Below, piece by piece: positions 1 through 64,000 of a stretch of DNA of 64,000 bases. Position numbers and translations under genes: made by a program. Position 1 is the stretch's first letter; each line of letters begins with the position of its first letter. The notes beneath the pieces are model-generated. The model ran no database searches. It was not told the DNA's origin and was given only the letters and a program-made list of their open reading frames with translations. Source of the DNA: Desulfomonile tiedjei DSM 6799 (GTDB lineage: Bacteria > Desulfobacterota > Desulfomonilia > Desulfomonilales > Desulfomonilaceae); assembly GCF_000266945.1 (NCBI RefSeq), contig NC_018025.1, positions 3,162,001 to 3,226,000 on the forward strand, in the 5' to 3' direction.

Positions 1-2
1 GA

Positions 3-773
3 ATGGCTGATGAATCTCAAGCCGTCAGACTCATTCCTGAATTGATCCGGAACCTGGAGACCGGACAAGAAAGGGCATTCGGGAGTTCGCGTGCCGCCCT
101 GTTGCTGATGAAGGATCGTTGCCGTCAATCTCTTGACCGGATAGTCGCTGTTTATGAGAAGGTGCCTCACGAGCGAAAGCCCGATATACTCAAAATACTT
201 ATTCAGCTTGATTCTACGGGCGAGCATTCTCTTCCGGTTCTGACGGCAGCATTGAAAGATTCAAATCTTGAGATGAGAAAGATTGCGCTTTACGGAATGA
301 TCAGAACCACCAAAGACGGAGATGTTCTCAAGCCGTATCTCGAAACCGCGTTGAACGATGCAGACCGGGAAATACAGATCGCTGCATTGAGATACCTGCA
401 CGCACATGCAGACAAAATGCCTGATCTGTTCCCGAAAGTGCTTGCTTTGACAAAGCACGATAAGCCACAGGTCAGAATGGCTGCCGTCAATGCTCTCGTG
501 CCTTTTAAGGCACAGTCATCGGAAAGCTTCAAAGTTCTGAATGATATAGTACAACACGACAGCGATCCCCAGGTTCGAGCGAACACCTGTGCTGCTCTCG
601 CCCGTATGGATCTGGATTGGGCACCGAAAATTCTGCCTTTACTGGAGCATGTTTCCCAGACCGAAGAAGATGCAAAGCCGAAGGACTCCGCAAAAGCTGC
701 TCTAAAAAGCCTGCGTCGTCGTCTGGCTTTGGACCGGGACACCATGATTCCCGGAGAAGAATTGGGACGATAA
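3..773 (+). CDS. HEAT-repeat protein (possibly 5' truncated)
   Basis: An alpha-helical repeat protein of 256 residues from the first visible ATG. It is built almost wholly of units of about 30-40 residues with the HEAT pattern (leucine/alanine helix, Asp/Pro turn, second helix), for example around residues 75-200, where segments such as 'DADREIQIAALRYL' and 'HDKPQVRMAAVNALV' recur. There is no signal peptide, membrane segment or catalytic motif. Such proteins usually act as scaffolds for protein-protein contacts, and the partner cannot be told here. Only two bases precede the ATG, so the true start and ribosome site may lie outside the window. The gene is followed by a hairpin-rich spacer and a bidirectional terminator shared with the convergent dsr operon. 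Confidence 0.75.
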   Translation: MADESQAVRLIPELIRNLETGQERAFGSSRAALLLMKDRCRQSLDRIVAVYEKVPHERKPDILKILIQLDSTGEHSLPVLTAALKDSNLEMRKIALYGMIRTTKDGDVLKPYLETALNDADREIQIAALRYLHAHADKMPDLFPKVLALTKHDKPQVRMAAVNALVPFKAQSSESFKVLNDIVQHDSDPQVRANTCAALARMDLDWAPKILPLLEHVSQTEEDAKPKDSAKAALKSLRRRLALDRDTMIPGEELGR

Positions 774-1235
774 CGTTTTCGTCATTGCCTCGAATATCTC
801 TCCCCAATAGCCCCATAAGCGTTAACTTTGTATCCCAATCTCTTCGTCCCTCTGGGACGAACGGAAATAGCCCGGCGATGAATCGCCGGGAAAACCAATC
901 AAACAAACTTCGTAGTCCTGCAGGGAGGATTGCCGGGTCGGATGTCCTGTAAGGAATCAACCGTCCTTCCAGGACTCAAAACAGCGATGAATGCTCGTCA
1001 ACCGGCGATAATCACCGGCCTATTATCAGCCGGTCCTCCGGAACAAAAGGGAAGCAAAGACTAAGCTAACGCATACTCCCACATGGCCCCCTAGAGGCGG
1101 CCTCCACCAACACTCCTCTCGGACATTGATTGCGGCAATTTCTGTAGGCACTCGTCCCATATTTCTAGGACGTTCGGGAGAATCTATCTGCATTATCTCC
1201 CTTCTCAATTTCCGTGAGGATCCGCGTCGAGTCAT
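774..1235. other. Hairpin-rich intergenic spacer
   Basis: No convincing gene is seen here. The stretch carries several short inverted repeats: CGTCCC/GGGACG at 845-850 and 854-859, and an 8-bp stem with a TGAA loop at 871-890. Around 1000-1033 there are repeated CCGG-containing arms. Short frames crossing it show no recognisable protein or ribosome site. It separates two convergent transcription units, so the hairpins may be transcript 3' ends or dispersed repeat debris. Confidence 0.5.
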
Positions 1236-1270
1236 AAAAAAAGGGAGTCCGTCGGGACTCCCTTTTTTTT
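1236..1270. terminator. Bidirectional Rho-independent terminator
   Basis: An 8-bp perfect stem (GGGAGTCC at 1243-1250, GGACTCCC at 1255-1262) has a 4-nt loop. It is flanked by seven A's on the left and eight T's on the right, so each strand reads as a stem followed by a U tract. It lies 17 bp past the dsrP stop and downstream of the HEAT gene, and should end both convergent units. Confidence 0.92.
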
Positions 1271-1287
1271 ACTGGATTGTGACCTGA

Positions 1288-2454
1288 TCAGTGAGGGATT
1301 TCTACAGCCTTTTCCTTCACCGTGATAGCAACTCTGTAGAGTACGGACAAGATGAAGAATCCCAGCGCCCACACTCCCAAGGTGATTGCCATTTCCGTTG
1401 CCGTTGGACTGTAATCGGTTATCGTCTCCAGGGGCGAGGGAATGTAACCGGTGAGGACCAGGGTCACACCCTTTTCGATCCAGAGACAGATGAAAACCGA
1501 CGCACAGGCTATGGTCAACGTAGTTTCGTTGTTACGGGTCTTCGGATTGATCAGGAGCGCTATGGCAACAAACGCCAACACTACGGCCGTCCACATCCAC
1601 GGGACGAGGAATGCGTGTCCATGGAATCCGGTGAACAGGAACGTGAAGTGATTCATGTGCTCGGGAATCTGACTGTAAAATACGGTAAAGAGTTCACAGA
1701 GCACGAAGAACACACTGATAATCATCGCGTACGTGATAATCTTGGCAAGAGTCTGGATTGCTTCCCAACCCGCATCAAATTTTGTGTACCTTCTGAGGAA
1801 AAGACAGAAGAGAATCAGAAGCGAAGGACCGGAAGCAAATGCGGATGCCAAGAATCTCGGTGCCATGATTGCAGTCAACCAGAAGCCGCGGCCAGGCAGA
1901 CCGGCATACAGAAACGCTGTGACTGTATGAATACTGACTGCCCAGGGAATGGAAAGATAGATCAATGGTTTGACCCAGGAAGGAGGCGGTGCGCCTTTGC
2001 GTTCGGCACCGAGAATCGTCCAACCAATTACGATGTTCAGGAGCAGATAGCCGTTGAGGACCACCATGTCCCAGAAGAGGACCGAATTGGGTGTCGGGTG
2101 CAACAACACGTTAAACGCACGCGAAGGTTGACCGAGGTCGACTATGATGAAGGAGAGACACATGGTTACTGCAGCAACGGCCAGGAATTCTCCGAGGATA
2201 GTGATCTTGCCGAATACCTTATAATTATGCAGGTAATAAGGCAGGACCAACATGACGGCAGATGCCGCGACACCGACCAAAAACGTGAACTGGCCGATGT
2301 ACACACCCCAGGATACGTCCCTGCTCATGCCGGTGATTCCCAAACCGTAGCCAAGCTGTCGCAGGTACGCCGCGAAGCCTATTCCCACGAGAGCCAGGAG
2401 TATCAGTAGCCAAGTAAAGTATCCTCTAGTTCCAGTTAGAGCCTTTTCGAGCAT
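1288..2454 (-). CDS. dsrP: DsrP, NrfD-like membrane quinone-interacting subunit
   Basis: Integral membrane subunit of the sulfite-reduction-associated DsrMKJOP complex, thought to exchange electrons between menaquinone and the periplasmic iron-sulfur subunit DsrO. The 388-residue protein is a chain of about ten hydrophobic helices, the length and pattern of the NrfD/PsrC family, starting with a helix at roughly residues 14-32. It contains no cysteine clusters, as expected. It is the last gene of the operon: it starts 7 bp after the dsrO stop, and a strong terminator follows its own stop. Assignment rests on family pattern plus unmistakable operon order. Confidence 0.95.
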   Translation of the reverse strand: MLEKALTGTRGYFTWLLILLALVGIGFAAYLRQLGYGLGITGMSRDVSWGVYIGQFTFLVGVAASAVMLVLPYYLHNYKVFGKITILGEFLAVAAVTMCLSFIIVDLGQPSRAFNVLLHPTPNSVLFWDMVVLNGYLLLNIVIGWTILGAERKGAPPPSWVKPLIYLSIPWAVSIHTVTAFLYAGLPGRGFWLTAIMAPRFLASAFASGPSLLILFCLFLRRYTKFDAGWEAIQTLAKIITYAMIISVFFVLCELFTVFYSQIPEHMNHFTFLFTGFHGHAFLVPWMWTAVVLAFVAIALLINPKTRNNETTLTIACASVFICLWIEKGVTLVLTGYIPSPLETITDYSPTATEMAITLGVWALGFFILSVLYRVAITVKEKAVEIPH

Positions 2455-2461
2455 GGGTACC

Positions 2462-3253
2462 TCACAATATGTAGTAAACCTGGGGTTGTGTGCCGAGCTG
2501 AGGTTTGCGCCGAATCGTCGGATTCTTCCTGAGAACTTCCCGAATTTCGGAATTCGGATCTTCCAGGTCGCCGAAGATCAGCCCCTTATCTTTGCAGGCC
2601 TCCACACATGCGGGGATCTGCCCCTTTGCCAGTCGTTCAAAACAGAAATTGCATTTTTCCACAACACCCCGGCAACGGGTGGGGTATTCCGGATTGAGTT
2701 CCGTCTTGATGAACGGTCGCGGATCGCGCCAATTCAGGCTCCGAGCTCCGTATGGACAAGCTGCCATACAGAAACGGCAGCCGATGCACCTGTGGTAGTC
2801 CATCATGACGATTCCATCCGAGCGCTTGAATGTCGCCTGCACAGGGCAGACCCGAACGCACGGAGGATTATCGCAGTGATTGCAGAGTACCGGGAACGGC
2901 AATCCTTTCAGACCTTCTTTGAGATACGTGTCGAGATAATGATTCTCTTCACCGGGGAACGCATGTTGAAAGCCGGTTAACCAGATCCATTTCACTTCGT
3001 CTTTCTTATTGTCGAAATCCGGGACATTATGCACTTTGTGGCATGCGAGCACGCAATCCCTACAGTTTTCCTTGGCTTTCAAACATTTCTTCATGTCTAC
3101 AACCATGGCCCAACGCTTTCCCTTCAGGGCATTCGGACCAGGTTGGAACTTTGCCTCTGGGCTACCTGCCACCGCATCCAGGGTTGGTTTTGCGCCTATA
3201 CCCAGCACGGAGAGGCCGGCGATTTTTAGAAAAAATCTTCTTGTGCTGTCCAT
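2462..3253 (-). CDS. dsrO: DsrO, Tat-exported four-cluster ferredoxin subunit
   Basis: Periplasmic electron-transfer subunit of DsrMKJOP, linking the cytochrome DsrJ to the membrane protein DsrP. The 263-residue protein begins with a twin-arginine signal (RRFFLK at residues 5-10, then a hydrophobic stretch). It carries sixteen cysteines in four ferredoxin-type groups: C57/C64/C67/C71, C124/C127/C132/C136, C156/C159/C162/C166 and C194/C201/C204/C216/C220. The last group has five candidates, one of which may be swapped between clusters. This predicts four [4Fe-4S] centres. Its start codon overlaps the end of dsrJ, so translation is coupled. Confidence 0.95.
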   Translation of the reverse strand: MDSTRRFFLKIAGLSVLGIGAKPTLDAVAGSPEAKFQPGPNALKGKRWAMVVDMKKCLKAKENCRDCVLACHKVHNVPDFDNKKDEVKWIWLTGFQHAFPGEENHYLDTYLKEGLKGLPFPVLCNHCDNPPCVRVCPVQATFKRSDGIVMMDYHRCIGCRFCMAACPYGARSLNWRDPRPFIKTELNPEYPTRCRGVVEKCNFCFERLAKGQIPACVEACKDKGLIFGDLEDPNSEIREVLRKNPTIRRKPQLGTQPQVYYIL

Positions 3254-3666
3254 CAGTTACTCCTTGCGGCCTGTTGCTGAGATGTTTCCTTAGGCGGGAT
3301 ATGGCAATCCCAACACTTGGGCGCGGCGTCCACATAGTTGTGGCACCGATCGCAGAATTGTTCTTTCTTCGAATGGCACTTAGTACAGGTGTTCTGGAGA
3401 CTCATGTCATACTGTTTTCCGGTGGAGCTGACGTATATCCGCTTTCCATTGCGGACCACTTCGTCTCTCCACTGGTCCAGAAGCTGCATATGTGAAGATT
3501 TCATGAATGCCGTGGGCTCTACACACTGTTTTTCAGTGGTTCCGACTTCCAGTTTCGGGGGAGTCGCTTTCGCTCCCATCCCCGCGTTGTACCAGAAGGG
3601 AAACGCTACGAGCCCGAGAAAGATGACTATTCCAACTATGATTTTTCCGGCGTCATACATTCTCAC
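3253..3666 (-). CDS. dsrJ: DsrJ, triheme cytochrome c subunit
   Basis: Small periplasmic cytochrome of DsrMKJOP, 137 residues. One N-terminal hydrophobic helix (about residues 8-26) acts as an uncleaved anchor or signal. Three CxxCH haem-binding motifs follow, at C94-H98, C105-H109 and C118-H122, the diagnostic DsrJ set. An extra cysteine at residue 48 fits the unusual Cys haem ligand reported for this family. The frame overlaps dsrK by 4 bp upstream and dsrO by 1 bp downstream. Motif number, size and operon position make the call firm. Confidence 0.96.
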   Translation of the reverse strand: MRMYDAGKIIVGIVIFLGLVAFPFWYNAGMGAKATPPKLEVGTTEKQCVEPTAFMKSSHMQLLDQWRDEVVRNGKRIYVSSTGKQYDMSLQNTCTKCHSKKEQFCDRCHNYVDAAPKCWDCHIPPKETSQQQAARSN

Positions 3667-5276
3667 TCATCCTCCTCGTCTAGAGGTTCGCCACGAAGAT
3701 CTTCGGTCCGCTCTTGCTCTCCATCCATGATCAGAGCGTTCGCCACCAGTTCGTGGATTCCTCCCACGGTTACATCGGGAGCCCAGTAATGCATGAGGGC
3801 CGTCAGGGTTGCCCTGTCGATTGCACACATGCACAAGAGACGATTCACATCATGATACTTTTGAACGTGTTGAACAGCGTTCGCTCGCGGGAATCCGCCT
3901 CTCATTCTCATTTCCAGGTTTTCGTCATTACCGAGTCCTGCCCCGCCACCGCAACAGAATGTCTGCTCGCGAATGGTGTTTTCAGGCATTTCATGGAAGT
4001 TCTCGCACACGTTCTGGATGATATATCTTGGCTCATCCATGAGTCCGGCTGCTCGTGCGGGGTTGCAGGAGTCGTGATATGTGGCCCGGATCTTTCGGTT
4101 TCTGCTGGGATCCAGTTTCAACTTGCCGTGTTTGATAAGATCCGCGGTAAATTCAGTGATGTGGACCATCTTTGACTGCTTGGCATTCTCGAACCTGGTT
4201 CCTGTAATGGGAGAAACCGGTGCTTCGAGGAAGTCTGCAGGACCGTTCATGGTTTCCATATACTGGTGGATCACCCGCCACATATGACCGCATTCGCCAC
4301 CGAGGATCCATTTGACGCCGAGTCTTTTCGCTTCAGCGTAGATTTTTGCGTTGAGTCTTTTTATAAGCTCGTGAGACGAGAAAAGACCGAAATTCCCGCC
4401 TTCCGATGCGTAGGTACTCCATGTGTAATCCAGTCCGAGTTCATGGAACAGCATCAGGTAACCCATACATGTGTAGGTTCCCGGATCTGCGAAGTAGTCG
4501 CCGGATGGGGTGACAAAGAGTATTTCGGCGCCCTTCTTATTGATTGGAAGATCGACTCTGATTCCGGTAATGCCTTCGATATCGTCAACCATGAATTCCC
4601 ACATGTCTTTGACACCGTGGGGCGGGATGCCAAGGTGGTTTCCCGTACGAAAACAGTTGGATACCGGTTCCATTACCCAGTTGATGTTCAGACCCACCAG
4701 ATTCAGGAGTTCCCTCCCGATCATGGTCACTTCGGCGGTATCAATGCCGTAAGGACAGAACACCGAACACCGGCGGCATTCCGTGCACTGAAAGAAGTAA
4801 TAGAACCATTCTTTGAGCACATCGACGGTCAATTCACGTGCGCCGCCGAATCGTCCCATCAAACGGCCGAGGGTCGTGAAGTCGTTGCGGTACACAGATC
4901 GAATCAGCTCAGCCCTGAGAACCGGCATGTTCTTCGGGTCGCCGGATCCGATGAAGAAATGGCATTTGTCGGCACATGCACCGCATCTCACACAGATATC
5001 CATGAAGAGTCTGAAAGAACGAAATTTGTCGAGGCGTTCCTTGAAGCCTTTCAGAATAATTTCCTGCCAGTTGTCAGGGAGCTTCCAATCTTCATCCGTG
5101 GGGCTCCATTCGCGAGGGTTGGGAAGGCCCAGTCGTTTGAGATTCTTGCCCGCTGCCGGATAGCTGTACGTTCCATCCCGAAAATTAACGGGCGTGTCCA
5201 TCCACGGCGTTTCAGGAGTCTTGTTCAGATCGATATTCATCAAGTCCTGAGGCTTGGGAAGGTTATGCAGTTCCAT
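3663..5276 (-). CDS. dsrK: DsrK, HdrD-like catalytic iron-sulfur subunit
   Basis: Cytoplasmic subunit thought to reduce the DsrC trisulfide made by dissimilatory sulfite reductase; it is homologous to HdrD of heterodisulfide reductase. In 537 residues it has two ferredoxin motifs (C95/C98/C101/C105 and C164/C167/C170/C174) for two [4Fe-4S] clusters. It also has the Cys-rich elements of the catalytic non-cubane site: ECGH near 329, HDSC ending at 404 and CCGG at 441-444. The C-terminus is acidic. It begins 2 bp after dsrM and overlaps dsrJ by 4 bp, so dsrM, dsrK and dsrJ are translationally coupled. Confidence 0.96.
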   Translation of the reverse strand: MELHNLPKPQDLMNIDLNKTPETPWMDTPVNFRDGTYSYPAAGKNLKRLGLPNPREWSPTDEDWKLPDNWQEIILKGFKERLDKFRSFRLFMDICVRCGACADKCHFFIGSGDPKNMPVLRAELIRSVYRNDFTTLGRLMGRFGGARELTVDVLKEWFYYFFQCTECRRCSVFCPYGIDTAEVTMIGRELLNLVGLNINWVMEPVSNCFRTGNHLGIPPHGVKDMWEFMVDDIEGITGIRVDLPINKKGAEILFVTPSGDYFADPGTYTCMGYLMLFHELGLDYTWSTYASEGGNFGLFSSHELIKRLNAKIYAEAKRLGVKWILGGECGHMWRVIHQYMETMNGPADFLEAPVSPITGTRFENAKQSKMVHITEFTADLIKHGKLKLDPSRNRKIRATYHDSCNPARAAGLMDEPRYIIQNVCENFHEMPENTIREQTFCCGGGAGLGNDENLEMRMRGGFPRANAVQHVQKYHDVNRLLCMCAIDRATLTALMHYWAPDVTVGGIHELVANALIMDGEQERTEDLRGEPLDEEDE

Positions 5277-5278
5277 AT

Positions 5279-6283
5279 TTACTCCTTGTCAACCGGAATT
5301 CCGGCCTCTTTCATCTTGGCACGGAATTCGTCCTCGTATTCTTCGTACGTGTGGACTTTGACCGGGTAATTCCAGGGGTTCACATACCGCTCACTCCGAT
5401 TCACGTTTGCCAGATTTCTCGTCGGGCTCAGGAAAACCCCGCCTGCGTGCATGAGTTTGCTAAAGGGAAAGTAAGCGAATAACACGCTTACCAGGAACAG
5501 ATGCACGTAGAATATAGGATTGATCCCTGCGGGCACAACCGGATGTAAGGTAAAAAGTCCCATGGCAAGCTGTTTGACGCTCAACAGATCGACTTTCCAC
5601 ACATTTCTCATGAGCACCCCCGAAATGCCGATGCCCAGGATGAGAAGAAGAGGAAAGTAATCCGCAGGCAGAGAAATATATCTCATCTGCGGAACCAAGA
5701 CCCTCCGGAGGAACAGGTATGTTACTGCAGCGAGAAACGCTATGTCGGTCAGGAACAGGGTCGGAACGAGAATCTGGAAAAACCCGTCAAGTGAAGAAAG
5801 GATTTCCACAAACGAAGGAATAGGCTCCACAAAAAAACGAATATGCCGAATCACTATCGTAAGAAAGGCATAGTGAAACGCAATACCGCCGAGCCAAAGC
5901 CATTTGGCCGATCCGTATACCACGTTCGGCCCTTCCCTCAGTTCGGCTTTCGTGTTTCTGAAAAGCGACCGGAAAAGGAGCACTTCGAGTGCCATGCGTC
6001 CAATGAGGCCCCACATATTGTACGGGCTCTCGAGATTATCCGCTTTGATCCAGGGCAAGGATTTGCCTTGGCCGCAGGTGGTCGGGATACGAAACGGCAC
6101 GGGCACTCTCGCCCAGTCGATAATGCGATACACGATCCCGACAACAAATACGGCAGACGCTATGTAGGGGATTACTACCCCAAAAAGCGTATCCAGGCCT
6201 ATCGCCCCTACCCCGAATAGAGCGATAAGCACGAGGGCTATCACTGCAATTAGGGACGCGAATAGGGAAGTCCATGAGTTCAT
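5279..6283 (-). CDS. dsrM: DsrM, NarI-like cytochrome b membrane subunit
   Basis: Membrane partner of DsrK, carrying haem b and passing electrons between menaquinol and the cytoplasmic iron-sulfur subunit. The 334-residue protein has two leading hydrophobic helices (about 5-25 and 33-52). A NarI-like domain of five further helices follows, with histidines such as those in 'AFHYAFLTIVIRHIRFF' near residues 134-152 as candidate haem ligands. A GAGGTG ribosome site lies about 9 bp before the ATG. It starts 24 bp after the RsbRD-like gene, so both are probably on one transcript. Confidence 0.95.
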   Translation of the reverse strand: MNSWTSLFASLIAVIALVLIALFGVGAIGLDTLFGVVIPYIASAVFVVGIVYRIIDWARVPVPFRIPTTCGQGKSLPWIKADNLESPYNMWGLIGRMALEVLLFRSLFRNTKAELREGPNVVYGSAKWLWLGGIAFHYAFLTIVIRHIRFFVEPIPSFVEILSSLDGFFQILVPTLFLTDIAFLAAVTYLFLRRVLVPQMRYISLPADYFPLLLILGIGISGVLMRNVWKVDLLSVKQLAMGLFTLHPVVPAGINPIFYVHLFLVSVLFAYFPFSKLMHAGGVFLSPTRNLANVNRSERYVNPWNYPVKVHTYEEYEDEFRAKMKEAGIPVDKE

Positions 6284-6307
6284 CTGCCATCACCTCGATA
6301 TGTTGCG

Positions 6308-6853
6308 CTATGATTTAGTGTCAGGGGAGTCCGCCCACTCGTGCGGCATCCCATATTTTTGGCAAGCTCTGTCTATCAGTCTGGAAGTCCTATTTCTAAT
6401 CTCACTGGCTTTTATCTCGAAAAGTGTCTCTCGACACTGCATATATATATTGAAGGCTAGGAGAGCGAGACCGTCCAGTCTCTCTTCGAACTCCAGCAAT
6501 TCCTCATATAACCCGCGTTCCCGAATCGTCTTGCCGAGAACTTCTCTCACGGCATCCTTCAAGAGGAATACAAATCCGACTGCGGATGATGGAGCAAATC
6601 CCTGGACCGCCCTCACCCGGATAATCCGATCGAGGCTTTCCGAAAAGAAAGCCGTTTCAGCTTCACCTTCTTGTATGAGCCCGTTATAGAGACCTTCCAA
6701 TCCATCTTCGATGGAACTTCCGACCGGATTTGCAAAACGATTTTTCTGAGTTTTTAAAAAACGTTGAGTTTCCGAAGGGTAAGTTCCAACCAGAAGGTCC
6801 TTCCACTTGCTGACTATTGCTTCTTTTTCTTTTATGAGTAGATCTTCCAACAT
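6308..6853 (-). CDS. RsbRD N-terminal-domain protein heading the dsr operon
   Basis: A soluble, mostly helical protein of 181 residues. Its start ('LLIKEKEAIVSKWKDLLVGT') and middle ('ETAFFSESLDRIIRVRAVQG') resemble the RsbRD N-terminal sensory domain often seen immediately upstream of dsrM in sulfate reducers. It lacks a STAS, kinase or DNA-binding domain, so a regulatory or assembly role is inferred only from position. It is the first gene of the minus-strand dsr unit. The short AGGA motif sits only 2 bp before the ATG, an unusually tight ribosome site. Family assignment is from memory of the sequence pattern and synteny. Confidence 0.75.
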   Translation of the reverse strand: MLEDLLIKEKEAIVSKWKDLLVGTYPSETQRFLKTQKNRFANPVGSSIEDGLEGLYNGLIQEGEAETAFFSESLDRIIRVRAVQGFAPSSAVGFVFLLKDAVREVLGKTIRERGLYEELLEFEERLDGLALLAFNIYMQCRETLFEIKASEIRNRTSRLIDRACQKYGMPHEWADSPDTKS

Positions 6854-7335
6854 AATCCTGTCACTGTTTTTCCGGACCTGCTTACGGGTGCGAAAATTCC
6901 CTCACCTTCGCCGTTGCTATTATTACCCAACCCTGCCCAGGTAATTCAGCGAGATGTTTTTCTCAGCGACATTCGTCGCTCTTTGCTAATACGGAGGAAC
7001 CGTCCTGATTGCATTGAACCGTGCAGTGTGTAAACGTCGCTCCCTCACGCGATTCTATCTGTTGGACCCGACTGAAACTGGTGATTCGGCGATCAGACGG
7101 CAAGAAATTCAAAGACTTAAAACTAGCCGAACTGATGAAAATTGTCAAGGATTTTAGGGCTAAACCGTGGAAAAAATCTAAAAACGAAGATCCTTGTCCC
7201 GGGCGTAAATAATCTTCCTGTCAATTTTTTATCGGCATCTTGCGAATCCATTGACATGCGAAACTCTTTGGCTGATTAGTGCATTCGCGACCACGGTGCT
7301 GTATAGTTGAACCATCTGACTTTACCGAGGTTCGC
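6854..7335. other. Divergent promoter region between dsr and VOC units
   Basis: This 482-bp spacer separates the minus-strand dsr operon from the plus-strand VOC-addAB run and must hold promoters for both. On the minus strand, an A/T-rich TAATAAT element reads in the dsr direction around 6918-6930. A 63-residue plus-strand frame at 7021-7212 would need a GTG start, has no clear ribosome site and matches no family I know. It is treated as fortuitous. Confidence 0.45.
7251..7279 (+). promoter_or_regulatory. Possible sigma-70 promoter for the VOC-addAB run
   Basis: A perfect TTGACA box at 7251-7256 is followed, after 17 bp, by GATTAG at 7274-7279, a poor -10 match. Transcription would begin near 7286, about 50 bp before the VOC start codon. 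The -35 is good and the spacing ideal, but the weak -10 keeps this tentative. Confidence 0.35.
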
Positions 7336-7947
7336 ATGGTAACCTTCCGTGGAATTAACCACTTGGCTCTAGTTACTCCCGATATGGACGAAACCATCAG
7401 ATTCTGGAGAGATCTCCTGGGAATGAGACTCGTCGCCGGACTGGGGCACCCGGGTTATCGCCACTATTTCTTCGAGATTTCTCCGGGCAGCATGATTGCA
7501 TTTTTTGAATGGCCCGGAACACTACCTGCTCCGGAAAAAGATCACGGCGCGCCGGTAACCGGTCCCGTCGCATTTGACCATGTATCGTTCAATGTGGATT
7601 CCCATCAGGATCTCTGGGATCTGAAGGACAAGCTTGAAGCAGCAGGATTCTGGGCTTCCGAGGTGGTGGATCACGGGTTCATTCACTCGCTGTATTCGTT
7701 TGATCCCAACAATATACCGATTGAATTCAGTTTCGGAATTCGTATGGCCGAAATTTCGGACAACCCTGTTATGGCTGATTCAGATCCTTCATCAATCACC
7801 CTGGAAGGCTCCCAGCCACAGCCGGAAAAGTGGCCTCCTGTTGAAGAGCCTACATCTCCGGAAGACCGGAAAATCTATCCGGGTCTCGGAAGCGAACTGT
7901 TCCACGGGACCGATGATGGAAAAAGGAGCTCCGATTCCGATGACTGA
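7336..7947 (+). CDS. VOC-superfamily (glyoxalase/dioxygenase-like) protein
   Basis: A metal-binding VOC-fold protein of 203 residues. It shows the two beta-alpha-beta-beta-beta modules: 'INHLALVTPDMDETIRFWRD' early on, then 'FDHVSFNV' and 'IEFSFG'. Candidate metal ligands are the early His of NHLAL, the His of FDHVSF and the Glu of IEFSFG. The last 60 or so residues are Pro/Asp/Ser-rich and probably disordered. The ATG at 7336 is chosen because GAGG lies 5-6 bp upstream; an in-frame ATG 57 bp earlier lacks such a site and would add an unconserved leader. The substrate is unknown. The stop overlaps the next gene by 8 bp. Confidence 0.8.
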   Translation: MVTFRGINHLALVTPDMDETIRFWRDLLGMRLVAGLGHPGYRHYFFEISPGSMIAFFEWPGTLPAPEKDHGAPVTGPVAFDHVSFNVDSHQDLWDLKDKLEAAGFWASEVVDHGFIHSLYSFDPNNIPIEFSFGIRMAEISDNPVMADSDPSSITLEGSQPQPEKWPPVEEPTSPEDRKIYPGLGSELFHGTDDGKRSSDSDD

Positions 7948-8434
7948 CAACGGCATCATTACACCCGATCTGATTCGGGTCATTCAACAGGGATATGCAA
8001 TCAACTGGAACGGGATTCATGGGATATCTCATTTCCAAAGGGTGCGGGAGAATGGGCTGAAACTGAGCGGGTTGACGGGAGCGAATCCATCTGTGGTGGA
8101 ACTCTTCGCTTTTTTTCACGATTCCAAAAGAATCAACGATGCAGGGGATCCGGGTCACGGCTCACGTGCTGCAGAATTCGTACGGAAACTCAACGGCTCT
8201 GCCTTCTTTTTGGAGCGGGACGAGCTTGAGCTCCTTGCGTTTGCATGCGAACACCATACCGACGGCTTAACCGAAGGAGATATTACCGTTCAAACCTGCT
8301 GGGATTCCGACCGCTTGGACCTATGGAGGGCTTCCATATGGCCGGACCGAGACCGCATGTGCACCGAGGCTGCACGATCTGAAGAATTGATCCGATGGGC
8401 CTCGTCGAGAATACGATTACAGAGTCCGGGTTGA
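7940..8434 (+). CDS. HD-domain-like small hydrolase
   Basis: A protein of 164 residues with features of an HD metal-dependent phosphohydrolase: 'GIHGISHFQRVRENG' early on, 'ELFAFFHDSKRIND' containing the H-D pair, then 'ACEHHTDG' and 'CWDSDRLDL'. These match the H...HD...D spacing of the family. The ATG at 7940 is preceded by GGAG. A longer frame reaches back to 7634, but it would overlap the VOC gene entirely and lacks support. The start overlaps the VOC stop by 8 bp and the stop shares a base with the next start. The substrate is unknown; a nucleotide or phosphate ester is only a family-level guess. Confidence 0.7.
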   Translation: MTDNGIITPDLIRVIQQGYAINWNGIHGISHFQRVRENGLKLSGLTGANPSVVELFAFFHDSKRINDAGDPGHGSRAAEFVRKLNGSAFFLERDELELLAFACEHHTDGLTEGDITVQTCWDSDRLDLWRASIWPDRDRMCTEAARSEELIRWASSRIRLQSPG

Positions 8435-11400
8435 TGAAAGGCCGAATTGATATGCATGGCGTGAAATTGAACCGTTTCATTTACGGCTTGGCACGAATCT
8501 GCAGAGACCATCTGTTGCAAGAAAAATGGCTGATCGCTCCTTCATTGCGGGTCGGTTACCAGTGGTTGGACACCGTAACGAGGTCAGGACAGGCCACAAT
8601 CAATGTCCGGGTTAAGACCCTGAAAGGTATGGTCCTTGACATCGCTGCTCCTGAAATGGCCAGAAAAGGAATGAGACTTGTCTCGAACCGGGGGGGGGCG
8701 ATTCTGGTGGATCGCATTCTGAATCGCCTCAGGAAAACGTCGCCCTCCTATTTGACCTCTCTTCCTATCAGTCCAGCGCTCTCCCAGACGGTGTATTCAT
8801 CTCTTAAAGAAATGAGATCCGCTGCTATCAGACCTGAGGATCTCGGAATCGACCGTTTCGAGCATCCTGAAAAGGGGGCGGAGCTTTCCCTTATCCTCGG
8901 ACAATTTCTGGAAGACATCCGAAAGGCCGATCTGATTGATTACACGGATGCTCTCGATATTGCCCGAAAGAGCCTCCCCGCCTTTCTTCCTTCACTGACG
9001 CACACATTGCTTCTTATTCCTGAGGCTGAAGATATGTCGCCTTTGGAGAATGCGCTGATTCAGGAGATACCCTCAGAAATCGTGCATTGGATTCCTGTAG
9101 ACCGACCACTGGCCGAACCGGAGGATATTTCCGGTCCGCTTACGAACGCTGAAATGCTCAGGTGGATAGAACAGCCACTTGCGGCTCCTCCCGCGAGGGA
9201 GAATGACGAAAGCGTTTCCATTATTTCCGCGACGGGCGAAGTGAACGAGATCAGAGAAGTGTTCCGCACATGCATCAGTAAAGGAATATCACTGGATGAC
9301 GTAGAACTTGTGCACACAGACAGCAGCACGTACCTGCCGCTGACGTACGAGGTTTGTAGAAGAATACAGGCGGATTTGCCTGATACGGCCGAACCGTTGG
9401 TCACGTTTGCAGAGGGCATTTCTGCAACATACTCCAGACCGGGCAGATGTCTCAAAGCATGGGTGTCCTGGGTAAGAAGCGATTTTAGTCAATCCATTTT
9501 ATCAAGCATGATCGATGCCAGACTGATCTCTGTTCCTGACATGGAATCGGACGGCCCCAGCCTTGAAACGCTCTCGGCACTGTTCCGTCGGCTCGGCATC
9601 GGATTCGGACGAGACCGGTACCTTGAAAAAATTGATGAGCTGATCTCAGGGCTGGAAAAACAGGGTAATCGGGATGCTCCATCTTTGGGACATGACGATC
9701 CTGCTGCCAACCGTTTGGAATTACAGCTCAAGACAGCTCGAGTCCTGAGAGTTTTTTTGCAAGGACTCCTTTCTATTATGCCGAACGGCGATGCAGATTC
9801 CCATAACATACTTGAATCAGCCAAGAAACTGATTACTACGCATGCGACAAATGTCGATGAGTTCGACGCCTATGCTTCTCGGGCCATTCTGGAAGAAATG
9901 ACCGACATGCAACGGTATGTTGGGGTCGAAGACGAAGACGAGTTGAGTCTGGATATGTGGGAATGGCTATCACTGCTCCCGGATGAGGTGCGAGTCATGG
10001 GAAGCGGTCCTCGTCCCGGCGCTCTTCACGTCTCGAACCTGGCGAGTGGCGGTCACTCGGCAAGAAAATACCTTTTTCTCGTGGGTTTGGACGACAGCAG
10101 ATTTCCGGGCCACGGATATCGCGACCCGGTGGTCCTGGACAGCGAGCGTGAGAGGATCTCCAGCAAATTGGAGACCGCTTCTCGTAGACAGAAGAGAAAA
10201 CTTGCGGGGTTCGCCTGTTTGCTCGCTCGCCACCGCGGCTCGATTCTGCTTTCCTATTCGTGCAGGGATCTTTTGGACGATCGCGAGAAATTCCCCGGCA
10301 CAGTGATTGTGTCTGCATTCAGAATCATATCCGGTCAACGGGAGGCAGATCAGAGAGATCTCCTCACCTGGTTGTCTCCGCCGGCTTCCTTTGCCCCTGA
10401 TGTTCCGGACAAGAGCCTTAATGCATCCGACTGGTGGTTGTCCCGTATCTGCAGTGCACGTGAGATTGCCAACCCGGAGGAGTTGATCTCCCATTATTTT
10501 CCTCATTTATGGAGAGGCATAGAAGCCCGGAAGAACCGACTTTCGCCGGATTTCACAGTATTCGACGGCAAACTGGCGAGGCCCTTTGCTACTCTTGACC
10601 CTTCTCAAGCGGACGGGCCTGTTGTATCGGGAAGCATGCTCGAGACTGCGGGCAGATGTCCTCTCGCCTACTTTTTTCGGTATGTGCTCAGAGTGGAACC
10701 TCCGGAGGAGTTTGCGTTGGAGCCGGAAAAATGGCTCGACCCGCTTCGTTTCGGCAGTCTCCTGCATGAAGTTTTCTACACTTTTGTAACTGAGACGGCT
10801 TCGATTCAATGGCCGCCGGTCTTCGAGCGCGACTTGCCGAGAATGAAAGAGATATTGAATGCTCTTGCCTCCGATTATCGCAACATGTATCCCCCACCTT
10901 CCGAAGATGCCTTTCTGGAACAGCGAAGAGAATTGGAGCAGGCCGCCCAGATCTTTCTTCGAGAAGAGGAACGGCTTTCAGGCCGCGTTCCGCTCTACCT
11001 GGAGGTATCCATAGGCATGAAGCCGTACGGCAAAGGTTCAACATTGGACGTTGTTCGACCTGTTCGGATTAACCTGCCCAATGGAAAAACCATACGCGTC
11101 CGGGGCCGTATAGATCGAATTGATGAAGCTGAAGACGGTTTCTGCATTGTGGATTACAAATCCGGTAACCCGCAAAAATATGAAGATCCCGACCCGTTCC
11201 GAGATGGTCGAATACTTCAGCATGCCCTGTACATAGATATCTGCAGAGCTGTTTTACAGGAAAAGCACGGTCCCGCCTCTCGCGTGCTGAAATTCGAATA
11301 TCTATTCCCCGGCAGAGCCGGCCAGGGATTGAGACTCTCTTATACGCCGGATGAGCTTTCAGAGTTCAAGACGCTCATGCAACACATGACGGGATGGATG

Positions 11401-11568
11401 GCCGCAGGCAGCTTCCTACCGACAGACCGACGTGACGACTGCAAATTCTGCGATTACGTTTCGGTATGTGGTGACACGGATTCCTCGACCGGAGCAAGTG
11501 CTCGGAAACTCGCAAACGAATCGAACGTGGATCTCAGATATTTTAGAGGATTAAGAAAAAGTGACTAG
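8434..11568 (+). CDS. AddB-like PD-(D/E)XK nuclease with Fe-S cluster cysteines
   Basis: Subunit of a probable RecBCD/AddAB-type double-strand-break nuclease, 1044 residues from an ATG at 8434 that overlaps the upstream stop (TGATG). The C-terminal third has a RecB-family nuclease core ('RGRIDRIDEAEDGFCIVDYKSG'-type, D...DYK). It also has the four cysteines that staple this domain through an iron-sulfur cluster in AddB: C742, C1003, C1006 and C1012, in the CxxC-x5-C spacing known for AddB. I see no Walker A motif near the N-terminus, so the helicase-like part is probably inactive. A run of nine G's at 8690-8698 lies in codons 86-89. Alternative starts at 8395 and 8452 are possible. Confidence 0.88.
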   Translation: MKGRIDMHGVKLNRFIYGLARICRDHLLQEKWLIAPSLRVGYQWLDTVTRSGQATINVRVKTLKGMVLDIAAPEMARKGMRLVSNRGGAILVDRILNRLRKTSPSYLTSLPISPALSQTVYSSLKEMRSAAIRPEDLGIDRFEHPEKGAELSLILGQFLEDIRKADLIDYTDALDIARKSLPAFLPSLTHTLLLIPEAEDMSPLENALIQEIPSEIVHWIPVDRPLAEPEDISGPLTNAEMLRWIEQPLAAPPARENDESVSIISATGEVNEIREVFRTCISKGISLDDVELVHTDSSTYLPLTYEVCRRIQADLPDTAEPLVTFAEGISATYSRPGRCLKAWVSWVRSDFSQSILSSMIDARLISVPDMESDGPSLETLSALFRRLGIGFGRDRYLEKIDELISGLEKQGNRDAPSLGHDDPAANRLELQLKTARVLRVFLQGLLSIMPNGDADSHNILESAKKLITTHATNVDEFDAYASRAILEEMTDMQRYVGVEDEDELSLDMWEWLSLLPDEVRVMGSGPRPGALHVSNLASGGHSARKYLFLVGLDDSRFPGHGYRDPVVLDSERERISSKLETASRRQKRKLAGFACLLARHRGSILLSYSCRDLLDDREKFPGTVIVSAFRIISGQREADQRDLLTWLSPPASFAPDVPDKSLNASDWWLSRICSAREIANPEELISHYFPHLWRGIEARKNRLSPDFTVFDGKLARPFATLDPSQADGPVVSGSMLETAGRCPLAYFFRYVLRVEPPEEFALEPEKWLDPLRFGSLLHEVFYTFVTETASIQWPPVFERDLPRMKEILNALASDYRNMYPPPSEDAFLEQRRELEQAAQIFLREEERLSGRVPLYLEVSIGMKPYGKGSTLDVVRPVRINLPNGKTIRVRGRIDRIDEAEDGFCIVDYKSGNPQKYEDPDPFRDGRILQHALYIDICRAVLQEKHGPASRVLKFEYLFPGRAGQGLRLSYTPDELSEFKTLMQHMTGWMAAGSFLPTDRRDDCKFCDYVSVCGDTDSSTGASARKLANESNVDLRYFRGLRKSD

Positions 11569-14500
11569 TCTGAAACCCCAGCCTCCGGACCAGAAGCAAC
11601 GGGATCTCATAGTCTCAAGGCTGGACAAGTCAATGCTTGTAGAAGCAGCGGCTGGGACCGGGAAAACCACGAGCATGGTCCAACGTATGTCAGCGCTGCT
11701 TGATAGAGGTGAATGCCTGGCATCCAGACTGGCTGCTGTTACGTTCACACGGAAGAGCGCAGCGGAGTTGCGTTCGAGGTTTCAAATCGAACTGGAAACC
11801 CGAGTTCGGGACGAACGAAAAGGCTCGCGCGAAACAAATCTGCAGAGAGCGCTCGGTCAGATCGACCAGTGCTTCATCGGGACAATTCATTCCTTTTGTG
11901 CGCGACTTCTTCGAGAAAGGCCGGTTGAAGCAGGAGTTGACATCTCCTTCGAGGAAATCGACGAAGACATCGATTTTGCGCTCCGAAAACAGGCATGGGA
12001 CGAATACCTGGCTCGGCTCCACGCGACAGGAGACCCTATCCTCAAGAACCTGGATGCCTTGGGCATTCGGATTACGGATCTTGCTTCTGCTTTTCACAAC
12101 CATGCGGATTTTTCCGACGTGGAAATATGGCCTGCACAGGAGATGCCTCCGCCGGACTTGGCTCCTGCACGTGAGATTCTCCTTGAGATAGTCGAACATG
12201 TGGAACGCCTCAAAGAGTACTTTCCTCCCAATCATGCCGACTGCGACGAACTCATGAAGAAGTATGCCAAAGTCGTCCGTATGATCAGGCACCGGGATCT
12301 GAGCAATCCTGCGGATTTAGTTGCTGTGATGGAAGCGTTCACTTCCGTACGAATCACCCGTGATAGATGGATCGGATGCGCCAAAGATCTTCCGAAAGAA
12401 GAAGAAAAACGCTGGTCGCAGTACAAGAAGGATTTTGAACCTTTCTTAACAAGCTGGAAGAAATATTGCTACCCCATCTGTCTGGAAGCAGTGAGGCCGG
12501 CCCTGGAGATCTATGACAGGCTTCGGACACAATCAGGAAAACTTAACTATCAGGATCTTCTCACGAAAGCTGCTGAACTGCTCCGTGATAAACCACATAT
12601 CAGAAAATACTTCAGGAATCGCATTACGCACTTACTCGTTGATGAGTTTCAAGACACAGACCCGCTCCAAGCGCAAGTAATGATGTTCCTTACTGCTGAC
12701 GATCCTGATGAAACCGATTGGCAAAAGTGCCGCCCGTTCCCGGGCTCACTTTTCGTTGTTGGTGACCCGAAACAGTCTATTTATCGATTCCGGCGAGCAG
12801 ATATCGTCACGTATAACAAGGTACGCGATATTATAATTGAGAGCGGAGGACTGCTGATAACGCTCCAGGCCAATTTCCGCACAACCGCACCCCTGATAGC
12901 GTGGATAAACGATTCTTTTACGAACCATTTTCCGACGTTGGCCAGCCCGCAATCGCCCGTTTACGTCCCGCTTCTCCCTGGAACACCCGGAATTTCGGGA
13001 AACGGCGAACACCTGAGCTGTCTGAAACTCAGCGGTTCTCCTGATTCTCGCGAGCACGAGATCGAATGTATCGTTCGGACTATCTACCGAACGGTGACGG
13101 AAGGTAGAGTCATTGTTAAATCGTCGGGAGAAGAGCGTCCAGCAAGATACGGCGATTTTCTCATTGTCACTCGTTACAAGAAGAACCTGGGACTCTTCTC
13201 TGCCAAACTGCAGGAATACGGAATTCCCCATCAGGTGGTGGGCGGGAATTCCATGAACCAGTCGAGAGAACTGGCGCTGCTCCACACGTTGCTATACGCA
13301 GTGGTCAGGCCGTACGATCCGGTTGCTCTCGTGGCTGCGCTCAGGAGCGAACTTTTTGGTGTGAGCGATTCTGCATTGTACGATTTCAAACAGCAGAATG
13401 GAGAATTCTCGTACTATGCGGAAATTCCTGAAGGACTTGAGACTGAAGACACACGCGCTTTATCGGAGGCATTCTCGTGGTTGCGTACATGCTCGAGTTT
13501 GCTGAGAAGACTTCCCATTCCTGCAGCAGTGGAGAAGATTGCAGCAGACATCGGTCTCAACGTTAAAGCAGCTCTCGGGCAAGGCGGAAACGTGCAGGCG
13601 GGCAGTTTGGCCAAGGCAATTGAATTGCTCAGAAATCTTCGTTCGGAAATGTGGAGCGCTTCACAAACTGTGGAATACATCGGACAACTGGTTCGATCGC
13701 AGGAAGAGCATGACGGTATACCCGCCCTGCCCCATCCTGACGAAGCCGTGCGCGTCATGAATCTTCATAAGGTGAAAGGCCTGGAGGCTCCTGTTGTATT
13801 TCTGGCAGATCCTTCAGGAGAGGGTCGACCAAACAAGATCGATCTGAACATCGATCGATCCGGCGAACAGGTGAAGGGTTACATGGCCATCAGAGGCCCC
13901 AGGATCAATTTTTATCAACGAACTATTGCTCTGCCGTCTGACTGGGAATCGAGAGAAAACGCCGAACGTGAGTTCGAAGAAGCCGAAACAAAGAGACTTC
14001 TCTATGTTGCAGCCACTCGAGCCGGTTCGCATCTGATTATTACGCAGAAAGACAAATACAATAATCAAAATCCCTGGCGCTTCTTCGAACCTTACCTAAA
14101 AAAATCAAAACCTATAGAGCTCTTGCCTGAAGTCGTTACTGCGAAAGAATCGCCACAATCAATCTCCATTGCCGAATCTTCCGAATCACTGGCGCAAATC
14201 CCCGGTTCCTGGTCCCGAATACTCTCGCCGACGTATCAGGTGACCAGTGCAAAAGTGATTTCCCACGATATGCAGCGACCCGCCCAAAGAATGGGCGAGC
14301 ACGGCACCGAATGGGGTTCGGTAATTCATCGCATGCTCCAGGTGGCGCTGTTGGACGACAAGATCGATCTCACTACGCTTGCCGATTCGGCTCTTGCGGA
14401 GTACGGCATGGATTCAGATCTCAAGGGAGACGCAGTACAGACGGTTCTCTCGGTGCGGTCTTCAGCAATCTGGAAACGTGCCATGGATTCTCGCAGGAAA

Positions 14501-14827
14501 TACGTGGAAATACCCTTTCAGAGACTGGTTCGGGACGAATCGCATAATTCGGTCGACATGATTCTTCGAGGAGTAATCGATCTGGTTTTCCTGGAAAACT
14601 CCGGGTGGGTAATAGTAGACTACAAAACCGACCGGTACGGAGCTTCTCCGGATCGGCTTGTGGAGCTTTACCGGTCTCAGATCGATAATTACGTGAATTC
14701 CTGGAAAGAAATGACGGGAGAAACGGTTACGGAAGCCGGGCTTTACTTTGTTTCTCAAGGAGAATATGTCCGGTGCTTCTCACCCCATACAGAACCTCAT
14801 GAAACGCAACTCTCATTACGATTTTGA
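11561..14827 (+). CDS. AddA-like UvrD-family helicase-nuclease
   Basis: ATP-driven DNA helicase with a C-terminal nuclease domain, the presumed partner of the preceding AddB-like protein in double-strand-break processing. Across 1088 residues it shows Walker A (AAAGTGKTT, about 29-37) and the UvrD/Rep motif 'FTRKSAAELRSR'. Walker B is 'LLVDEFQDTDPLQ', followed by 'VVGDPKQSIYRFR' and 'MNLHKVKGLEAPVVFLADP'. The end carries 'GVIDLVF...WVIVDYKTD', the PD-(D/E)XK nuclease core. The start is a GTG overlapping the addB-like stop by 8 bp, with AGAGGA about 10 bp upstream. It is downstream of the B subunit, in the order usual for AddB-AddA operons. Confidence 0.92.
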   Translation: MTSLKPQPPDQKQRDLIVSRLDKSMLVEAAAGTGKTTSMVQRMSALLDRGECLASRLAAVTFTRKSAAELRSRFQIELETRVRDERKGSRETNLQRALGQIDQCFIGTIHSFCARLLRERPVEAGVDISFEEIDEDIDFALRKQAWDEYLARLHATGDPILKNLDALGIRITDLASAFHNHADFSDVEIWPAQEMPPPDLAPAREILLEIVEHVERLKEYFPPNHADCDELMKKYAKVVRMIRHRDLSNPADLVAVMEAFTSVRITRDRWIGCAKDLPKEEEKRWSQYKKDFEPFLTSWKKYCYPICLEAVRPALEIYDRLRTQSGKLNYQDLLTKAAELLRDKPHIRKYFRNRITHLLVDEFQDTDPLQAQVMMFLTADDPDETDWQKCRPFPGSLFVVGDPKQSIYRFRRADIVTYNKVRDIIIESGGLLITLQANFRTTAPLIAWINDSFTNHFPTLASPQSPVYVPLLPGTPGISGNGEHLSCLKLSGSPDSREHEIECIVRTIYRTVTEGRVIVKSSGEERPARYGDFLIVTRYKKNLGLFSAKLQEYGIPHQVVGGNSMNQSRELALLHTLLYAVVRPYDPVALVAALRSELFGVSDSALYDFKQQNGEFSYYAEIPEGLETEDTRALSEAFSWLRTCSSLLRRLPIPAAVEKIAADIGLNVKAALGQGGNVQAGSLAKAIELLRNLRSEMWSASQTVEYIGQLVRSQEEHDGIPALPHPDEAVRVMNLHKVKGLEAPVVFLADPSGEGRPNKIDLNIDRSGEQVKGYMAIRGPRINFYQRTIALPSDWESRENAEREFEEAETKRLLYVAATRAGSHLIITQKDKYNNQNPWRFFEPYLKKSKPIELLPEVVTAKESPQSISIAESSESLAQIPGSWSRILSPTYQVTSAKVISHDMQRPAQRMGEHGTEWGSVIHRMLQVALLDDKIDLTTLADSALAEYGMDSDLKGDAVQTVLSVRSSAIWKRAMDSRRKYVEIPFQRLVRDESHNSVDMILRGVIDLVFLENSGWVIVDYKTDRYGASPDRLVELYRSQIDNYVNSWKEMTGETVTEAGLYFVSQGEYVRCFSPHTEPHETQLSLRF

Positions 14828-15968
14828 CACCCCAGCACAGAGAATAGGAACCTCAAGCGACAAGTGGGCGATGTACGAACAACGCGGCATCCTCCCATTC
14901 TGGCTCGCGGATATGGATTTCAAATCGGCTCCGGAAATTGTGACGGCTCTACACGAGAGAATCGAACACGGCATATTCGGCTACACATCGGCTTCATCAG
15001 AGCTGGTACGCGTCATTCTGGAAATGCTGGACCGTTCCTATGGATGGAAAGTCGAGCCTGATTGGCTGGTGTGGCTTCCGGGTCTGGTGTCCGGTATTAA
15101 TGTAGCTTGCCGCGCCGTAGGAGAAGACGGAGATGACGTGATCACCTTGATTCCCGTTTATCCGCCATTTCTCTCTGCTCCGCAAAGATCGCGACGAAAT
15201 CTGATAAAGGTCCTATTAGTACACGAGGACAATAGATGGCAGATCGACTTCGATCTCCTGGAGCAGACTGTCTCGACCCGATCCAGACTGTTTCTGCTGT
15301 GCAATCCCCATAATCCGGTAGGTCGCTGCTATACCCGTGACGAGCTTCTGACTCTGGCTGAATTCTGTATGCGGCATGGAATGATCATTTGTTCCGACGA
15401 GATTCACTGCGGTCTCGTTCTGGATAAGGACAAACACCACATACCAACGGCAACACTGAGTCCGGAAATAGCAGACCGAACGATAACGCTCATGGCCGCA
15501 AGCAAGACTTTCAATATTCCTGGCCTGGGTTGCGGTTTCGCAATCATCCCCAATGACAAGCTTCGGCGGGCATTCCGTGCTGCTATGGCAGGCATTGTGC
15601 CTCCGGTCAATCTCCTGGGATACACGGCAACTCTGGCTGCGTACCGGGATGCAGCGGACTGGCATGCGGCACTGCTCGACTATTTAAGGAGCAACCGAGA
15701 ATTGGTCGAACGCAGGATACAGGAGATTCACGGATTATCGATGTCCCATGTAGAAGCCACATACCTGGCCTGGGTCGACACGCGCGGCACAGGGATCAAG
15801 AACGCTGTGAAATTCTTCGAAAAAGCCAATGTGGGGCTTGGCAATGGAGCAGGATTCGGATACCCGGGTTTTCTGAGAATGACCTTCGGGTGTCCGCGTG
15901 CAATGCTCGAAGAGGGACTCACCCGTATGCAAAAAGCGTTGGAAGAAGCGGAGAAACCCTTCTGGTAA
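14766..15968 (+). CDS. MalY/PatB-type PLP aminotransferase (cystathionine beta-lyase family)
   Basis: Fold-type I pyridoxal-phosphate enzyme of 400 residues. The early 'GILPFWLADMDFKSAPEI' segment and 'YPPFLSAP' are typical of the MalY/PatB branch, which includes cystathionine beta-lyases cleaving C-S bonds. The cofactor lysine lies in 'MAASKTFNIPGLG', and 'LLCNPHNPVGR' and 'SDEIHCGLV' are the usual PLP-contacting motifs. The ATG at 14766 is chosen because AAGGAG sits just upstream. This makes it overlap the AddA-like gene by 62 bp, so it may be coupled to the nuclease operon although functionally unrelated. The exact substrate (cystathionine or cysteine, or an aminotransferase reaction) cannot be settled from the sequence. 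Confidence 0.88.
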   Translation: MSGASHPIQNLMKRNSHYDFDTPAQRIGTSSDKWAMYEQRGILPFWLADMDFKSAPEIVTALHERIEHGIFGYTSASSELVRVILEMLDRSYGWKVEPDWLVWLPGLVSGINVACRAVGEDGDDVITLIPVYPPFLSAPQRSRRNLIKVLLVHEDNRWQIDFDLLEQTVSTRSRLFLLCNPHNPVGRCYTRDELLTLAEFCMRHGMIICSDEIHCGLVLDKDKHHIPTATLSPEIADRTITLMAASKTFNIPGLGCGFAIIPNDKLRRAFRAAMAGIVPPVNLLGYTATLAAYRDAADWHAALLDYLRSNRELVERRIQEIHGLSMSHVEATYLAWVDTRGTGIKNAVKFFEKANVGLGNGAGFGYPGFLRMTFGCPRAMLEEGLTRMQKALEEAEKPFW

Positions 15969-16011
15969 GAGATCTGTCCCCACATCTTACGGTTTTGAAC
16001 CCTCATCAGCA

Positions 16012-16836
16012 TTAGTCGCTTCCGGGTTCCACCTGATATCCCTCTTCATTTAAGAGCCGAACGATTCCGGGAATGTGGGGAATGCCGACGAAAGCGGCAG
16101 TCTTGCCTTTTTCCAGGTACGGTTGCATGCGCTCGAAGAGTATGTGATCCCTGCGATCGATCACATACGGGCTTCTGGTGGGAAATCCGTAACGATTTGA
16201 ATATATCTGCTTCAAATTTCCTTCCAGGTACCATCTGGTGAAATCGCGAGTGTAATTGTCCCACTGCTCGATTCGCGAGAGGAAGTCCACAATATTATCG
16301 ATGGATAACGATTCAAGAACCTCTATTTGCTCGGGCATGGTTTCGAGAAACGCTATTGGTTTATTCAACTCCTGCGCCAAAGTGTATGCTTCCATATCCA
16401 CAGAAAACTTCCAGCCTTTTCTCCTCAAGAACGACGTATAGATGGTGAAAAAGGCCATCCAGGGCTTCATTTTGCGCAGCATGTCGAATATCGCCGTGTC
16501 AGGACTGGTCTGCACGAAATTCATGAAAGAAGCGTGTCTCGTACCGGAAGGAAGGAACACATTGAGAATCTCTTTGAGAGCACTATCCCCTAATGCACCG
16601 AACAAATCCATGTCTGAGGTTTCCACAACTCCGGAATCCGCAGCTTGCTCCATGTGCATCTGATCCAATGGCCCTTCGAACAACGCATAATCGGCGTCTG
16701 CAAGGATCTCCTTCAATGAAGACCTGAAACTGTAAGGGAAAAAATGAGCAGTTCCGACAAGACAAGACGTGTGCTTGGTGTTCGAAACGCTCCAGGCAGT
16801 CTTCAGTTTTCTTTCTTTGAGTCTTCTGAAAAACAT
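16012..16836 (-). CDS. TraB/GumN-family protein
   Basis: A protein of 274 residues with the scattered motifs of the TraB/GumN (Tiki-like) superfamily. These are 'SCLVGTAHFFP' near residue 25, 'DYALFEGP' near 50 and 'AFVGIPHIPGIVRLL' near the C-terminus. The conserved Gly-x-x-His and Glu residues are those thought to bind metal in this proposed metalloprotease fold. No signal peptide is evident, so it may act in the cytoplasm. It is convergent with the aminotransferase gene and on the same strand as the next acyltransferase-like gene, separated by about 67 bp. The cellular role is unknown. Confidence 0.72.
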   Translation of the reverse strand: MFFRRLKERKLKTAWSVSNTKHTSCLVGTAHFFPYSFRSSLKEILADADYALFEGPLDQMHMEQAADSGVVETSDMDLFGALGDSALKEILNVFLPSGTRHASFMNFVQTSPDTAIFDMLRKMKPWMAFFTIYTSFLRRKGWKFSVDMEAYTLAQELNKPIAFLETMPEQIEVLESLSIDNIVDFLSRIEQWDNYTRDFTRWYLEGNLKQIYSNRYGFPTRSPYVIDRRDHILFERMQPYLEKGKTAAFVGIPHIPGIVRLLNEEGYQVEPGSD

Positions 16837-16903
16837 AGGGTCCTCGGAATGAGAGCAACATGCAAAACCGGTCGACCAGGGCGAATCAAGAATGCATATC
16901 GCT

Positions 16904-17758
16904 CTATTGAGGGATAATTCGATTCAAGTAAGACATGAGCGATTCTGCAATACGCGGCTGCCTCACAGCAAGCTCGCACAGCTCGTATTTTCGTGAGGGG
17001 ACGCCTCCCCATTTTCGTTTGAACCTGCGAATTCCTTCATTTACTCCCAGTCCCAGGTGGATGTACGTTTTACCTTTCGCTCGACTGAGCTTTATCATTT
17101 CCAGAAAGAGGAGATCTGACACATAAGGAACATATGGTTCTTTCGAATAACAGCCGATCACATAGGTGGCGAATTCGGCCGGCCAAAGGTCAAGAACGTA
17201 AAACGCAGCGAGTTCTCCTTCGGCGGTCCATGCATTCAATAGGAAAGCATCGTTTGCAGACGCAAGATAGTGTTCCATACGGTCCATGAGAGCACGAATA
17301 CGTGGAGGCGGGGAAACCCGTTCAATGAATTCCATGCCCAGTTCTTTGTGATACTGCGTAAACGCTTTGCCGACTTCGACGGAGACCTGACGACCGGCTT
17401 TCTCTGCCACCGTTTTGAGACGGCCGGGAATTTCTTGTTCAAGCTGCAAAGTCAAATACTCATCGCTTTCATGTTCGGAACAGGCAAACCACCCGGATGG
17501 TAGTTCCGGCGCGATGAAGGCAATATGTATGGGATCGTATTTGCTTTTCACCATCTCGATGGTATTCCTGAAATCGTCAGCATCGAAATCTCTACCGATT
17601 GGATAGCCTATCAGGATAATTCTATTTGCGACACGACAGAAAAAATACCCATTGATGAGATACGGCTCCCCTCCCGATATCCCTACCATCAGCGGTATAC
17701 TGTGCTCAGGGATATAAGCTCCATGAAGGATTAGTTTCTCTTCGGGGTCAGGAATCAT
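16904..17758 (-). CDS. Acyltransferase-like protein, paralog A of a divergent pair
   Basis: A protein of 284 residues, clearly related to its divergent neighbour. Both start with a 'hEKhhhh-(H/R)-x-AxhPEx' segment, share 'hhhhGYPh' near residue 50, and end with 'LGLGVNEGIRRFKRKWG' (here) or 'LGLGLGPGVRRFKEKWG' (neighbour). That last motif resembles the substrate- or CoA-handling region of GNAT/FemAB-like aminoacyl or acyl transferases ('K...LH.G.G....G...FK.KWG'). The ATG at 17758 is chosen because the homology begins there. A TTG 39 bp further upstream would add an unmatched leader. No signal peptide is seen. The substrate is unknown; placement with a radical SAM gene suggests a shared modification pathway. 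Confidence 0.65.
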   Translation of the reverse strand: MIPDPEEKLILHGAYIPEHSIPLMVGISGGEPYLINGYFFCRVANRIILIGYPIGRDFDADDFRNTIEMVKSKYDPIHIAFIAPELPSGWFACSEHESDEYLTLQLEQEIPGRLKTVAEKAGRQVSVEVGKAFTQYHKELGMEFIERVSPPPRIRALMDRMEHYLASANDAFLLNAWTAEGELAAFYVLDLWPAEFATYVIGCYSKEPYVPYVSDLLFLEMIKLSRAKGKTYIHLGLGVNEGIRRFKRKWGGVPSRKYELCELAVRQPRIAESLMSYLNRIIPQ

Positions 17759-17904
17759 GCGTATCGATAAACACCCGAGGGCAAATGGGAAATCCAAAGC
17801 CTGCCTGCACGATCAATTCCGTTGACACTATTATTCCGATGACTATGATCCAAGATAGCTCACGAGATACTTTTTTCAAGTGATTATTGGATCGGACAGG
17901 ATTG

Positions 17905-18747
17905 GTGCTCACTGCAGCGGAAAAATACTTGATCTATCGTCATGCCTGCGTTCCCGAACAGGTTCCTGCGTACGTTCAGGCTGTTTCGGGTTTCGATCCG
18001 TTTCTTGGTGACAATTACGTGTATTTTGTGCGTGGCGGACATCTCCTTTTTGTAGGATATCCGCTTGCACCATCAGATAATGCCGATATGGTAACTGTTT
18101 TCGAGACGACGTACAACATGGTGAAACCGCATTCTGCGACTATACTGACTTCCCGCAACATGGAGATAAAGGGCTCCAAGCATCTGGCAGAATCAGATGA
18201 TTGGTACTTTCGCCTCGATCTTCCGGTGGAGAAGATTTCTGCTGAAAATGCGTATATGGTTCGGAGAGCGGCACGAGAACTCACCGTGTGCACCGGCACA
18301 TTCGGCTCCGAGCATGAAGGGATTGTGACTGAATTCTGCTCTCAGCGGGCCCTTTCAGAGGAGCACACAGCCATTTTCGAGAAAATTCAGCGTTATGTTT
18401 CCTCATCTCCCGGGAGCGTGATTCTTGAAGCGAGAAAAGGAGCCCAATTAGCTGCGTTCAACATTGTGGAAACGGGTTCACAGGATTTTCTCTATTATTT
18501 GTTCAATTTTCGCTCCCTGACTGATTCTGTGCCCGGATCATCAGACTTGCTGTTTCTCGAGATGATTCGTTTTGCCGAAGCTTCCGGCAAAAAAGCGATT
18601 AACCTGGGGCTCGGGCTCGGACCGGGTGTGAGACGCTTCAAAGAAAAATGGGGAGCATTTCCCTTTCTGAAACACAGCATTTTTACATTTCGCAGACACC
18701 ACGGAATATGGCATTCCCTCACCGAATTCCTCCGTAATCTGACCTGA
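17905..18747 (+). CDS. Acyltransferase-like protein, paralog B of a divergent pair
   Basis: A protein of 280 residues, homologous over its whole length to the divergently transcribed neighbour. Shared landmarks are 'VPEQVPAY' near residue 19, 'LLFVGYPLAP' near 50, 'SDLLFLEMIRFA' near 215 and the closing 'INLGLGLGPGVRRFKEKWGA'. The last is typical of GNAT-fold FemAB/DUF2156-like transferases. The GTG start at 17905 matches the paralog's start; AGGA precedes it at only 3 bp, and a TTG at 17887 is an alternative. The radical SAM gene follows after 55 bp on the same strand and is probably co-transcribed. The two promoters must share the roughly 145-bp gap between the paralogs. Confidence 0.65.
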   Translation: MLTAAEKYLIYRHACVPEQVPAYVQAVSGFDPFLGDNYVYFVRGGHLLFVGYPLAPSDNADMVTVFETTYNMVKPHSATILTSRNMEIKGSKHLAESDDWYFRLDLPVEKISAENAYMVRRAARELTVCTGTFGSEHEGIVTEFCSQRALSEEHTAIFEKIQRYVSSSPGSVILEARKGAQLAAFNIVETGSQDFLYYLFNFRSLTDSVPGSSDLLFLEMIRFAEASGKKAINLGLGLGPGVRRFKEKWGAFPFLKHSIFTFRRHHGIWHSLTEFLRNLT

Positions 18748-18802
18748 TTCGCTCTGTTTGGCACAGAGGAGGCGGAACGGCCTCCATACATGGGAATTGA
18801 AT

Positions 18803-20017
18803 ATGGAAAAAGATCTAAAAACAACTCATGACGTCCCCAAGAAAGGACTCTCGGGTCTAGTCAAGAAGATAGCGTCGTGGTTTTCCGGACCGGCACCAGA
18901 GCACGTACCTCGTTCAGCTCAGGACACAACTCATTCCCAGGAGTCCCACAGGCCCTGGAGGCTCTTGCAGGTCGAGACGGCCCTGGCCTGTAACCTCCGG
19001 TGCGTCATGTGTCCATGGAAAGATTATCGGCAAAGAGCTGTTCACGGAGGCGTCATGTCCCCCGAGATCTGGGAGGCAGTGAGGCCCCATTTGAAAAAAG
19101 CGCAGACAGTAGACTTTACCGGCGGTGGAGAACCGCTGTTGCAGCCGAATCTGGCTCATTGGATCAGGGAAGCGAAATCCGAAGGTTGCATGGCCGGTAT
19201 TCTCACCAATGCTGTTCTCCTGAACGACAGGACTGCACGGGATCTGCTCGATACAGGCCTCGATTGGATATGTATATCCATTGACGGTTCAAGCAAGGAA
19301 GAATACGAAACCATTCGAGTCGGAGCAAATTTCGATCAGGTGCGGCAGAATGTGGAGCATTTTTCCAAATTGCGGACCGGCAAATTTCCTAAGATGATGA
19401 TTAATCACGTAATGATGCGGGCCAATGTCAATCAGCTCGAACAAATGGTAAGACTCTGTGCCGACCTGGGAATCGATCAGATCAATTTCAAACAATGTGA
19501 GGTCATTCGCGACACTCATGGAAAAGGACTCGGTCTGTTCGGGAGAACGGAAACACGCGAGATAAAACAGTTTCAACGAGCAGTAGCAGCGGCACGGAAG
19601 CTCGCTCAAAAATTCGGCATGGAGACCACAGCCTCTTCCTTTCTCCCCGAAGAACGGCCGGTGTGCGAACAAGACCCGAGAAATTCCATGTTCATCAGGT
19701 ACGACGGCCTGGTTGCTCCATGCATCAATCTGGCAAATAGCGGACCGACTGTTTTTCTCGGGCAAGAAGTTGTATTGCCCGATGTCCATTACGGAACACT
19801 ACCTGAATGTGACCTTCAGGACCTTTGGCAAAGCGAATTGTGCGGATTTTACCGTCGAACCTTTGAAGCGCGTACAAGAGAATACGACAACGTGTTCATG
19901 GAAGGACTGATGGCAGACTCGAGGCGCACGCCGGAGCGTATGCTGGAAATGGCTATCAAACGTATGCCCAAGCCGCCAAAAGGATGTGAGATCTGTCACT
20001 ATTTATATGGAATCTGA
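18803..20017 (+). CDS. Radical SAM/SPASM-type protein
   Basis: A radical S-adenosylmethionine enzyme of 404 residues. The [4Fe-4S] motif CNLRCVMC (C63, C67, C70) binds the SAM cluster. 'VDFTGGGEPLLQP' is the conserved GGEP loop and 'WICISIDGSSKEEYE' the next strand. C-terminal cysteines ('VAPCINLANSG', 'CDLQDLW', 'CGFYRR', 'CEICHY') resemble a SPASM/twitch extension with auxiliary clusters. Such enzymes modify peptides, sugars or lipids. No precursor peptide is visible nearby. An ATG at 18803 is used; a GAGGAGG about 30 bp upstream is too far to serve it, so an earlier TTG (18758 or 18797) is possible. It follows acyltransferase-like paralog B closely. Confidence 0.85.
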   Translation: MEKDLKTTHDVPKKGLSGLVKKIASWFSGPAPEHVPRSAQDTTHSQESHRPWRLLQVETALACNLRCVMCPWKDYRQRAVHGGVMSPEIWEAVRPHLKKAQTVDFTGGGEPLLQPNLAHWIREAKSEGCMAGILTNAVLLNDRTARDLLDTGLDWICISIDGSSKEEYETIRVGANFDQVRQNVEHFSKLRTGKFPKMMINHVMMRANVNQLEQMVRLCADLGIDQINFKQCEVIRDTHGKGLGLFGRTETREIKQFQRAVAAARKLAQKFGMETTASSFLPEERPVCEQDPRNSMFIRYDGLVAPCINLANSGPTVFLGQEVVLPDVHYGTLPECDLQDLWQSELCGFYRRTFEARTREYDNVFMEGLMADSRRTPERMLEMAIKRMPKPPKGCEICHYLYGI

Positions 20018-20023
20018 TGTTTA

Positions 20024-21373
20024 TCACCGCAAAGGATCGCCCCGCTCTGCTTTTTGCGGTTGCTGCTCCCGAGCAGGCTCCCGCAATCGCACCATAAGCC
20101 ATTTCTCAGTCTTGTTCCGGCCGAAGTGAACGAGCGCTTCTGTCTGATCCTGGGTCAAATTGTATAGTCCAGTTTCCATAATCAGATCGGTGTTCTTTCC
20201 GTCTGCAAAGCCCCACGCAACCCTCTGGGTGTCTTTGTCAACCATTCCCTTGATCGGTCTGGCCGTATTCGTACGGGTGTCAAAATATGTGCCTTTGATT
20301 ACACCGTCTTTGCTCACCATTAATTGGAGCACCGTGCCGGAATCGGTAGCCTGACCGTGACTCAGAGCGAACACACCAAGCGGGAGCCAATCTTCGGCTG
20401 CAGTTTCGGCAGTGGATGGAACTCCACCTGCAAGATTGCTCGCTTGCTGATAGTATTCATCTGCGGTTGCTACTTGCCGGTCTCCCATGTAAACGATATC
20501 GTTCTGATAATAAATGTAGGTTCCATAGTCGTAGTAGATAGGTTCAGAGTACACGCCGCCATAAGCCGAACCGGCCAGCCAGCCGATAGCCAATCCCCAG
20601 GTTGCTGGACGCCACCAGTGATTCCAGGCCCACTGGTATTTTCCTGTTTCATTCCAATATTTCTTCGCAAGTTGCGGGTGATCTCGCCACCATTGGGGTG
20701 TGAAAAGGTCATCATATCTGTTGTAGAGATTGCCGCGAATCTGGTCGGCCTGCAACTTTTGAGCCGCGGTTTTTTGGACTGGAGGAGACGTATCTTTGGC
20801 AACCTCCCCCGAGCCATATCTATCGAGAAGACCTCTCCCTTCTGCGGATACAGGCCTGTCACCTGTGCCCAATCGATCTCCCGGTCTGATTCCTTCCCCG
20901 CGGTTCTGATGCTGGCCTTCCAGCAATCTGCGGGCACCTTCAATACCTAGAGCTCCGGCGGCCGCTCCCGTTCCGTACTTGAGCACATCGGAACCGATTC
21001 CCGATCCCTGCTTGCCTTGCATGTTCAGGAAATTTTGAACTTGTCCCTGAGTAGGTTTTGAATAATTTCCGGAGCCTGAAGGCTTGAATAGCTTTGAGTT
21101 TGGATTTGTTCCCAGCCGCTGACTGGTAGATCCGATTCCTCGCTGTGATTGTATCGAGCCGGATCGATTCATGCCCTGCCCGGCCCACGAGCCCCTGTAT
21201 TGAGTTCCGTTTTGCCGAGTAACGTTACCACGAAACTCGCCCCGTCCCACGTTTGCGCCTCCAAAGCCTCCTTCCATCCTACCGCCCGGACCGAAACGCC
21301 TGGCGAGAGCCTCACCAGCGAAAAAGGAGAATGTGAAGATAAGTGCGAATAGCACAGATCCAAATCGTTTCAT
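20024..21373 (-). CDS. Exported Gly/Arg/Gln-rich protein, mu-protocadherin-like
   Basis: A secreted or envelope protein of 449 residues. A clear Sec signal peptide occupies about residues 1-24 ('MKRFGSVLFALIFTFSFFAG', ALA cleavage region). A low-complexity stretch rich in Gly, Arg, Gln and Ser follows to about residue 180. Next comes a Trp/Tyr-rich domain ('WWRDHPQLAKKYW', 'WAWNHWWRPATW', 'IYYDYGTYIYYQNDIVYMG') and a final globular region with 'LFHFG'-like strands. The pattern matches proteins often mis-annotated as mu-protocadherin-like in Planctomycetes and Deltaproteobacteria. The start is fixed by AGAGGTG 5 bp before the ATG. It converges with the radical SAM gene after 6 bp. Function unknown. 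Confidence 0.75.
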   Translation of the reverse strand: MKRFGSVLFALIFTFSFFAGEALARRFGPGGRMEGGFGGANVGRGEFRGNVTRQNGTQYRGSWAGQGMNRSGSIQSQRGIGSTSQRLGTNPNSKLFKPSGSGNYSKPTQGQVQNFLNMQGKQGSGIGSDVLKYGTGAAAGALGIEGARRLLEGQHQNRGEGIRPGDRLGTGDRPVSAEGRGLLDRYGSGEVAKDTSPPVQKTAAQKLQADQIRGNLYNRYDDLFTPQWWRDHPQLAKKYWNETGKYQWAWNHWWRPATWGLAIGWLAGSAYGGVYSEPIYYDYGTYIYYQNDIVYMGDRQVATADEYYQQASNLAGGVPSTAETAAEDWLPLGVFALSHGQATDSGTVLQLMVSKDGVIKGTYFDTRTNTARPIKGMVDKDTQRVAWGFADGKNTDLIMETGLYNLTQDQTEALVHFGRNKTEKWLMVRLREPAREQQPQKAERGDPLR

Positions 21374-22032
21374 GGCGCACCTCTTTCGTAGTCTACATGA
21401 CACGGATTCATTTCTGCCGGGCAATTGAGACGTTCTCATTCAGCAGCGATTTCCCTGTGCACACAGCCCCATTTTGGACATTTCCATCCCGGATCGAGAT
21501 CTCTTCTGAAGGTTAAGGCTTCAAGGTGCTACAGCCCTTCACGCGTTCACATTCATAGTGTCCGCTCAATGAGAAAGGTTACGGTTCAAACCAACATAAA
21601 ATATCATTCCCGCGGTCAATTAGCACAAGTGTTTTTTCATCTCTTACATTCGCGTACATCATGTTCGGGATGACATTTCGTCTCACCAGGCACGCGCACT
21701 ATTCATGTGAGACGTCTCACATGAATGTCTTGTAGCACACGTTGAAACCTACCATTTCGTGTACCTACTCTGACTTTCATACATGAATGAACGATTATTC
21801 CATGGTGCAAAAAGAGCCTTAAGATCGCCGACTCTGCACTGGGAGACCTTTCAGAGAATTGGGAACATTGAGGCACGTTTATTGATTCGGACTTTCCACG
21901 TGTACCGGCTCTTACTCGCCACAAGCAGAGAAAACCACGGACACAATGCACACGCCGACACTAAGTATGCACAGGTGAAAAGGACTGCCTTTTCACATCA
22001 CAACGTTTCGGCCATAGACTTTGGAGGTATGA
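21374..22032. other. Divergent intergenic region with large palindrome
   Basis: This 659-bp spacer lies between two genes that point away from each other, both for exported proteins. It carries a perfect 26-bp palindrome (separate entry). Short frames inside it show no ribosome site or known family. Promoters of both genes should lie here; none is strong enough to call. Confidence 0.5.
21701..21726. promoter_or_regulatory. Perfect 26-bp palindrome, candidate operator
   Basis: Two 13-bp arms (ATTCATGTGAGAC and its exact reverse complement) meet without a spacer at 21713/21714. Perfect symmetry with no loop and no following T-run favours a dimeric-protein binding site over a terminator. It lies about 330 bp upstream of the plus-strand formamidase start and about 330 bp from the minus-strand exported-protein start, so it could control either or both. 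Confidence 0.55.
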
Positions 22033-23232
22033 ATGAAATCAACCGGGAATCAGGAACCTCGAGACGACAACGAAGGTTTCGATCGACGAACAGTTCTTAA
22101 ATACGGGGCAGCTTTTGCAGGGACGATGGTCTTGAACCAGCTCGCCGCCAGCAACTCTAACGCAATGAATCTTAAACGTTTGGACGCTACCGGCAAATAC
22201 CACATTTTGGGATGCAATGCCATGACGTCCACCGAAGGATATTGGGACAACTCAACGAAACCGGTTCTGACCATGAATTCCGGTGATATTGTCGAAATCG
22301 AGACAAACACCCATTTGAAAGGAAAGATGATCCCCGGGGCGGAGATCGAAGACTGGATGGGCTGGTACAAAGAAGTCATTGCCAAGACTCCGGATACAAG
22401 CTTTTACCCGGATGAAAAAACCGGTGTGCAAGCTGCCAAGAAAGGTGCGGGTCACCACACCCTTACAGGACCCATTTCCATACAGGGAGCCGAACCGGGA
22501 GACATGCTCCAGATTGAAATTCTCGATATTGTCCCCGGAAACTATGGCTTTAATCTCAATCCGGAGACTTCGTTCGTGAAGCTTGGCCTCCTTCCCGAGG
22601 ATTTTCCCAAAGGACGACTTACATGGTACAGGGTAGACACAAAGAAGATGAAATTCGAGTTCCTGCCCGGAATCGAAATACCGGTTCGACCGTTTCCTGG
22701 CATCATTGGCGTAGAACTCCCGGATAAAGGAATGTGGAGCAATGTTCCTCCAGGAAAGCACGGGGGCAACATGGATAACAAGGAACTTGTCGCCGGCAGC
22801 GTGCTCTATCTGCCGGTACACGTTCCCGGCGCGGGTCTGAAAACCGGTGATGCCCACTATGCACAGGGCGACGGCGAGGTGAACCTCAATGCGCTCGAGG
22901 GCATGTTCAAGAGCATGACCCTTCGAATTACTGTGCGCAAAGACCTGAAAGGGCTGGTTCAGGAGCCTTTTGCTTCCACACCGACACATTGGATTGCCAT
23001 GGGGTTTCACACGGACATGCTTGAATCCACCAAAATGGCAGTACGCAATGCTATAAAATTCTTAAACAAACGATACGGTATGAATGACCTTGATTGCTAT
23101 GCTTTCTGCAGCATGGCGGTCGATCTGCGGGTAACGCAAGTGGTCGATCTAGCGAAAGGTATTCACGCTATGATTCCCAAAGAATACTTCGTTGGGGAGC
23201 AGTTTGCCAAGAAGACCACTCTGCTACTGTAG
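22033..23232 (+). CDS. Tat-exported acetamidase/formamidase-family protein
   Basis: Amide hydrolase family member of 399 residues, probably acting outside the cytoplasm on small amides. The N-terminus has a twin-arginine pattern (DRRTVLKYGAAF, residues 17-28) followed by a hydrophobic core ending near residue 40. The body shows FmdA/AmdA signatures: 'VEIETNTHLKG', 'HHTLTGPISIQGAEPGDMLQIEI', 'PPGKHGGNMDNKEL', 'VPGAGLKTGDAHYAQGDGEV' and a late 'FCSMAVDLRVTQVVD'. GGAGG 5 bp before the ATG fixes the start. Most family members are cytoplasmic, so the Tat signal is notable. It is convergent with the molybdopterin oxidoreductase gene. Confidence 0.85.
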   Translation: MKSTGNQEPRDDNEGFDRRTVLKYGAAFAGTMVLNQLAASNSNAMNLKRLDATGKYHILGCNAMTSTEGYWDNSTKPVLTMNSGDIVEIETNTHLKGKMIPGAEIEDWMGWYKEVIAKTPDTSFYPDEKTGVQAAKKGAGHHTLTGPISIQGAEPGDMLQIEILDIVPGNYGFNLNPETSFVKLGLLPEDFPKGRLTWYRVDTKKMKFEFLPGIEIPVRPFPGIIGVELPDKGMWSNVPPGKHGGNMDNKELVAGSVLYLPVHVPGAGLKTGDAHYAQGDGEVNLNALEGMFKSMTLRITVRKDLKGLVQEPFASTPTHWIAMGFHTDMLESTKMAVRNAIKFLNKRYGMNDLDCYAFCSMAVDLRVTQVVDLAKGIHAMIPKEYFVGEQFAKKTTLLL

Positions 23233-23350
23233 TCCTGGGACATGTAGCAGTTGACGTAATTGACTTTTGAACACCCTACCTTTTCGAGGAACGGTAGGGC
23301 CGGCCCGCCGTCTCAGCCGGGCATAACTGGACGATTTGCTTTGAAAAACG
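23233..23350. other. Convergent spacer with two hairpins
   Basis: Past the formamidase stop, CTGCTAC/GTAGCAG (23221-23227 and 23244-23250) forms a stem spanning the stop codon. CCCTACC/GGTAGGG (23274-23280 and 23293-23299) forms a second stem. Neither has a T-run, so they are weak terminator candidates for the convergent genes. Confidence 0.35.
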
Positions 23351-23402
23351 TGCCGGCATGGAGGCCGCCCGCTACTGACTGACGGATGCGGCCTTCCCTG
23401 GC
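23351..23402. repeat. Dispersed GC-rich intergenic repeat, copy 1
   Basis: This element shares 'GGAGGCCGCCCGCTAC' and, after a variable gap, 'GGATGCGGC' with the copy at 30281-30337, and its edge 'GCCGGCA-GGAGGC' with the inverted partial copy at 54441-54463. It lies wholly between genes, like REP- or MITE-type elements. Confidence 0.6.
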
Positions 23403-23404
23403 AA

Positions 23405-25540
23405 TCAAGTCCTTTCAAGCCCATCTTTGTACACCGTGCAAAGATAGCTCTTGAGGGGCTCTGCTCCCGTATCCGGATCGAAACTATCATCTCCGTACAG
23501 CAGGTTGGCACAGGATTCTTTCCATCTGTAATCCGGAGGCGAGGCTTCAGGATACCACCATGCATGCTCTGCATTGACAACGTCTGTTGCAATGCCCTCG
23601 GAAAACCGGGCTTGCAGTCTTGCACGGCCGTAAGGCGATTCCACATATACCCAATCCCCATCAGAAATACCGCAGCGTTCCGCAGCCGCGGGATGGATCT
23701 CAACAATAGGATTGGGATGCATTTTGCGTAATAATCGAATCTGATGCATTTCGGAATGGAAGAATTCCAGCTTCTTGGTTCCGCTCATGAGAATGAAGGG
23801 ATATTTCTCAGAGAGCTCAGGGCTCGATAGCGGGGACAGAGGTGGTTCGAGGTAAACGGGCATGGGCGGCCTGCCTTCGTGCTCCATCACATTCGAATAG
23901 AATTCGAACTTCCCGGAGGGGGTGTGAAAGCGGTCAGTCTCGTACTTCCTGTACCGCATCTCACTCATGAGGATATTCTTTTCCTTGAACTGATCGAAGC
24001 TCATGCCTGTCTCTTCCAGAAGCCAGTCGAGATACGTATGTCGATCCGGCCATGGAAACGCTTCGTGAAGTCCCAACCTATGCGCTACATCGAAGATCAC
24101 ATCCCGGTCGTCTCGTGTTTCACCTATCTGTGCAAGCTTCTTGCGTGATAAGACGCACCAGATCTTGTGCATGTACACGACATCGTCCTGCTCCAACCAA
24201 TGTGCAGCAGGAAGGACCAGGTCGGCAAGCTGGGCTGTGGGCGTCATGAACAGGTCCGACACCACCGTGTATTCCATGTGGTCTCGAAGAGCCTTTTCGA
24301 TTGTCAACCCCTGGGTTGCGGTAAGAAGCGGATTAGAGCCCACGATCCAGATCCCCCGGACCCTGTATGGATCTCCTGTTATGACTGATTTCCAGAATGT
24401 GGGAGGATGACAATTGGGAGCGAAGGGGTATTTGCCTTTGGTAAGAATAAGGGCTTTCTTTTCCGGAGGCATAAACTGCACTCCTGCGACGCTCATATCA
24501 ATCAGCGGCGATTTGGGCCTGATTTTCGATGGAGGTACCCAGATAACATTGCCGCCGGGAACATCGATATTACCCGTCAGTCCCATGAGAATCAGGAGCG
24601 CTCTGCCCGTTTGAAAGCCGTTCACACTGGTATCGATTCCATTCCCCCATTGGATGCTTGCCGGTTTCGTCGTGGCGTAGGTCCGTGCCACTGTCCGGAT
24701 CTGGTCGGATGGAATACGAGTTATGGGCTCTGCCCATTCGGGTGTGAAAGACCGGACGTGCTCGGCCAGGCGGTCGAATCCGAATGAGTGGTCATGAACG
24801 AAAGCCTGATCGAAGAGGCCTTCGGATATGATTGTCTGAATCATGGCCAGAGCCAGAGCGCAATCAGTTCCCGGACGAATTTGCAGCGTGTGGTCTGCTT
24901 CCTCGGCAAGCCCAATTCGCCTCGGATCGATAACAATCAATTTCTCTGCTTTTTTAGCAGCCTTTTTGAATATAGAGCCGCACATGCCGTCTGAAGCTCC
25001 GGTCTCGACGTGATTGCAACCCCAATTAATGATGCAGGCAGGGCTCTTTCCACCGAATTCGTAGATGTCGCTCACTGGCAGTGCGCCCATGGTGATGGCG
25101 CTTGCAATGACCCTGGGCAGATAACACAAATGGCCGGGATTGACGAAGTTGGGAGTGCCAAGAGCATTTGCAAAACGAATAGTGAACTCAGTGTACGGCC
25201 TACCGGTACCCTGGGCTACGGCGAGATATTCGGACCCGGATTCCCTACGGATAGTATCGAATCGGTCAACCATCTCACTGATTGCAGCGTCCCAGGATAT
25301 CCTTTCCCACTCGTTCGCTCCACGGGGCCCGATCCGACGCATTGGGAATTTGAGTCGATCAGGATGATAAAGCATGTCAGGAGCGGCAATACCTTTGGGG
25401 CAGATGAATCCGCGACTTGTGGGACTATCAGGGTCTCCTGAAACACGGACGATCTTGTCTCCGTCCAAATGAACCAGGACCTGACAGACTCCGTGGCAGC
25501 CGCGGCAAGACGATTTGACGATGCGAGAGGAAGATTTCAT
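23405..25540 (-). CDS. Stand-alone molybdopterin-dependent oxidoreductase
   Basis: Member of the DMSO-reductase superfamily binding bis-MGD molybdenum or tungsten and one [4Fe-4S] cluster, 711 residues. The N-terminal cluster motif is CRGCHGVC followed by ICPKG about 27 residues on. The metal-site loop reads 'NPGHLCYLPRV', suggesting a cysteine metal ligand. The C-terminus has the usual MGD-binding beta-barrel ('VEIHPAAAERCGISDGDWVYV'). It has no Tat signal and no adjacent FeS or membrane subunit, so it is probably cytoplasmic. AAGGGGTGG before the ATG at 25540 fixes the start and excludes a 25-codon upstream extension. The reaction cannot be named; the size is similar to acetylene hydratase, but the residue after the second cluster cysteine is His. 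Confidence 0.88.
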   Translation of the reverse strand: MKSSSRIVKSSCRGCHGVCQVLVHLDGDKIVRVSGDPDSPTSRGFICPKGIAAPDMLYHPDRLKFPMRRIGPRGANEWERISWDAAISEMVDRFDTIRRESGSEYLAVAQGTGRPYTEFTIRFANALGTPNFVNPGHLCYLPRVIASAITMGALPVSDIYEFGGKSPACIINWGCNHVETGASDGMCGSIFKKAAKKAEKLIVIDPRRIGLAEEADHTLQIRPGTDCALALAMIQTIISEGLFDQAFVHDHSFGFDRLAEHVRSFTPEWAEPITRIPSDQIRTVARTYATTKPASIQWGNGIDTSVNGFQTGRALLILMGLTGNIDVPGGNVIWVPPSKIRPKSPLIDMSVAGVQFMPPEKKALILTKGKYPFAPNCHPPTFWKSVITGDPYRVRGIWIVGSNPLLTATQGLTIEKALRDHMEYTVVSDLFMTPTAQLADLVLPAAHWLEQDDVVYMHKIWCVLSRKKLAQIGETRDDRDVIFDVAHRLGLHEAFPWPDRHTYLDWLLEETGMSFDQFKEKNILMSEMRYRKYETDRFHTPSGKFEFYSNVMEHEGRPPMPVYLEPPLSPLSSPELSEKYPFILMSGTKKLEFFHSEMHQIRLLRKMHPNPIVEIHPAAAERCGISDGDWVYVESPYGRARLQARFSEGIATDVVNAEHAWWYPEASPPDYRWKESCANLLYGDDSFDPDTGAEPLKSYLCTVYKDGLERT

Positions 25541-25874
25541 GTGGTGTCCACCCCTTAGGGCTCTTGTCGTGCTTGGAATTCGTAAAGTGTTTTCATAATC
25601 GGCAATGGTGCTCAAGACATTGAGTATATAATAGGCTACAAATCCTGCGAGATCGAGTCAATGAGATAGATCCGGATTTGAACAAGATAGCATCTTTCCT
25701 AGTCCCTTGGACTAGTGAACAATTTAGAGGAAACCAACCATTCGTCACGTGAGCGTTCGAAACCACCACAACCTCTCACAGAGCAGTAACCTTACGGTTC
25801 CATTACAAGAGACGATAAAAAACTTATTGTTGAATTCTTCTTGCTGACGAGATTGAATTATGATCAAGTTCCGA
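25541..25874. other. Spacer at left edge of the accessory module
   Basis: No gene is seen in these 334 bp. The base composition turns more A/T-rich towards 25800. At 25674-25683 there is a 10-bp match (GGATTTGAAC) to the T-arm end of tRNA-Ser at 29643-29652. It could be a degenerate attachment-site relic or chance. Confidence 0.4.
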
Positions 25875-26942
25875 TTATCCCCAAATTATTACATCTTTAT
25901 TTTCAAGTACAAACAGCTCATTACCTTTTGTGAACTTAAGGTCCGCGCGCAATCCGGCGTCGGTAACATCAGAATCGGGCTCGATACTGTCTACGCCAAC
26001 ATCGGAAACTTGTATCTCCAGTATCTGCCCCCAGCTATCTACTCGACCTCCTGAGACCTTAATAATCGGTTGTCCTCGGAAAATCCTACAAGGAGGCTTG
26101 CGTACAACAACAACTGATCCCCCCTTGAAAGGACCTTCTAGAGGATGACCTATACTGATGGCCAAGCCAGACCTAATGTAATAGCGGTCAAGATAAGCGC
26201 TAATAATAACATCAAATAGCGAGCGGGCATAAGCCTCGAGGAAATCCAACCGTACTTGCATCTCATTAGTGTCAAGTGATTCACTCAGATCGCGACCGGC
26301 ACCGGCATGCGCAATTTGATTTCTGCGATCCACCAGATCGTTCAGCCGCAGGTCAACGACTTTTGGTGAAATCGGTTGTATCGAAGACGACTCAATACCC
26401 TCTGAGGTACAGAACCAATCGATCATCGTTTTGACGCCAGACGCAAGCTTATTAATATTCTCGATGCCGAGAGAACCAAATACGTCCTGCACCACTTGGC
26501 TCCGCAAATTATAATCATGGTGAACAACTGCGTGTCTATTCAATTTGTATGGATTCTTTCCTGAGAGACAAGCATGAAGATTCTCTACAACATCTGTTGC
26601 CGAGAGACCTGTATATCTGCCTTCGCCCAGGCGACGTCGTCTGAGAAGAGCAGCAGATTGCTGCAGATGCTTCAAGCGAAGTTTGTCGCACAAGTCAGAA
26701 TACTGGTTCCGAGACGACTCAAGTTCAGTGTATGACCATGCAAGATCATCCACAAACTTCTCTAGCGCCGTATATAGAGCGATTATAAAGGCTGTGTAAT
26801 CGAGCCGTCGACGAATGTTGAGACATGCGCGTATCATGGCATCTTCGTGCTGAGCAAGAGTTCGGTAGACTCCACTAATAGATCTAACAAAGAGTTGTAA
26901 CTCTTTAATATCAGCCCAAAAAGCATCTAACGTGGACCGCAT
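25875..26942 (-). CDS. MAE_28990/MAE_18760-like HEPN protein
   Basis: Predicted HEPN-domain protein of 355 residues, likely an RNA-targeting nuclease or its partner. The N-terminal 130 residues are helical ('FWADIKELQLFVRSI', 'DYTAFIIALYTALEKFVDDLAW'). 'RRNQIAHAG' at 206-214 supplies the R-x4-H motif (R207, H212) that forms the RNase site in active HEPN dimers. The remaining 90 residues are beta-rich with no known motif. Its ATG lies 9 bp after the DUF262 stop, and the ribosome site GAGG overlaps that stop, so the two are translationally coupled. The DNA is visibly more A/T-rich than its neighbours, suggesting transfer. Part of a probable defence module. Confidence 0.7.
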   Translation of the reverse strand: MRSTLDAFWADIKELQLFVRSISGVYRTLAQHEDAMIRACLNIRRRLDYTAFIIALYTALEKFVDDLAWSYTELESSRNQYSDLCDKLRLKHLQQSAALLRRRRLGEGRYTGLSATDVVENLHACLSGKNPYKLNRHAVVHHDYNLRSQVVQDVFGSLGIENINKLASGVKTMIDWFCTSEGIESSSIQPISPKVVDLRLNDLVDRRNQIAHAGAGRDLSESLDTNEMQVRLDFLEAYARSLFDVIISAYLDRYYIRSGLAISIGHPLEGPFKGGSVVVVRKPPCRIFRGQPIIKVSGGRVDSWGQILEIQVSDVGVDSIEPDSDVTDAGLRADLKFTKGNELFVLENKDVIIWG

Positions 26943-26951
26943 ATAATTGCC

Positions 26952-28262
26952 TCACGTCGTGAGTTTTTCGAGTGTATTTGTAAAGACTTGTTCTACCTCT
27001 TTGTTGCGTTGCTGTGTGTCAGCAACGTTGGTTCGTCGCCCAGCAAAGAGCCAACCACATTCTTTATACATTTTGCCGAACTCGTCCAGCAAGACGTTCT
27101 TGTTCTTAAGGAGAGTTGCACGATCAGCCCCGTGGCTGTAATGACTGCAAACGTACATCAATGGATCGTAAACAATCTTGGTAGGACGCCCTAATGCCTT
27201 TCCCTCGCGATTCATTTTACAAAAGGCATTTCGTCCTATCGATTGAAAGATGAATGAAATAGTGTTTTGAAATATGTCCTTGTATGCTAACAAGATTTCC
27301 GATCCAAACCTGTTTCCTTCGATCAGAAAACGGTCAAGTAATGCAGATATTCTGTTCAGCCCACCCGGAAAGGAATGAATCTGACGATAAGCAAAAAAAC
27401 GAAGAACGAGCTCGACATCTTCCATTTTCTCGTACATACTTCGCCCCATATTGGATGTTTTATCTTCGAATTCATCGTCATCCTCTGATTCGGGCAGTGG
27501 TTTATTCGGAATTCGCCACATCGACCGAAATTCTTGGTTCTTGGAGAGTTCCAAGCAAAGCTGATTCAGCGGTCCGTCATAGACCGCGTTTCGCGTTTCC
27601 TGGTTACTCAGGGCAACTCCCCCCGAATTGAGCCGCTCGAACACCATCTTTTTCAATTGCGCAGCCTGTTCTTCATTTGAAGCGGTTTCTGTCAGAAGAA
27701 TAATTGAAGAAATATACCTCCGATCAATTCCGTCTCGCACCTTGCTCGGCAGCGTCGAATAAGTTCTTCCATGGAGTTCGGTCCAGTACTGAAGTCCTTT
27801 CAATTCAAATTTGTCGTCATAGAATTCGCTGAGAGCGGTCAGGCGCTGACGGCCATCCATGACTTCATAGCGGGCGAGATCCCTTTCATATAAGAAAACA
27901 GGAGGAACAGGAACATTCATCAGGAATGATTCAATGAGTCTTGATTTACGTTCGACACTCCATCTGTGGCGCCTTTGGTACTCGGGATCAAGCATGTAGC
28001 GCAGCTCAGGTTCATTTTTTTTGTCCGTTCTTACAGTCTCCCGAAGCATTGACAATATTCCAGCCAAAGAGTACCGCGCTGTCTCTGTGACAATGCGTAT
28101 GTCTCCTTTTACATATCGTTTGTTAAGCTCTTCGTCCGTCGCCTGATGTTTGGATCCTGTGTCCTCAAATGTGATCCTCTCTCCCGGCAAAAGCTCGATT
28201 TTGCGCCTATTAAATCCCTTCAGTGTGGTATCATTTTCCACTCTATCCCTCCACTCGCACAT
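26952..28262 (-). CDS. DUF262 (GmrSD/ParB-like) domain protein without HNH domain
   Basis: A protein of 436 residues with a ParB/sulfiredoxin-fold DUF262 domain, as in GmrSD, BrxU and SspE defence proteins. There it binds or hydrolyses nucleotides and senses modified DNA. Key motifs are 'PEYQRRHRWS' at about 93-102 and DGRQR at 136-140 within 'YEVMDGRQRLTALSEF'. The C-terminal half lacks the DUF1524 HNH nuclease usually fused to it, so cutting must come from a partner. The ATG at 28262 has GAGGAG 10 bp upstream; it overlaps the methyltransferase gene by 20 bp. The HEPN gene follows after 9 bp. Confidence 0.8.
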   Translation of the reverse strand: MCEWRDRVENDTTLKGFNRRKIELLPGERITFEDTGSKHQATDEELNKRYVKGDIRIVTETARYSLAGILSMLRETVRTDKKNEPELRYMLDPEYQRRHRWSVERKSRLIESFLMNVPVPPVFLYERDLARYEVMDGRQRLTALSEFYDDKFELKGLQYWTELHGRTYSTLPSKVRDGIDRRYISSIILLTETASNEEQAAQLKKMVFERLNSGGVALSNQETRNAVYDGPLNQLCLELSKNQEFRSMWRIPNKPLPESEDDDEFEDKTSNMGRSMYEKMEDVELVLRFFAYRQIHSFPGGLNRISALLDRFLIEGNRFGSEILLAYKDIFQNTISFIFQSIGRNAFCKMNREGKALGRPTKIVYDPLMYVCSHYSHGADRATLLKNKNVLLDEFGKMYKECGWLFAGRRTNVADTQQRNKEVEQVFTNTLEKLTT

Positions 28263-29358
28263 GGAAGTCAAACTCCTCAATGGGCGTCTGCAAAGTCCTC
28301 TTGAATTGTTCGGCTTGTCGCTTTCCAACGGACGACAGCCCGGCTGAACGCACCGTGAGCAGACGGAGTTGACACTTCGCCTCGCGTAATGATGAAAGCA
28401 TTATTTCCTTTGGATTAGCCTTCCTGTCGTGGATGCCTCCGAACCGAATCATGAATTTCGCTCCCGGTAAACAAGCACCGGCTACATTTCTCCAGATACA
28501 AGCTAGTTGTTCTGCAAATTCATAAGCTGACGAATGCGCTATCTGGTCAGGATGCCGATAGACGACTGTCTCCGGGCCTCCAAGGAACCACCATCGGAGC
28601 CACTGGTCTGGAACATAGGTGCGCATTCCAAAATAGGGAGGAGAGGTTACGATTCGGGAAAATCTGGCCCCCAGTTTGGAAAAATCGAGGACTCTGCTGT
28701 CAGCACATATTATCCTGAAAGGGACCTTTGGTGGCGTGGATGCAAAATAATATTGCGCTTTCCGACTCACGACATTGGCGACTTCGACCGGTGCGGGGCA
28801 GAGCTGTCTTTCGGTCCAGAAACGCACTGCGTAATCCGGTTTTGCAGCATATGTCCTCGGCATCTGATTAGATAAATAACTGGGAACCCCTTTGTTCCTC
28901 GGCCCATGCAAAATCCCAAGCAACAGTGAGCGAAGCGCTTTGCGTTCGGGAGAGCTGCAATCCTGCAATAAGGCTTTTCTCAACAGAACTATAGCCTTCA
29001 GTGTACTCGGATGATAACACAATCCCCAAAACTCACCTTCGGGCAAGTCGACGTCGTCATTATTTGCAAGAATTTCCAAACAAGCATTCTCAATGGCTTC
29101 AGGCGAGGTGTCTACCATTTTCCCTTCAGCTATCGCTGCCGCAATTGGGCTACTGTCGATACCCACTGAAGGTATCCCGATGAGACGCGCCGCATAGTTT
29201 GTCGTACCACGGCCACAAAAAGGATCTAACACCCATTCACTCGACCCCACTCCTCTGAGTTGCTTAGACGGAACCGACAACGGAAACATGGTAAAGTAAG
29301 GGCAGATCGCGTTTCGAGCATCAGGCTTCGATAGAGTTTTCCGAGGCTTCGATCTCAA
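28243..29358 (-). CDS. DNA methyltransferase (N4/N6 amino type)
   Basis: SAM-dependent DNA methylase of 371 residues. Motif I is DPFCGRGT at 45-52 (SAM binding) and motif IV is TSPPY at 238-242 (catalytic, methylates an exocyclic amino group, N4-cytosine or N6-adenine). The order motif I, long middle region, motif IV is alpha-like. The middle may be the target-recognition region. The start is a TTG at 29358. An internal ATG at 29289 would cut into the 'NAICPYFTMFPL' segment, which looks conserved. No restriction endonuclease is adjacent; the DUF262 and HEPN genes follow on the same transcript. Target sequence unknown. Confidence 0.82.
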   Translation of the reverse strand: MRSKPRKTLSKPDARNAICPYFTMFPLSVPSKQLRGVGSSEWVLDPFCGRGTTNYAARLIGIPSVGIDSSPIAAAIAEGKMVDTSPEAIENACLEILANNDDVDLPEGEFWGLCYHPSTLKAIVLLRKALLQDCSSPERKALRSLLLGILHGPRNKGVPSYLSNQMPRTYAAKPDYAVRFWTERQLCPAPVEVANVVSRKAQYYFASTPPKVPFRIICADSRVLDFSKLGARFSRIVTSPPYFGMRTYVPDQWLRWWFLGGPETVVYRHPDQIAHSSAYEFAEQLACIWRNVAGACLPGAKFMIRFGGIHDRKANPKEIMLSSLREAKCQLRLLTVRSAGLSSVGKRQAEQFKRTLQTPIEEFDFHVRVEG

Positions 29359-29628
29359 GGCACCACCATGTCATTTTCTGCGGACGATTTGGCATGAGCA
29401 TTCGAGGCCTTTCATGCAATCCGGCATGAGAAGTCTTATTCGACAGAATGCTCGTCGATGAGAATCACTCTGGAGCAAAGAAAGCCTAGCCTTAGCACGG
29501 AAACAGTGGCCCTCATGCTAGACATGAAATAAGCTATGGCCCTCATTATGGTCAAGCGAATTCAGCAGCAATCTCATACTGAAAGACAACTGTGAATGAG
29601 TTTTATAATCAGGTCAATTTGGAAGAAT
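29359..29628. other. Spacer between methyltransferase gene and tRNA-Ser
   Basis: These 270 bp hold no gene that I can support. They separate the start of the accessory module from the 3' end of tRNA-Ser, and any promoter of the module should lie here. No integrase or fragment of one is visible. Confidence 0.4.
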
Positions 29629-29718
29629 TGGCGGAGAGAGAGGGATTTGAACCCCCGGTACCGCAAGCGGTACAGCTGATTTCGAGTCAGCCCCCTTCGG
29701 CCTCTCGGGCATCTCTCC
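29629..29718 (-). tRNA. tRNA-Ser (anticodon CGA)
   Basis: Read on the minus strand, the gene begins GGAGAGA and ends TCTCTCC-G-CCA, a perfect 7-bp acceptor with encoded CCA. The anticodon stem GCTGA/TCAGC holds the loop CTCGAAA, giving anticodon CGA (codon UCG). The long variable arm (TACCGC/GCGGTA) is typical of serine tRNAs. Its 3' end faces the methyltransferase-DUF262-HEPN module. Confidence 0.95.
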
Positions 29719-29738
29719 GCTGAGGGGTACTTCATGTG

Positions 29739-30248
29739 CTATCGGGCCGGATATTCGGAAAGCGAGTTGCTGTCCTGCGAACCACCCGTCCGGATCTCCC
29801 TGAAGAAGCTCTGGAGGAGTGCCACCGATTCCCGCTCCATGATCCCGGATATCACTTCCAGTTCGTGATTGATCCTTGGATCGTGTGAGAAATCAAACAG
29901 GCTTCCCAGCCCGCCCCATCTCAGGTCACGGGCACCAAATACAACCCGTTTCACTCGCGCGTGGATCAGGGCTCCCGCACACATGACGCACGGTTCCAAT
30001 GTAACATACATGGTGGCGCCCGGCAATCTCCAATCGCTCGTGGATTTTGCCGCATCACGGATCGCCAGGATCTCTGCATGGGCTGTAGGGTCTCCCAGGC
30101 GCTCCATGCTGTTGAATCCCATGCCGAGGACAGCCCCATCCGACACGATAACGGCCCCAACAGGGCTGTCGCCGTTCTGCGCAGCAACAGCAGCCAGTTC
30201 CAGAGCCAGTTTCATGTAGTGTTCTTCTTTGTCCTCGATCCGCTTCAT
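29739..30248 (-). CDS. tadA: tRNA-specific adenosine deaminase TadA
   Basis: Zinc-dependent deaminase that converts A34 to inosine in the wobble position of tRNA-Arg(ACG). The 169-residue protein has the deaminase motif H57-A-E59 (zinc ligand and proton shuttle) and P86-C87-x-x-C90 (the other two zinc ligands). The tail 'SLFDFSHDPRINHELEVISG' is characteristic of TadA rather than of other cytidine/deoxycytidylate deaminases. It lies directly upstream (in plus coordinates) of the tRNA-Ser gene, on the same strand, and about 20 bp separate the two. Length is normal for the family. Confidence 0.94.
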   Translation of the reverse strand: MKRIEDKEEHYMKLALELAAVAAQNGDSPVGAVIVSDGAVLGMGFNSMERLGDPTAHAEILAIRDAAKSTSDWRLPGATMYVTLEPCVMCAGALIHARVKRVVFGARDLRWGGLGSLFDFSHDPRINHELEVISGIMERESVALLQSFFREIRTGGSQDSNSLSEYPAR

Positions 30249-30280
30249 GTTAAACGAATTTGCTCTTATATACTAATTGG

Positions 30281-30337
30281 GGCGGCACGGAGGCCGCCCG
30301 CTACCGGCGTACGGTGGGATGCGGCATCTCTCGCCAC
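30281..30337. repeat. Dispersed GC-rich intergenic repeat, copy 2
   Basis: Matches copy 1 at 23351-23402 through 'GGAGGCCGCCCGCTAC' and then 'GGATGCGGC', with a few changes between. It sits in the 118-bp gap between tadA and ilvD. The arms GGCGG...CCGCC at its left end can pair, so an RNA copy would fold. Confidence 0.6.
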
Positions 30338-30366
30338 TTGGATTTGCTCATTATTGCCGAAATGGT

Positions 30367-32043
30367 TTATCCGGCGCTTTTCTTGTCAATAGTGATCGCT
30401 CCCTGAGCGGCAGAGGTCACCTGCGCTGCATATCGGGCAAGGTACCCGCTGGTGATCCGCGGCTCTGGAGGATTCCATGCCGTCTTTCTTCGGGCAAGCT
30501 CTTCATCTGAAATCAAGAGATCCATCCTCTTTTCCGGGATGTTTATTTCGATCTCGTCACCGTCTTTGACGAACGCAATCAATCCTCCGTGAGCAGCCTC
30601 AGGGGAAACATGCCCGATGGCAGCCCCACGGGTGCCGCCACTGAACCGCCCATCCGTGATAAGAGCCACCTGCCGATCCAGCCCCATTCCCGCGAGTGCG
30701 CTGGTAGGATTGAGCATTTCACGCATGCCGGGTCCTCCACGAGGCCCTTCATACCTGATGACGACGATATTACCCGGTTTGATCCTGCCATCGAGAATTG
30801 CTTCGATTGCCGTTTCCTCCGAGTCAAACACTCTGGCAATCCCTTTATTCTTGAGCATCGATGGATCTACAGCGGACTGTTTCACCACTGCTCCATCCGG
30901 GGCCAGGTTGCCGCGAATAATCGCAATCCCGCCAAAGGGGCTGTGAGGGTTGATGAGCGGCCGAATCACGCCAGAATCAGTGATAACTGCATCTTCCAGG
31001 TTTTTCTCAAGCTTCTCGCCGGTCACGGTCAGAACTTCGGGGTTTGCAAGACCTCCTTCGACCAACTGCTTGAGCACGGCCTGAACTCCACCCGCTGCAT
31101 CGAGATCTTCAAGATGATTCGGTCCTGCGGGCGAAAGCGAGCAGATGTGCGGCGTCCGGGCGCTGATCTCATCGAAGAGATTGAGATCCACCTGTAATCC
31201 GGCTTCCCGAGCAATTGCCGGAACGTGCAAGACGGTATTCGTGGAACATCCCAGAGCCATGTCGACTGCAATGGCATTCTTGAATGCTTCCAGCGTCGCG
31301 ATATCACGTGGAGTGATGTTTCGGGACACCAGATCCATAACCTTCATTCCTGCTTTCTTGGCGAGCCGGATACGAGCCGCTTCCACCGCAGGGATCGTCC
31401 CGTTTCCCGGCAATCCCAGCCCAAGAGCTTCGGTAAGGCAATTCATGGAATTTGCTGTGAACATTCCCGCACACGATCCACATCCGGGACAGGACTTTTC
31501 TTCCAGGACTGCCAATTCTTCCAGGCTCATATCGTCAGCCTTGACCTTGCCTACCGCTTCGAAAACGGTTATGAGGTCAGCTTTCTTGCCTTTGAACCGG
31601 CCTGTCATCATGGGGCCGCCACTGATTACTACTGCAGGAATGTTGAGCCGCAAGGCTGCCATGAGCATTCCGGGCACAATCTTGTCGCAGTTGGGCACCA
31701 GTACCAGGCCGTCAAATGGATGCGCCATCGCCATGATTTCGACCGAATCGGCGATAAGCTCTCGGCTTGCGAGTGAGTACTTCATCCCGGCGTGCCCCAT
31801 GGCGAGGCCATCGCACACGCCGATTGTGGAAAACTCGAGGGGTGTCCCCCCCGCCATGCGAATGCCGGCTTTCACCGCTTCAACGATTTTGTCCAAGTGC
31901 ACGTGTCCTGGCACGAGTTCGTTTGCCGAATTGGCTATGCCGATAAGCGGCCGTTCGATTTCTTCATTCGTGATTCCCATAGCTTTGAGAAGGGCTCTGG
32001 AAGGAGCTCTTCCCAATCCTGTTTTCATGATATCGCTTCTCAA
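30367..32043 (-). CDS. ilvD: Dihydroxy-acid dehydratase
   Basis: Enzyme of valine, leucine and isoleucine synthesis that dehydrates 2,3-dihydroxy acids using an iron-sulfur cluster. The protein has 558 residues. It shows '[11 protein letters not shown]', the cluster loop '[19 protein letters not shown]' and '[20 protein letters not shown]', all hallmarks of IlvD. The start is probably TTG at 32043. It gives the family N-terminus [14 protein letters not shown] and has GGAGG 5 bp upstream, whereas the ATG at 32028 has no good site and would drop the conserved RSD. An even longer frame reaching 32229 overlaps the Nudix gene and is rejected. It follows the Nudix gene by about 58 bp. Confidence 0.95.
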
Positions 32044-32101
32044 AATGTCCTCCGGACTATTGATTAAAATCTTTCCTCTGGAATCGGAATTACAACCCTT
32101 T

Positions 32102-32581
32102 TCATTCGGTTTTTCGCCCAAGACGTTCTGCTTCCATGCGCAGTGCCTTTTGTACCACCTCTCTCGTAATGGAGGGAAGATGGAATTCTTCCAGCGCCAA
32201 TTCATTACTCCACGCGATTTCGTCCGCATCCGATCCTGCTACAGGCTCGCCGCCCAAAACTGTACATGCGTAATCGGCAATAACATAATGATACCGCACC
32301 CGGCCGTCTTCGTCGCGGAAAATGCGCTCGATCAGTTCAACCAGGTACCGAGGTTGTACGATGAGTCCAGTCTCCTCAACTGCTTCTCGTATGACCGCAT
32401 CGAAGAGACTTTCACCAACATGCACCAATCCGCCGGGGACACTCCACTCACCCTTTGCCGGGGGATTCCCGCGACGAGCCAGCAAGATATTCCCGTTATC
32501 CATGATGAGCGCCCCAACTCCTACAAGGGGGGCAGCAGGGTATTCCCTTTGTATCAATATTTCTTCGGAGACAGAAGACAC
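32102..32581 (-). CDS. Nudix hydrolase
   Basis: Pyrophosphohydrolase of 159 residues acting on a nucleoside diphosphate linked to another moiety; the substrate is not predictable. The Nudix box reads G-x5-E-x7-REAVEETGL within '[21 protein letters not shown]' (about residues 50-72), with all metal-binding glutamates present. The upstream '[18 protein letters not shown]' segment resembles ADP-ribose or NADH pyrophosphatase relatives. It lies just ahead of ilvD on the same strand and just past a terminator that ends the GAPDH-like gene, so it probably has its own promoter in the 130-bp gap. Confidence 0.88.
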
Positions 32582-32600
32582 GTGCGTAGTCCCATTTCAC

Positions 32601-32623
32601 AAAAAAGCCGGGCATAGCCCGGC
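32601..32623 (-). terminator. Rho-independent terminator after the GAPDH-like gene
   Basis: On the minus strand, a 7-bp stem GCCGGGC/GCCCGGC (32617-32623 and 32607-32613) with a 3-nt loop is followed by six T's (32606-32601). It lies about 90 bp past the GAPDH-like stop and just before the Nudix start. Confidence 0.88.
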
Positions 32624-32711
32624 GTGAGATTCGAAGTTCAGGATGTAAGTCGGGGAACTCTTCTCAAAAAAGGTTCCCCCAGTCTTGTGGCAAAGAGTGA
32701 ATGCTAGACTG

Positions 32712-33785
32712 TTACACCTCTGAGAAGAAGTATGTTTTGAGGCACTGCGTGCGCTCGACATAGTTGGTCGGATCCAGGAACCACGTTACCGCGCTGAAGG
32801 AACTCAACAGTGAGTTCCCGTCCTGCGGAGTGAAACAGAATCCGACTACTTCGTGGCCTTTGCGAACTTCCAGCGAAGGTACCACGATAACCGTTTGATT
32901 GAGAATCCTGCCAAAATATCCATGATCCCGGCCGAACGAGAAGACTTCGCATGCGGACTGTTTCTGTGTCAGGCTGATTCGGTCGTCGGCTCTGAAACGC
33001 GCAATAACTTCGTCCTTGGTGACCGCCCGTTTTAGATTGAGCGTGAAATATATGCAGTGCATATACTGAGTATTCAGCTTCAATGCCGATGACCAGAGAT
33101 TCAGATCCAGTCCCTTTGTTCTGAAGAGATGATATGCGTCTCGAGCGTGGTGCGTGCCGAACACGGGGTCTCCATGCTTGCCCACATCCGGAGACGGAAC
33201 GAAGCCCTTTGTTTGGCTGATATCGTTTGCTCGCCTGATGCAGAGGAATCGCGCTTCTTCGAGATTGTCGTCTCCATCCGTCAACGCTACGGTATTGATG
33301 AGCGCACATAAGTTATGGGTATTACAACTCACGACCTGAACAAAACGGTCGTTTCCCACTTCTAAAGCATCATCATTGATGCCTCTGGCATACATTTTTC
33401 CGAAACCGAATTCACTGCCCTGGGCTATGAATCCCTTTGTTGTGGCCAGGTATTTTTCATAAAACTCGTGTTTATTCGAAATGCCGACCCCAGACGGAGT
33501 ACAATCGACTACGACATCGGCTTTGGCCAAAGCTTCTTCATGCAGCATGACAGGTTTTAACCCGAGCGTCTCGAAATCGTTAATTTTATCTTCATCAACA
33601 GAGAGCTTGGCTCCTCGAGCCACTAAAGCTTTAATTTTCGGAACGTCTCTCGGCAAAGGAGATCTCTTGTGGAAAGTCACTTCCGAAAAACCAGCTTGAT
33701 CCTTAAACGAACACAACAAACCTATGAGGGGCTCTCCTATGGTCCCTGTACCCACGACATGGATTACACCCTTTTCTTTGGCCAT
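32712..33785 (-). CDS. Archaeal-type (type II) glyceraldehyde-3-phosphate dehydrogenase-like
   Basis: NAD(P)-dependent dehydrogenase of 357 residues resembling the archaeal class of phosphorylating glyceraldehyde-3-phosphate dehydrogenase. Evidence is the Rossmann start 'IHVVGTGTIGEPL', the segment 'ADVVVDCTPSGVG' and the active-site 'VVSCNTHNLC' with catalytic Cys at about 154, as in the archaeal SCNTTGLCR motif. In bacteria, glycolysis normally uses the unrelated type I enzyme, so this suggests transfer or a special role, perhaps gluconeogenesis. A terminator follows. A different phosphorylated aldehyde as substrate cannot be excluded. Confidence 0.82.
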   Translation of the reverse strand: MAKEKGVIHVVGTGTIGEPLIGLLCSFKDQAGFSEVTFHKRSPLPRDVPKIKALVARGAKLSVDEDKINDFETLGLKPVMLHEEALAKADVVVDCTPSGVGISNKHEFYEKYLATTKGFIAQGSEFGFGKMYARGINDDALEVGNDRFVQVVSCNTHNLCALINTVALTDGDDNLEEARFLCIRRANDISQTKGFVPSPDVGKHGDPVFGTHHARDAYHLFRTKGLDLNLWSSALKLNTQYMHCIYFTLNLKRAVTKDEVIARFRADDRISLTQKQSACEVFSFGRDHGYFGRILNQTVIVVPSLEVRKGHEVVGFCFTPQDGNSLLSSFSAVTWFLDPTNYVERTQCLKTYFFSEV

Positions 33786-33876
33786 CAGCGCCTACTCCTT
33801 TCCGGGGCTGTCTACTAAGCAGTTGATCAATTTACGCTCTTTCAAAGAGCTACTTCTTCCATTCCCAAATTGAGCG

Positions 33877-36081
33877 TCAGGAAAACGGCAGATAGCTCTG
33901 CAACAGAGATTTGCGAGTCTTTCTGTCTTTTCTGGCTTTTTTTCCGGAATCCGATGCTTGGGAACCATCATCGGAATCAGAATCGGACTCCTGTTCCGTA
34001 GAAATATGTTCAGATAAAACGCTTTCCTCTGCGACGGTCGCAGGAGCTTCGTCCTGCAAGTCTGCGACGACAAGCTGCGACTCTTCGACGCTCGGCGCTG
34101 ACATTACGATCTCGACAGTTTCTTCGAGGCTCGAAATCGACGACATGACCTCCACTGATTCTTCGGAGTCCTGGACTGATGACACAACCTCGACCGGTTC
34201 TTCAGCAATTACTGGTTCCGGTGTTTCTTCCGGCTGTTCCTTCTCAGGTTTTACGATGAAATCGAGATCTTCTTTTTCCACATGCAGATCGACGGTGATG
34301 TCTGCCTCTTCCCCATTATCCGATGCGGATAACGCCGCTTCTTCCGCAGCAGGTTCGGACACAGGTTCGGCCTCTTCGATCTGTGTTTCCTGAGCCGCAA
34401 CCGTCTTTTTTCTGGTTCTTCTTTTTCTCTTCGGTTTTGCCGGTTGTTTCTCTTCGGCCGGCTCGGCCACTGTGGTAGCTGGCTTCTCTTCTTCCGTCGG
34501 CTCAGGTATTATTTCAGCTTGCTCTTCTTCGATAAAGACAGCAAGCTCCGACGCTTGCGCAGTGAGCGCAGGCTCAAAGGAAGGCGCTTCCCCTATTTCT
34601 TCTTTCTGTTCTTTCACCGCTTCTACGAGTATCTCTTTTTCCGGGAGGTTTTCTTTCACAGTGACAAGGACGCGCGCATTGTACTGCGATTCCATCTCTA
34701 CGAGCTGAGCCCTCATCTTGTTCAAAAGGTACTCACCCACTTTCAGAGGAACTGTTGCTCGAACTTCCGAAACTGTGGACTTGATCAGCAGCGATTTTAT
34801 CTTCCTGAAAACTGAAAGGGCTGCCATTTCAGGCGATTTCATCCTGCCATGTCCGTCGCACAAGGGGCAGTCCATGTACTCGCCTGTCCCGAGAGATGAT
34901 TTGAGGCGCTGTCGAGAGAGTTCCAGTAAACCGAGAGCCGAAATCCGGAGAATCTTGGTTTTGGCCCGATCCGTCTTGAGTACCGCTTTAACTGCTTTTT
35001 CGACTTCTTGATTATGTTTCTTGTGCACCATATCAATGAAATCGATGACTATGATTCCGCCCAAGTCCCGCAGCCTTAACTGGCGGGCAATTTCTGGAGC
35101 AGCTTCCAGATTGACCCGAAAAGCGGTTTCCTCGATGCCTTTTTCTTTCGTTGCGCTCCCGGAGTTCACATCAACAGTAACCATCGCTTCCGTTTGTTCG
35201 ATGATGATGTAACCACCGGATTTTAATTTTATTTTCTTGCGGTAGACCTGTTCCAACTGCTCTTCAAGCTGGTACTTGTTAAAGAGTGGGCGTTTTTCCT
35301 GGTACAGCTTCACGAGATTCTCGTACTTGGGCATCACCTGATGAAAGAAGTCTCTCACCCGCTTGTACGTATCCTTTTCATCCACGAGAATTTCCGAGAT
35401 GTCCGGGGAGAAATGTTCTCGTATAGTTCTGATCACCAGATCATGCTCTCTGTACAGAAGTGTCGGTGCCTCCGATTCTGCCACATGGGTTTCGATGACT
35501 TCCCAGAGCTTCATCAAATAGTTCAGGTCACGAGCCAATTCGGTTTTAGTCCGACCCATGCCTGCCGTTCGAATGATGAATCCCATATTGTCGGGCAGTT
35601 TCAGTTGCTTAACAATTTCCTTCAACTTCTTCCGTTCTTTTTCGTCCTCGATTTTCCGGGAAACACCATACAGGCTGGTTCCCGGCATAAGCACCAGATA
35701 ACGCCCCGCCAATGAGATGTTCGTAGTGAGGCAGGCTCCTTTGGTGTTCCGTTCTTCCTTGTTCACCTGTACGAGAACATGATCTTCCTTCTTGAAAACC
35801 TCTTGGATTCTCGGACGTCTCCGATTAGCCTCAAAAGATTCCGGGAAGTAGGATGGATGAACGTCATTTATTGACAGGAAACCGTTTCTATCACACCCAT
35901 AATCGACAAATACCGCTTGGAGAGAAGGCTCGACACGAGTGACCACTCCCTTGTAAATATTACCGAGAGTTGCTTCTCGCGTTTTGACTTGAACGTCCAG
36001 TTCTTCGAGTAGTCCGTCACATACAACTGCAACGCGACATTCCTCAGGTTGACTGGCATTTATGAGCATTTTTTTGAGCAT
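33877..36081 (-). CDS. Rne/Rng-family ribonuclease with long acidic tail
   Basis: Endoribonuclease of the RNase E/G family, active in rRNA and mRNA processing, 734 residues. The N-terminal S1 RNA-binding domain spans about 35-125. The catalytic region holds 'VTVDVNSGS' and 'GGIIVIDFIDM', giving the two metal-binding aspartates. 'CPLCDGHGRM' is the Zn-link cysteine pair for oligomerisation. After about residue 480 the tail is acidic and repetitive, with a basic patch (KPKRKRRTRKK) and repeated V-(E/V)-x-S-S-x-x-(S/L)-E-E units; it ends with a lysine-rich stretch. Such tails usually bind RNA or degradosome partners. engB lies 70 bp upstream on the same strand. Confidence 0.93.
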   Translation of the reverse strand: MLKKMLINASQPEECRVAVVCDGLLEELDVQVKTREATLGNIYKGVVTRVEPSLQAVFVDYGCDRNGFLSINDVHPSYFPESFEANRRRPRIQEVFKKEDHVLVQVNKEERNTKGACLTTNISLAGRYLVLMPGTSLYGVSRKIEDEKERKKLKEIVKQLKLPDNMGFIIRTAGMGRTKTELARDLNYLMKLWEVIETHVAESEAPTLLYREHDLVIRTIREHFSPDISEILVDEKDTYKRVRDFFHQVMPKYENLVKLYQEKRPLFNKYQLEEQLEQVYRKKIKLKSGGYIIIEQTEAMVTVDVNSGSATKEKGIEETAFRVNLEAAPEIARQLRLRDLGGIIVIDFIDMVHKKHNQEVEKAVKAVLKTDRAKTKILRISALGLLELSRQRLKSSLGTGEYMDCPLCDGHGRMKSPEMAALSVFRKIKSLLIKSTVSEVRATVPLKVGEYLLNKMRAQLVEMESQYNARVLVTVKENLPEKEILVEAVKEQKEEIGEAPSFEPALTAQASELAVFIEEEQAEIIPEPTEEEKPATTVAEPAEEKQPAKPKRKRRTRKKTVAAQETQIEEAEPVSEPAAEEAALSASDNGEEADITVDLHVEKEDLDFIVKPEKEQPEETPEPVIAEEPVEVVSSVQDSEESVEVMSSISSLEETVEIVMSAPSVEESQLVVADLQDEAPATVAEESVLSEHISTEQESDSDSDDGSQASDSGKKARKDRKTRKSLLQSYLPFS

Positions 36082-36150
36082 ATGAGTCTTCTCTTGATTC
36101 TTTATAATATCGTTTTTTCCGGTCTAGGCCTCGCATCTCCCGCGAGGCAT

Positions 36151-36729
36151 CTACTCTATAATTTTTTTGATCTCTTTCCACAATTCATTTTTTCCCAGTC
36201 CGTTCAAGGCTGAGAAGAAAACTATCGGAACATCCATTTGAATGGCCGATCGTATGGTTCGCTTCTGTTCGGCCATCTGATTACGGGTCAATTTGTCCGC
36301 CTTAGTAGCTGCAACTATAAGAGGTTTGTCATACGCCTGCAAGAACTCGATAAGGCTCATGTCCGATTCGGTAGGAGGACGTCTTGCGTCCACGATTACC
36401 ACAACCCCCGCTAGTTGCCTTCGCCCTGTGAGGTACGTTTCCACCATGGGTCGCCATTTTTCCCTGACCTCGAGAGGCACTTTGGCGAATCCATATCCTG
36501 GCAAATCTACGAAATAGAGGCGGCCGTTTATAAGATAAAAATTGAGCTTTCGCGTATGCCCCGGCGTCTTGGAAGTACGAACAAGATTGCGTCTCCCCAG
36601 AAGCGTATTTATCATTGAGGACTTCCCCACATTGGAACGTCCTGCAAACGCCAATTCCGAATATTCGCCCGGAGGATAATCCTTTTTCTCTTCAGCAGCC
36701 CGAAAAAATTCCGCGGTAGATACCTTCAT
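36151..36729 (-). CDS. engB: Ribosome biogenesis GTP-binding protein YihA/EngB
   Basis: Small GTPase needed for assembly of the large ribosomal subunit. The 192-residue protein carries the P-loop GRSNVGKS at residues 30-37, the switch region 'TSKTPGHTRKLNF', G3 as 'DLPGYGFAKV' and G4 as 'ATKADKL'. These motifs and the length are standard for EngB. It lies directly ahead of the RNase gene on the minus strand with about 70 bp between, so co-expression is plausible. The start is the ATG at 36729. Confidence 0.95.
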   Translation of the reverse strand: MKVSTAEFFRAAEEKKDYPPGEYSELAFAGRSNVGKSSMINTLLGRRNLVRTSKTPGHTRKLNFYLINGRLYFVDLPGYGFAKVPLEVREKWRPMVETYLTGRRQLAGVVVIVDARRPPTESDMSLIEFLQAYDKPLIVAATKADKLTRNQMAEQKRTIRSAIQMDVPIVFFSALNGLGKNELWKEIKKIIE

Positions 36730-37113
36730 GTTAAAGCCGCCCAGTCAATTCGATCAAACCTGCGGCAATTGCAATCCGACTTCTCCGGCCAACATGCTCT
36801 CGTTTTCCGAGAAACGAAACAGAAATCATTCTGAATATATTCTTCGTAATTTTTGACCCAGCTACCGATTTCGACCGAAAGTTTCTTCTCAGTATTTTAG
36901 CTCCATTCTGTTAGAAAAGAAAGACTTGCCGGAAGCAATTAACATGTTTCTGGACGATCTTTATCCTTGAAGCGCTTCGCGATAGATCGGTTCTCCTTCT
37001 GTGGGGGCAGATTACGATGAATTCTGAAGCGACAAAGCCCATTTGGAAGGGATGATTCCCGGATTCGGCATACTCGAATCGCATTATATTCATGAGCCAT
37101 GAGGACAAGAATT
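36730..37113. other. Divergent spacer between engB and ridA
   Basis: This 384-bp stretch should hold promoters for both directions. Short frames on either strand lack ribosome sites and familiar patterns. No hairpin with a T-run was noticed. Confidence 0.4.
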
Positions 37114-37506
37114 ATGACGAAAAGAACAGTGAGCGCGCCGGCAGCAGGTACTCCGGTAGGTCCATATTCACAAGCTGTGATCGCGGGCAACTGGATTTTT
37201 GTATCCGCAGAAAAAGGCATCGATCCCCGAACGGGCAGTATTCCCGACGGTGGTGTTCGAGGGGAGACATCTCAGGTGCTCAACAACATAAAAGCAATCC
37301 TGGAGGCCGCAGGCGCATCGATGCAGCATGTGGTGCGCTGCGTGGTGTACCTGAAAAACATGGACGATTTTGCAGCCATGAATGAAGCGTATGCTGCAGT
37401 ATTCTCCGAGAATCCACCGGCTCGGACTACCGTTGGAGTGGCTGCATTGCCTCTGGGCCTCAATGTTATGATAGAAGCAACCGCCTTCAAAATAGATGCG
37501 GCTTAA
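37114..37506 (+). CDS. RidA-family enamine/imine deaminase
   Basis: Rid7102/RidA-type protein of 130 residues that hydrolyses reactive enamine or imine intermediates formed by PLP enzymes. The motifs are 'PVGPYSQAVIAGNWIFVSAEKGIDP', 'VLNNIKAILEAAGASMQHVVRCVVYL', 'PARTTVGVAALPLG' and 'VMIEATAF'. The Arg of 'PARTTV' is the usual substrate-binding residue. The ATG at 37114 has GAGG 9 bp upstream; the earlier ATG at 37099 has no site. The next gene follows after 38 bp on the same strand and may be co-transcribed. Confidence 0.93.
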   Translation: MTKRTVSAPAAGTPVGPYSQAVIAGNWIFVSAEKGIDPRTGSIPDGGVRGETSQVLNNIKAILEAAGASMQHVVRCVVYLKNMDDFAAMNEAYAAVFSENPPARTTVGVAALPLGLNVMIEATAFKIDAA

Positions 37507-37544
37507 ACTCGATCACCAGAACTCTATCTTGGCAGGAGGTCTCC

Positions 37545-38324
37545 ATGAACGATGCAGTTCAGCACCAAATTCCGGGGCTTGACGTTTATGGGCTAAAAAA
37601 AGCTCTTCTGTTGCAGGTCTACGATACGTATAACTCGATAGTCTCCGAATTTGAATCCGCTTGCAGAGATTCATGCGCAACCTGCTGCACCCAAAACGTG
37701 CTTGCCACAACCCTGGAGTCCTCTGTTCTATTGGAATACTGCGAAGATGAACGTTTCGATAAGCTTCATGAGAAGATTGTCCCGAATCGAATGCGGCCGT
37801 TGGTTACGGTCAACACCTTCGCTGATCAGTGCATGCATTCACAGGATCCTCCACTATCACTCCAGGCAGACGACAAAACCGCGTGCCCTTTGCTGGAACA
37901 ATCCAGGTGCACGGTGTATCAAGGCAGACCGTTTGCATGCAGATCCATGTGGTCCCGAACTCAATGCCGGGCCCATGGCATCGCAATTATGGACCCGCTC
38001 CTCGTAAGTATAAATAGTGTCTTCCAACAGATAATTGAGGATATAGATGCGGGAGGGCTCTACGGCAATCTCCTCGATATCATGCTTCACTTCGGAACTG
38101 CTGAAATGAGAAAGTCCTACGTTCTCGGGCAACGCGTTACTGCCGGGGAAGGATTGATCTTCAATGTCCCCAACCCAGGGTTCCTGGTTTTACCCGGGCA
38201 CAGGACTTATATAGGACGTTCTTTGGCTCCGCTGTGGAACCAGACCTTTTCAGGCCTACTTTTCAAAGAGGCGGTCTCATGCGTGAGAGAGTACTATCGT
38301 GAACAAGCGATGGCTACCGGGTAA
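37545..38324 (+). CDS. YkgJ-family cysteine-cluster protein
   Basis: A 259-residue protein with the zinc- or iron-chelating cysteine set of the YkgJ family. The cysteines lie in 'CRDSCATCCTQN' near residue 43, 'CPLLEQSRCTVYQGRPFACR' in the middle and 'RTQCR' slightly later. In this family the cysteines are thought to bind a metal or Fe-S cluster. The longer-than-usual C-terminal half has no familiar domain. A ribosome site (GGAGG) precedes the ATG. It follows ridA and precedes the selenocysteine tRNA on the opposite strand. Function unknown. Confidence 0.8.
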   Translation: MNDAVQHQIPGLDVYGLKKALLLQVYDTYNSIVSEFESACRDSCATCCTQNVLATTLESSVLLEYCEDERFDKLHEKIVPNRMRPLVTVNTFADQCMHSQDPPLSLQADDKTACPLLEQSRCTVYQGRPFACRSMWSRTQCRAHGIAIMDPLLVSINSVFQQIIEDIDAGGLYGNLLDIMLHFGTAEMRKSYVLGQRVTAGEGLIFNVPNPGFLVLPGHRTYIGRSLAPLWNQTFSGLLFKEAVSCVREYYREQAMATG

Positions 38325-38377
38325 GAGAAGCTTTCGAGGTATTATTGGGAATTATGGTTTGGGGAGAATGTCGGGAA

Positions 38378-38475
38378 TGGCGGAGGTGCATGGGAATCGA
38401 ACCCACCCAGAACGGTACTAGCGCCCTGCTTACGGTTTTGAAGACCGCGGAGCCCACCAGGACTCTACCACCTCC
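38378..38475 (-). tRNA. selC: Selenocysteine tRNA (anticodon UCA)
   Basis: On the minus strand a 98-nt cloverleaf with encoded CCA is seen. The acceptor GGAGGTG pairs with CACCTCC; the eighth pair expected of tRNA-Sec is G opposite G and not canonical. The D-stem has six pairs (GAGTCC/GGGCTC), as in tRNA-Sec. The anticodon stem CGGT/ACCG carries the loop CTTCAAA, giving UCA to read UGA. The variable arm is long. The host should therefore make selenoproteins; the other selenium genes are not in this window. Confidence 0.95.
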
Positions 38476-38509
38476 AATTTCGGATCGTTCCTAAGCCTTT
38501 GAGTATACA

Positions 38510-39484
38510 TTAATCCGTTTCCCCGGAAAAGGACCGTGCATAGGAATTGCCAAAAAAAACTTTCATTCCCGCAATGATGGATTCCAAATTGCCTCTGAAA
38601 GCCAGCGTCATCTCGTTATGAGCTGCAAATCCGCACATGGAGCATTCCGAAGGGCCGCGATTCTTCAAATAGCACCCATGAAGTACTGTGCCATCCGGTT
38701 CCGCGTTCGCGAGCAATCCTGCTTCGCAACTCCATGTTTCTCTTTTCAGTTCTTCAAGACTTGCGAACGAATTCATGATGGGATATCCGAGCCGTTTCAT
38801 CATCATGAGTTGGTCCAATAGCATCGCCCGTTCCGCATGGGGCAGGAACAGCGAGTCAGGTAGGCCATCGTACGGATAATAAAACTGAAGTGTTATGCCG
38901 TCGACTACACCCAGCAAGAGCCCCACCAGTTTTGGGATACTATCGGCATTTTCCGTACTGATGGTCGTGCTGACATACGGACGTGATTTTGGAGCTTGCT
39001 GCAGATTCCTCATCACTCGGGAGTACGTTCCTTTGCCTCTCACCCTATCGTGAATGTAAGGTGGCCCGTCGAGACTGACCCACAGCCGGTCCAATGGGAG
39101 CCCCTGCCATGAGAGTGTCCCGTTCGTTGTTAGGCAGACGCATGGAAATAATTCACGTGCCGCCCACACTACATCTTTAATTCCTCGATTACCGTCTCGC
39201 CAGAGGAGCGGTTCTCCACCTTCAAAGATGATTATTCGCGCCCCCATTGATCTGAGACGGTGCATAGTGTCCAAGACTTCTTCAAAAGTGGGTTCAGGTC
39301 CGGACCGGAGCCAGTATGGACAGTGAGTACATCGAAGATTGCACCGGTGGGTGATTTTGTACCCCGCGAGAACCGGGACAGTCTTGCCGAAAAGACGATA
39401 GGACAGAAAAGGTCCGGCAAATTGCAGAACCTTTGCCACTGAAGCAGCTTTTTGACGGAGTATATTTTTCTTGTTACCATTCAT
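38510..39484 (-). CDS. Radical SAM protein
   Basis: Radical S-adenosylmethionine enzyme of 324 residues from the ATG at 39484. The cluster motif is CNLRCTHC (C48, C52, C55), preceded by 'GYKITHR'. The GGEP loop is 'IIFEGGEPLLW' and the following strand is 'LWVSLDGPPYIHD'. Late cysteines ('WSCEAGLLANAEPDG', 'HGCYLKNRGPSECSMC') suggest an extra cluster. An alternative ATG at 39502 would add six residues. It is divergent from the alkylguanine methyltransferase gene, and the two starts are only about 60 bp apart. Substrate unknown; similar in type to the radical SAM protein at 18803 but not a close copy. Confidence 0.85.
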   Translation of the reverse strand: MNGNKKNILRQKAASVAKVLQFAGPFLSYRLFGKTVPVLAGYKITHRCNLRCTHCPYWLRSGPEPTFEEVLDTMHRLRSMGARIIIFEGGEPLLWRDGNRGIKDVVWAARELFPCVCLTTNGTLSWQGLPLDRLWVSLDGPPYIHDRVRGKGTYSRVMRNLQQAPKSRPYVSTTISTENADSIPKLVGLLLGVVDGITLQFYYPYDGLPDSLFLPHAERAMLLDQLMMMKRLGYPIMNSFASLEELKRETWSCEAGLLANAEPDGTVLHGCYLKNRGPSECSMCGFAAHNEMTLAFRGNLESIIAGMKVFFGNSYARSFSGETD

Positions 39485-39542
39485 GAGATCAGCATACCCC
39501 ATGAGAACCGGATGTACGCTCAATTTTTTTTGGAAAGGAAAA

Positions 39543-40058
39543 ATGAACTCTGAATCCAGTGCAGAAAAAGCGCGTTCGGCAGAAATAGTCATCCATCATT
39601 TTTTTTCCGACCTGGTGGGATGGCTTGAATTGCAGGCATCGAAAGACGGTGTCCGCTCGATTTCCTTTGTAGAAGCTCCAGAATCCCTCAGCGCGGCGTC
39701 CGATGACCCCGTCATATCTGAGTTGCTCATGCAATTGGATGCCTATTTTGCCGGAGAGCTTACGGAATTTTCCATACCGCTTGCACCACCAGGAGGAACC
39801 CTGTTTCAAAGGCGAGTCTGGGACAGACTCATGGCAATTCCCTACGGCGAAACGAGATCATATGGCGAAATTGCAGTTGAAGTGGGGGTCCCGAAAGGCG
39901 CTCGAGCTGTAGGGCTCGCAAATAAAAAGAACTTTTTGCCTATCGTGATTCCCTGCCATAGAGTAATCCGAAGTAACGGCGATCTGGGAGGATATGATTC
40001 CGGAGTGGCAATCAAGCAGAAATTGCTGCAATTCGAGTCTCGGAAGAATCGGCATTAG
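39543..40058 (+). CDS. Methylated-DNA-protein cysteine methyltransferase (Ogt/AGT)
   Basis: Suicide DNA-repair protein of 171 residues. It transfers an alkyl group from O6-alkylguanine to its own cysteine, here the Cys in 'IVIPCHRVIRSNGDLGGY', the invariant PCHRV motif. 'FQRRVWDRLMAIPYGETRSYGEIA' is the conserved DNA-binding helix region before it. The first 60 residues form the less conserved N-terminal domain. The ATG at 39543 has AAAGGAA just upstream; longer in-frame starts have none and would run into the divergent radical SAM gene. Convergent with the DUF6178-like gene. Confidence 0.93.
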   Translation: MNSESSAEKARSAEIVIHHFFSDLVGWLELQASKDGVRSISFVEAPESLSAASDDPVISELLMQLDAYFAGELTEFSIPLAPPGGTLFQRRVWDRLMAIPYGETRSYGEIAVEVGVPKGARAVGLANKKNFLPIVIPCHRVIRSNGDLGGYDSGVAIKQKLLQFESRKNRH

Positions 40059-40070
40059 AATGCAACGTTC

Positions 40071-41396
40071 CTACATAGGTTCCCATTTTTCTTCCAGAGC
40101 CTGCCGGTTCATCATACCCCTGATCGAAGTAATGTCCTGCAAGAATTCGAATTCTCTTGCCGGCTGATTCTCGAAAACATTTCCTGCGTAATACGGGCGT
40201 TTCTGAAGAAGCCCCGAGACAATTCCCGCAAGAGGATTTCCGAGATTTTCTACCCCACCCTCGTAGTTTCTGATGAATTGACGCACTTCTTTTCTCAGAT
40301 CCAAGATGAGGCTGAATCCGCGCCGGAACAGAAGTTCCATGTGATTCGTCTGGAGTATCTTCGCAGCGTTCGTCACATCTTCATCACAGATTTCTTCAAG
40401 CGCGATGTTGATGTATGCAGCGACCTTGTTCAGACTGGCTCGAATTTCTTCCAGCGATCCCGGGTCCTTGCCGTCTGCGATAATCACCTTATTGGCAAGA
40501 TGCGCGAGTTCTCTGGACATCCTGTCCCGCTCGTCCAGAAGAGCAGTCTTTGCAAGACTTCTCCGGAACAGATTATTCGATTCGAGAACCTTAAGCGGGA
40601 ATTCCATTAAGGGTTCGGGGGTGTCGCCCTCTTCATGCGCCGGCAACGTGTCATCTCCAGGATAGTGAATCCCATTTTTGTGAAGGTACTGATATATCTC
40701 CAGGACTTCGTCGAACTCCGGAAATCCTTTTTCTGAAAGTCGCGCTGCACGCCACTTTCGCGCAAGCTCCTCATTCTCCATTTGATTGTCCCAGGTCAAA
40801 TGTTCCATCAAATGCAAATAGAAAATATTATTCCAGCGAAAAATGGACTCCAAGATCCGCTTCAAAGCATCTTCCGTATCCGCAGATGTGAACTCGATGA
40901 AGAACACGTCATCGAGTGTGAACGCAGGAAGCGAGTCCAACTGCTCAGTCAGATCGGAATTCTCATCCCTGGATGTTATTTTAAGGAATTTCCCGAGAAG
41001 AGTAATCAGTAACTCCGTATCCGTGATCTGCACAAACTGCAGAATCTTCTCTTCTCCAGTTGCGGCAATAATATTGAGCCATCGACTTGCGGCATTGAGA
41101 TCGAGCATATCTTTCTTCCATAAATCCACATCCATGATGTATTGGAGTTGTTTCCCCGTGGTCATGGCAATAATCGACGGGGCATCGCTTTCGCCGAGTT
41201 GCTTGATTGTATAAAAGACCTCTTCTTCCGAGACCCTTCTCATTATTTCAGTCGGCCTCCGAGAAGCAGCCAGGAGATTTTCCCGCGATAGAGCCGTGAG
41301 CCCCCTGAAAATGTCGAGTCTTTTCTCAAGAGGAAGACGGTCAAAGGCGCTTATTATCTCTATGGCTTCTTCTTCGGTCGGGTTGTATTCTTTCAT
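40071..41396 (-). CDS. DUF6178-like large helical protein
   Basis: An acidic, mostly helical protein of 441 residues without signal peptide, membrane span or catalytic motif. Landmarks are 'FDRLPLEKRLDIFRGLTALSR' near the start, 'DAPSIIAMTTGKQLQYIMDVDLW' near 70-95 and 'FSLILDLRKEVRQFIRNYEGG' near 355. It resembles a protein family of unknown function found in Desulfobacterota (DUF6178); this identification is from memory and moderate. Two neighbouring genes are divergent or convergent, so it appears to be a single-gene unit. Function unknown. Confidence 0.6.
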   Translation of the reverse strand: MKEYNPTEEEAIEIISAFDRLPLEKRLDIFRGLTALSRENLLAASRRPTEIMRRVSEEEVFYTIKQLGESDAPSIIAMTTGKQLQYIMDVDLWKKDMLDLNAASRWLNIIAATGEEKILQFVQITDTELLITLLGKFLKITSRDENSDLTEQLDSLPAFTLDDVFFIEFTSADTEDALKRILESIFRWNNIFYLHLMEHLTWDNQMENEELARKWRAARLSEKGFPEFDEVLEIYQYLHKNGIHYPGDDTLPAHEEGDTPEPLMEFPLKVLESNNLFRRSLAKTALLDERDRMSRELAHLANKVIIADGKDPGSLEEIRASLNKVAAYINIALEEICDEDVTNAAKILQTNHMELLFRRGFSLILDLRKEVRQFIRNYEGGVENLGNPLAGIVSGLLQKRPYYAGNVFENQPAREFEFLQDITSIRGMMNRQALEEKWEPM

Positions 41397-41600
41397 GAGC
41401 CCAGTTTATTCATCGACGATGGGGAAATCAACATAAGCAGCATTGACGACAGCCGATCATATCGACTAACTTGATCTTAGTTCCTCTGCTTTCATCACGT
41501 GCAACCGGGACACCCGTCTGTTCCATGCAAGACCCGTACAGCAATGGGAAGACAAAGACGAAATAATCGCCCGGTCCAGAGAAATGAAGGAGTCGTGCAC

Positions 41601-42815
41601 ATGGAAAAATTAACCGGCAAAGCCATTATAGCAATGGGCGGCGGCCCCACCGCAGTCATCAACCAGTCACTGGTGGGAGCTGTGCTACAGGCCCGCCAGT
41701 ATTCCCATATCACCCAATTTTACGGAGCGTTTCGTGGTGTCGAGGGCCTGGTTGAAGAACAGATGGTCAATCTCTCTGAAGCGACAAGCCACAATCTTGA
41801 AATGGTAGGAAAAACACCGGGTGCCGGAATCCGGAGCACGCGTCTGAAGCCGGATGAGGAATTCTGCAGCCGCATTTTCAAGGTATGCAAAGCGCACGGT
41901 ATCCATTATTTCTTCTATATTGGCGGCAACGACTCTGCGGAAACCTGCCGCATCGTGAACACCTTCGCCCGCGAAGAAGGTTACGAGATGCGTGTATTGC
42001 ACATTCCGAAGACAATCGATAACGATCTTCGGGTGACCGATCATTGTCCGGGATATGGATCTGCAGCGAAATTCGTTGCCCAGGCCTTTATGGGTGTCAA
42101 CCTTGACAACCGATCTTTGCCCGGTGTGTACGTAGGTGTCGTTATGGGACGGCATGCAGGATTTCTTACGGCAGCATCGGTTTTCGCCCGCAAATACGAC
42201 GATGACGGCCCCCATTTGATTTACGTTCCGGAAAAGCCGTTCAGTTCGGATGAATTCCTGGCCAGTGTCGATGAAATGTATACCAAGTACGGACGAGCAA
42301 TAATAGCCGTGTCGGAAGGAATTCAAGACGAGCATGGCAAACCGGTAATTGCAGGCCTTGTGAAGGAAATCGAGCGGGATGCTCACGGGAATATTCAGTT
42401 GTCCGGAAGCACTTCTTTGGGAGATGCCTTGACCGGACTGGTCCGTGAAAAACTGAAAATCAAACGTGTGCGTTCGGACACATTCGGCTATCTGCAAAGA
42501 TCTTTCCTGGGTTGTGTCAGCGAAGTCGATGCGCATGAGGCCCGAGAAGTAGGCGAACGGGCCGTCCAGATTGCTGCATGGCATAGCGCCGACGGCTCCA
42601 TTACCATCGAACGAGTCGGCGATTACGGGGTAAGGTATAATTTGACCCCGCTGCAGGAAGTGGCAAAAGAAACCAAGTCAATGCCCGATGAATTTATCCA
42701 AGGAGCAAACAACGTAACGACCGAATTCAAGAATTACGCGAGACCTCTCCTGGGAGAGATTCCCGTATACGACAGAATACACGCCCCACGAGTCGAGAAA
42801 ATCTTGAATCCTTGA
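41601..42815 (+). CDS. PPi-dependent 6-phosphofructokinase
   Basis: Glycolytic enzyme of 404 residues that phosphorylates fructose 6-phosphate, most likely with pyrophosphate as donor. 'GGNDSAE' at 108-114 replaces the GGDGS of ATP-dependent enzymes, and 'PKTIDNDL' at 136-143 contains the catalytic aspartates. 'MGRHAGFLTAASVFA' is the sugar-phosphate site. A reversible PPi enzyme makes sense in a sulfate reducer, where sulfate activation releases PPi (inference). AAGGAG 8 bp before the ATG at 41601 sets the start and excludes a longer frame back to 41499. Confidence 0.9.
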   Translation: MEKLTGKAIIAMGGGPTAVINQSLVGAVLQARQYSHITQFYGAFRGVEGLVEEQMVNLSEATSHNLEMVGKTPGAGIRSTRLKPDEEFCSRIFKVCKAHGIHYFFYIGGNDSAETCRIVNTFAREEGYEMRVLHIPKTIDNDLRVTDHCPGYGSAAKFVAQAFMGVNLDNRSLPGVYVGVVMGRHAGFLTAASVFARKYDDDGPHLIYVPEKPFSSDEFLASVDEMYTKYGRAIIAVSEGIQDEHGKPVIAGLVKEIERDAHGNIQLSGSTSLGDALTGLVREKLKIKRVRSDTFGYLQRSFLGCVSEVDAHEAREVGERAVQIAAWHSADGSITIERVGDYGVRYNLTPLQEVAKETKSMPDEFIQGANNVTTEFKNYARPLLGEIPVYDRIHAPRVEKILNP

Positions 42816-42997
42816 TCGATTATGTACAGATTATTGACAGATTCTGTTGACCTGCATTCAGGTGAGAGAAGATTACGCGTTGAAAAACGCAGAAGCACTG
42901 CAAGAACACGGGTGCGCGAGATTACGTCATGAATCAGGAACAAATCGAACTTGAGCTGTTCTGAGCAAATTCCTGAGGGAAGCGTCTAGGGTGAACC

Positions 42998-44371
42998 ATG
43001 AAACGGGAGTCATCCCTCAACTCACTTTCTGAAATGATTGCGCTTTCGGCGTACGGCAATACGAAAAACCTGATTATTACAGGCGTGGACATAACAGGGA
43101 ATATCGATAAGGAAGCCGTCATGATGGCGACACAGATGGCGGCATCCAAATACCCGCAATTCGCTGCCCGTTTGAAGGAGGAACGTCGAAATCTTCAGCA
43201 TCGTCTTGTTTGGGATACGCATGAGAATTTTCCGGTTCCAGTCTTTTTCTCCGAAATGAACGGGTCATCCGAAAATGGCGTCCTCGAGGGTTTTCTCGAT
43301 CATCTGAGTCCTCGCCTCAACAGGAACTGGGACCTCTTCAAAGAATGCCCAGCGGAGGTTCACCTGGTGCGCGTTGCCAAGAACCATTTTATCTGGGCTC
43401 CGATTGTTCATCATGCTGTCGCCGATGGGGCAACAGCTTCCGAATTCGGCAGACAACTGCTTGCTGAGTACCAGCAGATTACAAAAGGGCATGAACCGAA
43501 TTGGGCGCATCAGACACACGCCATGTCGACAACGAAGAAAAGGCAGGTCGAACCCAAGAAAAAGAGCTTCCGAGATTTCATCCAATCCCTGAAAGACGCA
43601 GTTTCGAATACAGCACAAAAACCAATACTTCCTGTGGGTCAAGGCATTGCCGGCGACCTCCGACAGTTTCACATCAAACGAATTTTGTCTGCCGAGGATA
43701 CTTCCCGCGTAATTGTCGGGGCTATAAAACGGGGGGTTTCACCGGTCGATCTGCTTGCAGCGTCTATGGGTGTCTCTATTGACCGATGGAACAACTCGAG
43801 GGGAATTTCGCCCGGCACCATAACTACCTCCATGTCTGTGAATATGAAGGGAAGATTCGGCGAACTTGAAGGAGGAAACACAAGTGGCTTGATCTTCTTC
43901 ACCTCTCAACCGGAACAACGGAGGGACATGAAATCGTTCGCGCGATCCATTGCAGTGCAAAGGATAAGACGTTTTCGCAATCAGAAGGATTTCACTTTTT
44001 TTAGAAATGTTTCAGGCATGACCAGCCTGGTGAACCTGCTTCCGTTCAGGGCACGACAACGGATAGTAAGTCTTGTCATGAATTTGCATCGTTTTTCTGC
44101 CGCGGTGACTTTTTTGGGAACGATCTGGCCGGTCTCCAAGAATGGCAAGCTAACGTTGGAATCAAACCCCACTCAGGTTGCCGATTTAACGATAAATGAG
44201 GTACACGGCCTGGGATACAAACTCCTGTCGGAAACCAAACTCCTGCTCATTGCCTATACGTTTCGAGAAAAACTGAACCTCGTGCTGGCCGTGTCCGGAT
44301 CGCTGTTCAACCGAAATGAAGCGGAATCTTTTGCCGACATGCTTGTATCTACTGTACAAGAGTTTACGTAA
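42998..44371 (+). CDS. Stand-alone condensation-domain acyltransferase
   Basis: A protein of 457 residues with the fold of NRPS condensation domains and related CoA acyltransferases. The active-site motif HHxxxDG appears as HHAVADG at 138-144 (second His as base). Later motifs 'TTSMSVNMKGRFGELEGGN' and 'LAVSGSLFNRNEAESFADML' are comparable to the 'DFGWG'-side and closing helix of the family. No adenylation or carrier domain is nearby, so it is not part of an NRPS line. It may esterify or amidate a lipid, as PapA or WS/DGAT-type proteins do. Substrate unknown. Confidence 0.75.
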   Translation: MKRESSLNSLSEMIALSAYGNTKNLIITGVDITGNIDKEAVMMATQMAASKYPQFAARLKEERRNLQHRLVWDTHENFPVPVFFSEMNGSSENGVLEGFLDHLSPRLNRNWDLFKECPAEVHLVRVAKNHFIWAPIVHHAVADGATASEFGRQLLAEYQQITKGHEPNWAHQTHAMSTTKKRQVEPKKKSFRDFIQSLKDAVSNTAQKPILPVGQGIAGDLRQFHIKRILSAEDTSRVIVGAIKRGVSPVDLLAASMGVSIDRWNNSRGISPGTITTSMSVNMKGRFGELEGGNTSGLIFFTSQPEQRRDMKSFARSIAVQRIRRFRNQKDFTFFRNVSGMTSLVNLLPFRARQRIVSLVMNLHRFSAAVTFLGTIWPVSKNGKLTLESNPTQVADLTINEVHGLGYKLLSETKLLLIAYTFREKLNLVLAVSGSLFNRNEAESFADMLVSTVQEFT

Positions 44372-44422
44372 GGGCACACAGAACACTTTCTAAATTGCAG
44401 CGGACGGGTGGTTGGTGAAGGA

Positions 44423-45358
44423 TTACTTACAGATAAGCAGGAAATCACCGGTATCGATTCTTCTCAGTGTACACGATAAGAGTTTCTCCGGTCGCAAAGG
44501 ATCGGGTATTTCACATGATTTCGTGTTCTCGGAACACGAATCCCAACCTCTTAGCACCTCAACAATCTTCTTCGACGGAACGCTATGCTTTTCTGTTGCC
44601 CTTTGCAGAGCGAATGTCTCTCTGAATTGCGTGTTCATGTGTAATATGTGAGCTTCACCTGTAACAATCGCACAAGCATCGGGAAGCATTTGCATGACGA
44701 TTGCCAAACGTTCTCCCTCCAGATCGAATTCTTTGTTTATGCGAGAATATTCACGCTCTTCCTTGCGCAACCTTTCTTCCGTTTTTGTTGCCTTTTTCTC
44801 CAGATCTGTCAATAACTGTGATACACGCTGCAGTTCCCGTCGAGTAACCAGCAATTTGGTCTTCTCGTTAGTCAGGTCCTCAATCATGACTAATACGTAA
44901 CGTTCCGAGCCTATTCTGACAGAACAAAAGTAGAGTCTCCCCCATATTTTGCGAGCTTCGAGTTCCAGAATACCTTCGGCAACCTGCGGTCGTCTCGATC
45001 TGAATACTTTTCTGATTAGTGTTTGTGCTTTTTCCGCATTGGCTGAACGAGGAACGAGAGAATGAAACGGAACCCCCTCGATGCTCTTGATGTCATTCAT
45101 GATGCGAGCGCATGACTTATTTGCAAACACAACTGAATATGTCCAATCCACCAACAATGTCGGAATGGCAAGCACATCCAACAGCTTGCAGAACGATGCC
45201 GCCGCCATGATACCAAGATCGAAACTTCCTGAGGAAGTCACGTTAGTATCGAACCACGCGGAAAAATCAATCGTCTGTGCTGCGAATTCGGAAGAATAAT
45301 TCGATAGCGAAGTCTCAGCCGTCGTTTCATTTACAACGGCCGGTTGCTTTTGCTCCAT
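44423..45358 (-). CDS. PAS-domain coiled-coil signalling protein
   Basis: A 311-residue cytoplasmic protein with two PAS-like domains, one at about 45-165 ('LLDVLAIPTLLVDWTYSVVFANKSC') and one at about 225-310 ('LAIVMQMLPDACAIVTGEAHILHMN'). They are joined by a charged coiled coil (about 168-220). It has no kinase, cyclase or DNA-binding domain. The ATG at 45358 has AGGAG 7 bp upstream. A longer frame reaching 45583 would overlap the divergent membrane-protein gene and lacks support. Its role is probably sensing or partnering with a histidine kinase. Confidence 0.75.
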   Translation of the reverse strand: MEQKQPAVVNETTAETSLSNYSSEFAAQTIDFSAWFDTNVTSSGSFDLGIMAAASFCKLLDVLAIPTLLVDWTYSVVFANKSCARIMNDIKSIEGVPFHSLVPRSANAEKAQTLIRKVFRSRRPQVAEGILELEARKIWGRLYFCSVRIGSERYVLVMIEDLTNEKTKLLVTRRELQRVSQLLTDLEKKATKTEERLRKEEREYSRINKEFDLEGERLAIVMQMLPDACAIVTGEAHILHMNTQFRETFALQRATEKHSVPSKKIVEVLRGWDSCSENTKSCEIPDPLRPEKLLSCTLRRIDTGDFLLICK

Positions 45359-45582
45359 ACAGCACTCCTGGATTTGCTCCGGTCCTGTTGAACCTCCCGA
45401 AAACCACCGGGCCGGCGGCGAATATCTTGGTGAACAAAAATTACCGGGACAAATCATTTCTGCCGCGATCGCCCTGGTGGGAATTCTAACTTTTATTCTT
45501 GTTTCAGTCAATCTGGAATTCTTACTTCCAAATGTGCATAATCGAAGTATAGACAGAAATACTTCTTTGGGAGCAACAACCA

Positions 45583-45921
45583 ATGATGGGAATTATCGTT
45601 CAATGGATCATAACAACAGTGGCGATTCTCGTTGTGGCATACATTATGCCCGGGGTGCGGGTCGCGGGAATCGGCGGAGCGCTCGTTGCCGCTGCAATCC
45701 TCGGGATTCTGAATGCCATCGTACGGCCTATACTCGTTATTCTCACCTTGCCGATCACTATCCTAACGTTGGGGCTGTTTCTGTTTATCATAAATGCGTT
45801 CGTGTTCTGGATTGTCGGCTCGATCTACAGCGGCTTGAGAGTGGATTCCTTCGGAACAGCGCTGATCGCTTCGATTATAGTAAGTATCGTTTCATTTCTC
45901 CTTAATTTTCTATTCTGGTGA
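45583..45921 (+). CDS. Small four-helix membrane protein (phage-holin-family IV type)
   Basis: A very hydrophobic protein of 112 residues with four predicted helices (about 5-21, 28-45, 50-78 and 92-111). It matches the family annotated as phage holin family IV/YvlD, which in chromosomes is usually a membrane protein of unknown role rather than a lysis protein. 'RPILVILTLPITILTLGLFLFIINA' is characteristic. Start: two adjacent ATGs at 45583 and 45586, with GGGAG upstream. No phage genes lie nearby. Confidence 0.82.
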   Translation: MMGIIVQWIITTVAILVVAYIMPGVRVAGIGGALVAAAILGILNAIVRPILVILTLPITILTLGLFLFIINAFVFWIVGSIYSGLRVDSFGTALIASIIVSIVSFLLNFLFW

Positions 45922-46067
45922 AATCGGAACATTTGCATGCAACATTGAAGATTCCTGTTCGTGGGGCTTGTTGGAATTTGGTATACAATGCGTTGATAGT
46001 TTGTTACAGTTAAAGAAACGGCTTGCGTGTGGTCTTGTTGCTCCTCAGGGCCTAGAGAGGGAGTCAT

Positions 46068-46412
46068 ATGGTAAACCATATCCAAGCTGGTACGCTTATC
46101 AGGACTCTGCTCAGCAGAGCTGATACCCTTGACCCGAGAGACCTCACCCTTTTTTACGGATGGGTATACTCATCCTATCTGGCACTGGAACCTTTTCCCA
46201 ACGAACATAAGAAGTTCTGCAGGCGGTGTCTTGATTCTTTCGACTCTCCAAATCGAAAATTGAAAGTGGGATGTGTTCTCCTTCAATCTGCGCTTTGGAA
46301 ATCCGAGCACAATATTCCTATCAAACAGAATGTCTCAGAGGATTACAGAAAACTGCTCCAGCGATCCATGCAATACTCTTATTCAGAAACCGCCGAATCG
46401 AATTTGGAATGA
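46068..46412 (+). CDS. Small protein of unknown function
   Basis: A 114-residue soluble protein. GGGAG 7-8 bp before the ATG supports translation. It is rich in aromatic and charged residues ('DLTLFYGWVYSSYLALEPFP') with a pair of cysteines (CRRC, near residue 50). No recognised family or signal peptide. It is convergent with the glycosyltransferase-cupin gene and is not clearly linked to any neighbour. Confidence 0.6.
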   Translation: MVNHIQAGTLIRTLLSRADTLDPRDLTLFYGWVYSSYLALEPFPNEHKKFCRRCLDSFDSPNRKLKVGCVLLQSALWKSEHNIPIKQNVSEDYRKLLQRSMQYSYSETAESNLE

Positions 46413-46458
46413 ATGCGTCTTCCCGGAATTTGACAAAGTCGTTGCACTATGAATGCGA

Positions 46459-47751
46459 TCAAATTCTCTGAAAATCGTCCGCAAGGCGTTCAATATCATC
46501 TTCACCGAAATACGTGCCCATCTGAACTTCAATGAACACCAGCGGTTGATCGAGTGGATTGTGGATCCTGTGAATGGCACCTGTGGGAATATCCACAGAT
46601 TGTCCTGGACCGAGAGAGATGGTGTCCGAGTTCAGGGTAACCAACGCCTGACCGCTAACTATTACCCAGTGTTCGGATCTCAATGTATGACGTTGAAGGC
46701 TGAGCCGTTTGCCCGGATAGATGACGATTCGTTTCACCTTGTGATCCGGGAGATCGGAAAGGACTTTGTAGTATCCCCACGGTCTGAGATTCTCGCGTTT
46801 CTGCTGTTCGAGAATCGATGCGTACGCATCCAGGTATCGATCTACCATGCGCATGCAGGAGAATTCTCTTTCGACAAAATTTCGACAATTTTCTCTGGAG
46901 ATCGAGTCTATTTGCTTCATAGCATGTTCCGCATCCCCGACTCCCGTGACAATGAAACCGTTTAGCCCCGGGGAAACCAGGTCGGATGCAAATCCTTCGG
47001 CAAAAACCAGCACAGGAGTCCCGAATGCATTGGCTTCCAAGAGGACCACATCAGAACTGGGCGCGAGAAGGCAACAAGCTTTGCTAATTATGGCAGATTT
47101 CTTCTGGGCATCGCATTCCCCTATGTAGCGAACGTTGCTTGAAGGGTTTTTCGGGGCGCTCGATCCGATAACGATCGATTCCATCCTCGCGCGTGCCGCT
47201 ATTTCGAGTGCTTTTTCCGCTTCACCTGCTCTCAAGTCGTCCGACACCAGGACCAGGTATCGTTCGGGAGTTGCCTGGAACGGAAACTCGGACAATTCGA
47301 TGCCATGATAAATCGTGCAGTCGTAATCGATTCCCTGAATTCTGCCGGAATCAGTGGTGGAGACATAATGAGTTCGTTCGTTGAACAGCCTGTAAATGGG
47401 AAGCAAAGATGGAGAAAAAAGAGTTGGAATCGTAGTCAGGACCGGGACATCTATGCATTCGGAGTAGATGACAGGTATGTAATGGCCGAAATTGTGAATC
47501 AGATCGAATTCGCCCGCTGCTTCCAGAAAATCCGGAACACTGGCGTGACTGCCGATACAAAAATCGAGATCTCCGATATCAGAGATCTTCTCAGATTTTC
47601 CATTCCATTCCGAAGCAGTTGCAGCCGTGTCAAACACCGCGACATTCAGGCCTTTGTTCACAAGGCCTCGGGCAAGCGGTTTCACACGCTGCCAGACTTC
47701 ATGATAATTGCGAGCCTCAATATCAGAGGGAGCATAGAACGCTACGCGCAT
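46459..47751 (-). CDS. Glycosyltransferase-like domain fused to a mannose-6-phosphate-isomerase-type cupin
   Basis: A two-part protein of 430 residues. About 1-310 resembles a GT-B glycosyltransferase: 'MRVAFYAPSDIEARNYHEVW', 'LIHNFGHYIPVIY', 'RYLVLVSDDLRAGEAEKALEIA', 'LLAPSSDVVLLEANAFGTPVLVFAEG'. About 320-430 is a cupin like the C-terminal half of type II mannose-6-phosphate isomerases: 'RPWGYYKVL', 'YPGKRLSLQRHTLRSEHW', 'IPTGAIHRIHNP'. The GT acidic residue pattern is only partly visible, so activity is uncertain. The ATG at 47751 has GGGAG about 11 bp away. The enzyme may serve polysaccharide or sugar-nucleotide chemistry. Confidence 0.75.
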   Translation of the reverse strand: MRVAFYAPSDIEARNYHEVWQRVKPLARGLVNKGLNVAVFDTAATASEWNGKSEKISDIGDLDFCIGSHASVPDFLEAAGEFDLIHNFGHYIPVIYSECIDVPVLTTIPTLFSPSLLPIYRLFNERTHYVSTTDSGRIQGIDYDCTIYHGIELSEFPFQATPERYLVLVSDDLRAGEAEKALEIAARARMESIVIGSSAPKNPSSNVRYIGECDAQKKSAIISKACCLLAPSSDVVLLEANAFGTPVLVFAEGFASDLVSPGLNGFIVTGVGDAEHAMKQIDSISRENCRNFVEREFSCMRMVDRYLDAYASILEQQKRENLRPWGYYKVLSDLPDHKVKRIVIYPGKRLSLQRHTLRSEHWVIVSGQALVTLNSDTISLGPGQSVDIPTGAIHRIHNPLDQPLVFIEVQMGTYFGEDDIERLADDFQRI

Positions 47752-48202
47752 AAATTTCGAACTCCCTGTTCGGGCGATCTGAATCGCAAAGTTCTTCGCT
47801 GCATGTCCAGCCTGCATAATGATAACAGGAAAAGTGATGAACCACTATACACAGACTTTGCTTTCATCAGCTTACACGCCGGCTTCACCCTTTGTCAAAT
47901 CCAAACGCCGAGCGATTTCCGAAGCGTCCTCAGTGTTTTACAGGCTGTAAGATTTATTGACAGAAGGATCATCACAAAAGACTTTTCAGGACGGTTCGAA
48001 TGGTTGTGTTCCCATTTTCAAGAAGAAGTATACCTGGCACGCCGATTGCTAACATATTCCGCAGTGGACGGAAACCCTGTTTACATTGCTCGAATAGCGC
48101 GAAGCATACGACTTGACAGTCCTATTTTGAGGAAAACATACGCGTATTGCATTAAGTCGTCGCCAGAAGTCGGTCGATTCCGTTACTCACTGCGAGTGTA
48201 CA
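47752..48202. other. Spacer without supported genes
   Basis: A 451-bp divergent region. A long plus-strand frame (47305-48372) crosses it, but it is mostly antisense to the glycosyltransferase gene, overlaps the following receiver gene and has no recognised domain, so it is treated as non-coding. Promoters for both neighbours should lie here. Confidence 0.4.
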
Positions 48203-48583
48203 ATGAAGCCCTTCAAGATACTCATAACAGACCGAAATCGATATGTTCGGGAACTCTTGAGGAGGGAGTTCAGGGAAACGGGCTTCAGAGTCCAAACTGC
48301 CAAGAATTGCAGCGAAGTCCTCAGCATGGTCGACGCAAACGATCCGCCGGATCTGTTGATCCTCGATCTTGAGATACCTTTCGGGAACGGTTTGCAGATC
48401 CTCGAACGGATGCAGGCCCGGGTGCCTCCTCTCCCGGTGGTGGTGCACGCGTTCCTTGCCGAATACGTGAATCAGCCTGCGCTTCGTCTCGCAGCGGCTC
48501 TGGTGGAAAAACGCGGTGACATCCACATCTTGAAATCGGCAGTTGTGGAAGCTCTGGAACGAATCTATCCGGAAAACCGTTGA
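48203..48583 (+). CDS. Receiver-only response regulator (degenerate acidic pocket)
   Basis: A single CheY-like receiver domain, 126 residues, with no output domain. The phosphorylation site is D55 in 'LLILDLEIP'. The upstream acidic pocket has only one aspartate (ITDRN, D10) instead of the usual two. The Lys that follows the fifth strand is present in 'IHILKSAV'. It is the first gene of a cluster of two-component genes and lies 205 bp before a large histidine kinase. The missing second acidic residue may weaken metal binding and phosphorylation. Confidence 0.8.
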   Translation: MKPFKILITDRNRYVRELLRREFRETGFRVQTAKNCSEVLSMVDANDPPDLLILDLEIPFGNGLQILERMQARVPPLPVVVHAFLAEYVNQPALRLAAALVEKRGDIHILKSAVVEALERIYPENR

Positions 48584-48788
48584 CGAGAGGAAATGGAAGA
48601 CTTCAAAGGTTTTGAACCGGCCAATCATAAATGCACGCATGCGCCTGAAAGAAGTTCCCTCGACAGACGGATTGTTGCTTGTTCGAAAACGGAAAAAATG
48701 TTTCAATCATGTACACCATTCCTTTCGACAGCGAGCACACGGGCCGGACTGAAAACTCTCATCCTTTGCCGTACTCCAGGAGGTTGTA

Positions 48789-50447
48789 ATGGCGTCGAAG
48801 CACTACAAGACCCTTCGACTTAAAATTATCGTCATGACACTGTTTTTTTCGTTTATCCCTCTTCTTGCCCTGGGCTTGACGATCTTTTATCTCTTCGATT
48901 CCGGGTACAACAATAAGAATAAGGAAGCCCTGCGAATCCTGAGCCAATCCAGAAGGTCGGCCATCGAGTTATTTTTCGACGAGAGAATCGCACAACTGAT
49001 AACGATCGCTCACACACACTCTCTCGATCAGGTTAAAGATGAAAAGTATCTGAAACAAGTTTTCGATACTATCCAGTCCCGATCGAAATCTTTCATAGAT
49101 GTAAGCGTCATAGATGAACTAGGAGCCCATCTTGCATACGTGGGTCCTTATTACGACAAACTCAAGGCGGTCAATTATGCCCACGAAGAGTGGTTCCAAG
49201 CCGTTATGTCATCGAGGGTGTATGTCAGCGACATCTTTATGGGCTTCAGGAGAATCCCTCATTTTATCATAGCTGTGACCCGGTACGAGGATAATAGGAC
49301 CTGGATATTAAGAGCTACAATCAACTCCGAGATCATCGAGAACATTGTTCGGGAGGGAATGGTCGGCAAAAAGGGAGACGCTTTCATCGTTAACCGACAA
49401 AATATTCTCCAGACGTCTCCTCGCTTCAGTGGTAAAATTCTGTCTCACCCGAACACGCCGGATTTTTCTTCCGTAATGGGAATGCAGCTCGAAGAGCACA
49501 ATTCCAACGGAGATAAGGACCTGTTCGCCGCGTCTTCCATCCCCAATCCCCGTTGGGTACTCGTGCTACGGGAAGATCTTCGCGAGCAGATGGGACCCTT
49601 GCTGCAGGCACAGTATGCAGGCGGACTGGTTCTGATGGCAGGTCTGCTGATTATACTTACCGGTACAATCTTGACCAGTCGTTCAATGACCAACGAGTTG
49701 ATACGAGTAGAGTTGGAGAAAGCCAAGAGCGACGACCTGGTCGTACAATCCAGCAAAATGGCAGCATTGGGAAAGATGGCGGCAGGAATAGCGCACGAAA
49801 TAAACAATCCGCTGGCTATCATCGGCGAAAAAGCAGGATGGATGAAAGATCTTCTCGACAAAGAGGAAATACAGAAGAGCGAAAACTGGGAAGAATTTGA
49901 GGATTGCATTCGCAAGATCGAGCGTCAGGTAGAACGGACCAGGACCATAACTCATCGCCTTTTAAGATTCGGCCGAAGAATGGAGCCGACTCAAGAGATG
50001 GTGGATGTCAACAATATCTTATCCGAGACATTGACGTTTCTTGAGGCAGAAGCTCTTAACCGGGATATAAAAATCGTCTCGGAATTGGGGAGCCAATTAC
50101 CGAGAATTACGACTGATTCTGCTCAACTACAGCAGGTATTCCTCAATATCGTTGACAATGCGATCGATGCAGTGGGAAAAGGAGGATTGATTAACATCAA
50201 GACAGGATACGATCAATCCAAGAACGGCGACATATTCGTCGAGATTCAAGACAACGGTCCCGGAATACCCAAGGAAGCTTTATCCAAAATTTTCGATCCT
50301 TTCTTCACGACCAAAGCTCCCGCTGAAGGGACTGGACTCGGACTCTCCATCAGTTACAGCATAGTCGAAAAATTAGGCGGCAAAATTACCGTACAAAGTG
50401 AGGAAGGAAAAGGCACCACTTTTGTTATATATGTACCTGTCCGTTAG
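48789..50447 (+). CDS. Membrane sensor histidine kinase
   Basis: Sensor kinase of 552 residues. A helix at about 12-34 and another at about 275-300 bracket a 240-residue periplasmic part of the double-Cache type ('[22 protein letters not shown]', 'YVSDIFMG'). The cytoplasmic half has HisKA with phospho-acceptor His336 in '[12 protein letters not shown]'. Its ATPase has the N box '[11 protein letters not shown]', G1 'DNGPGIP' and G2 'GTGLGLSIS'. AGGAGG precedes the ATG. The next gene, a receiver-only regulator, follows after 60 bp and is the likely partner. Confidence 0.93.
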
Positions 50448-50507
50448 ATGCGGGGGACGAATCGCTGACGATCGAAGCAGGACCCGAAGCACTGAGGAGG
50501 CAAATAT

Positions 50508-50900
50508 ATGGAAAAATTTAGAGTTTTGATCGTCGATGACGAAATCGATTTTGTTGAGACCATCGTGAAAAGACTAAAAGACAGGGGCCTTGACGCGGTC
50601 GGGGCAACGGGCGGTAAAGAAGCACTCGAATTGATGGAGCAGAAAGATTTCGACGTCGCTGTCTTGGATGTGAAGATGCCGGGAATGGACGGGATAGAGA
50701 CGCTTCGGGAAATGAAGAAACGAAAGCCGTTTATGGAAGTGATTATGCTGACCGGCCACGGATCGGTAGAATCCGGCATTCAGGGTCTCCAATTGGGAGC
50801 CTACAACTATGTCATGAAACCTGTTCCTCTCAACGATCTCCTCAAGCAAATGACTCAGGCGTATGAGCGAAAGCTTATCGAAGAAGGGCGGAGTCGCTGA
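50508..50900 (+). CDS. Receiver-only response regulator
   Basis: A single receiver domain of 130 residues with all key residues: acidic pair in 'IVDDE' (D10, D11), phospho-acceptor D54 in 'AVLDVKMPG', Thr in 'MLTGHGS' and Lys in 'VMKPVP'. No output domain is present. GGAGG precedes the ATG by about 8 bp. It lies between two histidine kinases and could receive phosphate from either, then pass it to a further protein or act by contact. Confidence 0.92.
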   Translation: MEKFRVLIVDDEIDFVETIVKRLKDRGLDAVGATGGKEALELMEQKDFDVAVLDVKMPGMDGIETLREMKKRKPFMEVIMLTGHGSVESGIQGLQLGAYNYVMKPVPLNDLLKQMTQAYERKLIEEGRSR

Positions 50901-50936
50901 TGGTGAGAGATTGAGCCCGGTACACGGTATCGTACG

Positions 50937-51875
50937 ATGGTGAACCGGCTGAATAGAAGATTTTTCCCCTATATCCCGAGCGTACTGGTTCTCGCAAGCG
51001 CAGTTTTCACGGGAGTATTCAGCGAACCATGGCAAGCTGCAGTCCTTCTCGTGATTGCAGGCATAGCCTACGCAAACGCGAAAGGAACTGTGGAGAGGAT
51101 CGACAAAGCTGAGGACGCCTGCCGTACGCTCCACGAGCAACTTTGTCGAGCGGAAAAGCTGTCCACTGTGGATGAATTGTCGGCCGGAATAGCGCACGAG
51201 ATCAACAATCCACTCGGAATCATAGCTCAGGAGACACAGTGGATAAAACATGTGTTTAAGAGCAAAACGCTTCACAAACTCAAGGAAATTGAAGATTGTA
51301 CAGATTCACTGAACCAGATTTGTATGCAGGTGGACCGCTGCAAAGAGATCGTTCACAAGTTGTTAAGCCTGGCGCGAGAATTGGAGCCGGTAATTCAATG
51401 TCTCGACCTGAATGAACTCGTTTCCGATATGACGAAAATTGTAAAAAAAGAAATGGAAGAGCGGAACATTAAAATACTCTTGAATCTTGAAACGACTCTT
51501 CCTCTCGTGTATAGCGATCCTCCGCTGCTTCGGCAGGTAGTCTTGAACCTTTTGATAAACGCCTCTCATGCCATAGAACGAGATGGAGAGATCCGCGTTT
51601 CCACCATGGCTGCCTCGCCTCAATCGGTAAAAGTCATCGTAATGGATACCGGTTGCGGCATACCGAAAGAGCAGGTCGATAAAATCTTCACTCCTTTCTT
51701 TTCCACAAAGAAACAAGGAAAAGGAACGGGACTTGGGCTGGCCATTTGCAGAGGTATTATCGAAAGATTGGGAGGGAACATCTCAGTGGTCAGCGAATTC
51801 GGCAAGAGTACCACATTTACCATTCACCTCCCAATTAACAGAATTCCACAAGGAGATATCCTTCATGGCTCCTAA
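50937..51875 (+). CDS. Histidine kinase without a sensory domain
   Basis: A kinase of 312 residues. Two short N-terminal hydrophobic helices (about 9-28 and 32-50) anchor it, and a coiled linker follows. The phospho-acceptor is H87 in '[13 protein letters not shown]'. Its ATPase has 'NLLINASHAI', 'DTGCGIP' and 'GTGLGLAICRG'. There is no Cache, PAS or other sensor domain. The catalytic core is clearly related to that of the larger kinase at 48789, probably by duplication. Its stop overlaps the next response-regulator gene by 11 bp, a strong sign of coupled translation. Confidence 0.9.
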   Translation: MVNRLNRRFFPYIPSVLVLASAVFTGVFSEPWQAAVLLVIAGIAYANAKGTVERIDKAEDACRTLHEQLCRAEKLSTVDELSAGIAHEINNPLGIIAQETQWIKHVFKSKTLHKLKEIEDCTDSLNQICMQVDRCKEIVHKLLSLARELEPVIQCLDLNELVSDMTKIVKKEMEERNIKILLNLETTLPLVYSDPPLLRQVVLNLLINASHAIERDGEIRVSTMAASPQSVKVIVMDTGCGIPKEQVDKIFTPFFSTKKQGKGTGLGLAICRGIIERLGGNISVVSEFGKSTTFTIHLPINRIPQGDILHGS

Positions 51876-52263
51876 ACCGAAAATTCTGATCGTTGACGAT
51901 GAGGAACGGTTTCGAAACACCATGCGGAAGCTTCTGAGTATAGAAAACTACGAGGCATCCGTTGCAGGAAGCGGATCCGAAGCTCTCGATGAATTGCGCA
52001 AGAACAACTATGATCTCGTTATCTTAGACGTCAGGATGCCTGAAGTGAGCGGTGTGCAGGTGTTGTCGGAAATTAAGAAACTTGATCCAACGATAGAAGT
52101 CATAATTATGACAGGCTACGCATCAGTGGACACTGCAAAGGAGATTATGAAGCTGGGTGCATACGACTATCTCTTGAAACCATATGCTATCTCCGAACTC
52201 CTGGAGAAGATAGATGCTGCTTACGAGAGAAAACTCGGACGTCGGCAGCTTACGGAACCCTGA
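51865..52263 (+). CDS. Receiver-only response regulator
   Basis: A receiver domain of 132 residues with acidic pair 'IVDDEE' (D11, D12), phospho-acceptor D55 in 'VILDVRMPE', Thr in 'IMTGYAS' and Lys in 'LLKPYA'. No output domain. The ATG at 51865 has AAGGAG upstream; a longer frame starting at 51733 lies inside the kinase gene and lacks a site. Its closest relatives in the window are the receivers at 50508 and 48203. It is tightly coupled to the kinase that precedes it. Confidence 0.92.
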   Translation: MAPKPKILIVDDEERFRNTMRKLLSIENYEASVAGSGSEALDELRKNNYDLVILDVRMPEVSGVQVLSEIKKLDPTIEVIIMTGYASVDTAKEIMKLGAYDYLLKPYAISELLEKIDAAYERKLGRRQLTEP

Positions 52264-52340
52264 AAGAATATCTCCACTTCAAGAGCCCGGCCCGGCGAAT
52301 AGACACCGCTTCGGGTCAGGGTCATGGAAAGGAATATGAT

Positions 52341-52559
52341 ATGAACCGTTCCGAAGTGCTTAAAGCTCTCGAATGGGTCGATCAGACCGCACGGGAGGGC
52401 GACGCCCTGAGGCTGTCAAAAGCGAAGCTCGCCCTCGAAGAATTGTTGGCATCTCCAAAGAACGTATCAGGTCCGGAAGAAGGATACCGAACCGCAGTCG
52501 CCAGTTTTACCAGAAAGCACGGTCGCGAGCCGATGGAGGACATCACTGAAGAAGAATGA
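52341..52559 (+). CDS. Small helical protein
   Basis: A 72-residue soluble protein, mostly helical and acidic, starting 'MNRSEVLKALEWVDQTAREG' and ending in a run of glutamates. GGAAAGGA lies before the ATG, and it follows the receiver gene by 77 bp. No known domain. It ends 6 bp before the convergent kinase gene. It may be a late member of the two-component operon. Confidence 0.6.
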   Translation: MNRSEVLKALEWVDQTAREGDALRLSKAKLALEELLASPKNVSGPEEGYRTAVASFTRKHGREPMEDITEEE

Positions 52560-52565
52560 GCAGAA

Positions 52566-54173
52566 TTAGTTTTTTCCCAGCCGCATCTCCGGGAAAGACA
52601 TGTGGAATGCAGCCCCTCTGCTGCCGTTCACGACCATGCTCCCATTCAACTGCTTCATAAGAGACTGCACTAAACGAAAACCAAACGAATGAGTCTCCTC
52701 GATATCGAATCCGGCAGGAAGTCCTATTCCATTATCGCAGACTGATAGATCAAAACTGAACGGACTGGTTTTTCTGAGCGCGATGTGTACAACTCCTCTT
52801 CTGTTTTCCGGAAAGGCATGCCGGAAACAATTCGATACCAGTTCGTTCGCAATCAAACCACATGGGATAGCAGTATCGATTTCCAATTCAACTCTGTCCA
52901 TCTCTTTTTCCACTCGCACCCGAGCCGTGACTCCGTGTCCGCCCATAAGTCTGTAAACCATATCGTTAATGTATTTTGCGAAATCGATACGGGTGAGATC
53001 GTGAGACCTGTACAATGTATCGTGGAGCCATGCCATAGACTCCAGCCTTTGTTCCATGTCCCGCAAAGCCGTCCTCAAGACTATATTGGATGCAAATCTC
53101 GATTGAAGCCTGAGGAGGCTCGACATTATTTGGAGGTTGTTCTTTACTCTGTGATGAATTTCGCGAAGCAAGACCTCTTTTTCATGCAGTCCTGCAATGA
53201 GCTTTTCCTCGGCCAACCTGACTTCAGTTCTGTCGCGCACCATAGAAAGCTCTATCGGTTGGCCCTGATACAGGATTTCTACTGCAGCCCACTCCACGTA
53301 CATAGTACGTCCGTCTCTGGCAATCAACTTTATCAATCTAAAATCATCAAGTTTTTCCCCACGTTCTGCACCTTCCATCAATTGTGTACACAAATCCTGC
53401 TGTCTGGGATCCAGAAAGGAATAGATGTTCTTGTTCTCCATCTCTTTGGAATCTTCTAGTTGAAGAAGCGAAGAGGCTGCCGAATTGGCAAACAGAACGT
53501 GCGGTCCTTTGTGTACGATCATTGCCACAGGAGAAATCTCGAAAAGCTGTCGATATCTCAACTCGCTCTCAGTCAATGCTTCCTGCGCTTTCTTCTTGTC
53601 GGTTATGTCGCGCATGAACGAGAGACTCGTCTTGCCCCAAACAGGATCATCCATCACGACGGCATCCAGCACGGCGTCCATGACCGTACCGTCTTTTTTC
53701 ACATACGAGTATTCAACGTCCGACACAGCGAGGAGATCCCAGAATTCCGGAAGTCTCCTGGAATGCATTACTCTTGATTCAGGGGTCATGAATTTCTGAA
53801 TCGGCTCTCCCAGGACCTCCTCACGTTCAAATCCCATTGTACTGATCCATTTGGTATTGACGCTTCTGAGAATACCGTCAGTATCGATGGAATGCATCAT
53901 GAATGGTGCGTTCTCAAATATTTTTGAGAACTTTTCTTCACTGGTACGGAGTGCTGCTTCAAGAGCTTCTCGTGCGAATTGTATGCCGCTTTTCGTTTCA
54001 TTTTTTGTCGGCGGGAATTGCTCTGATGAATGGCCGAATTCTCTGAAATTATCTCTTATGCTTCCGGATTTCTTCTTCAACTCATCTAATTGCAATTCCA
54101 AGTCATGAACCCGTTGGCGCAGGAAATGCATTTCGTCAAAGTATTGTCCTGCCGGGTTACTCCTGATCTCCAT
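52566..54173 (-). CDS. Multi-PAS histidine kinase (HisKA_2/HWE-like)
   Basis: A cytoplasmic sensor kinase of 535 residues. After a coiled-coil start it has two PAS domains (about 85-205 and 210-330; 'ENAPFMMHSIDTDGILRSVN' and 'EISPVAMIVHKGPHVLFANS'). The phospho-acceptor is the His of 'LREIHHRVKNNLQIMSSLL', typical of HisKA_2. The ATPase follows with 'IANELVSNCFRHAFPENRRG' and 'DNGIGLPAGFD'. The ATG at 54173 has GGGGGG upstream; the upstream extension to 54278 looks non-native. It converges on the receiver genes and may act on one of them. Confidence 0.9.
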   Translation of the reverse strand: MEIRSNPAGQYFDEMHFLRQRVHDLELQLDELKKKSGSIRDNFREFGHSSEQFPPTKNETKSGIQFAREALEAALRTSEEKFSKIFENAPFMMHSIDTDGILRSVNTKWISTMGFEREEVLGEPIQKFMTPESRVMHSRRLPEFWDLLAVSDVEYSYVKKDGTVMDAVLDAVVMDDPVWGKTSLSFMRDITDKKKAQEALTESELRYRQLFEISPVAMIVHKGPHVLFANSAASSLLQLEDSKEMENKNIYSFLDPRQQDLCTQLMEGAERGEKLDDFRLIKLIARDGRTMYVEWAAVEILYQGQPIELSMVRDRTEVRLAEEKLIAGLHEKEVLLREIHHRVKNNLQIMSSLLRLQSRFASNIVLRTALRDMEQRLESMAWLHDTLYRSHDLTRIDFAKYINDMVYRLMGGHGVTARVRVEKEMDRVELEIDTAIPCGLIANELVSNCFRHAFPENRRGVVHIALRKTSPFSFDLSVCDNGIGLPAGFDIEETHSFGFRLVQSLMKQLNGSMVVNGSRGAAFHMSFPEMRLGKN

Positions 54174-54440
54174 AGCAAAACCCCCCGTACAACAATTATG
54201 AAAAGCAAAGACATGAAAAGCGGACCGGTAGAGTTGCTCCTCGGATGATACCGAACGGAACAGCAACCCGTCAATCAAAAAACTCCGGATCGTGGGTAAG
54301 CGTTCAGTTGTTCGGGGAAATGGTCTATCTGGTGTGGCGTCCCTGAGTCAATGCCCCCGGCAAAGCCGGAGGCTCACCAGTTTTGCTGTTATATCAGTTG
54401 CCAAAATTAGTGACCGATTGAAGATTAGGAAGATTGGTGG

Positions 54441-54463
54441 GTGCCGTGCCTCCGTGCCGGCAC
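54441..54463. repeat. Dispersed GC-rich intergenic repeat, partial inverted copy 3
   Basis: 'GCCTCCGTGCCGGCAC' here is the inverse of the edge of the copies at 23351 and 30281 (GTGCCGGCATGGAGGC, GGCGGCACGGAGGC). It lies in the gap between the kinase gene and the IS110 transposase, about 60 bp from the transposase stop. Confidence 0.5.
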
Positions 54464-54520
54464 ATCTTAAATATGATCAATGATATCGATAGAATGGACC
54501 GGCAGCGACTGTGTTTCTTG

Positions 54521-55471
54521 TCAAGGAAAAACTACCTGGAAAGGCTGTTTTTTCTTGAGCATTGCGTTTAGGATGACGATCATCTTACGCATACAAGCCG
54601 TGATGGCAACCTTGAAAGGTTTTCCAGCCTCAATGAGGCGTTGATAGAAAGGCTTGATGACTACATTGGACGTTATGGCCGCGACTGCAGCCATATACAG
54701 GGTTGAGCGTACATCCGCCCGTCCACCCGAAATCTCGCGCTTGCCTTTCTTCTTTCCGCTGTCTTTGTTGAGAGGCGCCAGGCCGACGAGGCGACTGATT
54801 TCATGACGGCTGACATGTCCCAGTTCGGGCAGTTTTGCCATGAGCACTCTGGCAGTTATGGGGCCCACGCCTTTGAAGGTTCGGAGGAGTTCCTCTGTTT
54901 CACGCCACAGAGGCGATTTCCTGATAAGGTCATCGACATCTTTATCGATGTCTTCGATTTCCTTATCTAGGGCTGCTATGACCGTTTGAATGCTGCGCTG
55001 CACGCGATTGGAACGGGCTCGATGGAGGCGATTCTTTTCTGATGCACGCAAATCAACAAGCTGCTTTCGACGTGTTACGAGTTCCTTGATTTGCTTTTCG
55101 TCCTCCGTTGGCAGCGGCTTCGGTATGGGCCTAACCGTTTGGGCAAAGCGTGCCAGCACATAAGCATCGATGGCGTCTGTCTTGGCGAGTTTTCCGATGC
55201 CTTTAGCAAAGTCCCGCACCTGACCAGGGTTGACGACAGCGATCGGCAGGCCGGCGAGACCTAACTGGGCCGCAACGGTTATCTCGTAGCCTCCGGTGGC
55301 TTCCATCACGATTACCATGGGGGTCTCTGCGTGGAGGATCTCAATCAGCGAGTCGATGCCTTGAGTGTCATTCTTGACGGTGGTGTGCATGCCTTTTGGC
55401 AGCACATGCGCATCCAACTGATCTTTAGAGATATCTATGCCAACAAAAACTTCTTCATGCATGTGTAACAT
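54521..55471 (-). CDS. IS110-family transposase
   Basis: Transposase of 316 residues, typical of the IS110/IS1111 family, whose elements insert site-specifically with a bridge RNA. The N-terminal DEDD catalytic domain shows D in 'VGIDISKDQ', E in 'VMEATGGYE' and D-x-x-D in 'KTDAIDAY'. The C-terminal Transposase_20 domain carries 'FKGVGPITARVLMAKLPELG' and the conserved serine region 'KDSGKKKGKREISGG'. Frame and length are intact. Family ends lack classic terminal repeats, so I did not define element borders. The 200 bp upstream contain a hairpin and could hold the bridge-RNA region. Confidence 0.93.
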   Translation of the reverse strand: MLHMHEEVFVGIDISKDQLDAHVLPKGMHTTVKNDTQGIDSLIEILHAETPMVIVMEATGGYEITVAAQLGLAGLPIAVVNPGQVRDFAKGIGKLAKTDAIDAYVLARFAQTVRPIPKPLPTEDEKQIKELVTRRKQLVDLRASEKNRLHRARSNRVQRSIQTVIAALDKEIEDIDKDVDDLIRKSPLWRETEELLRTFKGVGPITARVLMAKLPELGHVSRHEISRLVGLAPLNKDSGKKKGKREISGGRADVRSTLYMAAVAAITSNVVIKPFYQRLIEAGKPFKVAITACMRKMIVILNAMLKKKQPFQVVFP

Positions 55472-55924
55472 CCCACCCTTGTGGATACGGACTTCTCAAC
55501 GAGTCCAGGCGACTGTTCGGGCTTTTTACACGAAGGCCTCCGGTGATCCAGCTGCCGGGCAGTCTCAGAGGACCAAGGGACGAACGATCTACCGGTGCCT
55601 CTGCCCGACTCCTGCAGAGAGTCTGACAGACGTGCATCCCCCCTCTATCAGGACTCTTATATCTTGGCAACCAAGAGTCCTATTTTTTGAAGTACCTCGT
55701 ATCATTGATCCAGTATCAGCCCCTCCCCTCAGCTCGGTACCGGTTCCAGAGATTCAGTACTTCATGGACAGAAACATACAAGGGACGCCGGTCCCTACCA
55801 ATATCCAGTAATTCACACGAGGGATAAACGACAGAATTTTTGGCACTGACTATAGCTCGCAATTCGCAGCTTTGGTGTTGCCAAGAAACCTGCAGAATCC
55901 TTTCTCAAAGAAAGCCTTTTGGCT
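55472..55924. other. Non-coding region upstream of the IS110 transposase
   Basis: A 453-bp gap that probably contains the right flank of the IS element, including the RNA-coding non-coding end typical of this family if present. It has a strong stem followed by a T-run (55650-55688). The part beyond about 55690 appears to be host DNA. No gene is supported. Confidence 0.45.
55650..55688 (+). terminator. Hairpin with T-run in IS110 flank
   Basis: AGGACTCTT (55650-55658) pairs with AAGAGTCCT (55673-55681) around a 14-nt loop, and ATTTTTT follows. On the plus strand this is a Rho-independent terminator. Inside the loop, CTTGG...CCAAG forms an alternative stem. It could be an IS element end structure or protect the transposase from outside transcription. 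Confidence 0.6.
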
Positions 55925-56830
55925 TCATACCGACTTCCTGCAAAGCACCAAATACCCTCTTCGCATGGCGAGATCCTGCAAAGAGTAATCCTGGAACTTG
56001 GTGTCTAATCGAAGAGTAGCGACAGCATTTAACTCATCTTCAGTCACGTCGCGCGCATTGTCTTGCAGTATTTCGAATCCGGTGCTCTTGAGAAGAGACA
56101 GATGGTCCGCATATCTGAGCCGATTCTGACCGAATGATGGTGGATTGTAGAATCGCCAGGCAAAATCGGAATATTGAAGAAAATTGTAGACCGATATCGA
56201 GGAATCTACATACGCATAGATATCATCACAGTTAATGGTCAGCCCTACAATACCTTTCGGCTGCAGAATCCTGTGACACTCGCTGAAAATTTCCAAGAGG
56301 TCTGCTTGAGGAACAAACTGCACCGTTTCGCTGGAAACAATGAAATCCACCGAACTGTGAACCAATCCCGTTCTCCGAGCATCAAAAGGAGCACGATAGT
56401 CTATTCCGTAGAATTCTTTGAGTTCCTCTACCAACCTATCCTCATGCATGAGCTTTTCCGGAATTCGTCTTACCGAATCGAGTTCCATCTGCCCGATTTT
56501 TTTGATAGAATCGTTGACGAGTTCAGCTTTCAACCATCTGTACAAGTCCACTGTTATCTGGTGATTTACTCCAAAGGAGTACAGCAACAACTGTACAAAC
56601 ATGTCCCATCCCGCCCCAAACTCGAAAAGAGATGCTTCGCCAATATCTCTATCACCATATTGTCTAAATGCTTTCACGTGGTTCGTGGCGTGCATCAACG
56701 CATTCTGAATTCTGTATTCGGGCCGGGGCAGACTTCTTGAAACGTTCTTCTGCATCCAATAGTGAATTCTGTCTCCAGATGGAGTGTACGCCAATATCCA
56801 ACCCAGCAATGCTTTTGCTTTCCAATGCAT
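55925..56830 (-). CDS. Class I SAM-dependent methyltransferase
   Basis: A 301-residue methyltransferase with the Rossmann motif I 'SLFEFGAGWDMFVQLLL' at about 85-101. The post-I acidic strand is 'ITVDLYRW' and motif IV is 'VDFIVSSETVQFVPQADLL'. 'ILQPKGIVGLTIN' is the characteristic C-terminal strand of Methyltransf_11-type enzymes. A hydrophobic N-terminal part ('KAKALLGWILAYTP') may be membrane-associated. The ATG at 56830 has GAGGCG upstream. The substrate is unknown; the weak coupling to neighbours and closeness to the IS element suggest accessory DNA, possibly for cell-surface sugars. Confidence 0.82.
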   Translation of the reverse strand: MHWKAKALLGWILAYTPSGDRIHYWMQKNVSRSLPRPEYRIQNALMHATNHVKAFRQYGDRDIGEASLFEFGAGWDMFVQLLLYSFGVNHQITVDLYRWLKAELVNDSIKKIGQMELDSVRRIPEKLMHEDRLVEELKEFYGIDYRAPFDARRTGLVHSSVDFIVSSETVQFVPQADLLEIFSECHRILQPKGIVGLTINCDDIYAYVDSSISVYNFLQYSDFAWRFYNPPSFGQNRLRYADHLSLLKSTGFEILQDNARDVTEDELNAVATLRLDTKFQDYSLQDLAMRRGYLVLCRKSV

Positions 56831-57855
56831 GGTATTCGCCTCGAGCCAAATAAATGGTTGGGTATGGGTCGACGTCAAACCCATTCAGAAAGGGAAAATT
56901 GAAGCAGCTTCAATGACAAAGAGATGCCTGCAGAATTCTAACGTCCGGCACAAATTTCACCTTCATTCGACGTCGGATCGAATCCGGATTCGTCGACGAT
57001 CAGCGACATGTGGCCGTCTATCAAGACATGCGGGAGGACAATTGCGTCTGCTGAATTCCGCGGTTTTTGGCTCTCACCGCGCCTAGTGCTTGTTTGATTA
57101 TGGTACCCCAGGGTTTCTACGACAGAGGTTAACCCAGAAACGGGAACTGGGTCGCTTCGAGACTAATTCTTTCTTCCAATGGCTCTAGCACAAATTATTA
57201 ATGTTTCCATAAAGTTGGATGGCATTAACTCGCCCCCCCCCGGCATGGTCATTGATCGGATATTAATAAGCAATAAACGTGCCGCTTACCTCATGTAAGG
57301 TATAATTCAGTTCTTCGGCTCCTAGAGCCAGGCATTTAGCCAGTTTGGGCATAAAACCCACATTTTTGATCCAAATGCAGAGTCTTTTTTGCTCAACGAG
57401 CGATCTTTCTCGAAGGAAAGGCGCATTTTTACTATCTATTACTCATGTCGTCAATTCCACATTGTTCCTTTAGGCGCAGTACTGTGCCTATACTGACACG
57501 TTCTGCCAGCAGATTAAAGTGAGTAGTTGCTCGTTCAAACAAGATATTTTCTTAATATCGCGTCTGCAAAATCAAGTTTTACAACTTTCATCATGGGATT
57601 AGCTGTGGCTTTATTTAGTAAGTTAACCGAATTCATCTTTCTCTTTGTATATAGAACATACTTTTCCTTCTCTAATTGCTCATATATGCTCAATCGGATG
57701 GGTTCTATAACGGTAAGTTGTTACATCAGCTATCCGGTATCACCTGCTCGATAGCTCTTCTTTTAGTAATGACTAGACTTTAGCAAACAAAACGAGTGGT
57801 TGCGGCTACCTGAACCTGAAGACTGAGGATTCCAGAGTTCATCTGTCAACGCGAC
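56831..57855. other. Gene-poor region of about 1 kb
   Basis: No gene can be supported here. A plus-strand frame at 57527-57754 codes for 75 residues but has no ribosome site and looks like random hydrophobic translation. The stretch has a run of nine C's at 57233-57241, a TATAAT at 57301-57306 and a small GGCTC/GAGCC stem at 57317-57329. It might hold decayed genes or an unrecognised RNA. Confidence 0.45.
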
Positions 57856-58617
57856 CTATGACTTGCCTGGAATTCCGTTTCGGGCAAAGGGGTCGTAATC
57901 CGGATCGAAATGCTCCATTATCGCATTACTGGTCTTTTCCATTAAATCCGGAACATCCGCCTCAGTCAGACCTGCTGTGGGAATGGGAGCACCGATTGTA
58001 AAACTGATGTGGCCCGGCCGGAGCCAAATCGTCTTCTTCGGAAGGATTTTGAAAGCACCATTGCAGGTAACGGGAAGAATCGGAATGCCTGTATGCACAG
58101 CCATCATGAATCCCCCCTTCTTGAAGGACTGGATATTACCATCAGACGTTCTGGTTCCTTCCGGATAAATGAGTATCGACCAGCCATCCTTCAGCTTCGA
58201 CTCTCCCTGCTGAAGTTTCGAAACTGCCTGAGTGCGATCGGATCTGTCCAAAGCAATGGCTCCGGTCCGGCTCAAAGCGTGGCCGAACAGGGGCACTCTA
58301 AGAAGTTCTTTCTTTATGACCCACCGAAATTTGACCGGCAATTTACTGAGTAAACCGAGAATGTCCGCGTTACTCTGGTGGTTAGGAGTGACGATGTACG
58401 AAGTGCCCGGTGTGATGTTCTCGGTTCCATGAAAGGAGAAGGTGATTCCCATTCCTTTGGCAACGATTGTAGCCCACAACCGGGCAAGCCGGAAAGCAGG
58501 CTCCTCCGAAAAAAGCAAACTGGCAATAATTACAAGGGGAGATAAAATCAAAGTGGCGAGAAAGAGGGTTGCAGCGGCAAAAGCTAACCTTGGTAGAGAA
58601 ATGATAGAAAACGCCAA
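57856..58617 (-). CDS. 1-acyl-sn-glycerol-3-phosphate acyltransferase (PlsC family)
   Basis: Membrane-anchored acyltransferase of 253 residues that most likely adds the second acyl chain in phosphatidic acid synthesis. One hydrophobic segment spans about 12-36. The catalytic H-x4-D motif is H80-QSNA-D85 in 'VTPNHQSNADILG'. The phosphate-binding 'YPEGTRTSDG' lies near 150, and 'GGFMMAVHTGIPILPVTCNG' is the third family block. Start at the ATG at 58617. It is divergent from the adaptor-ABC pair. A role in other acyl lipids cannot be excluded. Confidence 0.9.
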   Translation of the reverse strand: MAFSIISLPRLAFAAATLFLATLILSPLVIIASLLFSEEPAFRLARLWATIVAKGMGITFSFHGTENITPGTSYIVTPNHQSNADILGLLSKLPVKFRWVIKKELLRVPLFGHALSRTGAIALDRSDRTQAVSKLQQGESKLKDGWSILIYPEGTRTSDGNIQSFKKGGFMMAVHTGIPILPVTCNGAFKILPKKTIWLRPGHISFTIGAPIPTAGLTEADVPDLMEKTSNAIMEHFDPDYDPFARNGIPGKS

Positions 58618-58820
58618 TTCCTTGCTCCTCTATGATATCGTATCCGAGCGGTCACAGGTTGAGCTTCATTGACTTTTATATCACGAGGTGACATTTTTTT
58701 CGAGGTTATGTATTCCATAAGAAGCTCGATGGAATAAAAGAGGAACAGCAAGGCAAAGTTGCGGTTGATCTTCTTCATAGTCTATCAGTGAGAGGCACCA
58801 ACATTTGGTCTGTTCATTCA

Positions 58821-60044
58821 ATGGAAAACAGTGATTTATCAAAACTTAGAATAGAGGCGGATAAGCGAGGTTCAGCGAGCGGGAGTAGACCGAAAAAACG
58901 GCGACTTTGGCTGCTCGTTGCGGTCGTGCTCGGTGTTGTTGCATTCGTGTATCTGGCGCGAATGGGATTCTTAATTCCTGCTGCTGAAGTTCAGACCGTC
59001 AAAGTGGCTTTAATCTACCCTTCCCGGGCTCTCACTATTCTGAATGCAAGCGGTTACGTAGTGGCGCAAAGAAAGGCGGCGGTTTCTTCAAAAGCAACCG
59101 GAAGGCTTGAAAAACTTAACGTGGAGGAAGGGAAACAAGTTCGGGAAGGCGACATTCTGGCGGTTCTGGAAAATCAGGATCTGAAAGCCACTCTCGAGGA
59201 AGCTCAGGCCGCACAAAAAGTTGCCCAGGCCGCCTTGAGAAATGCCGAAGCTGAATTAACCGACGCAACCCTGAATTATCAGAGAAATACCGCTTTGCGG
59301 CAATCGGGAGCCGTATCGGTACAAGCCTTCGACGCAGCCGAAGCCAGATACAAAAAAGCTGTGGCATCGGAAAGATCCGCCAGATTCGGTGTCGATCGAG
59401 CTGAAGCATCGCTGAAAGTCGCTGAAGTCAATCTGGAATACTCGTACATTCGTGCCCCGTTTCCGGGTGTGATACTCACTAAGAATGCTGATGTCGGAGA
59501 AGTGGTTGCTCCATTCGGCGCTTCGTCACTGGCCAAAGCAGCGGTCGTTACCATGGCTGACATGGATTCCCTCATGGTGGAAGTGGACGTCGCTGAATCG
59601 AGCCTGGAGAAAGTCAAAGTCGGCGGCGCGGCAGAAATTCGTCTGGATGCTTATCCTCATGACCGTTTTCCCGGGACCGTCCACATGATTGTGCCGACAG
59701 CAGATCGATCCAAAGCCACTGTTATGACGAAAGTGAAATTTGACAAGCTAGACCCCAAAGTGCTTCCTGAAATGAGTGCAAAAGTGGCTTTTCTGTCTCG
59801 CCCGTTGAAAGAAGATGAGCATACACCTTTTCTCGGTGTCCCTGCTGCCGCAATAAAAGCGAGAGAAAAAACAAAAGTTGTGTTTCGGGTCGCGAGCGAC
59901 CGCATGCAATCGATCCCGGTCAAGACCGGCAGGACCTGGAACGATGTTGTGGAAATTCTTGACGGCTTGTCGGAAGGAGATCTTGTAATTCTCAGCTCGG
60001 ATAAGCCCCTTCAAGACGGTCGCAGGATACGAGTAAAGGAATGA
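58821..60044 (+). CDS. Periplasmic adaptor (membrane fusion) protein
   Basis: HlyD/MacA-type adaptor of 407 residues for an efflux or export system. One N-terminal transmembrane helix (about 30-50, 'LLVAVVLGVVAFVYLA') is followed by the biotinyl-lipoyl-like half 'VSSKATGRLEKLNVEEGKQVREGDILAVLE'. A coiled-coil hairpin (about 120-185) and the second lipoyl half 'SYIRAPFPGVILTKNADVGEVV' come next, then beta-barrel domains. The ATG at 58821 is used although no strong ribosome site is seen; a GTG at 58788 is an alternative. It overlaps the ABC ATPase gene by 4 bp. The membrane subunit that should work with both is missing here. Confidence 0.9.
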   Translation: MENSDLSKLRIEADKRGSASGSRPKKRRLWLLVAVVLGVVAFVYLARMGFLIPAAEVQTVKVALIYPSRALTILNASGYVVAQRKAAVSSKATGRLEKLNVEEGKQVREGDILAVLENQDLKATLEEAQAAQKVAQAALRNAEAELTDATLNYQRNTALRQSGAVSVQAFDAAEARYKKAVASERSARFGVDRAEASLKVAEVNLEYSYIRAPFPGVILTKNADVGEVVAPFGASSLAKAAVVTMADMDSLMVEVDVAESSLEKVKVGGAAEIRLDAYPHDRFPGTVHMIVPTADRSKATVMTKVKFDKLDPKVLPEMSAKVAFLSRPLKEDEHTPFLGVPAAAIKAREKTKVVFRVASDRMQSIPVKTGRTWNDVVEILDGLSEGDLVILSSDKPLQDGRRIRVKE

Positions 60045-60757
60045 CGCCGGAAACAGCGGAACCCAACAAGATAGTCGTTATAGAGCATCTCAGCAAATCC
60101 TATATGCGCGGCGATCAAGAAATCCCTGTTCTTAGAGATATTTCCCTGACTGTCGATGAAGGCGAGTTTCTAGCTCTTATGGGACCTTCCGGTTCCGGAA
60201 AAACAACCCTGCTCAACTTGATTGCCGGGATCGATACCCCGGATGAAGGCATGCTGCGGATTGGAGGAGAGAATATTGCCGAGTTGGACGAGTCGAAATT
60301 GAGTCAATGGAGAGCACGACACGTCGGATTCATCTTTCAGTTCTACAATTTGATTCCCGTGCTCAACGCCTTTGAAAATGTACAATTGCCCCTTCTTCTG
60401 ACCTCTCTTTCTCGCGAGATCAGGAGAGAGCACGCCGAGGTAGCACTAAAAGCAGTCGGGCTTGCAGACCGGATGGATCATTATCCCTCGCAACTTTCGG
60501 GAGGGCAGCAACAAAGGGTAGCCATTGCCCGTGCTCTCGTCACAGACCCTTTGCTGATAGTCGCAGACGAGCCGACGGGCGACCTGGACAAAAGATCCGC
60601 CGGCGAAGTCTTGAATCTTCTTACCCAATTGAATGATGACTTTGAAAAGACCATCATCATGGTGACTCACGATGCCCGTGCAGCCAAAAGATCTAAGAAA
60701 ATACTGTACCTGGATAAAGGGGTGCTTGCAGAATCGCTGGTGGACGACACACTGTAA
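60041..60757 (+). CDS. ABC transporter ATP-binding protein (MacB/LolD-like)
   Basis: ATPase subunit of 238 residues. Walker A is GPSGSGKT at 48-55, the signature LSGGQ at 152-156 and Walker B 'LLIVADEP' at 171-178. The Q-loop is '[18 protein letters not shown]', typical of the MacB/LolD/FtsE lineage of ATPases that drive a FtsX-type permease. It overlaps the adaptor gene (ATGA). Its stop abuts the stop of a convergent gene, so no permease follows in this unit. The permease must lie elsewhere or has been lost. Confidence 0.93.
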
Positions 60758-61765
60758 TCACGATATTTCTTTGTGACGGGCAAGGTTCTTGAAATATTCA
60801 TCCTGATTGAGGGCGAGCAGATCCTCCAGCAGACTGGTCTCACCGGTAATACTCTCGATTTCGCCGGCAAAAAATTGTCTTAAGACTCTGTTCTGCCCTA
60901 ACGGCCTGCGGTCTCTGTTCTTGTAGAAGGCCTTCAGATAGATGTGCATTCGCGCGTAGCAGTTTTCCAGCTGATCCAAATCTTCCCGGACCATTTGCTC
61001 GTACATTTCGTCTTTGGGCATGTCAGGGTTTTGTTCAATTATTTCGCGCTTTTCTCGAATTCTGTCGCTTTTTGCAATGATATGGCCAACATATTGGTTT
61101 ATTTCATCAAAAGTCCCGTCATCCGCCATCACAACGAGAAGGTTGTCTTGAGAGCCCGGTCGATTTCCCTGTGGCGCGCCTGAAACCTGAGGCGCTCCGG
61201 AGGAACCATCCTGCCAGAGTTCTGCGTCTTCGCTGCTCTTGGCCACAGCCAGCTTCTCGATCTTCTGGCGGATTCCGTCCCTGAGGAAATCGGGCACCTT
61301 ATTCTTCAATCGTTTCAGTTGGTTGCCGTACAATGTGGTGAGGATACGATATCCCACTTCCATTGAGCTGTTCAGCATTGAAAAGATGGCGATTGTTCGC
61401 CGATCTTCCAGACTTATAAGCTGAAGCATGATTTCCTGAACAGCAGGGGTGAGATAAAACTTGAATTGCCGGTTATCGTCGGACAGCTTCTTGGTGTACA
61501 TACGGAAATTGTCTTCGACTGTGTCAGGGCGCACCTCGAACTGAAATCCGACCACAAGGCGACCCTTTAACTCGAGAATCTTTCTCGCTTTGCTTCGGTC
61601 GAAATTGCTCTTTTCAAGGAGAAACAACTCTCCAATACGATCGTTTTGAAGAGCTTTCTCAGTAAAAGAGTTAATTCGACTCAGCGACTGTTCGAGAATC
61701 GTCGCGTATTTAGAGTCTATGGTCAGATCCGGTATGATTTGAATAGCATAGTTGCTGGAATTCAA
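60758..61765 (-). CDS. Unknown soluble protein with charged linker
   Basis: A 335-residue protein without signal peptide, transmembrane helix or known catalytic motif. It has a mixed alpha/beta N-terminal region, a low-complexity segment around 190-205 rich in Gly, Pro, Ser and Gln, and a helical C-terminal half ('EKREIIEQNPDMPKDEMYEQMV', 'LLEDLLALNQDEYFKNLARH'). It ends exactly where the convergent ABC gene ends. The neighbouring PAC2-family gene is on the same strand, 38 bp upstream, so both may be in one operon. Function unknown. Confidence 0.65.
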   Translation of the reverse strand: MNSSNYAIQIIPDLTIDSKYATILEQSLSRINSFTEKALQNDRIGELFLLEKSNFDRSKARKILELKGRLVVGFQFEVRPDTVEDNFRMYTKKLSDDNRQFKFYLTPAVQEIMLQLISLEDRRTIAIFSMLNSSMEVGYRILTTLYGNQLKRLKNKVPDFLRDGIRQKIEKLAVAKSSEDAELWQDGSSGAPQVSGAPQGNRPGSQDNLLVVMADDGTFDEINQYVGHIIAKSDRIREKREIIEQNPDMPKDEMYEQMVREDLDQLENCYARMHIYLKAFYKNRDRRPLGQNRVLRQFFAGEIESITGETSLLEDLLALNQDEYFKNLARHKEIS

Positions 61766-61803
61766 TGCCTGACCGCCGGTTTTGAATCAGTGGAGCCTCT
61801 ACA

Positions 61804-62694
61804 TTAAATGTCGGGATCTTTGCTGTGATCCCGTTTCACAAAATCATCCAACCGGATGATCTTCTCATTGCCTTTTACATGGTTGCGAGGGTTCTTCGGC
61901 CCGCCGATGGACTCTACGAATTGTTTAAGATTCGGATCCTTTGCGAGCGCCTCGTTTATTTTTCGGTCCAGTTCCTGCGATTTCTGATCGAGGACTTCAG
62001 TTGAGCACCTCAGACCGACGAGCCTGTTCAGTATTCCGATGATTCGGGCAACGACACGAGGGCTTTTCTCCAGATAAGCGGGAACATGCCCCCAGAGACT
62101 TGTGGCATCTATCCCTACCTCCGAAAAAGTCTTGACCAGGTGAGAATGAATACTTACCGGCCCATAATACTCTGATGGACGCACCCCGTACCCGAGTTGC
62201 GTCATCTCGTCCAAGACCGAGTTGCTCGACCCCACTACCGTGATGAGGGCTGACGATGTATGGGACACCGTGTCCTGGACTCCACCTATAGTAAAAACTT
62301 TCCTTACACGGAGCCGGTGTATCACGTCAACAAAAATGGTTGCGTATACATTCCATCTGAAGCTCGGTTCCTTGCCGAGAAAGAGTAATAGGTCGTGTTC
62401 TCCACCGGAATTTTCCCAATAGGTCAGTTCTGATACGCTTGCATCCAGTTCATGGATGATCCCGTCCTCAATTTGAGCGATAGGCCTATCTGATGTGTAA
62501 TTTGTAAAGGTTTCTTCGTCCAGCCGAGCCGCCAGTCTAGGTCTCAATGCCTGAGTCAAATAATAAAGCGTATCGGACGAGACACTCCCTGCGTTCGGCC
62601 ACCCGTGAAATCCCATCACCAGAATGGGGGCACGGAGTTGTTCCGGTATTTGCATCCAGCTAAGATAAGGAGAAGAATGAACTGAATCGGCCAT
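61804..62694 (-). CDS. PAC2-family protein
   Basis: A 296-residue protein resembling the PAC2 family (related to archaeal and actinobacterial proteasome-assembly chaperones), also found in bacteria without a proteasome. Key segments are 'ILVMGFHGWPNAGSVSSDTLYYL', 'DRPIAQIEDG', 'LLLFLGKEPSFRW' and 'VFTIGGVQDTVSHTS'. The C-terminal 60 residues are helical and charged. It starts at the ATG at 62694; a second ATG at residue 14 is possible. The role in this organism is unknown; the downstream unknown protein may be its partner. Confidence 0.8.
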   Translation of the reverse strand: MADSVHSSPYLSWMQIPEQLRAPILVMGFHGWPNAGSVSSDTLYYLTQALRPRLAARLDEETFTNYTSDRPIAQIEDGIIHELDASVSELTYWENSGGEHDLLLFLGKEPSFRWNVYATIFVDVIHRLRVRKVFTIGGVQDTVSHTSSALITVVGSSNSVLDEMTQLGYGVRPSEYYGPVSIHSHLVKTFSEVGIDATSLWGHVPAYLEKSPRVVARIIGILNRLVGLRCSTEVLDQKSQELDRKINEALAKDPNLKQFVESIGGPKNPRNHVKGNEKIIRLDDFVKRDHSKDPDI

Positions 62695-62814
62695 ATGTGC
62701 TGCTCTTTTCCGGCAGGATCATTTTACCCCGAATGGAGCCCCGAGATCAACCGCAAGATCTCTCGCTATTCCATATTATAAGCCTTCAGGCGTGAAGAAA
62801 GTATGCAAGAGGAT

Positions 62815-63849
62815 TCAGTCCTCCGGAGACCCGGTTCCCTGAATCCAGCCCCCCCCGACTACCTCGTCCTCCAAATAGAGCACCGCAGCCTGTCCGGGAG
62901 CAATTCCAGATTGCGGGCAATCAAGCGTCAGCTCAATCCTATCCTGACGAATATCCGAAACAGAGCACCAGGCAGCTCTGGAAGTCGAACGCACTTTTAC
63001 CTGGAATCTGTCACCGCGGGAAACGCTGTGCAGAGGAAATACATTCAAATTCCGTATCCATAGCTTCTGCTGGAGTGTTTCTTCCTTGAATCCGACGATC
63101 ACGGAATTCGCTGCCGGATCGATTCGCACGACATACAAAGGCCTTGGCGCACAAATGCCTAATCCTCTGCGCTGGCCTACCGTAAAGTGCGCAATCCCGG
63201 AGTGTCGGCCCAAATATTCCCCTCTGATATTCAATATGCTGCCCGGTTTTTCAGGGATTCCCTTTTCCCGAAGAAAGAGCCGATAATCTCCTCCCGGGAT
63301 GAAACACAGTTCCTGCGATTCTTCCGAATGAGCTGCAGCTATTCCTTCTCTGCGAAGCATGTCGCGGATATCTGCTTTCGCATAGTCTCCGAGAGGAAAG
63401 AGAACACTGCCGAGCGCCGTTGCAGGGAGGTTGAACAGAAAGTACGACTGATCTTTGGAAGTGTCGATTCCCTTTAATAATCTGCCCGAGAGGGCGATTC
63501 GCGCGTAGTGACCGGTTGCCAACACGTCGCAACCCAAAGATCGAGCGCGTTCGCGAAGAAGCCCGAACTTGATTCGTCTGTTGCACTGGGGACAGGGCGA
63601 AGGGGTCAGTCCCCTTAAATACTGATCGAGAAAAGGCTCGACTACGTACTTGCAGAATTCCAGGGATAAATCAACGGCACGAATGGTGATTCCGAGCTGC
63701 TCCGCGGCGTGCCTGGCCTGCAGCCAGGAAGAGTCCGAAGCCGAATGCAGTCGCATATGCAATCCTAGAAGCTCGTGGCCCTCATTCTTCAGTAAGAAAG
63801 CCGCGGCGGTACTGTCCATTCCGCCACTCATTGCGACTGCGATGCGCAT
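62815..63849 (-). CDS. mnmA: tRNA-specific 2-thiouridylase MnmA
   Basis: Enzyme that thiolates the wobble uridine (U34) of tRNA-Lys, -Glu and -Gln. The 344-residue protein has the PP-loop ATP motif SGGMDS at 8-13, the catalytic Cys89 in 'CPQCNRRIKFG', 'ATGHYARI' and 'DQSYFLFNL'. The second catalytic Cys182 lies in 'QELCFIPGGDY'. All key residues are present and the length is normal. Start at the ATG at 63849. It seems to be a single-gene unit, 120 bp upstream of the PAC2-family gene. Confidence 0.95.
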   Translation of the reverse strand: MRIAVAMSGGMDSTAAAFLLKNEGHELLGLHMRLHSASDSSWLQARHAAEQLGITIRAVDLSLEFCKYVVEPFLDQYLRGLTPSPCPQCNRRIKFGLLRERARSLGCDVLATGHYARIALSGRLLKGIDTSKDQSYFLFNLPATALGSVLFPLGDYAKADIRDMLRREGIAAAHSEESQELCFIPGGDYRLFLREKGIPEKPGSILNIRGEYLGRHSGIAHFTVGQRRGLGICAPRPLYVVRIDPAANSVIVGFKEETLQQKLWIRNLNVFPLHSVSRGDRFQVKVRSTSRAAWCSVSDIRQDRIELTLDCPQSGIAPGQAAVLYLEDEVVGGGWIQGTGSPED

Positions 63850-63964
63850 ATTATCCTTCTGATCGGGTAAGCTTTTGTAGACAAATTATAGCAGAATTTC
63901 CGGAAGTTTCGTTTTCATTGAGGATTGCTTACCGGAGACCTTGGTGCCGGAGTAAAAGGCTGAT

Positions 63965-64000
63965 ATGTCGGATACGAACGCGGTCCTGCACTGGTTCGAG
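63965..64000 (+). CDS. Possible start of a further gene, cut by the window edge
   Basis: An ATG at 63965 with AAGG about 6 bp upstream opens a frame that reads MSDTNAVLHWFE and is still open at the edge. It is too short to identify. It is divergent from mnmA, with a gap of about 115 bp. Confidence 0.4.
   Translation, partial: MSDTNAVLHWFE

Follow-up and report, generated by a model that had tools for sequence, protein, structure and literature searches.

The window analysed here is a stretch of 64,000 nucleotides, in which two paralogous genes, A and B, point away from each other from a shared gap and each is followed by a partner gene. The features of this locus are as follows.

16012-16836, minus strand: T, a TraB/PrgY/GumN-family protein of 274 aa (PF01963, E 6.4e-32), dedicated partner of A
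16904-17758, minus strand: A, a tandem-GNAT protein of 284 aa with its ATG at 17758 and a predicted FemX/MprF-like fold (AF2 model)
17759-17901, no strand: divergent intergenic region of 143 bp with putative promoter-like sites on both strands
17902-18747, plus strand: B, a tandem-GNAT paralog of A of 281 aa, starting at TTG 17902 or GTG 17905
18803-20017, plus strand: R, a radical SAM/SPASM protein of 404 aa (PF04055 and PF13186)

T follows A on the minus strand at a distance of 67 bp. A preliminary description of this DNA had reported divergent paralogs around one gap and a radical SAM gene 55 bp after one of them; this arrangement is correct, the gap being 143 bp and R following B at a spacing of 55 bp. 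A consensus scan of the gap gave a candidate promoter-like sequence, TTGACA-16-TATGAT, at 17822-17849 on the plus strand and a second, weaker candidate at 17879-17852 on the minus strand. These two sites compare with a mean of 0.3 in shuffles, although a consensus match is no proof of a promoter. Rfam gave no matches between positions 14000 and 22000 of the window.

The encoded proteins

A and B are true paralogs. As previously claimed they align end to end, with 30% identity (85/285; E 1e-33 by BLASTP against the single partner sequence) and a global alignment score 20.9 SD above 300 shuffles. With B as query, the genome yields no copies other than A and B itself up to E 10. Residue conservation was determined on 76 A/B, 38 T and 26 R sequences and a tree was built on the same A/B set; sequences covering less than 85% of the profile were excluded from both, as was L013, apparently the same contig as L072 (G307).

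T is a clear member of its family (PF01963, 111.9 bits, cut-off 26.8). Tiki-like TraB/PrgY/GumN proteins are marked by a pair of GxxH motifs together with conserved acidic residues. Both motifs and the acidic residues are present in all 38 T sequences with at least 85% profile coverage, and G28, H31, E54, D147, E165, R229, D230, G251 and H254 are identical throughout this set. The best match of the T profile to PDB sequences was a short and unconvincing one to an acetyltransferase (E 0.011).

R from the window matches PF04055 (E 2.6e-17) and PF13186 (E 1.1e-4), both above cut-off. The CxxxCxxC motif occurs in 26/26 R sequences, and four more Cys residues are found in 24-26 of the 26 (profile coverage at least 85%). 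The NCBIfam models nearest to the window R are TIGR04311 (146 bits, cut-off 400) and TIGR04317 (134 bits, cut-off 380). Eleven R-type proteins scored 81-162 bits against these two models, all below 400 and 380, and R therefore lies outside both families.

A four-gene cassette in two phyla

A, T, B and R form one conserved four-gene cassette and one functional unit in two phyla, because they co-occur, are adjacent, keep their order and are found as gene fusions. Of 395 genomes in the window's phylum, 30 match the A/B profile, as do 10 of the 295 in the Nitrospirota set. The T profile (E 1e-20) matches 29 of the 395, all inside the 30 that have A/B. At least two A/B matches are present in 36 of the 40 positive genomes. 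Of the remaining four, G132, G177 and G187 are cut by contig ends. A and T are same-strand neighbours in 30 loci and form a fusion in eight genomes, and one genome has B fused to R. Two Nitrospirota cassettes, L103 and L105, have a second T behind B, so that each transferase there has its own T. The TraB gene had been treated as a bystander to a three-gene set; by its co-occurrence and adjacency with A it is instead a core member and the most tightly linked partner, so that the cassette comprises four genes.

Of the 43 positive genomes 28 carry R at this locus, one of them in truncated form, and a neighbourhood survey thus does not place the paralogs mostly apart from radical SAM genes. In six genomes R is missing from the scanned stretch of the locus despite ample room; it is either not strictly required there or encoded elsewhere. 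Within the window's family (18 genomes) an R ortholog of at least 52% identity accompanies all six A/B carriers, versus one of the 12 other genomes (p 3.8e-4). The divergent layout emphasised in the preliminary description occurs in 5 of the 43 genomes, all of the window's family, and was ruled out as an essential or meaningful feature.

In the tree, A and B part at a single branch (SH-aLRT 100, 76 rows), and both phyla hold A members as well as B members. The A and B labels were assigned from HMM scores, and the topology is independent of them. The single, fully supported branch and the presence of both types in both phyla indicate that A and B most likely have distinct roles. Among the matches listed, no description of the A-T-B-R cassette was found in the accessible portions of the open-access literature, and the combination of two transferases, a hydrolase-like protein and a radical enzyme is apparently undescribed so far.

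A search for a short precursor peptide in the gap and flanks had been proposed. None was found, and no acceptor either: 1350 small ORFs within 1.2 kb, from 45 loci, include no conserved group in four or more families. The best group spans three families and the others among the matches listed span two, and these look like chance groups or overlaps with larger genes. In the window the neighbouring ORFs lie 43 bp and 6 bp beyond the two cassette ends, so there is no space there for a precursor gene.

The genomic context of the cassette points, with weak to moderate strength, to dissimilatory sulfur metabolism. In the window's phylum dsrA is present in 27 of 30 cassette carriers versus 161 of 365 other genomes, as raw counts that ignore kinship; five of the 27 assignments (G065, G163, G287, G307 and G388) were made from E-values. 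The enrichment is absent in the Nitrospirota set (6/10 carriers versus 123/285, p 0.34). Over both sets 33 of 40 sampled carriers have dsrA. Either dsrA or a PF03601 permease is near the cassette in several lineages; among the matches listed, dsrA is near it in none of the six dsrA-bearing Nitrospirota carriers, and the best dsrA match of the window's genome is more than 1 Mb away. Other neighbours are an aldehyde ferredoxin oxidoreductase (AOR; four loci, family f21), a YedE transporter (two loci, family f26) and genes that we take from their sequences to be hemB-like and heme-type radical SAM genes (three loci of f26). Each is confined to one family among the cassette loci, perhaps through a single event, and they were set aside as functional evidence.

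Predicted fold and proposed function

At the sequence level, no membership of A or B in the FemABX/MprF-type transferases reaches a cut-off. A scores 16.7 bits against PF13480 (Acetyltransf_6, cut-off 22), B scores 17.1 bits against PF09924 (DUF2156, cut-off 27.5), and PF02388 has no matches in the genome at E 0.001. The A/B profile compared with 19 DUF2156 relatives from 30 loci gave a hhalign E of 0.12, which is not significant, and three matches to PDB sequences are at chance level (E 0.78 and above).

The AF2 models were built from 6-row alignments and have low-confidence C-terminal ends (pLDDT 89.5 and pTM 0.85 for A, 82.0 and 0.81 for B). The best Foldseek matches of the A model are L-PGS, FemX and A-PGS/MprF, with E 1.7e-12 for 4v36 of the MprF/L-PGS class. 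The A model aligns to FemX 4ii9 with Z 20.2 (rmsd 4.0 over 264 residues), and the B model to 2hqy with Z 20.6 and to FemX 6snr with Z 19.4. FemX structures overall gave Z 19.6-20.2 for A and 18.9-19.4 for B and MprF-type folds gave 16.4-18.5. CoA-type tandem GNATs reached at most 15.2, which is 4-5 units under FemX and just 1-3 under the MprF-type folds. The FemX alignment spans residues 1-273 of A and 1-272 of B, so that a pair of GNAT domains makes up the entire chain of each model. The GNAT/FemAB-like fold anticipated for both paralogs is borne out in the predicted models (FemX Z 19-20), and these folds appear closer to tRNA-dependent FemX than to CoA-type tandem GNATs.

CoA-dependent GNAT acetyltransferases bind the pyrophosphate through a Q/RxxGxG/A motif. 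This motif occurs in 0/76 A/B sequences in the regions examined (A residues 44-62 and 196-222). F246, K247, K249 and W250 (A numbering) are invariant in 76/76. Residue 273 of the A model pairs with FemX 332, which would put K247 near 305-306 if there is no gap between; Lys305 is the catalytic residue of FemX in the review text available (PMC12945691).

What does the cassette do? Its probable task is to make, or to attach, a small group derived from amino acids. The fold, the conserved residues and the protein families lead us to favour, tentatively and at a little under even likelihood, two tRNA-dependent aminoacyl transferases working serially, alongside a hydrolase of their own and a radical maturase. 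A and B would be soluble proteins of the FemX/MprF structural class that draw amino acids from charged tRNAs and add them successively onto one common acceptor. T, fused or closely coupled to A, may act as a metal-dependent hydrolase by which the aminoacylated product is trimmed, released or proofread, and R would modify the same unit by radical chemistry. A likely acceptor would be a protein or small molecule whose gene or synthesis lies elsewhere. The preliminary description had suggested a small maturation or surface-modification pathway with two acyl or aminoacyl transferases and one radical enzyme; the fold and the presence of R in 28 of 43 positive genomes agree with it, but the divergent layout as a key feature and the three-gene set are not supported.

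It is unlikely that A and B depend on CoA, as tandem GNAT acyltransferases of the ordinary kind, and act with R and T in a small maturation pathway. Many CoA enzymes have the GNAT fold, 850 of 999 chains aligned with the A model reach Z of at least 8 and include GNATs of every kind, and A has its weak Acetyltransf_6 match; however, the lower Z scores of CoA-type enzymes and the missing motif speak against this. Similarly doubtful is protein tagging, in which A and B would aminoacylate a protein N-terminus or lysine in the manner of bacterial Bpt/ATE, R would rearrange the residue and T would remove the tags. The parallel is EF-P lysylation, which combines aminoacyl transfer with a radical SAM enzyme, and the cassette holds no precursor peptide. 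The matches to the arginyltransferase model PRK01305 are weak (E 0.13 for A, E 5.5e-4 for the B of L012), their 11.7 and 19.4 bits being far under the cut-off of 170, and no conserved target protein was identified.

It is less probable still that R matures an enzyme that depends on tungsten, selenium or siroheme/heme, with A, B and T acting on the same cofactor. The TIGR04317/TIGR04311 maturases are nearest to R and AOR, YedE, hemB-like and heme-type genes are cassette neighbours, but R scores far below the cut-offs and each such neighbour belongs to just one family among the cassette loci. Least probable is an envelope role, in which A and B would aminoacylate lipid or peptidoglycan as MprF or FemX does. 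The solved folds nearest to A and B are envelope enzymes; however, full MprF has a membrane part, whereas the A and B frames contain none in addition to their GNAT pair of 280 aa, and we know of no case in which FemX or MprF is paired with both TraB and radical SAM/SPASM proteins.

The favoured reading of serial aminoacyl transfer can be extended, speculatively and with rather low likelihood, to a ribosome-independent, tRNA-fed line in mainly dsrA-bearing bacteria. A and B would make an aminoacyl or dipeptidyl unit, the SPASM enzyme would remodel it and TraB would release or edit it, giving a new cofactor or protein modification for dissimilatory sulfur metabolism. With four proteins that keep company across two phyla, the cassette is a clean, testable module. 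This TraB subfamily occurs only alongside the transferases among the 395 genomes (E 1e-20), and bacterial TraB/GumN proteins could gain a biochemical setting from the cassette. The cassette could also widen tRNA-dependent aminoacyl transfer to a conserved pathway beyond cell-wall and antibiotic chemistry, and could point to a new modification, perhaps tied to the dissimilatory sulfite reductase system.

Comparison with known systems

FemX, FemA and FemB work in series. These FemABX proteins share with the predicted models of A and B a tandem GNAT fold from end to end (Z about 19-20), and as a candidate counterpart of the catalytic Lys of FemX A/B have a Phe-Lys pair in the C-terminal domain, invariant in 76/76 sequences. 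FemABX proteins are longer (about 335-400 aa versus about 280) and their sequence similarity to A/B is not significant, and A and B, unlike them, are linked to T and R. The C-terminal domain of MprF/L-PGS and DUF2156 also resemble A and B in predicted fold (4v36 E 1.7e-12; Z 16.4-18.5), and B has the weak DUF2156 match (17.1 of 27.5 bits). MprF differs in its membrane part, and the profile-profile E with 19 DUF2156 relatives is 0.12.

The Sba18/Sbb17 enzymes are of the same fold class (9wqx, Z 19.7 with the A model) and, according to the review text available (PMC12945691), attach a single amino acid to an intermediate of their pathway. Radical SAM enzymes are not mentioned in the available portions of that review, whereas the A/B cassette has R. 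PEARLs, described there as LanB-like enzymes (PMC12945691), act on a ribosomal peptide, whereas A and B have a predicted GNAT fold and no peptide gene was found beside the cassette. PEARL pathways, such as that to 3-thiaglutamate, are described in the available part of their source as using a tRNA-derived amino acid, carrier-bound modification and proteolytic release (PMC9016710). The proposed cassette would be analogous to them in logic, with an amino acid taken from tRNA, modified and then released.

Cassette genes in the window and their linkage

The genes A and B encode paralogous proteins of 284 and 281 residues. T encodes a TraB/PrgY/GumN protein and R a radical SAM/SPASM protein.

16904-17758, minus strand: gene A, divergent from B
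17902-18747, plus strand: gene B, divergent from A

The divergent paralog pair with a radical SAM gene behind B, noted in the preliminary description, was confirmed: A and B are separated by a gap of 143 bp and have 85 of 285 residues in common (score 20.9 SD over 300 shuffles), and R starts 55 bp past the end of B. T lies 67 bp past A on the same strand as A. No third copy was found when the 6.5-Mb genome was searched with B. A consensus scan of the A-B gap predicted a good sigma-70-like match toward B (11 of 12 positions), and no Rfam RNA was found within positions 14000-22000 of the window.

Two further ORFs in the window are worth recording. A Gly-rich ORF at 20024-21379 (minus strand), which has a signal-like N-terminus by eye and is without a Pfam match, is convergent with R and ends 6 bp from it. 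The ORF at 38510-39592 (minus strand) has a radical-SAM-like match and, over 209 aa, shares 29% identity with a protein of locus L076, which we take to be a heme-type radical SAM enzyme.

A, T, B and R form one unit. A profile of A and B matched 30 of 395 genomes in the Desulfobacterota set and 10 of 295 in the Nitrospirota set, with two or more matches in 36 of these 40. Adding G001, G002 and G011, three more genomes of the window's family, brought the total to 43 positive genomes, whose loci were searched with one profile each for A, B, T and R. In 30 loci A and T are same-strand neighbors separated by short gaps, and 8 genomes encode the two as a single fusion protein. A B-R fusion occurs once, in G004. 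G213 and G067 carry the A-T pair on one contig and B on another. The expected association of the paralogs with a radical SAM gene stood: R is at the same locus in 28 of the 43 genomes (on the opposite strand, ~1.3 kb from B, in G252), and the unit is one of four genes, T included. Seven of the 15 genomes with no R at the locus have a contig edge adjoining the cassette, G001 and G011 carry R on a different contig, and in six (G067, G278, G061, G420, G586 and G503) no R was found in the scanned stretch of the locus, despite room. The 28 include G092, where one 658-aa frame (L084:5453-7429) joins A to the initial part of T and the latter half of R; no B was found at this locus, and an in-frame deletion seems to have run through the cassette.

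At E 1e-20, a threshold that leaves lower-scoring TraB proteins outside the count, the T profile matched 29 of the 395 genomes, all within the 30 that have A/B matches. This TraB subfamily is thus seen only alongside A and B in the sample. The lone A/B-positive genome with no T match is G187, where a contig end truncates A. Among the 18 genomes of the window's family, an R ortholog (at least 52% identity) is present in 6 of 6 A/B genomes versus 1 of 12 others, G008 (Fisher p 3.8e-4). An R relative at 35% identity occurs in G005 and G015, which have no A/B matches.

The loci of these R homologs without A or B matches are L028 (G008), L030 (G005) and L031 (G015). The 35%-identity homologs adjoin genes with starts that by eye resemble a PF03601 permease and, in L030, also a YedE transporter. 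The R ortholog of G001 lies in a 640-aa frame (L023:243-2165) with an N-terminal short-chain-dehydrogenase part by family search, and that of G011 in a 628-aa frame (L029:2345-4231) with the same part by likeness to L023; A, B and T were not seen on these two contigs.

Gene order and predicted folds

The most frequent order, with 15 loci when fusions are counted, is A-T-B-R on a single strand; B is split into two frames in one of them, L071. Five loci have the order B-A-T, with R present in two. The Nitrospirota loci L103 and L105 have the order A-T-B-T2-R, in which a second TraB gene separates B from R and gives each GNAT paralog its own T behind it; the two T genes of L105 are both PF01963 matches. 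The divergent layout, earlier regarded as a key feature, proved to be restricted to the window's family, where five genomes have it, and is therefore most likely a local rearrangement. In a quick maximum-likelihood tree of 76 sequences, A (39) and B (37) are on opposite sides of one branch with an SH-aLRT of 100, the measure of branch support used, without bootstrap. A and B represent one old split, and both copies are retained in two phyla.

The paralogs diverged long ago and are distinct; both are predicted to have a tandem-GNAT fold, as the preliminary suggestion of a GNAT/FemAB fold had anticipated. The AlphaFold2 models have a pLDDT of 89.5 and pTM of 0.85 for A, and 82.0 and 0.81 for B. 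The top Foldseek matches of A in the PDB are L-PGS, FemX and A-PGS/MprF (E 1.7e-12 and up). When the candidates that Foldseek itself supplied were re-aligned with VIA-align, A gave Z 20.2 to FemX 4ii9 (rmsd 4.0 over 264 residues), and B gave Z 20.6 to 2hqy, an uncharacterized Bacteroides protein, and 19.4 to FemX 6snr. Z values were 18.7-19.7 for Sbb17 (9wqw, 9wqx), an aminoacyl-tRNA-dependent peptide synthase, about 16.4-18.5 for MprF/L-PGS chains, and at most 15.2 for CoA-type tandem GNATs. By sequence, neither A nor B matched a named family above cut-off or the DUF2156 profile significantly.

F246, K247, K249 and W250 are invariant in all 76 A/B sequences, and the CoA pyrophosphate motif was found in none of the 76 in the regions examined. 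According to excerpts of a 2026 review (PMC12945691), the catalytic residue of FemX is Lys305, and in DhpH-C Lys329 is essential and Phe328 contributes. Judged from the alignment ends of the predicted model, K247 would fall near FemX 305-306, provided that no gap intervenes.

T has retained a pair of GxxH motifs together with invariant acidic residues, the pattern of Tiki/TraB metallohydrolases, and had no convincing sequence match to solved structures. R has CxxxCxxC in 26 of 26 sequences and four more cysteines conserved in 24-26 of them. Its nearest models are two NCBIfam maturase models, yet R falls well outside both.

Neighboring genes and a possible link to sulfur metabolism

A short precursor peptide near the cassette had also been envisaged; among 1350 small ORFs from 45 loci, none that looked like a precursor recurred. 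In 5 of 43 genomes, from three families, all Desulfobacterota, a dsrA-type sulfite reductase gene lies at most ~8 kb from the nearest gene of the cassette; a rough uniform model predicts ~0.24 cases within 10 kb. It is next to the B-R half in G213 (L074; 566 bits to TIGR02064) and G163, within ~8 kb in G120 and G348, and assigned in G002 by Pfam NIR_SIR and clustering with L074. In Desulfobacterota, dsrA is over cut-off in 27 of 30 cassette genomes (not over it in G133, G187 and G268) versus 161 of 365 others (p 5.8e-7, which ignores kinship). Of the 43 genomes, 39 have a PF03601 permease, whose best named model is the YeiH-type TIGR00698 with a score under cut-off; in 11 of them, spanning both phyla, it lies no more than 10 kb from A or B. 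In G132, G160 and G256 such a permease is ~4-6 kb from dsrA, away from the cassette. A link to sulfur metabolism is a lead and not a result, because dsrA is not commoner with the cassette in Nitrospirota (6 of 10 versus 123 of 285 others, p 0.34) and because the best dsrA match and both PF03601 permeases of the window's genome are far from the cassette.

The PF03601 permease is divergent from A at L105:4902-6152, L103:10005-11255 and L102:2379-3629; the first has an N-terminal zinc-ribbon domain (Pfam) and the other two start alike. Proteins of ~200 aa labeled NF038143 (HYxxLL), by family scan in L065 and L082 and by BLAST in L063, have both the cassette and the PF03601 permease nearby (L063:5944-7183, L065:4133-5366, L082:2438-3037), and are paired in L063 and L065. 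Aldehyde ferredoxin oxidoreductase genes are near the cassette in L067, L069, L071 and L089, all of one family (f21), with a 61-aa ferredoxin in L067 and L069.

Proposed pathway and known systems

A and B may take amino acids from charged tRNAs and act in series. Their product would be hydrolysed or edited by T and modified by R. The closest logic is that of the PEARL pathway, in which, according to excerpts of PMC9016710, a tRNA-borne amino acid is modified on a carrier and then released by proteolysis. The cassette differs in that no carrier peptide was found at its loci and its transferases are of another class. No description of the cassette was found among the matches listed in the open-access literature. 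Each of A, T, B and R shows a fold or signature typical of a known superfamily; it is the four-gene combination and the dedicated TraB subfamily that appear to be new.
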